A stretch of DNA of 48,381 nucleotides, taken from positions 1 through 48,381 of the forward strand of contig JAOZGB010000012.1 of NCBI GenBank assembly GCA_027491935.1. The letters are read 5' to 3'. A model generated the notes under the pieces. The model made no database searches. It had not been told where the DNA came from and saw only the letters and a program-made list of their open reading frames with translations. Below, one piece after another: positions 1 through 48,381 of the stretch. Both the position numbers and the translations under genes were made by a program. The first letter of the stretch is position 1; each line of letters starts with the position of its first letter. The DNA comes from Thermoproteota archaeon. GTDB taxonomy: Archaea > Korarchaeota > Korarchaeia > Korarchaeales > JAOZGB01.

Positions 1-3000
1 TTTGCTGCTTTCTCAGGCCATGGTGTTGGATACTCTTGTTTCGGTGCTAGGGCCTATGTTAATGAGCATTTTGACGATCTGGATAGCATTAAAGTTGTTA
101 TGAGTATAGATGTCTCAGGCTACAAAAACTTAATATCGGTTTACGATGCCGGAAACCTATATTACTTTCAGCAACAGAGGATATCAAGGAGAATAGAATT
201 CCTTGTTGATGAGATAAAAACCATTCTGGATCAGATGTCGTCAGAACTTGGTGAAGAGTATTTATTGGAATATGATGAATATATAATAGAGAAACATGGC
301 GGTCTGTCATACTCTGAACATGAAGTTTTCACGATTTATGGTGGGATAGGATTTAGCATAACCGACAGGATGCCAGAAGACATAAGATCCGTCTATGCTA
401 CTCCATCAGATACTCTTGAAAAACTAGATCTCCGAAAAAACTATAAACCAATACATGCCACATTCGCCATCGCGTTCAGGTTAGCAACGTGGGAGGATCT
501 TCCGAATAGGGTAGAAGGGCCATATAGACTATCAGGACACTTTGGATTCGCAACCTTAGTAGGTAGGGTCTCAATGTACAATCCATCTAACGATAGCTAT
601 GTACCGGTGCCAAACTCTTTAGTCATCATAGCAGAGAGCTCAAGAACAGGAGAGGCTCAGGTCTTTACACTGTTCTTCGAAACTGTGAAAACTGACAATA
701 AAGGATTCTTTAAGATTTACGGCCTTCAACCTGAATCTGAAAACTTCTACGCCATCATGGCGTTTAAAGACGATCCCTCCGAAGGACCACCCGAGTACGC
801 GGTAGACGTTGCAGGGATAAACAGTCTTACGAAGACGATATTTTCCATGAAGTCGTCCATCCATAGGATTGAAGTGAATATATTTCGAGCGGGTTATGTC
901 CTATTCTATGAATGTCTGGATCCAAATGAGCGTAGAATTCAGTATGCATTCCTTCAGGTTCAACCCCTTGAATATCCAACCCATAATATGATGCTACCCC
1001 ACTTAGGGTTCCTAAATGAGGGGCATCCTAACCTGCCGACGTGGACGATGTTGATGCTTGTTCCTGAGAAGAGATACGAGTTTATGTTTCTGAAATTCAT
1101 CCCTTCCCTCCAGATCTCCGGGATATTGAACAATGCTACAATTGATAATCCCAATGGTTACGGATACCTTGTTGAAGATGCCGAGATCTTGATGTTTCAA
1201 CAGCAGGAACTTAAGATAGCGCAAAATCTTAAGTACATAGTCTTAAATAGGCTTGAGATATGTAATAGGAGCAAGCTCTACACTCCAATGACATATCTAT
1301 ATGTCCAAAACGGTGAGAAATATGAGGAAGCAGCCATTGAAGACTGGAACCGTGGAGATTACATAATGCATAGAATAGATGCGAAAACAGCATGGGGATT
1401 CTATATAAATGCGTATCTCGAAGTCATGAAAGTATTAAAGGGAGCCACAAATAGTAGTTTTACATTTTTATTCTTCTTGTTACCCTTTGCTGTAGTATTA
1501 GAGAGGCTCCTCTTCGAACATGAAAAGACCATGAAGGCATTGCAAACAATTGTAGTAATATTTGCAGTATTTATGGGACTAATGTATGCAATACATCCAG
1601 GCTTCAGAATAGCCCCAAATTTAGGCATGAACATACTAGTATTCTCAATGTCGCTATTTAGTATAGTAGCCCTTGTTCTCATGATAGGAGAGCTACTTAC
1701 CCTATTCAGAGAGAAAAGAGAGTCGAAAATGGGAATACACGCATCTGAAATAAGTAGGCTGGGAGCATTAATGGCAGCCTTTATACTTGGTATAAGGAAC
1801 ATGAAGAAAAGAAGACTGAGAAGCGCACTAACAATCATATCAATAATGGTTGTCACAGGAGCCCTTGTTTCTTCAGTATCGATATCAACAGCATTCTTAC
1901 CCTCGTATATAACTGGAACCCAGCGAAAAATACCCTATAACGGTTTCCTAATACGTGGTGAACAATGGAACCCCCTAAGCAGAAAATTTTACGAAACAAT
2001 TGGAAAATACGAAATAGTCCAAAACATCGGGTTTACAGTATGGGCATATCCTGTTGGTACAAGTGAGATAGACTTTGTAGTTGAAAAAACGGGGGAGAAA
2101 TACGGTATCAACGCCCTTTGGGGTGTGACCCCATGGGAGGGAGAAGCATCCGGGATGGCGGCAACCATAGTTAAAGGCTCATGGTTAGAAGAGGATGATT
2201 ACAGAGCATGCATACTCAGCAAAGCACTGGCGGAATCTCTAGAAATTGATATCGGAGACACAATAAACATTTATGGATTAAGCTTTTATGTTAAAGGGAT
2301 AATCGATGATCAAAACCTAATACAACTCGTAGACTTCGACGGATATCCCAAGCGGCCGGCCCGTCTATCCGTAGGAATAGGAGGTAGAGTAACAGCCAGA
2401 GAGGAGGAATTCCTGTTACCAGAGAACGTTATATTAATGCATGCCGAAACAGCATATCAGCTTGGAGGAATGATTGTAAAGGTATACATCAAAGCAAAGC
2501 CAAACGTTACAGCCGAGGCTATGAGAGAATCAGCATTAGACATGGCGTTCAGATATAAGATGCATGTTTACATGGGATTTAACAACACAGTCGAGGAATA
2601 CTCTCCCAAATTCAAACAAATGACCCTTGGGCTACCTATGTTAATAGTCCTTATGGGAATACTAATAATAACAGTACTTAACACAATGATTACAGCAGTA
2701 TATGAGAGGAAGCCTGAAATATTTACCTACAGCTCGGTAGGGCTCTCACCCACCCACGTCTCAGGATTATTCATAGCCGAAGCAGTAACTGTAGGGCTAG
2801 TTGGAGGAATGCTAGGCTATATTCTGGGTACAGGACTGCATATAATATTCGACGCACTAAATATACTTCAGACATTACGTCCTAATTTCACATCAGGATG
2901 GATTCCAGGTTCAATGCTTATTGTTCTATTAACAACTTTAGCTTCAACACTATATCCAATGAGAGTAGCGTCTAAACTGGTGACACCAGGAGTCATGAGG

Positions 3001-3471
3001 AAATGGAAGATTCCACCACCCAAAGGAGACGAATGGTTCATACCCCTACCATTCGCGCCGGCAAAAATTGAAGTAGATGGGCTTATGAACTACATATACG
3101 AGTACCTTGAGGTGCACAGGACGGAAAAAGAAGAGAAATTTACATCAGACAAGCTGTGGATGGAGGAGAAGAAAACCGAAACAGAACGTATAAAAACAAT
3201 AGTAGCCCACACGAGGCACAGACCATGGGACCAAGGAATAATGAACATAATAAAGATAAACGCGAGAATACCGAAAGAGGGGACGTGTTCCATGGACATA
3301 TATGTGAAGAGGCTTGGGGGTCTCACCTCCCCATGGAAGCACGCGGTACGGGAGTTTGCAGACGAAATAAGAAAGCAATGCCTGGTGTGGAGGAGTTTAA
3401 CCCCCAAGCAGAAATCACGATACACCGGAGTTGTTTATAAGGTGAAAAGAGAAAAAGCAGAATCCAAGTAG
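1..3471 (+). CDS. Large membrane protein, 5' truncated by window edge: M28-peptidase-like C-terminal portion, beta-rich carboxypeptidase-regulatory-like region, then FtsX/MacB-type permease domain
   Basis: Frame 1 is open from base 1 (FAAFSGHGVGYSCFGARAYVNEHFDDLDSIKVVMSIDVSGY...), upstream of the track's ATG at 100, and resembles M28 peptidase segments. The permease part has 'NMKKRRLRSALTIISIMVVTGALVSSVSIS' and 'ERKPEIFTYSSVGLSPTHVSGLFIAEAVTVGLVGGMLGYILG', typical of FtsX/MacB. Stop TAG at 3469-3471. Confidence 0.75.
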   Translation, partial: FAAFSGHGVGYSCFGARAYVNEHFDDLDSIKVVMSIDVSGYKNLISVYDAGNLYYFQQQRISRRIEFLVDEIKTILDQMSSELGEEYLLEYDEYIIEKHGGLSYSEHEVFTIYGGIGFSITDRMPEDIRSVYATPSDTLEKLDLRKNYKPIHATFAIAFRLATWEDLPNRVEGPYRLSGHFGFATLVGRVSMYNPSNDSYVPVPNSLVIIAESSRTGEAQVFTLFFETVKTDNKGFFKIYGLQPESENFYAIMAFKDDPSEGPPEYAVDVAGINSLTKTIFSMKSSIHRIEVNIFRAGYVLFYECLDPNERRIQYAFLQVQPLEYPTHNMMLPHLGFLNEGHPNLPTWTMLMLVPEKRYEFMFLKFIPSLQISGILNNATIDNPNGYGYLVEDAEILMFQQQELKIAQNLKYIVLNRLEICNRSKLYTPMTYLYVQNGEKYEEAAIEDWNRGDYIMHRIDAKTAWGFYINAYLEVMKVLKGATNSSFTFLFFLLPFAVVLERLLFEHEKTMKALQTIVVIFAVFMGLMYAIHPGFRIAPNLGMNILVFSMSLFSIVALVLMIGELLTLFREKRESKMGIHASEISRLGALMAAFILGIRNMKKRRLRSALTIISIMVVTGALVSSVSISTAFLPSYITGTQRKIPYNGFLIRGEQWNPLSRKFYETIGKYEIVQNIGFTVWAYPVGTSEIDFVVEKTGEKYGINALWGVTPWEGEASGMAATIVKGSWLEEDDYRACILSKALAESLEIDIGDTINIYGLSFYVKGIIDDQNLIQLVDFDGYPKRPARLSVGIGGRVTAREEEFLLPENVILMHAETAYQLGGMIVKVYIKAKPNVTAEAMRESALDMAFRYKMHVYMGFNNTVEEYSPKFKQMTLGLPMLIVLMGILIITVLNTMITAVYERKPEIFTYSSVGLSPTHVSGLFIAEAVTVGLVGGMLGYILGTGLHIIFDALNILQTLRPNFTSGWIPGSMLIVLLTTLASTLYPMRVASKLVTPGVMRKWKIPPPKGDEWFIPLPFAPAKIEVDGLMNYIYEYLEVHRTEKEEKFTSDKLWMEEKKTETERIKTIVAHTRHRPWDQGIMNIIKINARIPKEGTCSMDIYVKRLGGLTSPWKHAVREFADEIRKQCLVWRSLTPKQKSRYTGVVYKVKREKAESK

Positions 3472-3482
3472 AGGTGTTATTT

Positions 3483-5297
3483 ATGAGTAGTAATGAGGAA
3501 GTCACTTATAAAGAAGGTTTCACGTATAGGGTAATACTAATTACAGTAGTAACAGGTATTGTTTTAGCTCCTGTGATGGTGTGGGCGATTTTAGCTGGAA
3601 TAGGAGCATTTGGAATAGCAGCGGCGTTCATGGCTATGGTACTATTTGGAGAGTTAGCTAGGATTTTCGGAAGTTCGCTGACGGCGCAAGAGCTTGCAAC
3701 TATAAGGTGGAGTGCTTCAGCAGCTGTAACTAGCCTAGCAGGAACAGGAATCATGTATAACGTGTTTTTCAGGTCTAGCCCTATAACAAACATGATGGGC
3801 ATTGCTGATAAGATACCGGATTGGGTGGCGCCGCCTCCGACATCGGAGGCGATACTAACAAGAACCTTATTCCACCATGATTTTCTAATCCCTATAACCC
3901 TTACAGTGGTCACCGGACTATTCGGTTTCTTAGTAGCTTGGGGGATAGGTTTGATTGTAAGGCAGATCTTTATCGTGGAGGAGAAGCTTCCATGGCCAAC
4001 CGGCGCCATAGCAGGCCAACTAGCACTGGATATGAGTGGCAGACGTGACCCCTCCAGATTCAGAATATTCTCAATAGCTGCCGCGGCCTCAGCAGTTTAC
4101 ACTTTAATTATAACTGTAATTATGGGCCTTTCACCAGCCTTAGACCTTACCCCATCTCTAAGCACAAAGCTTCCTGGTGCGATGATTGTATTTTACCCTA
4201 CTGCCTATGACTTTGCGATTGCGCTGGTCCTAGGAACTCCGTATCTTCTTGGATACATAATATCATCTTTGGTTTCACAGGTAGTTATTAATCCAATACT
4301 CGTCAGTAAAGGAGTGATTCCATGGATCCCTCAGGAATCTTGGACAATGCTGCTGAGAGATAGCACCCTTTACTTCTGGGTAAGCCCATTTATTGGCTTT
4401 GCAATCGCGATAGCAATTCCACCCTTAATAACATCCATAAAATTGCTTCCTAGAAGCATAAAAAGTATAAGGAAAATATCAGCCGTTAAAGGAAGCGGCC
4501 TCGTCCCGTTAAATACTATTATTCTTATGCTTGTAGGGGGATACCTATATTATATAATCATAACAAAAATCCTAGCGCCGGACTACCCCGTCTGGCTTTC
4601 AATAGCTGCGGTGGTATACCAGGTGTTTATAACACTTGTTTCAGGCTATACCATGGGGCAGGCTCTCGTGGGAATCAACATCCCGTATATTACAGAGTTC
4701 ATGAGGGTTCAATTTTACGATGGCGTGGCAGGATGGTTTATTGCTCCTGCATTCGCCCCTTCAGCCGCTCTAGGGCTTGGAATAGGTTTTAAAGCGGCGG
4801 AGATAACGAAAACTAAACCTACTAGCATACTCAAAGCAGATTTCCTAGGCTGGGTCATAGGAACTGTAATGGGATTTCTAATAGTATCGATCTTTTGGCG
4901 TTTATATAGTATTCCAAGTGATGTATTTCCGGTTCCAGCATGGATTCCACTTGTAATAACAACTAATATTTGGATCACCAAAAAACTGGAGCTAATTCTC
5001 AAACCAGCCCTAATAATACCATCATTCATACTAGCTTTCGCATTAAGCATATGGCCTAAGACCTACCTGTTCACAATTGGGTTATACGCAGGCCTCGGGA
5101 GCCCAACTTCATTCGTCCTCACATACATAGTTGCCATCATTGCCAAGAAGGTGATGACCAGGGTCTTCGGTGAAGAATGGGTTAACAGGTACGTTGTAAG
5201 CATTGCAGCAGGCATATTCGCAGGAGTTTCAATAGTTCAGGTCTTATATCTAGCTTTAATCTTTTACCCACGACTTATATGGGCAACACCATACTAA
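3483..5297 (+). CDS. Polytopic membrane transporter, OPT (oligopeptide transporter)-like
   Basis: About 600 aa, highly hydrophobic, many TM segments, with an OPT-like 'EEKLPWPTGAIAGQLAL' motif. GAGGTG Shine-Dalgarno at 3471-3476 precedes ATG 3483 (the track starts at GTG 3474). Confidence 0.65.
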   Translation: MSSNEEVTYKEGFTYRVILITVVTGIVLAPVMVWAILAGIGAFGIAAAFMAMVLFGELARIFGSSLTAQELATIRWSASAAVTSLAGTGIMYNVFFRSSPITNMMGIADKIPDWVAPPPTSEAILTRTLFHHDFLIPITLTVVTGLFGFLVAWGIGLIVRQIFIVEEKLPWPTGAIAGQLALDMSGRRDPSRFRIFSIAAAASAVYTLIITVIMGLSPALDLTPSLSTKLPGAMIVFYPTAYDFAIALVLGTPYLLGYIISSLVSQVVINPILVSKGVIPWIPQESWTMLLRDSTLYFWVSPFIGFAIAIAIPPLITSIKLLPRSIKSIRKISAVKGSGLVPLNTIILMLVGGYLYYIIITKILAPDYPVWLSIAAVVYQVFITLVSGYTMGQALVGINIPYITEFMRVQFYDGVAGWFIAPAFAPSAALGLGIGFKAAEITKTKPTSILKADFLGWVIGTVMGFLIVSIFWRLYSIPSDVFPVPAWIPLVITTNIWITKKLELILKPALIIPSFILAFALSIWPKTYLFTIGLYAGLGSPTSFVLTYIVAIIAKKVMTRVFGEEWVNRYVVSIAAGIFAGVSIVQVLYLALIFYPRLIWATPY

Positions 5298-5683
5298 GCC
5301 GTGTCTGCTACCGTAATAGCCCCCCTTCTTTCTAAATCCGCTAGAAAGGCTATTAGAGAAACTTCCGCCTCCCTCTTCGACATCCTAAACCTTCTAGATA
5401 TCTCTGTAATTATCTCTCTAATTGAGGTTTTGCCATTAAGTAGCTTCCATACATATGATCCTATTTCATCTAATACTATTTTCCTAGTTTTGGGTTGCAT
5501 GAAGATTGTGGCCAGTACCTCTCCAAGTCTACCCCTGTATTTCCTCTCTATGATTATCGCTACTTCTCCGGTATCATAAACTTCCCATTTAACATTGCTT
5601 GACGGTTTAGGTTTTAGTAAAAGTAACTTAGCCCTATCAATAGAAACAGTTTTCCCCCTTCCACCAAATTTCATATTCCCCAC
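5294..5683 (-). CDS. PqqD-like small protein
   Basis: 129 aa; '...KTRKIVLDEIGSYVWKLLNGKTSIREIITEISRRFRMSKREAEVSLIAFLADLERRGAI' matches the PqqD fold pattern. Confidence 0.7.
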   Translation of the reverse strand: MGNMKFGGRGKTVSIDRAKLLLLKPKPSSNVKWEVYDTGEVAIIIERKYRGRLGEVLATIFMQPKTRKIVLDEIGSYVWKLLNGKTSIREIITEISRRFRMSKREAEVSLIAFLADLERRGAITVADTA

Positions 5684-5883
5684 AGCCTCACAATCATAAT
5701 ATATATCACGAGTAAAACAGGTGTAAGTAGCATAAGTATGCTGATCATTCTCCTCGACCTTTCAAGAGAAGCTTTTCTCTCTAGGTACTTCTCCTCGCAT
5801 TTTGAGGAGCAGAACCTTTTCCCGGGAGATATCACCCTTCCACATACTAGGCAGTGTGCATGATCTTCGACCATTCTAGTCAC
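5671..5883 (-). CDS. DUF2116-type zinc-ribbon protein with C-terminal TM helix
   Basis: 70 aa; 'HCLVCGRVISPGKRFCSSKCEEKYLER' followed by one hydrophobic helix. Confidence 0.75.
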   Translation of the reverse strand: MTRMVEDHAHCLVCGRVISPGKRFCSSKCEEKYLERKASLERSRRMISILMLLTPVLLVIYIMIVRLWGI

Positions 5884-6238
5884 CTAGCTCCTTAAGTATA
5901 GGCCACCTTTTTATCCAAAACCTTCGAGTTATCCTATTCCAAGGTTTTTCAGGGAGGATGTTCAATAGTTCAAAAATAAACTTCGAAATAAGCTCTTTAT
6001 ATTTTGATGCAGGCCCCATCTCCAACCATGTGTCCCCGCCGAATCCATATATAATAAACTTAACATCCGTATCCTTAATTCTCACGATTCGGAGTAAGCC
6101 AGCCCCCGGAAAACCCTCAGTGCTAATGGTATACTTATATCCCATTTTTTCGATTGCCTTAACAGTGTAGTAAAGGAGATCTTGCGGATCTATCTTAAAC
6201 TTTTCAGTTTTAGAGTCTTCCATAAGCCTGTAGTTCAA
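5876..6238 (-). CDS. Conserved hypothetical archaeal protein
   Basis: 120-aa ORF with 8-nt and 4-nt overlaps to same-strand neighbours, consistent with an operon. Confidence 0.6.
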   Translation of the reverse strand: MNYRLMEDSKTEKFKIDPQDLLYYTVKAIEKMGYKYTISTEGFPGAGLLRIVRIKDTDVKFIIYGFGGDTWLEMGPASKYKELISKFIFELLNILPEKPWNRITRRFWIKRWPILKELGD

Positions 6239-7164
6239 CTTCCAACCACCAAGTAAGATCCGTCGATTTTAAGCACATCCTTGACATTATAAGACTTGGA
6301 ATAAAAGACATAAAGTTTCCCTTCTTGAAAAACAATAAAATTTGCAACATTATAGTCTATTTTACCCATACTTAAGTTAACCATCGGCCCCCTAAACTCT
6401 TCTCCATATATCTTTAAAAGCGTACAGTTCCCCTTCAGTTCTAAAACCTCAATTTTAAGAGTAACATCTAATTCTTCGATGTAAAAACTCCTATTGCTCC
6501 CGACTTCGATTCTCTCGGAGATTTCGCTACCAGCACATCTAAGACTGACTACCGCAGCGTCTCCTTCTACATCGGCTGTAATGTTAAATAGTCCCCATAG
6601 AAAGTCGCCTTTACAAGTATTTAAGACCGATACTGGAGTAAATGACAAGCTATTTACATTGCATATCAGCCTCTCACCGTTTATGGGGTTGACGAACTCA
6701 AGCACCCCTACGGTAGGCTCATAATATTTGCCAAGTACCAATTTAAAACTTCCATTCGGATACTTTTCTATGATAAAGCACGAATTATATCCGTAACTTA
6801 TATTTTCATTTGGCAATAACATTTTTCCTGAGGTCCACTTTAGAATCTGGGGTTCTTTAACCTTAACATCCACTTTAACAATCAATGGGTAGGCTCCTGC
6901 AAGATTGTATGAGACTACCCATACCGTGATAAATACAGCCAATGTTGTAAACAACCCCTCCCTGTACACTTTACTCATAGGCGGCTTATCGCCTTTTTTC
7001 CTTATAATCACGCTTAACGATAACGCTGAAGTGAAACTATATAAGAATGCTAGGAGCGCTAACGCTGAATATCCCGGCAGCAACAGTATTCCAGATATGA
7101 AGCCAGCTATGAAGCCGGTTATGCAGTGCATTACATAAAAAAGCTTGCCTGATTCTAAGTTCAC
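6235..7164 (-). CDS. Membrane protein with extracytoplasmic C-terminal domain
   Basis: 309 aa; N-terminal TM helices followed by a beta-rich domain; overlaps the downstream gene by 4 nt. Confidence 0.6.
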   Translation of the reverse strand: MNLESGKLFYVMHCITGFIAGFISGILLLPGYSALALLAFLYSFTSALSLSVIIRKKGDKPPMSKVYREGLFTTLAVFITVWVVSYNLAGAYPLIVKVDVKVKEPQILKWTSGKMLLPNENISYGYNSCFIIEKYPNGSFKLVLGKYYEPTVGVLEFVNPINGERLICNVNSLSFTPVSVLNTCKGDFLWGLFNITADVEGDAAVVSLRCAGSEISERIEVGSNRSFYIEELDVTLKIEVLELKGNCTLLKIYGEEFRGPMVNLSMGKIDYNVANFIVFQEGKLYVFYSKSYNVKDVLKIDGSYLVVGS

Positions 7165-7210
7165 AGATCCATAAAACCCTTATTATCTTATATTGGTTTC
7201 CATTATTAGA

Positions 7211-9223
7211 ATGACCATAAGGTGTCTAACCAGTATAGATCTGACATTCGTCGTTAGGGAATTAAAAGGAATCAAGGGTTCAAGGTGGGGGAAGACCTAT
7301 CAAGTGTCAGGAGACACCTTCCTCGTAAAAGTTTCCGGCCGGGGAGTTAAATATTATCTTGTGCTCATACCAGGAAGGGCTGTATATCTCAGCAGTAGAG
7401 AGTGGTTAAAGCCTATTAAACCGTCAATGTTTGCGATGGCTATGAGAAAACACACTGAGAATGCAATAATTAGAGATGTTGGACAAATAGACTTTGATAG
7501 AATATTATTTTTCAAACTTTTTAGGGCAGGCGAAATATGGACAGTAGTAATTGAACTATTCGGCCGTGGCAACGTTCTTCTAATAGATCCTGACGGTAAA
7601 ATACTATTGAACTTTAGAAGTTTCCAAACCTCCAGTAGAACCATCAAGAGAGGTGAGGAATATAAGCCTCCTATAAGCCCCCCCTTATCTCCCAGCTCAT
7701 CTTTCAAAGAGGTGCTTGATACCGCGATAGCTTTTCAAGGTGAAGTCTGGAGATTTCTGGCTCATAAAGCTGGAATTGGGCCTCCTTTTATAGATGAAAT
7801 TGTAAAGCCTCTAAATATCAGCCCTAAGATTGAAATTCAACAATTATCTCAGGGGGAAGTAGAAGCTATTGTTAGAGCCCTCATGGAGCTTTACGAGCGA
7901 GTTAATAAGAATTCTAAACCTGTCTTGTACCTTGATGATGACCGGATAGTTGACTATTCGCCCTTCCCTCTTAAGATTTACAGTTCATTCCAGAGTAAAC
8001 ACTATGTCAACATGTCAGAAATGTTAGATGATATACTCACCGACGAGGCTAGAGCAAAGTCGTTAATTGATAAGACAAGAGAGAGACTTAGAAAATCTAT
8101 TGAGGAGCTAAAAACAAACATAGAGAGATATAAAAAACTCGCTACTGAATATAGGAAGATCGGCGACGCCATATACTCCCACTACAAAGTAGTGGAAGCC
8201 ATAATTGAATCGTTGCGGAATGATAAGAAGGTTAACGTTACAGGAGCGAAAATAGTGGAGGTTAATAAAAGGAGTAGAAAGGCGAAAATAGAATTGTCCG
8301 GGATAGCTTTCGACATAGATCTTAATTACACCGTAGATGAGAATGCAGCCCATTACTACATGCTTTCAGGTAAAATGGAGAGAAAATTAGAGTCTGCTCT
8401 TAAAGCCCTTTCTAAACTTACCCGTGAAGAGGCGGAATCCTTAAAGGAGGAAAAGGCGGAAATCATAAGGCCCAAGGTTAGGTGGTTTACTAGATTCAGA
8501 TGGTTCATTTCATCCGACGGATGCCTGGTTGTAGCTGGTAAAGATAATAGAAGCAATAAAGAGCTTGTGAATAAGTATCTTGAAAAAGACGATCTATTCT
8601 TTCACATAGAGGGACCTGGAGGCTCATGCGTAATAGTTAAGCCGAAGAATGGTATAGGGGAGAGAACCATCGTTGAAGCGGCGACATATGCAGCTTGTAA
8701 TTCACGAGCTTGGAGGGAAAGGTCGTTTGTCGAAAAGGTTTACTATGTTAAGGGTGAAAAGGTTAAGAAATCAGCTCCGCCAGGACACTACATCCCAAAG
8801 GGTTCCTTCTACATTGAAGGGAAGAGAAACTATGTTTCTGTTGAGTTGAAACTTGCGGTTGGATTTATATCTTACAATAATGATACTTATCTAGTTTCAG
8901 CCCCGCCCTCCGCACTTGAGTCTTCTTCGGTTCGCATAATCCTTCGACCAGGCGATATACCAAAAGATCAAGCCGTTAAAATTATACTTCAATGTCTGCG
9001 TAACAAATTATCATCATTATCAAAGTTTCCATGGGTCAAACTTAATAACTTACTATCGATAGATGAGCTATTGAGGATACTCCCTCCAGGGGGTTACGAA
9101 ATTTTAGAGGTACATGGAGATGGGGGAGGAACTAAGAGTAAAGGATGTGATGCGGACAGAGATAGTTTCAGTGTCACCAAACGACAGCGTCGAAAAAGCG
9201 GCAAGGCTGATGAAGGAGAATAA
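7211..9223 (+). CDS. rqcH: NFACT family protein (NEMF/Rqc2/RqcH homologue)
   Basis: About 670 aa; N-terminal 'LTSIDLTFVVRELK...', central coiled coil, NFACT-R region 'VRWFTRFRWFISSDGCLVVAGKDNRSNKELVNKYLEKDDLFFHIEGPGGSCVIVK' and 'APPGHYIPKGSFYIEGKRNYV'. ORF opens at 7193; ATG 7211 is the likely start. Confidence 0.9.
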   Translation: MTIRCLTSIDLTFVVRELKGIKGSRWGKTYQVSGDTFLVKVSGRGVKYYLVLIPGRAVYLSSREWLKPIKPSMFAMAMRKHTENAIIRDVGQIDFDRILFFKLFRAGEIWTVVIELFGRGNVLLIDPDGKILLNFRSFQTSSRTIKRGEEYKPPISPPLSPSSSFKEVLDTAIAFQGEVWRFLAHKAGIGPPFIDEIVKPLNISPKIEIQQLSQGEVEAIVRALMELYERVNKNSKPVLYLDDDRIVDYSPFPLKIYSSFQSKHYVNMSEMLDDILTDEARAKSLIDKTRERLRKSIEELKTNIERYKKLATEYRKIGDAIYSHYKVVEAIIESLRNDKKVNVTGAKIVEVNKRSRKAKIELSGIAFDIDLNYTVDENAAHYYMLSGKMERKLESALKALSKLTREEAESLKEEKAEIIRPKVRWFTRFRWFISSDGCLVVAGKDNRSNKELVNKYLEKDDLFFHIEGPGGSCVIVKPKNGIGERTIVEAATYAACNSRAWRERSFVEKVYYVKGEKVKKSAPPGHYIPKGSFYIEGKRNYVSVELKLAVGFISYNNDTYLVSAPPSALESSSVRIILRPGDIPKDQAVKIILQCLRNKLSSLSKFPWVKLNNLLSIDELLRILPPGGYEILEVHGDGGGTKSKGCDADRDSFSVTKRQRRKSGKADEGE

Positions 9224-9665
9224 CATAGGGTCAATAGTGATAGTGTCCGATGGCAGGCCTGTCGGAATAGTAACAGAGAGGGACCTCGTCTGTCGGGCTC
9301 TGGCTTCAGAGTCAAGCGACCCACGCGTAATGCCCATTAGCAAAATAATGACGAGGGACCTTGTTACTATATCGCCTGATGATAGCCTTACCGATGCAGC
9401 TGAAAAGATGAGGCAGTATGGGATAAGAAGGCTTATCGTTGTGTCGGGTGAAAAAATTGTTGGTATAATAACATCTAAGGATCTGCTTCAAGTATATCCG
9501 GATATAATAGGCATACTATACGAGGAGCTTAGCATAATGCGTGGGAGGGAGCGGCTTAGACGGAGAAGAAGGTATAGTGGAATCTGCGAGGTTTGCGGTC
9601 AATACTCCGATAACCTCATAGAAGCTGGGGGACTCCTAGTTTGTCCAAGCTGCCGGGAAACATAG
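9114..9665 (+). CDS. CBS-pair protein with C-terminal zinc ribbon
   Basis: 183 aa; two CBS motifs ('VKDVMRTEIVSVSPNDSVEKAARLMKENNIGSIVIV..GIVTERDLV'; 'ISKIMTRDLVTISPDDSLTDAAEKMRQYGIRRLIVV') then CEVCGQYSDNLIEAGGLLVCPSC. Start at 9114 or 9120. Confidence 0.88.
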   Translation: MEMGEELRVKDVMRTEIVSVSPNDSVEKAARLMKENNIGSIVIVSDGRPVGIVTERDLVCRALASESSDPRVMPISKIMTRDLVTISPDDSLTDAAEKMRQYGIRRLIVVSGEKIVGIITSKDLLQVYPDIIGILYEELSIMRGRERLRRRRRYSGICEVCGQYSDNLIEAGGLLVCPSCRET

Positions 9666-9671
9666 CTTCTG

Positions 9672-10601
9672 GTGTGTAATGCTATGTCCCATGTAATTAG
9701 AGATTCGAGGTCGTGGGATTACTATCGGGGGGAGGTAAAACGCAGGTCTAAAGGTAAAGAAGGTAATATATTTTCGATAGCAACTTTAGATGTGGAGACA
9801 GTATCTCCGACTTCCCCCATTATATCAGTCATTAGGAAAATGGCTGATACAGGCTTGCGGAGACTTCCGGTTGTCATTCCTTCAAGAAGGGTTTTGAAGG
9901 GAATAGTATCAGCAACTGATATAGTTAGTTTAATAGGAGGACATAAATCATCGCTGATTACGGAAAGATACGAAGGTGACATTATAAAGGCGTTAAACGC
10001 GTCAGTAGAACATATAATGACCCCCTATGATAGACTCCAAACGATCCTGCCAAACACAAGTATTAAGGAGGCTGCTGATGAGATGATTAGTCAAAATGTA
10101 GGTTCTCTGCTGATCATAGACGAAGAAGGCGTCCTTAAAGGAATAGTGTCTGAAAGGGACTTCGTGGTCAAATTACACGGTAAACACCTCGATTTTAAGG
10201 TAGACGACTACATGTCAACACATCTCGTGACATGCGATATTGGTGATTCCATAGCCGAGGCATGTAAGTTAATGGTTACTAAAGGCTATAGGAGGCTGCC
10301 CGTGCTTTCTAAAGGCAAAATTATAGGGATGACCACGGCTGGCGACGTTATATCGTTCATCTCGTCCGGCAGGATCTTCAACGCCATACATATGGGGAAA
10401 TTGGATGAAATCCTAACTTTACCTGTTGCAACCATAATGGCCAAAAACATAGTTACCATCCCACCCAGGGACACCCTAAAGCGTGCCGTCGATCTAATGA
10501 TTGATTACGGAATCGGGAGCTTGCCTGTCGTTGAAGGAGAAACCCTTATCGGAATCCTTACGGAGAGAGATATATTAGAGGCGATTGTAGGTGTGTTGTA
10601 A
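9672..10601 (+). CDS. Tandem CBS-domain protein (four CBS motifs)
   Basis: 309 aa; repeated 'GIVSATDIV', 'GIVSERDFV', 'GMTTAGDVI', 'GILTERDIL' motifs. Confidence 0.88.
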   Translation: MCNAMSHVIRDSRSWDYYRGEVKRRSKGKEGNIFSIATLDVETVSPTSPIISVIRKMADTGLRRLPVVIPSRRVLKGIVSATDIVSLIGGHKSSLITERYEGDIIKALNASVEHIMTPYDRLQTILPNTSIKEAADEMISQNVGSLLIIDEEGVLKGIVSERDFVVKLHGKHLDFKVDDYMSTHLVTCDIGDSIAEACKLMVTKGYRRLPVLSKGKIIGMTTAGDVISFISSGRIFNAIHMGKLDEILTLPVATIMAKNIVTIPPRDTLKRAVDLMIDYGIGSLPVVEGETLIGILTERDILEAIVGVL

Positions 10602-11443
10602 TGGTTGGTTGCAGCGAGTATATGGAGGAACCTCTGTTTGTAAACGTTAATGATACTTTGGCTCGAGCCAGGAATATAATGATCGAGAGGAAGGTTGATA
10701 GGCTTCTAGTAGAGGACGAAGGTAGACTCGTGGGGATCCTTACACTTAAAGATATAGCTAGGAGGCTGTTTACCTCCTCTCCCGCATGGAGGAGGCGTCC
10801 GATAGATGAAATACTTGTTGGTAGGATAATGTCTCAGAACCTTAAAACCCTACCATCAGACGCTCAGATAGCCGAGGCAGCCCGGCTGATGATCGCGGAA
10901 GATATAGGCTCCATCCCCCTTCTAGATGCCGATCAGGTAATCGGACTGGTTACTCGTATTGGAATATGCAGATACTTCATTGAACACTATGAAGGTATGT
11001 ACAAGGTGAGAGACATCATGAACAAACGATTCCCTCATGTTAAACCCACCCACACAGTGGCACATGTAATTAAATTAATGGATAAAGAAAGGTCCGATTG
11101 GGTAGCTGTTATTGACCCATCTGATAAACTTCTAGGTATTATATCAACTGAAACATTAACTTATGTATCCGTAAATCCGGAAAAAACCGAGCAGATAATC
11201 AGCATTTATGCCAGAGAAGGAAGAGAATATAAGTATCTCCCCCTCCTAACAGCAGAAGATATTATGGATAGAAATTACCCTAAGGTAGCACCTAACGGTG
11301 ACGCTGTTAAAGCTGCTGAGATACTTATTCAACCCGGGAAGGTAGTTGTCCCGGTTGTAAGTAATGAGATCCTAAGAGGGGGAGTATCCAGAAAGGAGAT
11401 TGTTAGGTGCGTCTTAAATGAAAGTGTTAAATATCATGTCTAG
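10601..11443 (+). CDS. Tandem CBS-domain protein (about four CBS motifs)
   Basis: 280 aa; 'GILTLKDIARRLF', 'GRIMSQNLKTLPSDAQIAEAARLMIAEDIGSIPLL' and similar. Start abuts or overlaps the previous stop. Confidence 0.85.
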   Translation: MVGCSEYMEEPLFVNVNDTLARARNIMIERKVDRLLVEDEGRLVGILTLKDIARRLFTSSPAWRRRPIDEILVGRIMSQNLKTLPSDAQIAEAARLMIAEDIGSIPLLDADQVIGLVTRIGICRYFIEHYEGMYKVRDIMNKRFPHVKPTHTVAHVIKLMDKERSDWVAVIDPSDKLLGIISTETLTYVSVNPEKTEQIISIYAREGREYKYLPLLTAEDIMDRNYPKVAPNGDAVKAAEILIQPGKVVVPVVSNEILRGGVSRKEIVRCVLNESVKYHV

Positions 11444-12200
11444 AAAAGTGTATACAATCCCTAAAAAATCGAATGTCGACGAAGCTCTTAGAATAATGTT
11501 TAAAAAAGACATTTCAAGGCTTATAATTTTAGAAGATGACTACCCCGTGGGTATAGTAACCATCAGGGACATCATGGATAGACTTGGTTCTTCTAGACTT
11601 AAGAACCTCCCGCCATCAAGGATTAGAATTTCAACAGTCATGAGTGAAAACTTAATAACTGTAACTCCTGATACAGATGTAAAAGAAGCTGTCAATATAA
11701 TGCTTGAAAGAAATATCTCAGGTATCCCAGTTGTTGACAGGGAAAAACTTGTCGGGATAATTACGAAGACAGACCTTATTAAACTTCTAAGAAATGAGGA
11801 GAGAGTATCCATCTCACCCGTATTCCAGAAAATAAACTTTATAGTCACACCCTTAACAAGGATTGTTCATATAAAGAGGCTTTTCCACAATTATAATCTT
11901 AAACTTGTTCCTGTTAGTGAGGAAAACAAGCTTGTAGGTTTAGTTACAGAAAGGGATCTCGCCAAAGCTTTCTATGGTATTAGGAGTACAGTGGAAGATC
12001 CTTATAAGATGGATGTGAGGGTGAGATCTTTAATTGCGGAGGATATAATGATTCAAAACCCGCCCTTTGTTGAGCAAACGACAAGCGTTGGGGAGGCTGT
12101 TAACATGATGCTGAGAAATAAGCTTCCAGGTCTCCCCGTAGTTTCAGAGCTTACTCCTATAGGTGTGATTCAGAAGGGTCACTTGTTAACTTTTCTCTAA
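11418..12200 (+). CDS. Tandem CBS-domain protein (four CBS motifs)
   Basis: 260 aa; 'IMSRKVYTIPKKSNVDEALRIMFKKDISRLIIL', 'GIITKTDLIKLL', 'GLVTERDLAKAF'. Overlaps the upstream gene by 26 nt (8 nt if ATG 11436 is used). Confidence 0.87.
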   Translation: MKVLNIMSRKVYTIPKKSNVDEALRIMFKKDISRLIILEDDYPVGIVTIRDIMDRLGSSRLKNLPPSRIRISTVMSENLITVTPDTDVKEAVNIMLERNISGIPVVDREKLVGIITKTDLIKLLRNEERVSISPVFQKINFIVTPLTRIVHIKRLFHNYNLKLVPVSEENKLVGLVTERDLAKAFYGIRSTVEDPYKMDVRVRSLIAEDIMIQNPPFVEQTTSVGEAVNMMLRNKLPGLPVVSELTPIGVIQKGHLLTFL

Positions 12201-12655
12201 GCTATATTCAACGTCTTAATTAGAGTTGAATAGTGGCTTCCAAGCCAGTAAGGACGTCTACATCTGTAACAGTAGAAGACAGTCCAGTAGCCCTCAGGAA
12301 TAGACCTTCTATCTTCGATTGGTATTTCCTCCTTAAGTTTCACTTTTAAGGGCTGGTTGCACCTTGCACATCTCGTCTTCGACAGATCTATTCTTAATTT
12401 AATCCCTAACGAGCGTGCTATATCACGCAGTATAGAGTACTGATCGGAGTGAGGAGTGTATATGACATTTAACCCCTGTAATACAGCCTTTCGATATAAT
12501 AATTTATCCCTTGTCACGAAAACCCTATTTTCTCTCTTAGCTTCCTCTATTATCTCTTCATCTTTAGAACTGCTTACAGCAATCTTAACGTCATATCCCA
12601 TTATTCTAAACATTCTTCCTGTTTTAGTTAGCATTGAGTCAAACAGAAACTTCAC
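12197..12655 (-). CDS. Mut7-C RNase domain protein with zinc ribbon
   Basis: 152 aa; 'MKFLFDSMLTKTGRMFRIMGYD', 'REN RVFVTRDKLL', C-terminal CARCNQPLK...YCYRC, typical of Mut7-C/PIN-like family. Confidence 0.85.
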   Translation of the reverse strand: MKFLFDSMLTKTGRMFRIMGYDVKIAVSSSKDEEIIEEAKRENRVFVTRDKLLYRKAVLQGLNVIYTPHSDQYSILRDIARSLGIKLRIDLSKTRCARCNQPLKVKLKEEIPIEDRRSIPEGYWTVFYCYRCRRPYWLGSHYSTLIKTLNIA

Positions 12656-12741
12656 ACGGATGAATATAACTGTGAACTTTTAACTTTTGTCGAAGGCGGC
12701 ATAGCATATAGTTTTAAATTCTGCTGTACTATTTCTGCCTG

Positions 12742-14166
12742 ATGGAGTTTGATATTGACATTGCTGAGTACATAGTTGAGGAAGGTCTTAAATCAGGGGC
12801 TAACTACGTTGAAGCGAGATTGGAACATAACATAAGTCGCAGTCTGATCGTGAAAAATGGAAACGTGGAGAGCTTACTAACTACGCAGACAAAAGGCTTG
12901 GGGGTTAGGGTACTCGCTTCGAGTGGAATGTCCTTTTTCTCATTGAATCATGGGAGCAAAAGCATGCTTAAAAGCGAAATCGAAAAGGCTATTTCAATGG
13001 CTAAAAATGTAGGGCTTAAGACAAGCAGTCCAACCAGGCTTAGTGAAGAAGAAGTCTACGAAGATAAATATAGTGCCAGCGAGGTCAAACCGCTTGCAAA
13101 CGTTGATGTTTCTGATATGCTGTCCCTTCTTTTGGATGTAGACAGAGTTACTCATGAATGTAAAGTGAAGGTTTCAAGTAGGTATGTATATTTAAAGTTA
13201 GACATGCAAAATAAATATATATTAACCAGCGAAGGTGTAAGGATATTATCACATGTACCTCGAGCCCTGATTTTCATGGCATTTACCGCTGTTCATAACG
13301 GGAAAATACTTCAAAATATGGAAGAGATAGGAGGGTCAGGTGGCTGGGAGCTTATTGAGAAAGAAGACCCTGTAACATTAGCTAGCGACATGGTAGCATC
13401 CCTGTCTAAAAGTCTTATTGAAGGTGAGAAATCACCGACTGGTGTGATGGATGTAGTCCTCGGAGGAGATGTTGTAGGCCTTGCTGTCCATGAATCTGTA
13501 GGGCACCCGTACGAAGCAGATCGAATACTCGGTAGGGAGGCCGCTCAGGCGGGGGAGTCTTTCATATCTAAAGAGATGATGGGCTTTAAGATAGGCTCTG
13601 ATGTAGATACAGTAATCGATGACCCTACTATTGAGGGTTCATACGGGTACTATCTATATGACGATGAAGGTGTAAAGGCTAGGCCTAGACATCTCATAAA
13701 GAACGGTGTGATAAATGAGTTTCTCCATAATAGGGAGACGGCAGCAACTTTTGGTGTAAAAAGTAATGCATCTGCTAGGGCGTCAAATTATGATAGGGAG
13801 CCAATAATAAGGATGGCTAACACATATATGGCTCCAGGTGACATGAGCCTTGAAGAGTTGATTGAACAGGTTTCTAATGGGATTTACATGAAAAAATTTA
13901 TGGAATGGAATATAGATGACAGAAGGTACAATATGAGATTTGTAGGTTCAGAGGCCTACTTAATAAAATCTGGAAAATTAGAAAAGCCTATAATAAAACC
14001 AATTTTAGAAATTACTACTCCTACATTTCACAAGAGCATTGCAGGGGTAGGTAAGAACCTTATCTTTAAAGCGGCCACATGCGGTAAGAGTGATCCTGCT
14101 CAAGGAGTGCCCGTTTGGACCGGGGGACCTGATATTCTCCTAAGAGAGGTGCATATAAATGGTTAA
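12742..14166 (+). CDS. tldD: TldD family metalloprotease
   Basis: 474 aa; 'HESVGHPYEADRILGREAAQAGESF' (HExxxH-type motif) and a C-terminal 'AATCGKSDPAQGVPVWTGGPDILLREVHI'. Confidence 0.9.
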   Translation: MEFDIDIAEYIVEEGLKSGANYVEARLEHNISRSLIVKNGNVESLLTTQTKGLGVRVLASSGMSFFSLNHGSKSMLKSEIEKAISMAKNVGLKTSSPTRLSEEEVYEDKYSASEVKPLANVDVSDMLSLLLDVDRVTHECKVKVSSRYVYLKLDMQNKYILTSEGVRILSHVPRALIFMAFTAVHNGKILQNMEEIGGSGGWELIEKEDPVTLASDMVASLSKSLIEGEKSPTGVMDVVLGGDVVGLAVHESVGHPYEADRILGREAAQAGESFISKEMMGFKIGSDVDTVIDDPTIEGSYGYYLYDDEGVKARPRHLIKNGVINEFLHNRETAATFGVKSNASARASNYDREPIIRMANTYMAPGDMSLEELIEQVSNGIYMKKFMEWNIDDRRYNMRFVGSEAYLIKSGKLEKPIIKPILEITTPTFHKSIAGVGKNLIFKAATCGKSDPAQGVPVWTGGPDILLREVHING

Positions 14167-15502
14167 GGCGGATCTAACTGATGAGGCTGGTGGTCTTGTT
14201 CGAAACGCTTTAAATGTAGGATTTGATGAAGCGGCCGTGAAGGTAATTGAGACTGTGGAATCACAGATAAGATTTTCGAATAATTCTATTGACATAGCAA
14301 AAAAATGGATATCCCGTAGAATCAATATTTTTGTGGCTAAAGATGGAAGAATGGCGGTCTCTACATTTGAGGATGCAAAGGCTGCACAGCGTTCTCTCGA
14401 AAAACTTCGATCCTACATAACACTCCTTCCTATCCATGAAAATTATGAATGCCTCCCCAGGGGGCCTTTCAAATATAAAAAGATCGAAGGGATTTACGAT
14501 CCTAAAATAGCTGAGCTCAGCAATGAAGCCGTGGACATGGTAAAAACTACCATCTCCTCAGCTTTAAATGCTGGCGCGGTTAGGGTAGCTGGAAGCCTCA
14601 GATGGGGGGTAAATAAAATATATCTAGCGACTTCAAGGAGCGTACGGACTGATACCAAGGAGACTTTCATAAATGTAGACGTTAGATCGTTCGTGAACAG
14701 TGAAGCTACCGGGCACGGAGATAGATGTTCCAGGTTACTTAAGGATTTTGAACCAGAAGAAGCTGGTAGAGAGTCAGGAGAGGTTGCAAGAATGTCTACG
14801 AAGAAGGGTAAAATAGATCCGGGCGTGTACGATACTGTTTTTCATCACGCGGCTGTTGCAAATATTCTCAATAATATAGCGATGGCGGCATCAGCATTCT
14901 ACGTTTCTGCAGGTTTCTCTTTCTTTAAGGGTAGGCTTGGGCAAAAAATAGCATCTGACAAGGTGACACTCATAGATAACCCCCTGTATCCGGGAGGTTT
15001 CGGCTCAAGACCATTCGACGATGAAGGTGTGCCTACTAGAAAGACTATCATAATCAAGGAAGGTCATTTAAAAACGTTCCTACACAATAGATTGACTGCG
15101 AAGGAGTTTAACACAGAAACAACAGCGAATGCTGGTTGGATATCACCGTCGGCGTGGCAGATAGAACTAAAAACTGGAGATAGTCCTATAGACGAGCTGT
15201 TGTCTCTTATAAGCAAAGGTCTAGTTGTGATGAACGCAACTTACACAAGATTTCAAAATTATCAGACTGGAGAATTCTCCTCTATAATAAGAGATGGGGT
15301 TTTCTACGTAGAAAATGGAGATATAAAATTTTCAGTAAGAAATCTAAGGTTAAGCGACAGCTTCCTTAACATTCTTAAAAATATAGTTGAAACCGGGAAG
15401 GAGAAGAGGCAGATATATCATTGGTGGCTTGAGCAAGGGATACCCGTAATTGCTCCCCCAATTCTAGTTAGAAATGTTAAATTTACGACGCCCGGGAAAT
15501 AG
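14159..15502 (+). CDS. tldE: TldE/PmbA family metalloprotease-related protein
   Basis: 447 aa; 'DNPLYPGGFGSRPFDDEGVPTRKTIIIKEGHLKTFLHNRLTAKEF'; overlaps tldD by 8 nt. Confidence 0.88.
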   Translation: MVKADLTDEAGGLVRNALNVGFDEAAVKVIETVESQIRFSNNSIDIAKKWISRRINIFVAKDGRMAVSTFEDAKAAQRSLEKLRSYITLLPIHENYECLPRGPFKYKKIEGIYDPKIAELSNEAVDMVKTTISSALNAGAVRVAGSLRWGVNKIYLATSRSVRTDTKETFINVDVRSFVNSEATGHGDRCSRLLKDFEPEEAGRESGEVARMSTKKGKIDPGVYDTVFHHAAVANILNNIAMAASAFYVSAGFSFFKGRLGQKIASDKVTLIDNPLYPGGFGSRPFDDEGVPTRKTIIIKEGHLKTFLHNRLTAKEFNTETTANAGWISPSAWQIELKTGDSPIDELLSLISKGLVVMNATYTRFQNYQTGEFSSIIRDGVFYVENGDIKFSVRNLRLSDSFLNILKNIVETGKEKRQIYHWWLEQGIPVIAPPILVRNVKFTTPGK

Positions 15503-15512
15503 GTGGTTTTAC

Positions 15513-16001
15513 ATGGCAAGTACTATGAGAGACTTGGTAAGGGTTATAGGGTCATTAAGAAAGAGAAAACAGAAACATATAGGGGTTATTGTTGACGGGC
15601 CAAATATTCTAAGAAAAGAAATCTCCGTCGATTTACTGGAGATTAAGCGGAAGCTTTCCGCCTATGGAAGAATCAGATATGCGAAGGTAATTCTTGATAA
15701 ACATGCCCCGTCTAAGCTTGTTGAAGCTGTAAATAACGCAGGCTTCGAGGCTATTATAAGTCAAGGTAAGGTAGAGGTCGAGTTTACAATAGAATCAATG
15801 GACATAATATACGATTCTGAAATAGACATCATAACACTTGTTACAAGAAGTGCCGGATTCCTCCCACTGATATATAAGGCTAAACATTTCGGGAAGGAAG
15901 TTTATGTCATCGGTGCTGAACCAGGTTTTAGTATAGCCTTGAGAAACGCTGCAGACAAAGTTATAATGTTACATGGTCAGAATAATTCAGGGGTAAAGTA
16001 A
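15513..16001 (+). CDS. NYN/LabA-like domain protein
   Basis: 'HIGVIVDGPNILRKEISVDL...DIITLVTRSAGFLPLIYKAKHFGKEVYVIGAEPGFSIALRNAAD'. ATG 15513 follows an AGGTGG ribosome-binding site; ORF opens at 15474. Confidence 0.82.
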   Translation: MASTMRDLVRVIGSLRKRKQKHIGVIVDGPNILRKEISVDLLEIKRKLSAYGRIRYAKVILDKHAPSKLVEAVNNAGFEAIISQGKVEVEFTIESMDIIYDSEIDIITLVTRSAGFLPLIYKAKHFGKEVYVIGAEPGFSIALRNAADKVIMLHGQNNSGVK

Positions 16002-16019
16002 TATTAATATAACAGATTT

Positions 16020-17114
16020 CTATGGTTCACCCTCATCTTTTTTATATACTCTTTCAAGCATTTTTTTCTTCCCTGTTATTGCTATGGCGAAACTACCTGC
16101 CGCCATCATAACACCCAGAACCACAAGAGATGAGAGATAAATTATAGAGATCTCCCCTTGAAGGAACCTTAGAAGCTGATATACTATGAAGTACAGGATA
16201 ATAGTAAGAGATACTATGAAGATCCTGTCTATGAATCCTGCGTCCTTAGCGGCGTACTTTTCTAAAACACCTCCCGTTACTGATATGACTATTCCTAGAA
16301 CTGCGAGAATAAGACCTTCCTGAAGAGTTTTTGTAAGCGCGATAATAGAGGGATATCTTACTGCAAGTTCCATTGCTCTAAAATATACATAAACAGCGGC
16401 TATAACAATGAGTATCGCGCCAACTGTAAAAGTAAACATCCCAAGCTTTCCACCAATCCAGCCTTTAAGCTCGTTAATTGTGGGCGTTAGCCCGAAACCT
16501 TTAATCATCATAAAAGCTCCCATGACACCTGCGACACTCTTCCATATATAGCCTTGGTAGCCCCAGATAGCCAGAAGCGCCGCAGAAAACATTATTAGGC
16601 CTGGTAACCCGATTGTAATCGTTCTAAGGGTGGGATCACTATAAAGCTTCTTTAAGTACCTCTTCATCAGAAAATATGTTTCCTCCAAATCTTTACTCTG
16701 CTGAACTATTATTCTACGGGGAGATATGGATGGAAAATACTCATGTAGGAGAGGTATTACAATCTCATCGTCCACGCCGTCTGACACGAGAATCGCATAG
16801 TTTGTTTTAAACCTTTCAAGTACGCTTTCTATTTGTGATCTGATTTTCTGATCAGCCCGATAATTGCTTTTGGAGTCTCCGGTAATCGTTACTATCTCTA
16901 TCTCTTTTTCAGGGTTTTCCTTTTTTAAGCGATCATATTCTCTGATAGCTCCAAATATAGCATTAGCATCGGCTTCCTCAGGGTCTGCGATAGCAAGCTC
17001 GTATGCCGCCTTTAGATTCTCATCCCTACCTATAACAGGGCCTTCTATCCCCGTTTTTTCCCCTAGATCATTATCTCTATCAACGCAAAGTACTATTATT
17101 TTATCCCCTTTCAT
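16020..17114 (-). CDS. DUF373 family membrane protein
   Basis: 364 aa; 'IIVLCVDRDNDLGEKTGIEGPVIGRDENLKAAYELAIADPEEADANAIFGAI' N-terminus and multiple C-terminal TM helices. Confidence 0.88.
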   Translation of the reverse strand: MKGDKIIVLCVDRDNDLGEKTGIEGPVIGRDENLKAAYELAIADPEEADANAIFGAIREYDRLKKENPEKEIEIVTITGDSKSNYRADQKIRSQIESVLERFKTNYAILVSDGVDDEIVIPLLHEYFPSISPRRIIVQQSKDLEETYFLMKRYLKKLYSDPTLRTITIGLPGLIMFSAALLAIWGYQGYIWKSVAGVMGAFMMIKGFGLTPTINELKGWIGGKLGMFTFTVGAILIVIAAVYVYFRAMELAVRYPSIIALTKTLQEGLILAVLGIVISVTGGVLEKYAAKDAGFIDRIFIVSLTIILYFIVYQLLRFLQGEISIIYLSSLVVLGVMMAAGSFAIAITGKKKMLERVYKKDEGEP

Positions 17115-17116
17115 AC

Positions 17117-17992
17117 TTATCCTTCCGAACTTGTTAGAATTAGTCTTAATTCTTCAAGCGAGATTTTCCCCCCGGTCATCATTTTTCTTTTCGCTTCTTC
17201 CACCTTTGCCTTCAGCAATTCCTTTACCATCATTTCTCTTTTAGTCTCCTCCTCATTTAAAAGTTCATGTATCTTTTTCTTTAACCCCTGTATTTCCTCC
17301 TTTAAAGGTTGAATTTTAGCAGAGATCTCGTCAAGCTCCTTTTCAGCGCTCTTTATCTCCTCGTTTTTCTCCTTAATCTTCTCTCTTATCCTGCCAACTT
17401 CTGTAAGTCTATTTTTTATAGCCTCTGAGAGCTCATCTATCTTCTCTGAAATTTTTTCAGCGTTTTCTCTATGTGTCTTAGCTAGTAGCTTATATTTAGC
17501 CACCTCTGTATATACCTCCAACGCTTTGCTCCTTATTTCTAAGGCCTTTTTTGCCTTTTTCATCTTCTCTTCCAGCATGAAAACTTCCATGACAGCTTTT
17601 TTCTCAAGCTCCGGATCCATCGGGTTTGTCTCTATTCTTCTTTCCCTCTCAGCGATCATTCTCTTTAATGCTCTAAGGCTGATACCCACCTCTTTCATAA
17701 GGCTGCGGTGCTCATCCATTAATTTCCTCGCTTCTTCTAGTAGCTTCCGGCTTGTTTCGATGTACTCTTTGGCTTTAGTCCTTTCTTTTTTGGCATCTTG
17801 AATGAGCTTGTTTCTCTCCTCCTTTATCTTTTCTATTTCTTCATAAATATTGTTTTTTTCTTCGTATAGTTTCCTTTTTTCCTCTACGAGCTTTCTGAAT
17901 TTTTCAAGTCTTTTCTCTTTCTCTTTATAATGTTTGGCAAGTTCGCTTTTTAGACGGTCATGTTGCTTTATAAGCTCTTCGATGTCCGTCAA
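17117..17992 (-). CDS. Coiled-coil protein, COG1340-like
   Basis: 291 aa, continuous heptad-rich helix; 'ETNPMDPELEKKAVMEVFMLEEKMKKA' and 'KMMTGGKISLEELRLIL' resemble the archaeal COG1340 family. Confidence 0.7.
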   Translation of the reverse strand: MTDIEELIKQHDRLKSELAKHYKEKEKRLEKFRKLVEEKRKLYEEKNNIYEEIEKIKEERNKLIQDAKKERTKAKEYIETSRKLLEEARKLMDEHRSLMKEVGISLRALKRMIAERERRIETNPMDPELEKKAVMEVFMLEEKMKKAKKALEIRSKALEVYTEVAKYKLLAKTHRENAEKISEKIDELSEAIKNRLTEVGRIREKIKEKNEEIKSAEKELDEISAKIQPLKEEIQGLKKKIHELLNEEETKREMMVKELLKAKVEEAKRKMMTGGKISLEELRLILTSSEG

Positions 17993-18056
17993 GCCACCTC
18001 ACATTGTTTTTTAAAATAGTGGCGGAGGAACTTTCTAAAAAGATTTCCCTGAAAAG

Positions 18057-19196
18057 GTGATACAACTGGAGGTATTGTCGAAGTTTTCTACGTCATTTAA
18101 CAAATATACGGGTGTCGGTCCTGAAATTCTACAGCTTTCCCAAGTATTGGCGATATTCGAGATTCAAGCCAGAAAGAAGCCAGTATGGCCTAGATCTTCC
18201 TTATATAGGTGTTTGATCGGGATAGCATCTATATATGCTGACAGGTCTAAAATGCCAGCCATAAGCCCCTCAGCGATATATTTTGCAGACACTTTGATTT
18301 CTATTCTTACAAATAAGCAAGGCATCCTCTATTTTGACAATAGCATAAAACTTCTAAGTGTCCAGTCTGTTTTAGTAAATCCCGACTTTGAATCTTGGAT
18401 TTACAAAGTAAGAATCAGTAAGGAGGCAGAGGAAATGGTCTCTGATCTAGTTTCAAATGTAAAAATATCCGAAGAAAGATTATTGATAGATACAATACTT
18501 GTTTTAGCTACTTTACACTCTTACCTAACACATTCAACACTGATTGGTGAAAAAAACATATCAAAAGCTTTGCAACTGGTCGAGAGGCTATACTCAGTAG
18601 ACTTAAATACTCTCAAAGCAATCACAGCCTTCCGGAGAATTATAGCAGAACTCATTCCCAAAATGCCAAGTTACAAATGCGAACCGGAACTATCAAGGAT
18701 ATTAAGAGAGATTCGTGGGAAGCTGTCCGTCCCATCCGGCGACATAAGAGACCTATTTAGGCAAGATGGCGGTAGATACTCCGTTTACTATGGTTTTGAA
18801 ACGCTCTTGTACTTAGTGTTGAATAAGCCTATAATTACTGTGCTTGATTTCGAGATATACTCGAACCTGTTATCAAAACTACTTAAGTTAGATGTGAAAA
18901 ACCTCAGAGATTTCCAGCTCTACATCCAAAAGGTAAAAGTCAGCAAAGAGTACATGGAACTTATTATAAAATTCAAAAAGGAACTGATCAGTTATTTACT
19001 TACAAGGTTCAACCGTAGGCAGATATTATTTGAGCATTCCCTAACTGCTTCCCGTATCATAAACTTATTACTATTTCTTTCAACAGCAGTATTATACACT
19101 AATCATGAGCAAGAGATGGCTATAGAGTATTTCCCCAGAGCCTTCGCACTATTTGAAGAAATGGTGGAGGCTTTGGAATCTACTCGAATTGAATGA
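18057..19196 (+). CDS. Hypothetical, predominantly alpha-helical protein
   Basis: 379-aa ORF opening with GTG, filling the space between two minus-strand genes; no family recognised. Confidence 0.65.
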   Translation: MIQLEVLSKFSTSFNKYTGVGPEILQLSQVLAIFEIQARKKPVWPRSSLYRCLIGIASIYADRSKMPAISPSAIYFADTLISILTNKQGILYFDNSIKLLSVQSVLVNPDFESWIYKVRISKEAEEMVSDLVSNVKISEERLLIDTILVLATLHSYLTHSTLIGEKNISKALQLVERLYSVDLNTLKAITAFRRIIAELIPKMPSYKCEPELSRILREIRGKLSVPSGDIRDLFRQDGGRYSVYYGFETLLYLVLNKPIITVLDFEIYSNLLSKLLKLDVKNLRDFQLYIQKVKVSKEYMELIIKFKKELISYLLTRFNRRQILFEHSLTASRIINLLLFLSTAVLYTNHEQEMAIEYFPRAFALFEEMVEALESTRIE

Positions 19197-19386
19197 TGAA
19201 TATGTCCTTGCATGCCCTAACACTTTCGTAAGGAATTGTTACCTCTTCCTTATTTGGCCTTCTAACCACTATTCCAGCGATCCGGTGTTCAACATCGTCG
19301 TAGATGAAATCAACTGCGATACCAATCTTTCTTCCATCCATGGAGTAAACTTCTTTATCATACATGGCTGAGACTCTTATAGGCAT
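19180..19386 (-). CDS. PRC-barrel domain protein
   Basis: 68 aa; 'VYSMDGRKIGIAVDFIYDDVEHRIAGIVVRRPN'. Confidence 0.78.
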   Translation of the reverse strand: MPIRVSAMYDKEVYSMDGRKIGIAVDFIYDDVEHRIAGIVVRRPNKEEVTIPYESVRACKDIFIIQFE

Positions 19387-19390
19387 ATTA

Positions 19391-20089
19391 TTATCCCTCC
19401 AGAACTATTCTTGCATCCACAACCTTTAAACCCTTGCTGTAAACCTCTATGGGATTGAGGTCTAACTCTTTAATTTCTTGGTGTTCCCAAGCGAGTTTAG
19501 ATACGCAAAGAAGAGCGTTTATGATAGCTTCTATATCACATGGCTCTTTCCCTCGGGCGCCCGTTAAAACCTTATATCCCTTTATTTCGCTTATCATCTC
19601 CTTAGCATCCCTCTTCGTAATAGGAACTATCCTAAACGAGACGTCTTCCAATATCTCAACGAATATCCCTCCAAGACCGAACATAATAGTGGGGCCGAAC
19701 TGTGGATCTTTACTTACGCCAATAATGATTTCCGTCCCTTGAGGTACAAATTCTTGTACCAGCACCCCGACGATCCTAGCGTCCGGCTTGAACCTTTTAG
19801 TAGCAGATATGATTTCTTTATACGCTTTTTCGACTTCTGCTTTGTTTTTAAGGTTGATCTTCACTCCTCCTATATCCGATTTATGAATAATGTCAGGCGA
19901 CACTATCTTAAGGACAACTGGATACCCGATCTCTTCGGCGTACTTTAAGACCTCATCTAAGTCTCCCCCAACCTTTATCTTCGTTATAGGTATTCCATAT
20001 CTTACAATGATCTCTTTAGCTTCGGGTTCCAGAAGATAGTTTCTTCCTTCTGCTTTAGCTTTTTCTAAGATGTCACTAATGTCAGTCAT
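19391..20089 (-). CDS. ADP-forming acetyl/acyl-CoA synthetase, beta (ATP-grasp) subunit
   Basis: 'YLLEPEAKEIIVRYGIPITKIKV...GYPVVLKIVSPDIIHKSDIGGVKINLKN...GTEIIIGVSKDPQFGPTIMFGLGGIFVEILEDVSFRIVPI...LDLNPIEVYSKGLKVVDARIVL'. Confidence 0.92.
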   Translation of the reverse strand: MTDISDILEKAKAEGRNYLLEPEAKEIIVRYGIPITKIKVGGDLDEVLKYAEEIGYPVVLKIVSPDIIHKSDIGGVKINLKNKAEVEKAYKEIISATKRFKPDARIVGVLVQEFVPQGTEIIIGVSKDPQFGPTIMFGLGGIFVEILEDVSFRIVPITKRDAKEMISEIKGYKVLTGARGKEPCDIEAIINALLCVSKLAWEHQEIKELDLNPIEVYSKGLKVVDARIVLEG

Positions 20090-20174
20090 AATCCACACCC
20101 TCTATCCCGTTCTATCCATCAAATTTTAATAACATTAACTAAATTTTATATCAAGACATGATGATACTTCGGGG

Positions 20175-21854
20175 GTGGTAAAACTTAGGAAGAAGTGGGT
20201 TGTAACTTGCGCCTGGCCATACATAAACGCAGTTCCACACCTAGGCACGCTGATAGGTTCCCTTTTATCAGCGGATATATATGCAAGATACCTGAGGCAT
20301 GACCCTGATAACGAAGTGATATTTGTCTCGGGTTCTGATGAACATGGAACTCCTATAGAAGTTGAAGCTAGAAAAATGGGCGTGGATCCTCGTGAGCTCA
20401 CAGATAAGTATCATGAGATCGTTAAAGAACTGATTGAGAAATTCAGAATTTCCTTTGATAACTATTCTAGAACTGAAAGTGAAACTCATAAGGAGTTCGT
20501 TAGGGAATTCTACAGAAAAATATACGAGAGAGGATATATATTCACAAAGGATGAAATACTACCATTCTGCAACAAATGTAACATTTACCTTCCAGACCGA
20601 TTTGTAGAAGGACGTTGCCCTTACTGTGGCTATGAATATGCTAAGGGCGATCAATGCGAGAACTGTGGTCGACTCCTAGACCCGAAGGACCTTATAAACC
20701 CCAAATGTACATTTTGCGGGTCTAAACCTTCATTTAAAAAATCAAAACATTGGTACTTTGATCTTCCAGCTTTCGAAAAAGAGCTTAAACTCTACATAGA
20801 AGGACACCCTAGACTTCCGCCTAACGTTAAAAATATGAGCCTATCAATGATAAGGGAAGGGTTAAAACCGAGATCACTTACACGTGACAATAAATGGGGG
20901 ATAAGCGCACCATTTCCTGGCGCAGAAAACAAAACGATATATGTGTGGATGGAAGCTGTACTCGGCTACATATCAGCTGTAATTGAGTACTTCAAGCAAA
21001 AAGGCGATCCTGAGAGATGGAGGGAATTCTGGCTATCCAAAGACACGAAAACCTTGTTTTTCATCGGAAAGGACAATATACCGTTTCATATAATAGTATT
21101 TCCAGCCTTACTGCTTGCCTCCGGGGATGGCTACCCCCTACCATGGCAGGTGTCCTCAACAGAATTTCTAATGTACGAAGGTCAAAAATTCTCAAAAAGT
21201 AGGAAGATCGGAATATGGCTTGACCAGGCTATAAAACTCCTTCCATCAGATTACTGGCGTTTCTATCTGACTCTCATAAGACCAGAGACAAGTGATTCTA
21301 ACTTCTCATGGGACGACTTTCAACGTAAAATAAATAACGAGTTAAATGACACCTTAGGCAACCTTATCCACAGAACCTTAAGCTTCATAAACAGATATTT
21401 CAACTCAAAAATACCTAACCCGTCAGAAATGACCGAAGAGGATAAAGCGTTATTAAAAATAGTAAGAGAAACACCGATTATCGTATCCAGGAAGATAGAG
21501 GAATTTAAGTTTAGAGACGCACTAGTGGAGGTTCTAAACCTTGCTAGAAAATGCAACTCATATTTTAACATGAAAGAACCATGGAAACTGGTAAAAACAG
21601 ATAAAGAGCAAGCTTCAACATCCTTATATGTTCTAGCGGCTGCGATAAAGACGATAGCGGTAATAGTGGAACCTTTCCTCCCGGACACTGCAGAAAAAAT
21701 ATGGGAAACACTCGATCTTCCAGGTGACATTCATACATTTAATTGGCTGGATGCCTATCACCCAGTAAGCCCTGGAAAGAAAATTAGAAGATCTAAGCCT
21801 CTCTTTACAAAGATCGACGTAGAAAAATTAAAATCAGAGCTGAGTATGTTGTGA
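20175..21854 (+). CDS. metG: Methionyl-tRNA synthetase, catalytic and anticodon-binding core
   Basis: 559 aa; 'VTCAWPYINAVPHLGTLIGS', zinc knuckles CNKC...CPYC...CENC...CTFC, and KFSKS (KMSKS-like) loop. No C-terminal tRNA-binding appendage. Confidence 0.95.
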   Translation: MVKLRKKWVVTCAWPYINAVPHLGTLIGSLLSADIYARYLRHDPDNEVIFVSGSDEHGTPIEVEARKMGVDPRELTDKYHEIVKELIEKFRISFDNYSRTESETHKEFVREFYRKIYERGYIFTKDEILPFCNKCNIYLPDRFVEGRCPYCGYEYAKGDQCENCGRLLDPKDLINPKCTFCGSKPSFKKSKHWYFDLPAFEKELKLYIEGHPRLPPNVKNMSLSMIREGLKPRSLTRDNKWGISAPFPGAENKTIYVWMEAVLGYISAVIEYFKQKGDPERWREFWLSKDTKTLFFIGKDNIPFHIIVFPALLLASGDGYPLPWQVSSTEFLMYEGQKFSKSRKIGIWLDQAIKLLPSDYWRFYLTLIRPETSDSNFSWDDFQRKINNELNDTLGNLIHRTLSFINRYFNSKIPNPSEMTEEDKALLKIVRETPIIVSRKIEEFKFRDALVEVLNLARKCNSYFNMKEPWKLVKTDKEQASTSLYVLAAAIKTIAVIVEPFLPDTAEKIWETLDLPGDIHTFNWLDAYHPVSPGKKIRRSKPLFTKIDVEKLKSELSML

Positions 21855-21857
21855 CAT

Positions 21858-22622
21858 ATGCGAATCGGTAAAGTCGAAAGCTATATGCATGAAGCCTCTA
21901 AGAAAAGACCTTTAATTGGAGCTCTAATAGACCCGTTCAAGGATACTCCTGAAGTCAACGCTGAAAGGGCCAGAAAAGCTTCGCTAGGCGGCGCGGACAT
22001 CATTCTGATTGGTGGATCAGTGGGTGCTGGCATTACCCTTAACCAAACCGTGCGTTTAATAAAGGAAAAAGTGAAAGATGTTCCTATTATCTTATTTCCA
22101 GGTAATGTCGATGGTGTGTCTCCATATGCGGATGCTATACTCTTTATGAGCCTTATAAACTCTACCAACCCATATTGGATAATTAAAGCCCAAGCCCTAG
22201 CCGCCCCAATAGTATGGAAGTACAAGCTTGAAGCTATACCAACAGCATATGTAATTTTCGAACCCGGAGGACGTACGTCAGCGGGATGGATAGGAGACGC
22301 TAATCCTATACCAGGGAACAGGCCTGAGATAAGTCTAGCCTATGCATTAGCAGCTCAGTTTCTAGGTATGCGGTGGATATATCTGGAAGCGGGAAGCGGA
22401 GCCGAAGAAACGGTCCCCCTCGAAGCTATAACTATGATTAGAAAAAACACTAGTCTTGGGATAATCGTTGGTGGCGGTATTAGATCGGGGAAGGTAGCCG
22501 CTGAAAAATTCAAGGCTGGAGCAAACATTGTTGTTGTTGGTACAGCCATAGAGAAAGTGGGTGATGTTGAAGAGTGGATAAGAGAGTTTAGATCCGAGGT
22601 TAACGGTGCAACTAAAACTTAA
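21858..22622 (+). CDS. Geranylgeranylglyceryl phosphate synthase
   Basis: 254 aa TIM barrel; 'LIDPFKDTPE', 'IILIGGSVGAGI', 'LFPGNVDGVSPYADAILFMSLINSTNPYWII', 'YLEAGSGAEE', 'IVGGGIRSGKVAAEKFKAGANIVVVGTAIE'. Confidence 0.93.
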   Translation: MRIGKVESYMHEASKKRPLIGALIDPFKDTPEVNAERARKASLGGADIILIGGSVGAGITLNQTVRLIKEKVKDVPIILFPGNVDGVSPYADAILFMSLINSTNPYWIIKAQALAAPIVWKYKLEAIPTAYVIFEPGGRTSAGWIGDANPIPGNRPEISLAYALAAQFLGMRWIYLEAGSGAEETVPLEAITMIRKNTSLGIIVGGGIRSGKVAAEKFKAGANIVVVGTAIEKVGDVEEWIREFRSEVNGATKT

Positions 22623-22649
22623 TAATCTAATCCTTGCTATTATATTGGT

Positions 22650-22738
22650 AGCCCCGTGGTGTAGTGGCCAAGCACAGCGGGCTCTGGACCCGCTGACGCC
22701 GGAGTTCCAAGCGGCGAATTCGAATCCGGCCGGGGCTA
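22650..22738 (+). tRNA. tRNA-Gln (anticodon CTG) with 16-nt intron at 22703-22718 (position 53/54)
   Basis: Acceptor AGCCCCG/CGGGGCT + A73; D stem GTGT/GCAC; anticodon stem GCGGG/CCCGC with loop CTCTGGA; T stem GCCGG/CCGGC with loop TTCGAAT once AGTTCCAAGCGGCGAA is removed. Mature length 73 nt; no encoded CCA. Confidence 0.93.
22703..22718 (+). other. Non-canonical tRNA intron in the T arm of tRNA-Gln
   Basis: BHB: outer helix TGA/TCG (one wobble), central 4-bp helix CGCC/GGCG, 3-nt bulges GG^A and AA^T, inner GTT/AGC (one wobble) closing a CCA loop. Confidence 0.85.
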
Positions 22739-22750
22739 TAACTTTATTAT

Positions 22751-22835
22751 GCCGCCGTAGCTCAGTTGGTAGAGCGCTCGGCTGTTAATAGCCGCAGATA
22801 CCGAGTGGTCGCCGGTTCAAGTCCGGCCGGCGGCG
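22751..22835 (+). tRNA. tRNA-Asn (anticodon GTT) with 12-nt intron at 22788-22799 (position 37/38)
   Basis: Acceptor GCCGCCG/CGGCGGC + G73; D arm GCTC...GAGC; anticodon stem CTCGG/CCGAG; T stem GCCGG/CCGGC with loop TTCAAGT. Removing ATAGCCGCAGAT leaves a 7-nt anticodon loop CTGTTAA. Confidence 0.92.
22788..22799 (+). other. Canonical-position mini-intron in tRNA-Asn
   Basis: Central helix CTGT/GCAG (one G-U) with 3-nt bulges TA^A and AT^A; only a 5-nt loop remains, so the inner helix is absent (relaxed BHB). Confidence 0.8.
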
Positions 22836-22843
22836 TACCTTCA

Positions 22844-25012
22844 CTATGTGAAATAGGAAGTTTTATCATCTGAGATATAGGATTTCATCTGTCTTTCAAT
22901 ATTTGCGTAGTATTCTATAATGTCGCTCGTTAAACTAGGCTTTATCCTTTTCAAAGCGAGCATAAAGTCTTCCATCTTGACCATTTCAGAGTTTATGTTC
23001 CTTCTTATCGCATTCATCGCGGCTTCCCTGACTAACGCTTCTAAGTCCGCACCTGAATATCCATCTGTTAGTTCAGCTATTTTTCTGAAATCTACGTCTC
23101 TTGACAGGGGCATTTTCCTAGTATGTATTTCCAAGATTGAAATTCTATCCTGGTAATCGGGTGGTGGAACATATATTAGCAAGTCAAGCCTTCCAGGTCT
23201 TAAAAGGGCCGGATCGACAATGTCAGGTCTGTTTGTTGCACCGACCACAACTACCCCGGTTAATGAGTGTATACCATCTATTTCTGTGAGGAGCTGGCTT
23301 AAAACTCTTTCAACAACTCCTGAATTGTCAAATATCCCCCTCCTAGGAGTTATGGAGTCTATTTCGTCGATGAATATTATTGCCGGAGCAACCTGCCTTG
23401 CTTTTTTAAAAATTCTCCTGATAGCTTTTTCAGATTCACCGACCCATTTGCTAAGAATCTCCGGACCTTTTATGGAAATAAAGTTAGCCATGCTTTCCCC
23501 CGCCGCAGCTCTTGCTAGCAATGTTTTTCCACATCCAGGTGGACCGTACAGGAGCACACCTTTCGCGGGCTTAATTCCTAACCGTTTAAATACATCAGGC
23601 CTTTTGAATGGCAGCTCTACCGCTTCTCTGAGAAGCCTCTTAGCTTCATTCAAGCCTCCTATATCTTTCCACATCACCTTTGATATTTCACAGCTTATCT
23701 CTCTTAGAGCTGATGGTTGAACGATTTTTAATGCACCTATAAAATCGGACATACTAACCTTCAAGTTTTCAAGTATACTCTCCGGTATCTTTCCTTCCTC
23801 TTCGATGTTTGGTGCAACCTTATGAAGCCTTATCATTGCAGCTTCCCTAACTAGCGCCTCTAGATCAGCTCCTACAAACCCAACTGTTACTTCTGCTATC
23901 TTGTCAAGGTCGACATCTTCGTCCAGCGGAACATTTCTAGTATGTATTTTAAGTATTTCCTTTCTTCCCTCGAAATTTGGGGTTGGTAGCTCAATTTCCC
24001 TGTCAAAGCGTCCAGGCCTCCTTAAAGCTGGATCAAGTATTTCAGGCATATTCGTCGCTCCTATCACGATGACATCTCCTCTCGGCTCTAATCCATCCAT
24101 TAAAGATAACAACGTTGCGACAACCCTTCTTTCAACATCTCGGGAAACGTTTTCCCTTCTTGGGGCTATAGAGTCTATTTCGTCGATGAATATTATTGCC
24201 GGAGCATTCTTCGATGCTTCTTCAAAAACACTTCTAAGATTTTTCTCCGATTCTCCGTAGTATTTGCTCATTATCTCTGGCCCGTTGATCGATATGAAAT
24301 GCGCACCGCTTTCATTTGCTACGGCCCTAGCAATTAAGGTTTTACCCGTTCCTGGTGGTCCATAAAGTAACACCCCCTTTGGAGGCTTAATACCTAATCT
24401 TTTGAAAAGCTCGGGATGCTTTAGTGGGAGTTCAATCATTTCCCGTATTCTTCCAATTACCCCCCCGAGCCCACCTATATCTTCATATGTTATAGGCGTA
24501 AGTACATGTTCCGGCTCTTCCATGAACTCTTTTAGTATTATCCTTGTATCACTACACACAACCCCCCATCCATCTGGTTGAACACTCATAACTTTCAAAT
24601 GTAAAGAACCGATGAAACCGCTGATGGATACGAAGTCTCCTTTAGTTAAGGCTCTGTTTAAAAGCCTATGTTTAATCCAAGTACTAACCTCATCCGCAAG
24701 GATGGCGCCCTCCTGTGGAACAACGATCACTTTTTTGGCCTTTGTGAACTCTACAGGCTCTATGAAAACTCTGTCTCCAGTGGTGACTCCGCAATTCATT
24801 CTGATGTATTTATCCATCCTTGCGACTCCGGCTCCAACATCTATTTGTGTTGAGGGATATATCCTTGCGTGGGTAAATTTGCTACCTTGTACTGAAACGT
24901 AAGAACCAACTTTAAGGCCTTCTCTCTCAAAGATGAGAGGATCTATCTTAACCATGTTCTTTCCTATGTCATCTTGTCTCAGAACCTCTGAGACTATAAG
25001 TTCAAGCCTCAT
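22844..25012 (-). CDS. CDC48/VCP-type AAA+ ATPase with two AAA domains
   Basis: 722 aa; CDC48 N-domain, two Walker A motifs ([16 protein letters not shown]), two '[12 protein letters not shown]' Walker B motifs. Confidence 0.96.
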
Positions 25013-25125
25013 TTTTCAATAGGATGTGCAATTGGTCAGTTTATAACTTAAGGATTCAAACATATTAAGTCAAGTCTAAAAAATACATGTAAAATGGCAA
25101 TGGTATCGGATATCATAACAATTTT

Positions 25126-25980
25126 TCATATATTAAACACAAACTCTTTAATTACAGTCACAGGGTATGCTTCGGCAACTTCCACCCAAAGAACTCCTGT
25201 GAGAGGATAGTAAGTCGCATATACAATAACGTATTTGCCTGAGCCAGCGGATTCTCTCCACTCCACCATTTGAGCTAGGCTAACCATGAAATCTAAGTCG
25301 TCTATTCCATGCGTTTCAACATCTTTTCGATTAGATCTTTCGGTATAAATAGGGTTTAAAAAGTTGATGGAAATGTTAAAACTTTTTTCAAGTACAAAGC
25401 CATCGGTTGAGAAATAGCATCTTTTAGTTCCTATCGTAGTTATACTTTCTCCCCCTCCATATTTTCTCTTAATACTCACAATCACATCCTCCACTTCTCC
25501 CCATTCCCCACTTTTCCTAACTTTGGATACTGCCTCAAAAACAGAAATAATTTTTAGAGTTAGATTCTTGGCGGTGAAGTTTAAACATGCGTTATACCCT
25601 CTCTTGCTTGAGATGTAATCATCTACTAGAACTCTGCCATCCTCTACAAGTACAATTACCCTACATGGTAACCCCCTACACTTTGATGAGATATGTAAAT
25701 TCCAACAGTAGTAATTACCTACCTCCCTTTTGAAACCGTAGAGCCTCAGAACATCACCAGAAATCTTCCCAAGCCTTACTGTTACGAGGAGAGACTTGCA
25801 TCTTGAAAACTCAGCACCTACAGGGTCTTTAGATAGGAAAAATTTGAGCCCGTAGCTCGGTGTAAAAGTTACAGGTAAGACATCCCCTCCACTGGTAACC
25901 GGTTGTTTGTACTCATATACTCTCATAATCAGTAAAATGCATATCGAAATCGCCATTAATAGGGGAAACCAATTCCTCAT
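25126..25980 (-). CDS. Secreted or membrane-anchored hypothetical protein
   Basis: N-terminal signal/TM helix 'MRNWFPLLMAISICILLIMRV' then beta-rich extracytoplasmic domain. ATG at 25980 preferred because the longer ORF to 26049 overlaps the upstream gene. Confidence 0.6.
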   Translation of the reverse strand: MRNWFPLLMAISICILLIMRVYEYKQPVTSGGDVLPVTFTPSYGLKFFLSKDPVGAEFSRCKSLLVTVRLGKISGDVLRLYGFKREVGNYYCWNLHISSKCRGLPCRVIVLVEDGRVLVDDYISSKRGYNACLNFTAKNLTLKIISVFEAVSKVRKSGEWGEVEDVIVSIKRKYGGGESITTIGTKRCYFSTDGFVLEKSFNISINFLNPIYTERSNRKDVETHGIDDLDFMVSLAQMVEWRESAGSGKYVIVYATYYPLTGVLWVEVAEAYPVTVIKEFVFNI

Positions 25981-25988
25981 TTTCACCC

Positions 25989-27119
25989 CTACAGAACTAT
26001 TGTTCCATTTTCCTCCATGTCCCTGATCATTTGGGGCATGACAGCCCATGTTGTGTGGAGGAGTGTCTCCTCCCAGCCGCCCTTAACTATTCCCAAGGAC
26101 ATCATTTCCAGTAAAAGACGGTCCATGTCAATCTTGGCCATCTCGCTCTCTGAGCTTAAGATTTTCAGAGCGGTAATTAAGGCCTCCAACTTCCCAATTA
26201 AACCCCCAACTTTAACTTTTAACATATACTCACCAGGTTTCCTCGCATATCTTCTAATGTTTTCCCCCAATTTTTCCTCCATCCTAAGGGATAGTTCGTG
26301 TTCCCTCTTGTAAATTGGGGAAAGCCTCTCTCTTCTCCTCCTTATTTCTGTTGTTTCCTGTATCGCTTTCTCCTCTTGCTCTAAAAGGTCAATAAATAAA
26401 CTGATGCTATCTCTATATTCATCGAAATTTCCCAGCTCGCTGCAAATCCTTCTCTTGAAAGCTGCAATAGTTTTGAATATGTCAATATCCGTTTTGCCAG
26501 TTTCATCCTTAACATCATACCGCGGAGTCTTACCTTCTAAGACGTAAGATTTTGCGTCTTTAATCACTTCCTTCATTTCCTTTTCTGTATAAAAGATTAA
26601 CGCTTCTCTAACACATGCCGCTGGATCGTCAGTTGCATGGACAACATTGAATATACGGTTGGAGCCGGAAAAATCATATCTTATTTTCCCTGGTGTTCCT
26701 GCTGCAGGAGTAGTTGGTCCTATCTCAAACCTTATGCGGCCAGGTAGGTGGGGGAAATCCTTAGGGTTACCTATGCATAGGCTGATTATGCATGGTGCCA
26801 GCCTGAACACCTTTTCCATTACCCACCATGTATCGGCGTATTTTTGTTTAACAAACATGTATAACTTGTTAAGCTTTTCGCCTGTTAAATAGACTTTCTT
26901 CGGTTTCCAAACATATATTTCTCTTTTCTCGAATTCTGAGGCAACCTTTCCAGCTATACCCCTAGCTACAGTGTCAGGTTTAAAAATGATAAATCCCACA
27001 TAGTTTAGAAACTTGAGATCTTCATCCCCAATCGTCTTTTTGATTATCCTATAGACCTCCTCGTATACTTTTGCTTCAACTTTGTCCTCCCTCTTGAAAT
27101 AGCTTTCCACACTCATCAA
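25989..27119 (-). CDS. Nucleoside diphosphate kinase-like domain fused to a helical C-terminal domain
   Basis: 'GFIIFKPDTVARGIAGKVASEFEKREIYVWKPKKVYLT', 'TTPAAGTPGKIRYDF', 'NVVHATDDPAACVREALIFYTEKEM' (NDPK active-site His motif), then about 190 aa of helical sequence. Confidence 0.82.
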   Translation of the reverse strand: MMSVESYFKREDKVEAKVYEEVYRIIKKTIGDEDLKFLNYVGFIIFKPDTVARGIAGKVASEFEKREIYVWKPKKVYLTGEKLNKLYMFVKQKYADTWWVMEKVFRLAPCIISLCIGNPKDFPHLPGRIRFEIGPTTPAAGTPGKIRYDFSGSNRIFNVVHATDDPAACVREALIFYTEKEMKEVIKDAKSYVLEGKTPRYDVKDETGKTDIDIFKTIAAFKRRICSELGNFDEYRDSISLFIDLLEQEEKAIQETTEIRRRRERLSPIYKREHELSLRMEEKLGENIRRYARKPGEYMLKVKVGGLIGKLEALITALKILSSESEMAKIDMDRLLLEMMSLGIVKGGWEETLLHTTWAVMPQMIRDMEENGTIVL

Positions 27120-27174
27120 CCCTCAAATAGCTAGGCTGTTAGTTTTTAATCTTACCTGGTATACAGTATGCAGG

Positions 27175-28041
27175 ATGAAGGTCGTGGATTTAAAGCAGGG
27201 GAAAATAGCTGGCATTAACTTTTTCGACCTACTGTTGGCGATAGTTGTGACAGGGTCTCTACTATACTTCTACTCCAACTATAAGATTACCTCGTCAACC
27301 ACTTTCTCAGGCTACGATATAAGTAAAGCATGCCTAAAGTATACATGGCTGGCGAATGCAGGTTTTATAGTTAGAGCTGAGGTGGAGGGAAAATGGACCA
27401 TAAATAATAGTAAGGTTGTAGTGGAAGGAATAGTAGCTAAAGCCGAGCAGGATAGACTCTACATAGTATTGGATGGGGCGTTAATATCGGTGGGTGGATC
27501 CACGGCCTATATTGAGAACATAGCAGCATCAAGCATAAAGTTTATACCCCTGTCTTCATCGGTTATAAGAGTAACCATGTATCCGGCTTCTCATGGTTCC
27601 CTTAAAGAAATGTATTCCCAAATCTACAATATATCGAGCATAATAGCAGGAAAGTATGGAGTTTCAACGATTAAATTTGTAGGCCTTATTATTCTCGATA
27701 CACCGAAGCTAGAGTCTTCCCCTAAAAACACGCTTGCCGTATGGTCCATGATCGAGGAAAAAATACCAATGGGTGACTTCTACGTTTCAGTCGGTGATGG
27801 CTATGTATCCATTAGTGTTAAGCCGCCGGGATGGAGCATTGACAGCCTTAACGTCCTAGACGAGATCATGGATGAACTTGAAATAGAAGTTCAGGGTGTC
27901 CTTTCAGGCGAGTTAAAACTTTACATAGGAACAATTAAGGGGTTATCCGCGCCGGGCGCGGCGAGGGAGGTACAAAGAAACGCGATTCAACTATCAAAAG
28001 TCGTAGATAAAGATCATCTGACAATTCAGCCAACACCCTAG
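27175..28041 (+). CDS. Membrane-anchored protein, possibly DUF4330-like
   Basis: 'KQGKIAGINFFDLLLAIVVTGSLLYFYSNY' resembles the DUF4330 N-terminal pattern; the rest is extracytoplasmic. Confidence 0.5.
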   Translation: MKVVDLKQGKIAGINFFDLLLAIVVTGSLLYFYSNYKITSSTTFSGYDISKACLKYTWLANAGFIVRAEVEGKWTINNSKVVVEGIVAKAEQDRLYIVLDGALISVGGSTAYIENIAASSIKFIPLSSSVIRVTMYPASHGSLKEMYSQIYNISSIIAGKYGVSTIKFVGLIILDTPKLESSPKNTLAVWSMIEEKIPMGDFYVSVGDGYVSISVKPPGWSIDSLNVLDEIMDELEIEVQGVLSGELKLYIGTIKGLSAPGAAREVQRNAIQLSKVVDKDHLTIQPTP

Positions 28042-28051
28042 GGGGTTCAAC

Positions 28052-29419
28052 ATGATCCAAAATCTAAAAAGAATAGTTACGATGAGTATAACCTATAGAA
28101 CCCTTAATCAAACCTTTAACTTTGTTAGAAACTCAATACGTCAAAGTTTCATTATAAAAAAGCTTCGAAGAAGGATAGAAACAAGAAAGATAGAAACAGA
28201 CCTGAAAGCTGTTATACATGAATCACTCGCATTTAGATCTATAAAAAGGGTCCATGCTTACCTTGAAAGCCTCCACTATAAAATATACATGATTTGGACA
28301 AACCTACTTCCAGAAATCAGATGGGAAAGCTGGGTTACCAAACATCTAATGAGCCCACTCATCATTATAATAACTATACTGGTGTTTTTTTCGTCTGCAA
28401 AAACTCATTTTTCCACTAGAACTATAACAGTAGTTGTAGGCTGTTCATTAAGTTTCATGCTCGGCGCAATAATGGGTTATAAGGATTCGACAACGGTAAC
28501 GGCGGAAATCAAACCTAAAACTGTATTAAAAATCGGATTAGCGATGCTTTTCATCGGATACTTAGCGTTCACCTACCAGATCAGAATCGCAGGGGGTATT
28601 CCTCTTTTTAGTGAGGACGTAAGACGGAGACTGTTACCATTATACACTATGACGTCATGGTCAATAGTCCCCGGGAGCCTATACACGATAAGTAGCCTAA
28701 AAACGTCGAGAAATATTGAGGAAAAAGCTAAAACCAGATTTAAATCGTTACTAATCCTTGTCCCCTCACTTATCGCCGTAATACTACTAGCGTATAGAAC
28801 CGAGGTTGTAGCCCTTCTTATAGGTTATCTCGTGGTTGCATATTACATGGAGCTCGTGAGTCTTATGGAAATAGGGATAGCTGTAATAATGTCAAGCCTC
28901 CTATATCTTGGCATAAGTGTGCTAAGATACTGGCTTATAGGTGTAGCTTTTTCGCCTCTTCAAACAGTACTAATAAGAAATACGGTCACCTGTTCCAACC
29001 TCGACCTTCTAATAGAAAAATATGGTATAGGCGGATTAACGAAAGGATCTCTACACTGGGCCGTCTTAAGCTCGATGTTCAGGTCTCTTCCTGGCCCAAA
29101 AATAGCCCCACGTAGGATAGTGGCGTTTCTATTAAGGGGAACACCCTATATATCCATGACTTCAACGCTGTACGGCCCGTTAATAATAGATTTCGGACTT
29201 ATAGGAGCTCTCATTATACTTCTCCTATATGGCTTCATTATAGGTCTTGGCTACGGTCTTTCCATGAAGCCTAACTGTAAACCCCTTCTTGGCCCCTATT
29301 CGACGATGATAGCGTACACAATTGTTGCTGTAGAAACAGGATTGCTCGATTTAAACGTATATATCTACATTGCAATTTCCGTATCTATCCTACTCGCGTC
29401 AATAAAGGTCCATAGATGA
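28052..29419 (+). CDS. Polytopic membrane protein, oligosaccharide repeat-unit polymerase (Wzy)-like
   Basis: 455 aa, many TM segments; 'RIAGGIPLFSEDVRRRLLPLYTMTSWSIVPGSLYTI' resembles archaeal Wzy-type polymerases; adjacent glycosyltransferase. Confidence 0.5.
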   Translation: MIQNLKRIVTMSITYRTLNQTFNFVRNSIRQSFIIKKLRRRIETRKIETDLKAVIHESLAFRSIKRVHAYLESLHYKIYMIWTNLLPEIRWESWVTKHLMSPLIIIITILVFFSSAKTHFSTRTITVVVGCSLSFMLGAIMGYKDSTTVTAEIKPKTVLKIGLAMLFIGYLAFTYQIRIAGGIPLFSEDVRRRLLPLYTMTSWSIVPGSLYTISSLKTSRNIEEKAKTRFKSLLILVPSLIAVILLAYRTEVVALLIGYLVVAYYMELVSLMEIGIAVIMSSLLYLGISVLRYWLIGVAFSPLQTVLIRNTVTCSNLDLLIEKYGIGGLTKGSLHWAVLSSMFRSLPGPKIAPRRIVAFLLRGTPYISMTSTLYGPLIIDFGLIGALIILLLYGFIIGLGYGLSMKPNCKPLLGPYSTMIAYTIVAVETGLLDLNVYIYIAISVSILLASIKVHR

Positions 29420-29425
29420 TTAAAA

Positions 29426-30730
29426 ATGGACCAGCGAAGAGTTTACCTATATATAACATCGTGTTTCTTCTCTTTCTTGTACTTTTATTTTGCAAGCTAT
29501 TCAGGATTGATTTACGACGGAGGGCTATATGCATCTCTCGCATACTCTCTGCTAAACGGTTGCTACCGGTTTAATAATGGGCCGGGCGATGTTCCGCCAG
29601 GGTATCCTATAACTATGGCGCTTTTCATGGGAATACTAGGGATGGATGGATATCGTTATACGAGCCCGTTATTTGCTGTATTAACTCTTCTACTACTATA
29701 TTATATCATCAGCAAAGAGTCAAACCCTTTCATAGCTATGATATCCACTTTTCTCTTAGGATTAAGCCCTGTCTATATGGAAGTTGCCACAAGAACTACT
29801 CCTGACACTCTTCTGCTTTTTTTAACACTTTCGGCATATATACTAAACGATCTCGGTGGATCATTTAAAACGTTCTCCGTGATACCCGCTACTCTCGCTT
29901 TTCTTACAAAGTATAGTGCAGCTGTGTATCTCCTACCTCTCCTCTACGAGCATGTGAGGAGTAAACCAAGCAGTAAGCGGTTCATGTTTCAGCTATGTTT
30001 AATTATCATGATGATTTCTCCATGGGTGTACTGGTCGATGTCTAACCATGGAACACCTCTTGTCTCCCACTCCGCATATCTTATGAGGTACATAGGAGGA
30101 AATATAGAATACTCGCTGAGAGTCGTCCTTTTAAGGTTCTACATATACCTGCCCTTACCGATTTTCATACTGTCAATTGTGGGTTGGATGTCTAACCATA
30201 AGGTTAGGTGGGCTCAGAGAAGTTTTCTGCTGTTCATTCTTCCAGTCATTGCAAACATATTATGGTATCATCCTACCCTCAGATACTTGCTAATAGCACA
30301 CCTATCAATTTTGATTGCTGCCTCTCTCTCGGTTAGTAAGCTCAGCAGGAGATTGATACTATGCATATTTCTAATATGTGCGATATTCCAATGCAAATCA
30401 GGGTTAAGTCTAACATATAGTCATAACTGGACTTTTTCCTTAATTGAGGATGCAGGGATCTGGCTGAGAACCCATCTGTTAGGTAATATAACTATCTTAG
30501 CCCAGTCTTATAGACAGGTGCACTTCTTTTCTGGAAAGGTAACCCACTACTTCCCGGAAGAGATAAGAGTAGACAGGTATATAAAGGAGATGAACGTTTC
30601 CATAATAATAATCGACAGTTACGAGAAAACCACACCCAAATATGTCTACTATCACTTCAAGTTTTACCCTTACATAGTAGAATTTAGAGATAGAAGAGGC
30701 TTCGTAATCATAAAGGCTGTGCCAGGCTAA
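29426..30730 (+). CDS. GT39/ArnT-like membrane glycosyltransferase
   Basis: 434 aa; 'YDGGLYASLAYSLLNGCYRFNNGPGDVPPGYPITMALFMGILG' loop, then TM helices and 'ATLAFLTKYSAAVYLLPLLYEH', typical of GT-C Arn/PMT transferases. Confidence 0.75.
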   Translation: MDQRRVYLYITSCFFSFLYFYFASYSGLIYDGGLYASLAYSLLNGCYRFNNGPGDVPPGYPITMALFMGILGMDGYRYTSPLFAVLTLLLLYYIISKESNPFIAMISTFLLGLSPVYMEVATRTTPDTLLLFLTLSAYILNDLGGSFKTFSVIPATLAFLTKYSAAVYLLPLLYEHVRSKPSSKRFMFQLCLIIMMISPWVYWSMSNHGTPLVSHSAYLMRYIGGNIEYSLRVVLLRFYIYLPLPIFILSIVGWMSNHKVRWAQRSFLLFILPVIANILWYHPTLRYLLIAHLSILIAASLSVSKLSRRLILCIFLICAIFQCKSGLSLTYSHNWTFSLIEDAGIWLRTHLLGNITILAQSYRQVHFFSGKVTHYFPEEIRVDRYIKEMNVSIIIIDSYEKTTPKYVYYHFKFYPYIVEFRDRRGFVIIKAVPG

Positions 30731-32229
30731 CCATCCGTAAGATAAGATTTCCACCTTATTAGGATGGATTCTACATCTTTGTCTCCAGTAGCCTTCAACA
30801 GGTATTCTAGAAGCCTGATATGGTACCTGTGGTACCCTATATTAGCCTTGTTCCCCTTGGCATCGTAAAACGTCCAAGAGCCAGTATCATACTCTTTAAG
30901 ATGTCTCTTAGCCTCATCCATCCCGTATATAAACAGTTCGTACGATTTTGGGTTACCCGTAACCCTGTAAAACATATGTAATCCTCTAAGACTGGTCAAA
31001 AAACCGTTTAACACATAATTCTTCGAGCCAGGATATTCTGCATACCACCATTCATGACTGGTATCTACTTCCCTAACTCCACCCATGTATGAGGGGATAT
31101 CAAACACCGGAAGCAGCTTCAATCCAATTTCATAATAAATCTCCAACCCAGTAAGATTATACGCATAGGATAATATTTCAAGCAGGACACCCTGAGCCAT
31201 CGCTGAAATCCAGGGTGGTTCAACCCCGGAGTAGGGGAAGAGAAATCCATACTCATGAGAAATATAAGGCTTCGAATTTTTACCAACGTCTAATACAAGA
31301 GTTCTAAACTCTGCTTGAAGTATCACTCTATCAACTCTAATCCTCTCTCCTCTATATTCCAACTTTAACTCAGGCTTAAACATAGAAAGTTCGGCGCTAA
31401 CCTCTCCTCCTGGAGTCTTTGGAACCGGGATGCTCATTTCACCGTATCCGTAATCCAGATTTAGCAGTCCTCCTCCACCCGAATATTCGATGAAAAGTTT
31501 ACTTACCTCGGAAGTATTTTCGACATGGAGCCTTGCTTCCATGTTGGGGATGAGATATCTAAAGCTTACATTTTCGTCAATAAACGGTTGAGACCATCCT
31601 GGCGAGGGCAAAATTCTCAAAGGCATGTGAATATCTTGATCCTCCATACATGCCCTCCAAACAGCATGTTTAAGAGACCAATTTAAAACTCTCATAAAAA
31701 ATTCTCTGTAAAAAGGCTCCCCGGTTTCGATATAATCAAGATATGCTGCCTGTCCCATCCAGAAAATAGTCTCAGGATTGTAGTATAGTCTCCCGCCATT
31801 AGTCCCCTCATATAGAACTAAGGCTATCCTTTCATCGTGAAAGGGTACTATCTCAGGATAGTTTCTAATAATAGCGTTTAAGTGTCCTTTAAGCTCACCT
31901 CCTACTTTCTCCCTCATTTCCTTAATGAGTTCTTTTCTTCCCTCTTCAGGTCTTAAACCGTATTCAAGATTACTTAATTCTTCTTCCAGCCTACAAATCT
32001 CCCTTACCATCTCAGAGTAGTCGAACATAGCTTTATTAACATATTTTGAATCCGTTGTGAGAAGAACATCTTCTAAGATGGAGTCCCTCTGCGACCTAAG
32101 ATTGTCGAGCTTCGCTCTCAAAATACGGATTTTCGCTTCACTTATGCATTTTTCACCTTTGTAGAGGGAAATAAGCAATAATATTATAATCAGGGGAATT
32201 ACTATTACCCTCCGCCCATTCACATTCAT
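30727..32229 (-). CDS. Membrane-anchored D-glucuronyl C5-epimerase-like protein
   Basis: 500 aa, N-terminal TM anchor. C-terminus 'NYVLNGFLTSLRGLHMFYRVTGNPKSYELFIYGMDEAKRHLKEYDTGSWTFYDAKGNKANIGYHRYHIRLLEYLLKATGD' fits the C5-epimerase C-terminal pattern (LNGF..SL.GL, LF..G, YDTG...YD, YH..H...L). Confidence 0.8.
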   Translation of the reverse strand: MNVNGRRVIVIPLIIILLLISLYKGEKCISEAKIRILRAKLDNLRSQRDSILEDVLLTTDSKYVNKAMFDYSEMVREICRLEEELSNLEYGLRPEEGRKELIKEMREKVGGELKGHLNAIIRNYPEIVPFHDERIALVLYEGTNGGRLYYNPETIFWMGQAAYLDYIETGEPFYREFFMRVLNWSLKHAVWRACMEDQDIHMPLRILPSPGWSQPFIDENVSFRYLIPNMEARLHVENTSEVSKLFIEYSGGGGLLNLDYGYGEMSIPVPKTPGGEVSAELSMFKPELKLEYRGERIRVDRVILQAEFRTLVLDVGKNSKPYISHEYGFLFPYSGVEPPWISAMAQGVLLEILSYAYNLTGLEIYYEIGLKLLPVFDIPSYMGGVREVDTSHEWWYAEYPGSKNYVLNGFLTSLRGLHMFYRVTGNPKSYELFIYGMDEAKRHLKEYDTGSWTFYDAKGNKANIGYHRYHIRLLEYLLKATGDKDVESILIRWKSYLTDG

Positions 32230-32444
32230 TTTAAACCCCTAAATCATTTAACAGTTTAATTCTGACGGTATTACTTAAGAGCAGACCCGGATGATTTGGG
32301 AGTTTTAAGGCTACTCAATAGTGTACGCTTCACCTATACCGCTCTGAAAGTGAAGATTTGAAGAATATAAATCGAACTATTCATCTTAGGGAGTTAGTTG
32401 GTAGGACAAGTTATATACGTGGCATTGTAGGAGAATATGCAAAC

Positions 32445-32452
32445 TTTATATG
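32445..32452 (+). promoter_or_regulatory. Putative TATA box for aglB
   Basis: 'gcaaacTTTATATG' about 25-28 nt upstream of the GTG at 32473, consistent with a leaderless transcript. Confidence 0.4.
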
Positions 32453-32472
32453 ATATAGCTTTCTATAGTTGA

Positions 32473-34503
32473 GTGCTGGTAGGATTGGAGGCGCTGACTG
32501 GAATCTTTCAGAAACCGCTTATAAGGAGATGTATAATTATCTTGTTGGTTCTAGGAGCGTTTACTCTATCTGTTTATATTAGAGTCCTCCCTGCTTTAAG
32601 GTATGGAGAGCACCTTCCAGGCGATGACCCTCTACTCCATTATAGAATGACAGAGTATGTTGTTGAGAATGGGGCATTGCCAAGTAGAGATCCTTATGCT
32701 TGGCATCCTTGGAGTTATAATCCGAATCATGTCTTGCCTGTTCTACACTACTATGTTGGAGCATATCTATACAAGCTCTCTAAGATTTTCGTGCCAGAAC
32801 TTTCAATTCACGATTTTTGCGTATATGTCCCGGCTGTTTTCTCCTCGTTCGCTATACCTCTCGTATACCTGATAGGAAGGGATGTGTGGGATGAGTCTTC
32901 AGGGGTTTTTGCAGCTTTCGGGCTAGCCACGGTTCTTGCATATTACGAAAGAACATTCTCCTCGTTCTATAGACACGAACAATTTGCGATCCCGGGAATA
33001 TTACTATCCATATACTTGACAATTAAAGCTTTCAAGTCGGAAGAGCTCTACAAAACGATAATATACTCAATGATATCTGGTTTCGCCTCAATATATGTAG
33101 CTGGAATGTGGAAGGGTTTCAGGTTCTTGCTTGATGGATATGCGCTATTTATGCTACTATTGGTTTTTCTGGGGCGGATAGATCTGAAAAGTGAGCTTTC
33201 TCTATCGATAACCATGTTGTACACGATTGCGGGAACCTTATGGTTTTCTAATCTCGCTTACACCTTTTTCCCAGACGACCTTGAAGCCTACATAGCCTAT
33301 GGGGCTATACTTTCCGCAGTTATATATGAGCTTCTGCCTCGCTTAAAGCTGAAGGTAAGGTATAGAAGCCTTTTTTCAATCGTTTTATCCATCGTAATAA
33401 TGCTCCTTCCCTATCTAGGTCTCGGCACACCCCTGCGGGGTAGACTGCTCAGAGTTGTTAACCCATTCACAGAGTTCGAGAGAGGCTCTGTGGTTTACAC
33501 GGTTGCGGAACATTCTACAGGCCGGCTCTTCTTTGACTTCAACTTCTTACTTCCCATAGCCCTTATAGGTCTGGTCTTTTTTGCTAAAAGGTGGGGTGAC
33601 AAGTCTTCCTTGCTAGTTATGCTAGCTACACTAACATCATTATACTTTGCTTGGTCCATGGCTAGACTACCTCCATTAGCAGCGCCATTCGTGGCAGTAG
33701 CGTCAGGAATAACATGGTCTCAGAGTTATAAAACTCTTAAAGACAGGATAAAAACCGTCCAAAGAATAAAGCAAGTTCGTGTTAAGAAGAGAAGGAAAGC
33801 AAAAACAAGGTATGATCTCCTAATAAGTCCCCTCCTTTTATCATTACTTATTATTACATGTCTCGTCGGCTCATCAGTTCAGACATACCGTTTGATACCG
33901 AGCCTATCCTACAGCGATCCCCTAGACCCGGAATGGCAGGCTGCATTTAAATGGCTTAGGGAAAATACTGATAGCAATGACGTAGTAATGTCGTGGTGGG
34001 ATTATGGCTACTGGATAGTTAACGGGTCTATGAGGGTTACAATGGCAGACGGGCTTACAATCAACTCTTCACAGATAAGAGTAATAGCCACGGCATTCAT
34101 GGGTAGTGAAGAGGAGGCTTACGACATTTGTATGAGATACAATATAAGCTATGTAGTAGTTGACCTGTTAGGAGAACTTGCTGGAAACTCCGGCCAGCTT
34201 TTCAGCGGAGACGGCAAGTGGGTTGCAATAGGGTGGATAGCTAAGAAGTTTACATATAACCCCTACTCGCCAAAGACGGTAAGACAATTTTACCAGTACG
34301 ACTTTAAAAGATACTTCCAAGTAAGAGATTCTCAAATTACGCTTAATTACATGACCGCCCTTAACATTACATTATTCAAGATGGGAATCGAAGCTGGCTA
34401 TAACTATCATGTTCTAAAATACTTTAGGCTGGTGTTTCCCAGTAATCTGACTGAGGGGACCGCCCCAAGGGTGGCGATCTTCGAGGTTATAAAAACACCG
34501 TAA
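32473..34503 (+). CDS. aglB: Archaeal oligosaccharyltransferase STT3/AglB
   Basis: 676 aa GT-C protein; N-terminal 'LPGDDPLLHYRMTEY' and WWDYGYW motif (33994-34014). Confidence 0.93.
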   Translation: MLVGLEALTGIFQKPLIRRCIIILLVLGAFTLSVYIRVLPALRYGEHLPGDDPLLHYRMTEYVVENGALPSRDPYAWHPWSYNPNHVLPVLHYYVGAYLYKLSKIFVPELSIHDFCVYVPAVFSSFAIPLVYLIGRDVWDESSGVFAAFGLATVLAYYERTFSSFYRHEQFAIPGILLSIYLTIKAFKSEELYKTIIYSMISGFASIYVAGMWKGFRFLLDGYALFMLLLVFLGRIDLKSELSLSITMLYTIAGTLWFSNLAYTFFPDDLEAYIAYGAILSAVIYELLPRLKLKVRYRSLFSIVLSIVIMLLPYLGLGTPLRGRLLRVVNPFTEFERGSVVYTVAEHSTGRLFFDFNFLLPIALIGLVFFAKRWGDKSSLLVMLATLTSLYFAWSMARLPPLAAPFVAVASGITWSQSYKTLKDRIKTVQRIKQVRVKKRRKAKTRYDLLISPLLLSLLIITCLVGSSVQTYRLIPSLSYSDPLDPEWQAAFKWLRENTDSNDVVMSWWDYGYWIVNGSMRVTMADGLTINSSQIRVIATAFMGSEEEAYDICMRYNISYVVVDLLGELAGNSGQLFSGDGKWVAIGWIAKKFTYNPYSPKTVRQFYQYDFKRYFQVRDSQITLNYMTALNITLFKMGIEAGYNYHVLKYFRLVFPSNLTEGTAPRVAIFEVIKTP

Positions 34504-34513
34504 GGTCGCTAAA

Positions 34514-35800
34514 TTGAAAAGAGTGGTTTTTATAATTCTTGATGGTCTTGGAGACAGACCTATAGCCGATCTAGGTTATAAAACACCGCTTCAGGCAGCT
34601 TTTAAGCCTAATATCGATAAACTAGCCTCAAAAGGAATGATTGGGCTTGTTCATCCAATTTCACCAGGAGTTCCGCCGGGTAGCGATAGTGCGCATTTAG
34701 CATATTTCGGATATGACCCGAATACTGAAAACCCTGGTCGGGGTAGTCTAGAAGCTCTCGGTTACGGAATAAAAATTGGAGATGATACAATCGCCTTTAG
34801 GGTTAACTTTGCAACGTTATCCGGGGATGTTATAATCGACAGAAGGGCGGGGAGAATAGAGAGTGAGTATGCTTCACAGTTGGCTGACGAAGTAAATCGG
34901 GAAATTGGGAGAATTGACGGTTTCGATTTCAAATTGATAAATACGTTAGACCATAGGGGGATTCTTATAGTTTCCGGGTTAAATGTGTCTAGAGAAGTTA
35001 CCGACACTGATCCTCACATCATAGGTGTTCCACCATTAAAATGTATGCCTCTTGAGAAGGCTTCTAACCCTGACAATGCTAAAAGAACGGCAAATGCCAT
35101 TAATAGATACCTGAGACGTGTTAGAGATGTGTTATGTAAGTCTGAGGTGAATAAGCAGAGAATGGCGGAGGGAAAGCCCCCTGCCAATGTTATTCTTATA
35201 AGAGGGGCAGGAGTAAAATCTTCCCTTGAAAGTTTCAATGACAGGTGGGGTTTTAAAGCTGCCTGTATAGCAGGGGGGCCTCTCTACAAAGGTGTAGCAG
35301 CAGCGCTGGGAATGGATATTGTAAATGTACCTGGAGCAACTGGAAGGGTGGATAGCGATTTTAACTCCAAATTTAGATATGCCGCCAGAATTGTTAGGGA
35401 ATACGATTTCGTATTTATTCATATTAAAGCTACCGATATAGCTTCTCACGATAGGAAACCGTCGCTAAAGGTGAAATTAATAGAGAAAATAGATCATGAG
35501 ATGGAAATTCTAAGTAATCTTAGCTCCGAGGGCGTATTAATCGTACTTACAGGTGACCATTCAACATCATGTATCACTGGCATGCATACTGGAGATCCTG
35601 TTCCAATACTTTTTTATGATGGGGTAAGGATTGATGGAGTTAAGAGATTCGATGAAATATCCGCAGTTGCTGGAGGACTGGGATTTATTAGAGGATTAAA
35701 CATAATGCCTCTTGTCCTTAACGCGGCTGATCGAGCTGAAGAGTTCGGAATTAAAACATCTTCGAAGCCCCGAATGTACCGCATGCATTACAACAGGTAA
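34514..35800 (+). CDS. apgM: Archaeal-type 2,3-bisphosphoglycerate-independent phosphoglycerate mutase
   Basis: 428 aa; 'VVFIILDGLGDRPIADLGYKTPLQAAFKPNIDKLASKGMIGLVHPISPGVPPGSDSAHLAYFGYDP' and 'VLTGDHSTSCITGMHTGDPVPILFY'. Confidence 0.95.
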   Translation: MKRVVFIILDGLGDRPIADLGYKTPLQAAFKPNIDKLASKGMIGLVHPISPGVPPGSDSAHLAYFGYDPNTENPGRGSLEALGYGIKIGDDTIAFRVNFATLSGDVIIDRRAGRIESEYASQLADEVNREIGRIDGFDFKLINTLDHRGILIVSGLNVSREVTDTDPHIIGVPPLKCMPLEKASNPDNAKRTANAINRYLRRVRDVLCKSEVNKQRMAEGKPPANVILIRGAGVKSSLESFNDRWGFKAACIAGGPLYKGVAAALGMDIVNVPGATGRVDSDFNSKFRYAARIVREYDFVFIHIKATDIASHDRKPSLKVKLIEKIDHEMEILSNLSSEGVLIVLTGDHSTSCITGMHTGDPVPILFYDGVRIDGVKRFDEISAVAGGLGFIRGLNIMPLVLNAADRAEEFGIKTSSKPRMYRMHYNR

Positions 35801-35840
35801 ATTAAATAATTCTGTACTGGCCTAATACTATAGTGAGTTT

Positions 35841-36827
35841 ATGCCTAGGAAAAAATCTGAAGGAGATTTTGAGGCTGGCGGTGAGCCTACGACCGTTGAC
35901 CTTACAGAACTTGAGGGGGTAGGTCCTCAAACAGCTGGAAAACTTGCTTCTATGGGCTATACCACTTTTGAATCTATAGCAGTTGCGTCTCCAGCTGAAC
36001 TAGCAGCATCGATAGGAGTAAGCGAGACAACAGCTTCAAAGATAATAGCATCCGCGAGGAAAAGACTAAAAATTGGTGTAGAAACCGCATATGACTATTA
36101 TTTAAAGAGGAAAAACATAGTTAAAATAACAACTGGAGTCCGCTCTCTAGATAGTCTTATTGGCGGGGGGATAGAAACTCAAACAATAACAGAGATATAC
36201 GGGCCGTACGGCTCTGGGAAGACGCAGCTCGCCCATCAACTTGCAGTTACAACACAGCTCCCTATCGACAAAGGCGGGTATGAAAAAGGAGTCCTCTATA
36301 TAGATACCGAACACACGTTTAGACCTGAAAGAATAGCACAAATAGCTGAGGCGTTCGGTTTAGACCCGGTTGAAACGTTAAAAAATATTTGGTACGCCAG
36401 GGTCTTCACCTCAGACCATCAGATGCTCATAACAGAAAAAGCTGAAGCTTTAATGAGGCCCAAGAACATAGGGTTAGTGATCATAGATTCTTTGATAAGT
36501 CATTTCAGGGGTGAATATGTGGGGAGGGAAACGCTCGCTGTGAGGCAGCAAAAACTCAACCTCTACATGCATAAACTCTTAAAACTTGCAACAGTCTACA
36601 ACGCTGCGGTACTCGTAACGAACCAGGTGCTAGCTGACCCGTCAACCTTTTATGGAGACCCCACCAGGCCGGCGGGCGGCCACATCCTCGGCCACGGTGT
36701 GACAATGAGGCTTTACATTAGGAAGGGAAAGAAAGGAGTCAGAGTAATAAGGCTCATGAAAAGCCCATACCTACCTGAAGGTGAAGTTGAAGTACTGATA
36801 ACGGAGAAGGGGATAATCGAAGCATAA
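35841..36827 (+). CDS. radA: DNA repair/recombination protein RadA (no intein)
   Basis: 328 aa; HhH 'LEGVGPQTAGKLASMGYTTFESIAVASPAELA', Walker A 'GPYGSGKTQLAHQL', 'GLVIIDSLISHFRGEYVGRETLAVRQQKL', 'VTNQV'. Confidence 0.97.
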   Translation: MPRKKSEGDFEAGGEPTTVDLTELEGVGPQTAGKLASMGYTTFESIAVASPAELAASIGVSETTASKIIASARKRLKIGVETAYDYYLKRKNIVKITTGVRSLDSLIGGGIETQTITEIYGPYGSGKTQLAHQLAVTTQLPIDKGGYEKGVLYIDTEHTFRPERIAQIAEAFGLDPVETLKNIWYARVFTSDHQMLITEKAEALMRPKNIGLVIIDSLISHFRGEYVGRETLAVRQQKLNLYMHKLLKLATVYNAAVLVTNQVLADPSTFYGDPTRPAGGHILGHGVTMRLYIRKGKKGVRVIRLMKSPYLPEGEVEVLITEKGIIEA

Positions 36828-36833
36828 ATACTT

Positions 36834-37559
36834 CTATGATCTCCCAGATTCATACAGTGACCTTTTTAGGTCATAATCCCTCCGTGTACATCTGAACCTC
36901 GCCGGGCAGCCATAAACTACGGTTCCTTCATCTACGTCTCTGGTGACTACGGAGCCTGCTCCTATTACCGCCCTCCTCCCTATCCTAACCCCTGCTATTA
37001 AGATGGAGCCTGCTCCTATTACCGCCCCTTCCCCTATCACTACACCTTCCAACCTCTTACTGACAGGATATTTATCGTTAGTTATGATGACGCAAGGCCC
37101 TATAAAGACGTTATCTTCAATTTTAGATCCTGGAGGAATGTAGTTCCCAGATTGGATGTTCACATTTCTACCAATAAAACTATTGCCGTCTATAATAGTA
37201 TGTGAACCTATTTTAGAGTTAGATCCAACCTTTACTTCTTCCCGTATCATAATTGAATGTCCTGTCTCGACATTATCCCCTAGAACAGCTGTCTCGTAGA
37301 TTACTGAGTGGCTTCGAATGAAGCACCTCTCACCTAAGACCGAACCTAAACCCTCACCCTTTACATACCTTTCAACAATGTTAACACCATTTTTAACCGA
37401 TTCCAGGAGCGGCCCCCGTAATGGGTATCCTATAATGCTAAATGACCCGATGTAACATCCATCCCCAACCCTACTTTTTCCCAAAATGATTGAACCAGGG
37501 CCGAGCTGGACATTCCTGCCGATTACAGCCGCCTCTGAGATTAGATTCCTGAAACCCAT
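36834..37559 (-). CDS. Left-handed beta-helix (hexapeptide repeat) acyltransferase
   Basis: 241 aa; repeated [IV]G.G hexapeptides, 'GPCVIITNDKYPVSKRLEGVVIGEGAVIGAGSILIAGVRIGRRAVIGAGSVVTRDVDEGTVVYGCPAR'. Confidence 0.9.
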   Translation of the reverse strand: MGFRNLISEAAVIGRNVQLGPGSIILGKSRVGDGCYIGSFSIIGYPLRGPLLESVKNGVNIVERYVKGEGLGSVLGERCFIRSHSVIYETAVLGDNVETGHSIMIREEVKVGSNSKIGSHTIIDGNSFIGRNVNIQSGNYIPPGSKIEDNVFIGPCVIITNDKYPVSKRLEGVVIGEGAVIGAGSILIAGVRIGRRAVIGAGSVVTRDVDEGTVVYGCPARFRCTRRDYDLKRSLYESGRS

Positions 37560-37610
37560 AAAGCATTATACCTATGAGAAAATATTTTACATTTACCCCG
37601 CATAACCTCA

Positions 37611-38852
37611 ATGGTCCAGATGGTTCAACTCTCATCCGTCGCGAAATTTGCATTAGAGAATCCAAGTTCCATAAGAGAAATAATGACAGTTGTTACAGAC
37701 TATAGATTGCACCCGGAAAAATATCCTAGGGAATTAATATATCTTGGCGGAGGATGGCCTCAAGACAACCCGCCAGCGGTATTGAAAGAAGCTATGATGA
37801 AAGTACTAAGTGACGAGGAGAAATTTACAGTTTCGGTAAGATACGGAGCTACTAGGGGAATTCCAGAATTTATAGATGCTATTTTAAACTATGAGGAAAA
37901 GATAATGGGAAGAAAAATATCCAAGGATCAGATAATCGTAGGACTAGGTAGCACAGACCTCACATCAGCTTTGTTTAAAGTTCTCCTGGACGAGGGAGAT
38001 GAGATAATAATAACCTCCCCCGGATATCTAAATTACAAAAGACAAGTAGAAATAGAGACAAATATGAAAGTTAAAGTCAAGTACTGGAACATAATAAAAG
38101 GTGAAGAATTTAAACCAAAAATAGGAGAACTGTATGATCTTATAGGGAACAAAACCAGGGTCCTATTACTGACTTCTCCCGGTAATCCCGACGGCCAAAT
38201 ATTTGACCAACAAACGTACAAATCAATAGTCGACATAGCATCCGAGAAATCTATCACAGTAATTCTAGATCAAGCATACAGAATGTTCACATACGAACTA
38301 GACCCTAAATACCTACACCTTCCCCCATCTGAGAATGAGGTACATATCTGTACCTTCTCTAAAGAACTTAGAATCCCTGGTTGGAGAGTAGGATACTTAA
38401 TAGCTGACGAGGAGTTAGTGAGAGCAGTAGAAACCGTGGAGCAAGCTAGAAATCTGACGCCTGCTAGCCTTCAACAGAAAATCTTAGCCACCCTCCTGTT
38501 GGACGATGCTCACCTCGCCAAGATCCGTAGTTTCTATAAGAAAGGGAGGAAGTTGTACAAAGACGTTGCAGATGAAACATATAATCTTCTTAGAAGAGAA
38601 ATCCCCATATTCACACCCATCAAACCTATGGGGGGATTCTATATATTCTTTAATCATCAAAGATTTATGCAAAGCTCCAAGGTATTCTGTGAAAAACTTC
38701 TTAAGGAAATGCAGATTGCATTGGCACCAGGATTAGACTTTGGACTTGAAGGATGGACAAGGCTTTCATTCGCACCGCTTGTACTAGAGACAAGTAAGAT
38801 AAGGGAGGGTATAGAAAGAATTAAAAAATTCGTAGAAATGACCTCACTTTAA
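37611..38852 (+). CDS. PLP-dependent aminotransferase, class I/II
   Basis: 413 aa; 'YGATRGIPEFIDAI', 'SPGNPDGQIF', 'FSKELRIPGWRVGYL' (PLP Lys), 'PGLDFGLEGWTRLSFA'. Confidence 0.93.
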   Translation: MVQMVQLSSVAKFALENPSSIREIMTVVTDYRLHPEKYPRELIYLGGGWPQDNPPAVLKEAMMKVLSDEEKFTVSVRYGATRGIPEFIDAILNYEEKIMGRKISKDQIIVGLGSTDLTSALFKVLLDEGDEIIITSPGYLNYKRQVEIETNMKVKVKYWNIIKGEEFKPKIGELYDLIGNKTRVLLLTSPGNPDGQIFDQQTYKSIVDIASEKSITVILDQAYRMFTYELDPKYLHLPPSENEVHICTFSKELRIPGWRVGYLIADEELVRAVETVEQARNLTPASLQQKILATLLLDDAHLAKIRSFYKKGRKLYKDVADETYNLLRREIPIFTPIKPMGGFYIFFNHQRFMQSSKVFCEKLLKEMQIALAPGLDFGLEGWTRLSFAPLVLETSKIREGIERIKKFVEMTSL

Positions 38853-38884
38853 TACTAACAATAGGCAATTAATAGGGGGATACC

Positions 38885-39610
38885 TTGGGTTGGATACATA
38901 TAAAACAGTATGAAAAAATAGACGTAGATGAATCAACAGCAGTCTTAGGGTTCCCTGGCATAGGTTCTGTAGGAAGGAATGTAGCGACATACCTTATTGA
39001 CATATTTAAACCTGTAAGACTATTCGACTTGTACTCTGAGCATCTATACCTACCAGGATCCTCACTTGGGGTGATAGTGAAGGGAAACGGTCTTTTAGAG
39101 CTGCCATCAATACAAGCATATCTAATTCGGAGACGGAAAAACGATCTCATAATAGTTACAAGCAGTGTGCAACCAGCTCCATGGGCGCAGTTCACAGTGC
39201 TGGATAAATTGGTAGAGATCCTCGAAGGATACAATTGCAGACTAATAGTTAGTTTAAGCGGGTTTTATAAACCTGATATTGCCGGCAAGATTCTAGCCAC
39301 AGGCGAAACGAAACACGTTGAATATTTATTGAAACTAGGCGCAACGAACGAGAGGATAGTAGAATCTATAATCGGAGCTGCAGGAGTAATACTAGCTGTA
39401 GCAAGGCTGAGGGGAATAAGCCATGTATCACTAACAGCAGTCACGGAGAACGAGGTTTACGATTTAAGAGCGACAAGACAAGTGCTTCATCTTCTCGATA
39501 AATGGCTCAACCTAAACGTAGACTTTTCATCGATAGACAGAAACATCCGTGAATTAAATATTATGTCAATGGTGAAATCCGCAAGAACTCCACCCGAGTA
39601 CGTGGGGTAA
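38885..39610 (+). CDS. PAC2 (proteasome assembly chaperone-like) family protein
   Basis: 241 aa; 'AVLGFPGIGSVGRNVATYLIDIF', 'GATNERIVESIIGAAGVILAVARLRGI'. Confidence 0.85.
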   Translation: MGWIHIKQYEKIDVDESTAVLGFPGIGSVGRNVATYLIDIFKPVRLFDLYSEHLYLPGSSLGVIVKGNGLLELPSIQAYLIRRRKNDLIIVTSSVQPAPWAQFTVLDKLVEILEGYNCRLIVSLSGFYKPDIAGKILATGETKHVEYLLKLGATNERIVESIIGAAGVILAVARLRGISHVSLTAVTENEVYDLRATRQVLHLLDKWLNLNVDFSSIDRNIRELNIMSMVKSARTPPEYVG

Positions 39611-39612
39611 AC

Positions 39613-40578
39613 TTGAAAGGACCAGTATGGATACACGTATCCGACATACATCAAGCCTTAATGGCTTTACACATAAAGGAGAAGCTGAGTAATAGTGTGA
39701 TCATAACTGCAGATAATAAAAAGTCAGTTATATGGGCTTTAAATAAGTACAAGGCTTTCAGAACCCCCCCAGAGCTGGATTATCCTCCGTGGAAAAGTAT
39801 AGAGGTGCATGCAAGGATAATTCAAAAGCTGCTACCATTAATTGGGAGGGAGAGGCCGAAGGCCCACATAGCCTTCTGCTCACCTTCATCTGTTAGAACA
39901 GCCTTCGGCCTAGCGATACCAACAATAACAGTATATATTCCAGGATATCCCGTAAAAAGGTTAAGGATGATATTGCCACTGTCGGAAAAGATAATAGCAC
40001 CTAAATCATGCTTGAATGTTCTGACCGGAAAATTTAATATCACAGAGAAAAAGATCACAGTATACGAGGGTGTCCCTGAGCTAATGTTAGAGAGAAAATT
40101 GCATCCCACAACAATATCGCAGCTAGGAGTAGACCCGGAAAAAATTACCATTGTAATCTCCCCCTCCAAACTATATACAAGGCTTAGAAAAACACTGGGA
40201 AACCATGATAGGTATCAAAAAATATATCTAGACTCGACAGATAAACATGGTCTGATAGCATGGAGGAGAACGAGAATTCAGAAGAAATATACTTACGACG
40301 TATATTCAGTATTAGCCTATTCAGATTTAACCGTTACTAATAGCCCTCTAATAGCAAGATCTTCCGCGTTGAGCGGGACACCTGCGATATATCTAGGTTC
40401 AGAAGAGAGATCTATTAATTATTTAATTTCTAAAGGTTTTCCGATATGGACAGAAATAGACAAGATAGGAGACATACTGCGAGAACCTGCGAAACATAGG
40501 TTCGACCCGCAGCACCTGAAAGGGATATTGGAAAATCCGATAAGATATATATTAGAGATACTAAACAAATATCTTTAA
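39613..40578 (+). CDS. DUF354-like (glycosyltransferase-B-fold) protein
   Basis: 321 aa; 'VWIHVSDIHQALMALHIKEKL', 'VYEGVPELMLERKLHP', C-terminal 'DLTVTNSPLIARSSALSGTPAIYLGSEER'. Confidence 0.65.
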   Translation: MKGPVWIHVSDIHQALMALHIKEKLSNSVIITADNKKSVIWALNKYKAFRTPPELDYPPWKSIEVHARIIQKLLPLIGRERPKAHIAFCSPSSVRTAFGLAIPTITVYIPGYPVKRLRMILPLSEKIIAPKSCLNVLTGKFNITEKKITVYEGVPELMLERKLHPTTISQLGVDPEKITIVISPSKLYTRLRKTLGNHDRYQKIYLDSTDKHGLIAWRRTRIQKKYTYDVYSVLAYSDLTVTNSPLIARSSALSGTPAIYLGSEERSINYLISKGFPIWTEIDKIGDILREPAKHRFDPQHLKGILENPIRYILEILNKYL

Positions 40579-40579
40579 A

Positions 40580-41374
40580 ATGGAACCAGTAGCAACTAGC
40601 TACACGTGGAAAGAACATGAAGTCTTTAGTGGTCTTAGACTACCAAGATGCGGCTTTTACATAGTGAGATGCGATGGACGCAATTTTCACAGGTTAACGG
40701 AAGAATGCGGTTTTCAGAAACCATACGATAGGAAATTCGCAGAGTTGATGGTTAAAGCTACCCTTGAAGTTTTTAGAGGCGGTTTTAACCCTTGTCTAGC
40801 ATACATATTTTCTGACGAGGTGAACATATTACTTTTAAGATTACCCTTTAATGGCCGTTTAGAAAAAATTATCTCTATTATTTCAGGAATATTGTCCTCA
40901 GCATTCTCTCTCAAACTTAAACAGAAATTTGGCATAGAAAAAACTTCTGCGTTTGATTCAAGAATCATACTTTTAAACAGGGAACTCCTGCCTGCCTACC
41001 TTGCATATAGGCAGGCTGAGGCTTGGAGGAATCATAACAACTCATACGCGTATTATACTCTGATAAACAAGGGATACAATCCTAAAGAAGCATCGACGAT
41101 GCTTAAAGGTTTAAAAACGAACCAGCTACATGAACTAGTATACAAGATGTCTGGTCTTAACCTTTCAAAGACCCCTACTTGGCAGAGAAGAGGCGTACTA
41201 ATAAAATATCTCATTGTGAGGAAATACGGGTACAACCCAGTTGAAAAGAGGAAAGTTGCGACTTACCGTAGAAGACTAACAGTAAACTGGGAGCCGCCAC
41301 TGTTCGGATCAGAAAAAGGTAAAGAAATAATTGAAGAATCCATCCGAAACTTCCTCGATTATTCTCTCCCATGA
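40580..41374 (+). CDS. Thg1-like 3'-5' RNA polymerase / tRNA-His guanylyltransferase family
   Basis: 264 aa; 'VRCDGRNFHRLTEECGFQKPYDRKFAELM', 'AYIFSDEVNILL', 'FDSRIILL', 'YLAYRQAEAWRNHNNSYAYYTLINKGYNPKEASTMLKGL', 'KTPTWQRRGVLI'. Confidence 0.88.
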   Translation: MEPVATSYTWKEHEVFSGLRLPRCGFYIVRCDGRNFHRLTEECGFQKPYDRKFAELMVKATLEVFRGGFNPCLAYIFSDEVNILLLRLPFNGRLEKIISIISGILSSAFSLKLKQKFGIEKTSAFDSRIILLNRELLPAYLAYRQAEAWRNHNNSYAYYTLINKGYNPKEASTMLKGLKTNQLHELVYKMSGLNLSKTPTWQRRGVLIKYLIVRKYGYNPVEKRKVATYRRRLTVNWEPPLFGSEKGKEIIEESIRNFLDYSLP

Positions 41375-41381
41375 TGGAAGG

Positions 41382-42638
41382 CTAGGTCCCAATACTCCAG
41401 CTTTTAAGGTACTTTTTTTGTTCTTCGGAAAGTTTGTCAATGACGATGCCCATAGTTGCAAGTTTTAACTTGGCAACCATCATGTCAACTTCAACTGGAA
41501 CTTTATGAACCCCCACACCTAATTTTTCATGGTTCTTAGCAATGTATTCAACACAAAGGGCCTGGTTAGAAAAACTCATATCCATCACCTCACTTGGATG
41601 TCCTTCAGCAGCCACTAAATTTACAACTCTTCCTTCAGCTAACAGATAAACTCTTCTCCCATTTTCAAGTATATATTCGTCAACGTGAGGCCTCAATCGT
41701 CTTTTATCAACAGCTAGCTTATTGAGATCATTAACTGATATTTCTACGTTAAAATGACCTGCATTGGCGAGGATAGCACCATCTTTCATTACTAAAATAT
41801 GCTCTCCCCTAATCACATCCTTATTTCCTGTAGCAGTTATGAATATATCCCCTATTTTACATGCTTCACTCATTGGTAGAACCCTAAATCCATCCATGGC
41901 TGCCATTAGGGCTTTCACAGGATCCACTTCTGTTACAATAACATTTGCGCCAAGAGCCCTAGATTTCCATGCAATCCCATACCCGCATCTTCCATATCCC
42001 GCAACTACAACGGTTTTCCCTGCAAACAATATATTTGTTGCTCTAATGATACCGTCAATCGTGCTCTGCCCTGTCCCATAGACATTATCAAATCTAGACT
42101 TCGTAGTTGCCTCATTAACAGCTATTATAGGATACTTTAAAATACCATCTTTCTCTAACGCTAACGCTCTTATAACTCCCGTTGTAGTTTCTTCACACCC
42201 ACCGAGGATTTTATTAGCTAATTCAGATCTATTAACGTGTACTCTGACATTTAGATCGCCGCCGTCGTCCAGTACTATATCAGGTTCAATGCTAAGAGCT
42301 TTGTCAATGTTCTCATAATATTCCTCTGCAGATTCGCCTTTCCACGCAAATATGTGAACTCCAATTGCGGCCAGAGCGGCTGCCACATGATCTTGAGTGG
42401 AAAGCGGGTTAGCTGCTGCTAAAGATACTACTGCACCACCTTCTAAAAGTGTTTTTATCAATACAGCTGTCTCCTTGGTTACATGTAAACAAGCAGCTAT
42501 TCTTAGACCATTAAGAGGTTTCTCCTCTTTAAACCTATCCTTTACCATTCCTAGAACAGGCATGTGTCTTTCGGCCCAGTATATGTGTTTTTCCCCGTCT
42601 TCAGCCATCTTAATGTCTTTAACTTTATATCCACTCAT
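41382..42638 (-). CDS. ahcY: S-adenosylhomocysteine hydrolase family
   Basis: 418 aa; '[15 protein letters not shown]', '[79 protein letters not shown]'. Confidence 0.96.
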
Positions 42639-42702
42639 AAGCTTCCCGATGTTCTTGGCGCCCGTAAGCTTTTAACATTTATAGTTTTTGTTCTCACTAA
42701 TG

Positions 42703-43404
42703 GAAGAGTCGATCAGCATGGAAACAGTTGCATTGATACCCGCATTTAACGAAGAATCAACAGTTTACACCGTAGTTAAGAAAGCTCAGAAATATGTTAC
42801 TCACATTATGGTTGTGGATGACGGCTCTAAAGACATGACAGGTTTAAAAGCTCTTGAAGCAGGGGCCTTCCTTTCCGTTAATTCACGGAATATGGGGAAA
42901 GGTGCAACCATAAGGAAGGGATTCGAAAAGATACTTAAACTATTCGACGCTAAAGCTGTCATTCTCATGGATGCAGATGGACAACATAGCCCTGAAGATA
43001 TTCCAAAGCTCTTAAAGCCTATCATAAATGGTGAAGCTGACCTTGTCTGCGGATACCGAGCTATATCCACAAAAGCGGGTATGCCGATGTTTAGAGTTAT
43101 AAGTAACAGGTTAACTTCGTTCCTGCTTAATTTAATGTTCAAAGTTAAAGTAAAAGACAGCCAATGTGGATTCAGATCCGTTAATCCTAGAGCATTCTCT
43201 GTGCTCAAACTAGAAGAGAATAGGTTTAATATCGAAAGCGAAATGCTTATTGAAGCTATTAAGCACGGTTTGAGAATAAAGGAAGTCGAAATCATGACAA
43301 TATATGATAGTAAAGATTCGAAAATAAACCCTGTTAAAGATGCTTTCCGCTTTTTATCCTTTTTACTAAAAAGAAAGCTTTCCAGGCTATTTTTTAGCCT
43401 TTGA
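42703..43404 (+). CDS. GT2 family glycosyltransferase, dolichyl/polyprenyl-phosphate sugar synthase-like
   Basis: 'VALIPAFNEESTVYTVVKKAQKYVTHIMVVDDGSKDMT', 'ILMDADGQHSPEDIPKLLKPI', 'DSQCGFRSVNPRAF'. Confidence 0.88.
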   Translation, partial: EESISMETVALIPAFNEESTVYTVVKKAQKYVTHIMVVDDGSKDMTGLKALEAGAFLSVNSRNMGKGATIRKGFEKILKLFDAKAVILMDADGQHSPEDIPKLLKPIINGEADLVCGYRAISTKAGMPMFRVISNRLTSFLLNLMFKVKVKDSQCGFRSVNPRAFSVLKLEENRFNIESEMLIEAIKHGLRIKEVEIMTIYDSKDSKINPVKDAFRFLSFLLKRKLSRLFFSL

Positions 43405-44277
43405 AATAACATATCTTATAATCTCTTCACTAATGTTTACTTCTGTAACTTTCTGTAATCCCTTCCATTCCGGACATGCGTTAACCTCTAATACTAGGGG
43501 GCCTTCTTTACTCTCTATAATATCCACACCTGCTATGTCGGCTCCAATGACCTCAGCTGACTTTAAAGCCATCTCCTCAAGTTCACTAGTCAGCTTAACA
43601 GGCATAGGCTTCGCCCCCTGGGAGATGTTTGTTTTCCAACTGTTTGAAACTCGGTACATCGCTGACAACACTCTTTCACCGAGGACAAACACCCTTATAT
43701 CCCTATTTCTATGCTCGACAAACGACTGCACGTATATCGGAACTCTATAATATCTATGGAGCCTAAATGCACGCCATGCACTATCAATGTTTTCTATGAG
43801 TACCGATCCCTTACCTTGAGAGCCGAAAATAGGCTTTACAACAGATATTCCAAATTCTATGTGGGCTCTCATAGCGGGGGCTTCCTCTTCGGATACAACT
43901 GTGTACGGTGTTGGAATTCCATTCTTAGCTAATAACATAGATGTTCTTATTTTATCAACAGCCTTTAGGAAGGCTTCAATCCGATTTACCACGGTCTTTC
44001 CGGAAAGCTCTAGAGCTCTGATGACATCAATTCTGTAAAACAAAAGTTCGGGATTGGCGTAGTCCGGCCTCCTCAACAGGAAAACAGAGTCTCCTTCAAT
44101 TAAGCTTCTTCTCGTTCGATTATGAATTACATCAATTAGCTTGCCCCTAATAACTATGGTTAGTTCGGCAGGATCTAAAATTACAGCTTTATATCCCATA
44201 CTCAAGGCTGTTTTCTTAAGCTCTTCAGCAGGCCATATCCTCTTTCTTTTACTAGAAACTAAAATCCCAATTTTCAA
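43387..44277 (-). CDS. RimK-type ATP-grasp ligase
   Basis: 296 aa; 'SVVKPIFGSQGKGSVLIEN', 'VQSFVEHRNRDIRVFVLGERVLSAMYRVSNSWKTNISQGAKPMPVKL', 'GADIAGVDIIESKEGPLVLEVNACPEWKGLQKVTEVNI'. Confidence 0.9.
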   Translation of the reverse strand: MKIGILVSSKRKRIWPAEELKKTALSMGYKAVILDPAELTIVIRGKLIDVIHNRTRRSLIEGDSVFLLRRPDYANPELLFYRIDVIRALELSGKTVVNRIEAFLKAVDKIRTSMLLAKNGIPTPYTVVSEEEAPAMRAHIEFGISVVKPIFGSQGKGSVLIENIDSAWRAFRLHRYYRVPIYVQSFVEHRNRDIRVFVLGERVLSAMYRVSNSWKTNISQGAKPMPVKLTSELEEMALKSAEVIGADIAGVDIIESKEGPLVLEVNACPEWKGLQKVTEVNISEEIIRYVISKAKK

Positions 44278-44363
44278 CTTGGTTCATGAATGTTAATCCA
44301 TGTTCCATATAAATCTAATCGTCTTGAAAAAAGGCAATAATTAAATTTTTTAACCGTTGTGAG

Positions 44364-45338
44364 ATGGCTAAGGTGTCCACTATGCCAGGAGAAAAAGTTT
44401 TAATAGCCCTAGGTGGAAATGCGATCAAACAGGCACACGAGAAAGGTACATACGAGGAGCAGATGAGAAATATAAGAAAAACATGTGAAAACATAATTCA
44501 GATCGTCAAGAAAGGTTATAAGGTGGCCATAACACATGGGAACGGCCCACAGGTCGGAGCTCTACTTATACAGCAGGAAGAGGCAAAGGATATCGTACCT
44601 CCGCAGCCTATGGACGTATGCGGAGCTATGACCCAAGGCCAAATAGGGTACATGCTGCAACAAACCCTTCTGAACATGCTCAGAAGAGAAGGATTAGACA
44701 TACCTGTTGCTACAGTCGTTACCCAGGTTCTGGTGAACAAGGATGATCCTGATTTTAAAGACCCGCATAAGCCTGTAGGGCCCTTTTACGATTATGAGAC
44801 AGCTATGCGTCTCACGAAGGAAAAGGGATATACGATTAGAAAAGTTAAACCTACAGGTGACAAACCGTATAGAAGAATTGTTCCTTCTCCCGATCCAATT
44901 AAGACTGTCGAGCAGAAGCCCATAAAGATCCTCGTAGATAGTGGTGTAATTGTAATCGCTTCAGGGGGAGGTGGAATACCTGTAATTGATGAAGATGGAT
45001 TTTTGAAGGGTGTGGAAGCAGTTATTGACAAGGATTTAGCAGGGGAAAGAATGGCTGAAGTGATCGACGCTGATATATTCTTAATACTGACAGATGTGGA
45101 AAAGGTTAAACTAAATTATGGAAAGCCAAACGAAAGGGACATCGATAGAATGACTGTGAATGAAGCAAAGAAGTATTTAGAAGAGGGTCACTTTTTACCA
45201 GGAAGCATGGGCCCTAAAGTAAAGGCGTGTATAAGATTTCTTGAGGAAACAGAGGGGAAATATGCGATCATAACGTCGCTTGACAAAGCTGCAGAGGCAT
45301 TAGAAGGGAAAACTGGAACTTGGATTGTTAGAGAATGA
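44364..45338 (+). CDS. arcC: Carbamate kinase
   Basis: 324 aa; 'LIALGGNAI', 'VAITHGNGPQVGALLIQQE', 'VIASGGGGIPVI', 'GHFLPGSMGPKVKACIRFLE'. Confidence 0.95.
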   Translation: MAKVSTMPGEKVLIALGGNAIKQAHEKGTYEEQMRNIRKTCENIIQIVKKGYKVAITHGNGPQVGALLIQQEEAKDIVPPQPMDVCGAMTQGQIGYMLQQTLLNMLRREGLDIPVATVVTQVLVNKDDPDFKDPHKPVGPFYDYETAMRLTKEKGYTIRKVKPTGDKPYRRIVPSPDPIKTVEQKPIKILVDSGVIVIASGGGGIPVIDEDGFLKGVEAVIDKDLAGERMAEVIDADIFLILTDVEKVKLNYGKPNERDIDRMTVNEAKKYLEEGHFLPGSMGPKVKACIRFLEETEGKYAIITSLDKAAEALEGKTGTWIVRE

Positions 45339-45785
45339 TCTTACATAAAACAAGCATCCTTCCAGCCTAACCTTTTTCCACCCTCCGAGTATGCAGGCGT
45401 ATTCCATCGGGGAAATTATCAGGTCTGCCTTTATCTTAGAGGCCAAATCTTCTATGTAGGGGATTAGTTCTTCATTCGGTCTTATGGAGTATAAGAGTCC
45501 TACATTAGAGTAGACCTTCAAGTTTGGCTTCATAATGTCATCATAAATAGCAACTAGATCTGGACAACGCTTTAGCACGTATCTTAAAGCCTCCTTATTA
45601 TTATCTACGACCATTATCTGTTTCTTTGTGAGTCGCTTTAACAAACAGGAGGGGGAGGGGTAGAACCCTACTCCGATTTCAGCTATTTTGTTCGTCCACC
45701 AGTATTCTTTCGCTATGTACTCTACCAGTTTTTTATGTTTCGGGAGGAGTCCTACTCCAACTCCTTTGACCATTCCGGTGACCAT
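45300..45785 (-). CDS. UPF0146 family protein (methyltransferase-fold-like)
   Basis: 161 aa; 'KIAEIGVGFYPSPSCLLKRLTKKQIMVVDNNKEALRYV...IYDDIMKPNLKVYSNVGLLYSIRPNEELIPYIEDLASKIKADLIISPM'. Confidence 0.8.
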   Translation of the reverse strand: MVTGMVKGVGVGLLPKHKKLVEYIAKEYWWTNKIAEIGVGFYPSPSCLLKRLTKKQIMVVDNNKEALRYVLKRCPDLVAIYDDIMKPNLKVYSNVGLLYSIRPNEELIPYIEDLASKIKADLIISPMEYACILGGWKKVRLEGCLFYVRSFSNNPSSSFPF

Positions 45786-48154
45786 ACCGGCTTAGATCTT
45801 TTCATCTCCCTTGCAGCTTCTAGCATGATCCTTCTTTCTATTTCAGCTACAAGTCTCCTTGTCTCTTCAACCTTGTCCGGGTTAACCGAAATGCTCGTTG
45901 CCCCCTCTCTAACCAGAAATTCTACTACCTCTGGATAGTTTGAAGGCGCTTGGCCACATATGCTAGTTGTAACACCATGCTTCCGGCAGACCCTGATAAC
46001 ATGGCTCATAGCTCTAAGTACTGCAAGATCCCTCTCATCTGTAACTCCTTGTACCATTGCGTCATTTCTGTCTATAGCTGCTATTAGCATTGTAAGGTCA
46101 TTAGTGCCAAATGAGATTCCATCTATACCTTCCTCTATAAACTTATCTATGAGTATTACGGTGCTTGGAACCTCAACCATGATCCAGAGTTTAAAGTCTG
46201 GATCTCTTATGAGTCCTTCTTCTTCCATTATCCTCTTGGCTATTCTAAATTCTCTTATTGTCCTAACGAATGGTATCATTACCCACACATTCTTTAGACC
46301 ATACTCTTCTCTGACCTTCTTTATCGCTCTGCACTCTAGCCTAAATATATCTGGTTCCCTTATGTATCTGTAGCATCCTCTATATCCTATTAGTGGGTTT
46401 GGTCCAACATGTCCGGCTTCTTTTTCATATTTTTCTCCGCCAGGCAACGTTAGGAATTCGTCGGGTTTGAAATCGAGGAATCTATATACTACGGGCCTTG
46501 GATAAAATACTTCAGCCACTTTCCTTATCCCTTCCGCGAATTTATCAATCATCTCTTGTTCCCCACCTGTTTCTATAAGCAGTCTTGGATGCTTCCCTAC
46601 AGAGAGCATCATATGTTCAGCCCTAAGCAGGCCAACCCCGTCAGGCTGACTCTCATTGAATACCTTTTCAGCGATTTCAGGCAGTGAGAGGTTAACGTAA
46701 ATCTTTGTGGCCGTTATCGGCCTTTCGGAGACCCTTGCTACGGGCGCAGCTATAGCTTCTTCCTTCGGCTTTATAAGTTCTTCAACATAGCCTTCATATA
46801 CCACTCCAGACTTAGCGTCTACCGTATACTCTGCTTCGTCGCGAAGCACCTCTGTCGCATTCTTAGTTCCTACAATACATGGTATACCGAGTTCTCTGCT
46901 AACAATAGCTGCGTGGCATGTCATTCCCCCCTCATCCGTCACTATGGCGGAAGCTTTCTTCATATAGGGAACCCAGTCAGGGTTGGTCATTGTCGTTACA
47001 AGTATGTCTTTTTCTTTCAACCTTTCAGCAGCCTCCTCAGGGGAGAGTACTACTTTAGCCTTCCCCCATGCTATCCCGGGACTAGCCGGGAGGCCTTTGA
47101 TTGCTACTCTCATTTCACCCGTTGCGATCGGTTTTTCCTCAGCTATCTGGGGCTTCCGCTGGCTCCAAACAGTTTCGGGTCTTGACTGTACAATGAATAT
47201 GTTCTCAGGGAAATCCATGTCTCTATCTATAGCGAATTCTATATCCTGCGGAGTGCCGTAGTGTTCTTCTATTTTTTTCGCAAGTTCTGCAAGCCTTAAT
47301 ATTTCCTGATCTGTTAAGCATGGTGCATTTGCTTTCTCGGGCGGTACCGAAACCTTTACCGTCTTTCCAGTTATCGGGTCTCTTTCATAAGCGATGGTTT
47401 TTTCGGCTATCTCCTTATCTATGATAGTGAGCGTTTCCTTATCTACTATATACCGGTCAGGTGTTACTTTTCCGCCGACGACAGTTTCACCTAAGCCCCA
47501 GCTTGCCTCAATAACTATCTGATTCCTATCTCCTGTCACAGGATTCAGGGTGAACATAACGCCTGCAGCCTTCGAGTTCACCATCTTTTGGACAGCGACA
47601 CTTAAATACACTTTCTCATGCTCAAAGCCCTTCTGGTCCCTGTAAAATATAGCTCTTGGTGTAAATAGGCTTGACCAGCACTTCTTAACAGCCTCTAAAA
47701 GCTCATCTATTCCTCTAACATTTAGATACGTCTCTTGTTGACCTGCGAAGCTAGCGCCAGGCAGATCCTCAGCAGTAGCAGAGGACCTAACCGCAACGGG
47801 AACATTGGGAACCCCCACCCTATTGCTCAGCTGCCTATAGGCCTTTACAATCTCATCTCTTATTCCTGCGGGCATGTCAGTATTCTCTATGAGCTCTCTT
47901 ATCTTCTTAGAGGCTTCTTCGTATTCTTCAGGCTTTCCTTTCTTTATGCTCTCGTTTAATATTCGGAATATTTCATCTCTTATTCCAGTGCCCTCAACGA
48001 ATTTCTTATACGCGTAAGCTGTCACCGAGAATCCAGGTGGAACAGGAAATCCTGCTTTCAACATTTCACCGAGATTCGCTGACTTACCTCCAACCAGGGC
48101 CGTATCTTCTTTCCCCGTCTCCTCGAACCATAGGATCAAAGCTGTACTCTTCAT
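45752..48154 (-). CDS. ppsA: Phosphoenolpyruvate synthase
   Basis: 800 aa; 'VGGKSANLGEMLKAGFPVPPGFSVTAYAYKKF', 'GGMTCHAAIVSRELGIPCIVGT', C-terminal 'GTNDLTMLIAAIDRND' and 'SICGQAPSNYPEVVEFLVREGATSISVNPD'. Confidence 0.97.
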   Translation of the reverse strand: MKSTALILWFEETGKEDTALVGGKSANLGEMLKAGFPVPPGFSVTAYAYKKFVEGTGIRDEIFRILNESIKKGKPEEYEEASKKIRELIENTDMPAGIRDEIVKAYRQLSNRVGVPNVPVAVRSSATAEDLPGASFAGQQETYLNVRGIDELLEAVKKCWSSLFTPRAIFYRDQKGFEHEKVYLSVAVQKMVNSKAAGVMFTLNPVTGDRNQIVIEASWGLGETVVGGKVTPDRYIVDKETLTIIDKEIAEKTIAYERDPITGKTVKVSVPPEKANAPCLTDQEILRLAELAKKIEEHYGTPQDIEFAIDRDMDFPENIFIVQSRPETVWSQRKPQIAEEKPIATGEMRVAIKGLPASPGIAWGKAKVVLSPEEAAERLKEKDILVTTMTNPDWVPYMKKASAIVTDEGGMTCHAAIVSRELGIPCIVGTKNATEVLRDEAEYTVDAKSGVVYEGYVEELIKPKEEAIAAPVARVSERPITATKIYVNLSLPEIAEKVFNESQPDGVGLLRAEHMMLSVGKHPRLLIETGGEQEMIDKFAEGIRKVAEVFYPRPVVYRFLDFKPDEFLTLPGGEKYEKEAGHVGPNPLIGYRGCYRYIREPDIFRLECRAIKKVREEYGLKNVWVMIPFVRTIREFRIAKRIMEEEGLIRDPDFKLWIMVEVPSTVILIDKFIEEGIDGISFGTNDLTMLIAAIDRNDAMVQGVTDERDLAVLRAMSHVIRVCRKHGVTTSICGQAPSNYPEVVEFLVREGATSISVNPDKVEETRRLVAEIERRIMLEAAREMKRSKPVWSPEWSKELE

Positions 48155-48238
48155 ATCGGCACCTTCACCATATTATACTCGCTTTAAAGGTTACCCTCAT
48201 CTCAATCTTTTATTATTTACCGTGGTGTATACTACTTA

Positions 48239-48381
48239 ATGAAACTTAAAATTTTCATAACTCATCTCTCAGGAGAGAGGCTCTTCCCCAAGCCAGGCGA
48301 GTTCCCCACAGAGGGAAAAATAACTGTTAACGCAAATATTTTGGGATTAGAAGAGAAAAGTAAAAATAGAGTAGAAATTCC
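48239..48381 (+). CDS. 5' end of an ORF truncated by the window edge
   Basis: ATG 48239 reads MKLKIFITHLSGERLFPKPGEFPTEGKITVNANILGLEEKSKNRVEI with no stop to the end; divergent from ppsA. Too short to assign. Confidence 0.45.
   Translation, partial: MKLKIFITHLSGERLFPKPGEFPTEGKITVNANILGLEEKSKNRVEI

Follow-up and report, generated by a model that had tools for sequence, protein, structure and literature searches.

The analysed window is the whole of contig C12 (48,381 nucleotides), one of the 19 contigs of a 455,944-base assembly that is 66.7% complete. At positions 22650-22738 it carries a tRNA-Gln(CTG) gene, in which a 16-nt insert, AGTTCCAAGCGGCGAA, lies between positions 53 and 54, flanked by GCCGG (49-53) and TTCGAAT (54-60). 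A sequence-only reading of this DNA had described the insert at this site, together with a complete BHB motif, and our coordinates and BHB search bear this out; its statement that the gene has no intron at 37/38 is likewise confirmed. The same reading had called the acceptor, D and anticodon stems perfect. All of the stems are indeed intact, but the D stem contains one T-G wobble. Moreover, the locus had been expected to be easily missed by gene finders, whereas both ARAGORN (as Gln(CTG)) and Rfam (44.0 bits) report a tRNA there. The locus is therefore not overlooked; it is the intron that both programs leave unmarked.

The tRNA-Gln gene is followed by a tRNA-Asn(GTT) gene, which ARAGORN misreads as Ile(AAT). 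The tRNA-Asn gene starts 12 nt past the end of the tRNA-Gln gene, a gap too short for a separate promoter, which suggests that the two tRNAs are probably co-transcribed.

Features of the tRNA-Gln(CTG) locus and of two further tRNA genes (positions without a contig name refer to the window)
Feature	Position	Strand	Basis or remark
Methionyl-tRNA synthetase	20175-21854	+	upstream of tRNA-Gln
GGGP-synthase-like PcrB family protein	21858-22622	+	upstream of tRNA-Gln
tRNA-Gln(CTG) exon 1 (positions 1-53)	22650-22702	+	ARAGORN, Rfam, cloverleaf parse
BHB outer helix, 5′ strand TGA, pairs with TCG (22720-22722)	22694-22696	+	BHB search
BHB central 4-bp helix, 5′ strand CGCC (exon)	22697-22700	+	BHB search
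5′ bulge GG^A, predicted cut after 22702	22701-22703	+	BHB search
Predicted 16-nt intron at 53/54	22703-22718	+	BHB search, cloverleaf parse; relatives' Gln genes uninterrupted there
Inner hairpin GTT-CCA-AGC (intron)	22704-22712	+	BHB search
BHB central helix, 3′ strand GGCG (intron)	22713-22716	+	BHB search; compensatory changes in G025, G098
3′ bulge AA^T, predicted cut after 22718	22717-22719	+	BHB search
tRNA-Gln exon 2 (54-73: TTCGAAT loop, CCGGC, acceptor 3′ strand, discriminator A)	22719-22738	+	cloverleaf parse
BHB outer helix, 3′ strand TCG (exon 2)	22720-22722	+	BHB search
tRNA-Asn(GTT), canonical 12-nt intron ATAGCCGCAGAT at 37/38 (22788-22799)	22751-22835	+	Rfam, cloverleaf parse
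CDC48-type AAA ATPase	22844-25012	-	downstream of tRNA-Gln
tRNA-Tyr(GTA), L030	C19:47345-47456 and on		introns: D loop 15 nt, 37/38 43 nt, 59/60 12 nt
tRNA-Ile(TAT), L027	C10:10830-10889 plus upstream		introns: D loop 16 nt, 29/30 14 nt, 37/38 27 nt

All BHB-type candidate introns in the tRNA-Gln(CTG) gene were enumerated, and every spliced product was scored as a cloverleaf. The best excision of all candidates removes exactly the 16 nt at 53/54, with complete central (4/4), outer (3/3) and inner (3/3) helices, and the exon-intron junctions lie in two 3-nt bulges separated by the 4-bp helix. The spliced product reaches the cloverleaf score of the intronless tRNAs in the same genome. The other excisions were rejected, as none yielded a comparable tRNA. 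When the 16-mer at 53/54 was shuffled or replaced by random sequence, the central 4-bp helix with at least two inner pairs arose at P ~0.0015-0.0024, and with three inner pairs at P ~1e-4 to 4e-4.

The BHB and the mature T stem are mutually exclusive, because both use the same exon strand. In RNAfold, the precursor has an energy of -41.9 kcal/mol with the T stem formed, as compared to -30.4 kcal/mol with the BHB forced. Since the T-stem fold is thus energetically favoured, the BHB must either be captured by the enzyme or form during transcription.

The only other tRNA-Gln gene detected in the genome, tRNA-Gln(TTG) on contig C10 (14209-14297), also carries a 16-nt insert at 53/54, AGAGTTCATCGGCGAT, which differs in sequence from that of tRNA-Gln(CTG). 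We compared these genes with 28 relatives of the same phylum, 24 of which belong to the same order. Of the 24 same-order genomes, 23 have at least one Gln gene that runs uninterrupted along the spliced exons, mostly at 85-95% identity to the spliced tRNA-Gln(CTG); with the unspliced gene as the query, the relatives' matches mostly end at base 53. The exception is G006, in which the inserts of both Gln genes lie further into the T loop. A pattern scan of 394 genomes gave a convincing 53/54 intron in tRNA-Gln only in the studied genome, in G025 of the same class (tRNA-Gln(CTG), 14 nt) and in G098, a distant archaeon with a small genome (tRNA-Gln(CTG), 29 nt), a count that is a lower bound because the scan demands exact motif letters. 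Pattern matches in G142 and G145, and a third one in the studied genome (in tRNA-Ile), were judged to be chance or mis-registered. Across the three lineages, one pair of the BHB central helix appears as C-G, T-A and G-C. The exon base of this pair takes part in the mature T stem as well, yet its intron-side partner would have no evident reason to change with it besides the BHB. The T-loop introns near 59/60 in the tRNA-Gln genes of G006, G041, G048 and G036 interrupt the same arm of the same tRNA; however, they lie about six positions further 3′ and are longer than the 53/54 intron.

The 16-nt insert is almost certainly an intron that is spliced out. A decaying pseudogene, or an insertion that is never spliced, is highly improbable: every stem is intact, the identity of the exons to genes without an insert in other genera reaches 95%, removing exactly the insert restores a normal tRNA, and the BHB has all its helices and is backed by compensatory changes. 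Although an intact tRNA-Gln copy could sit in the missing third of the incomplete assembly, none was found in the 66.7% at hand and the genes for both Gln isoacceptors have an insert of this kind, which weakens the pseudogene reading. Retention of the 16 nt in the mature tRNA, where they would enlarge the T loop, is still less credible and indeed extremely improbable. In its lowest-energy fold, the unspliced RNA does form the T stem and places the insert in the loop, but this loop would be 23 nt, a size that would break the conserved contacts between the T loop and the D loop of tRNA. In addition, an intact TTCGAAT directly adjoins the insert, and the inserts of the other lineages at the same point measure 14 and 29 nt.

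To which lineage does this genome belong? The closest GGGP synthase genes outside it are in the MAGs B8_G17 (QMVU01), Aegir_M25_B107, INS_M22_B125 and INS_M21_B183, and the QMVU01 and INS MAGs have been treated as Korarchaeia (PMC10667645). By their contig positions, the four MAGs correspond to the same-order genomes G024, G013, G023 and G006, respectively. The genome also has a tRNA-Ile(TAT), which is uncommon and has been reported for Korarchaeum cryptofilum (PMC8450103). Since both of these features point to Korarchaeota, the lineage is most likely korarchaeal, with a family of its own in its order. The complete genome would be ~0.7 Mb, smaller than most of its relatives.

Splicing of this intron had been thought to depend on the heterotetrameric endonuclease, which is probably wrong. 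The relatives encode a different arrangement: two PF01974 (tRNA_int_endo) domains are present in each of the 28 same-phylum genomes, and in all 11 relatives whose EndA was read, both domains lie in a single ORF of 357-409 codons. On the strength of the domain pairs in the 28 genomes and the 11 fused ORFs, separate genes for the catalytic and structural subunits were rejected for the relatives. In the alignment of the 11 proteins, the active-site H and K are conserved in the C-terminal half, and a lysine that does not vary among them, followed by proline in most, lines up with K44-P45-R46 of the A. pernix loop, residues that are tied to broad specificity. The best solved relatives of the fused korarchaeal EndA are crenarchaeal catalytic subunits. 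By its sequence, the relatives' enzyme is a predicted homodimer-type, single-chain EndA with the crenarchaea-specific loop. Two features speak against the epsilon2 (ARMAN) layout: the catalytic half lies at the C-terminus, and it aligns best with the crenarchaeal catalytic subunits. That the intron is real but cleaved by an (alpha-beta)2 heterotetramer agrees with the occurrence of the known non-canonical introns mostly in lineages with that enzyme (PMC4090602), and the EndA of this genome is itself unseen in the assembly; given the two domains in 28/28 genomes and the single fused ORFs in the 11 that were read, we regard such cleavage as very unlikely.

A search for both EndA paralogues, proposed earlier as a check, returned no EndA in this 66.7%-complete assembly, and RtcB was not found in it either, whereas all 24 same-order relatives have RtcB. 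These genes are far more likely to lie in the missing third of the genome than to be truly absent. The simple reading is loss by incompleteness, because the relatives have 45-46 tRNA genes and this assembly 29, or ~63%, which matches the missing third. A reduced genome truly without EndA and RtcB, in which the introns would be removed by other enzymes or by those of a partner cell, is accordingly very unlikely. The RtcB ORFs of G010, G012, G015, G016, G018, G023 and G003 are mostly ~950 aa, and their family matches split near profile position 45-50, in an intein-like manner.

Very probably, then, the locus encodes a functional, essential tRNA-Gln(CTG) with a BHB intron at 53/54, most likely cut by the korarchaeal two-domain homodimer EndA and joined by RtcB; the actual splicing and ligation, the co-transcription with tRNA-Asn and the enzyme of this genome are what we infer from these sequences. 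The transcript, probably common to tRNA-Gln and tRNA-Asn, would fold into the BHB, in which exon bases 48-51 would pair with the 3′ part of the intron. The splicing endonuclease, for which the korarchaeal single-chain two-domain homodimer with the crenarchaea-type specific loop is the likeliest candidate, would then cut after GG and after AA. Finally, a ligase, most likely RtcB, would join the exons and restore the T arm.

Much of this is already in the literature, namely the korarchaeal enzyme type, the non-canonical introns of K. cryptofilum and position 53/54 itself. This position is among the listed non-canonical archaeal intron sites, and the BHB introns of Thermoproteales and other Crenarchaeota share with the present one the position, the motif, the short length and the clean restoration of the tRNA (PMC4090602). 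In contrast to those, the intron described here occurs in a korarchaeal genome, in both of its tRNA-Gln genes, and is mostly absent from relatives. Non-canonical tRNA introns were noted in Ca. Korarchaeum cryptofilum, which is of the same broad lineage with the same predicted enzyme type, and a korarchaeal alpha2 EndA with the specific loop was proposed by Fujishima and Kanai in 2014 (PMC4033280). The relation between enzyme and introns in Korarchaeota is therefore known already. As compared to K. cryptofilum (PMC4033280), the intron load here is far higher.

This load is less ordinary than the intron itself. The 29 tRNA genes are the search loci from the genome, with Met (L010), Lys-TTT (L015) and Ser-TGA (L018) settled by hand. 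They carry ~28 introns, while nine genes are intronless; ~16 of the introns are non-canonical, located in the D loop, at 25/26, 29/30, 30/31, in the variable arm, at 53/54 and at 59/60. The tRNA-Tyr and tRNA-Ile(TAT) genes have three introns each, and Rfam sees only the 3′ part of the latter. Most introns of the genome are 12-17 nt long, so the earlier description of 16 nt as small does not hold here. By comparison, 33 of the 45 tRNA matches in the same-order genome G002 (99% complete) do not exceed 76 nt and therefore count as intronless. The density in the studied genome is like that of Thermoproteales, for which 0.84 introns per tRNA gene have been reported, as compared to 0.21 for all archaea (PMC8450103).

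What gives the intron a moderate importance is the lineage in which it occurs and the intron load there. It adds a comparison across three lineages for 53/54 in tRNA-Gln, a rare intron site, which it also locates in a korarchaeal family with about one intron per tRNA gene. The family thereby offers a natural test of whether a loop-bearing homodimeric EndA suffices to permit intron spread.

Several minor observations concern the other tRNA genes. ARAGORN assigns the wrong amino acid to four intron-bearing tRNAs: it reads Thr(TGT) as Ala (L014), Ile(GAT) as Gln (L017), Val(TAC) as Leu (L019) and Asn(GTT) as Ile (L006). At 37/38, the tRNA-Trp(CCA) gene (L016, C15:4948-5078) has an intron of 57 nt; tRNA-Trp introns at this site are a frequent host of a C/D box guide RNA in other archaea. 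The introns of Lys(TTT) (L015, CTCGGTGAA), Ile(GAT) (L017, TTGGGTGAA) and Met (L010, CTCGGTGAA) have similar tails, which may reflect the spread of introns between tRNA genes.
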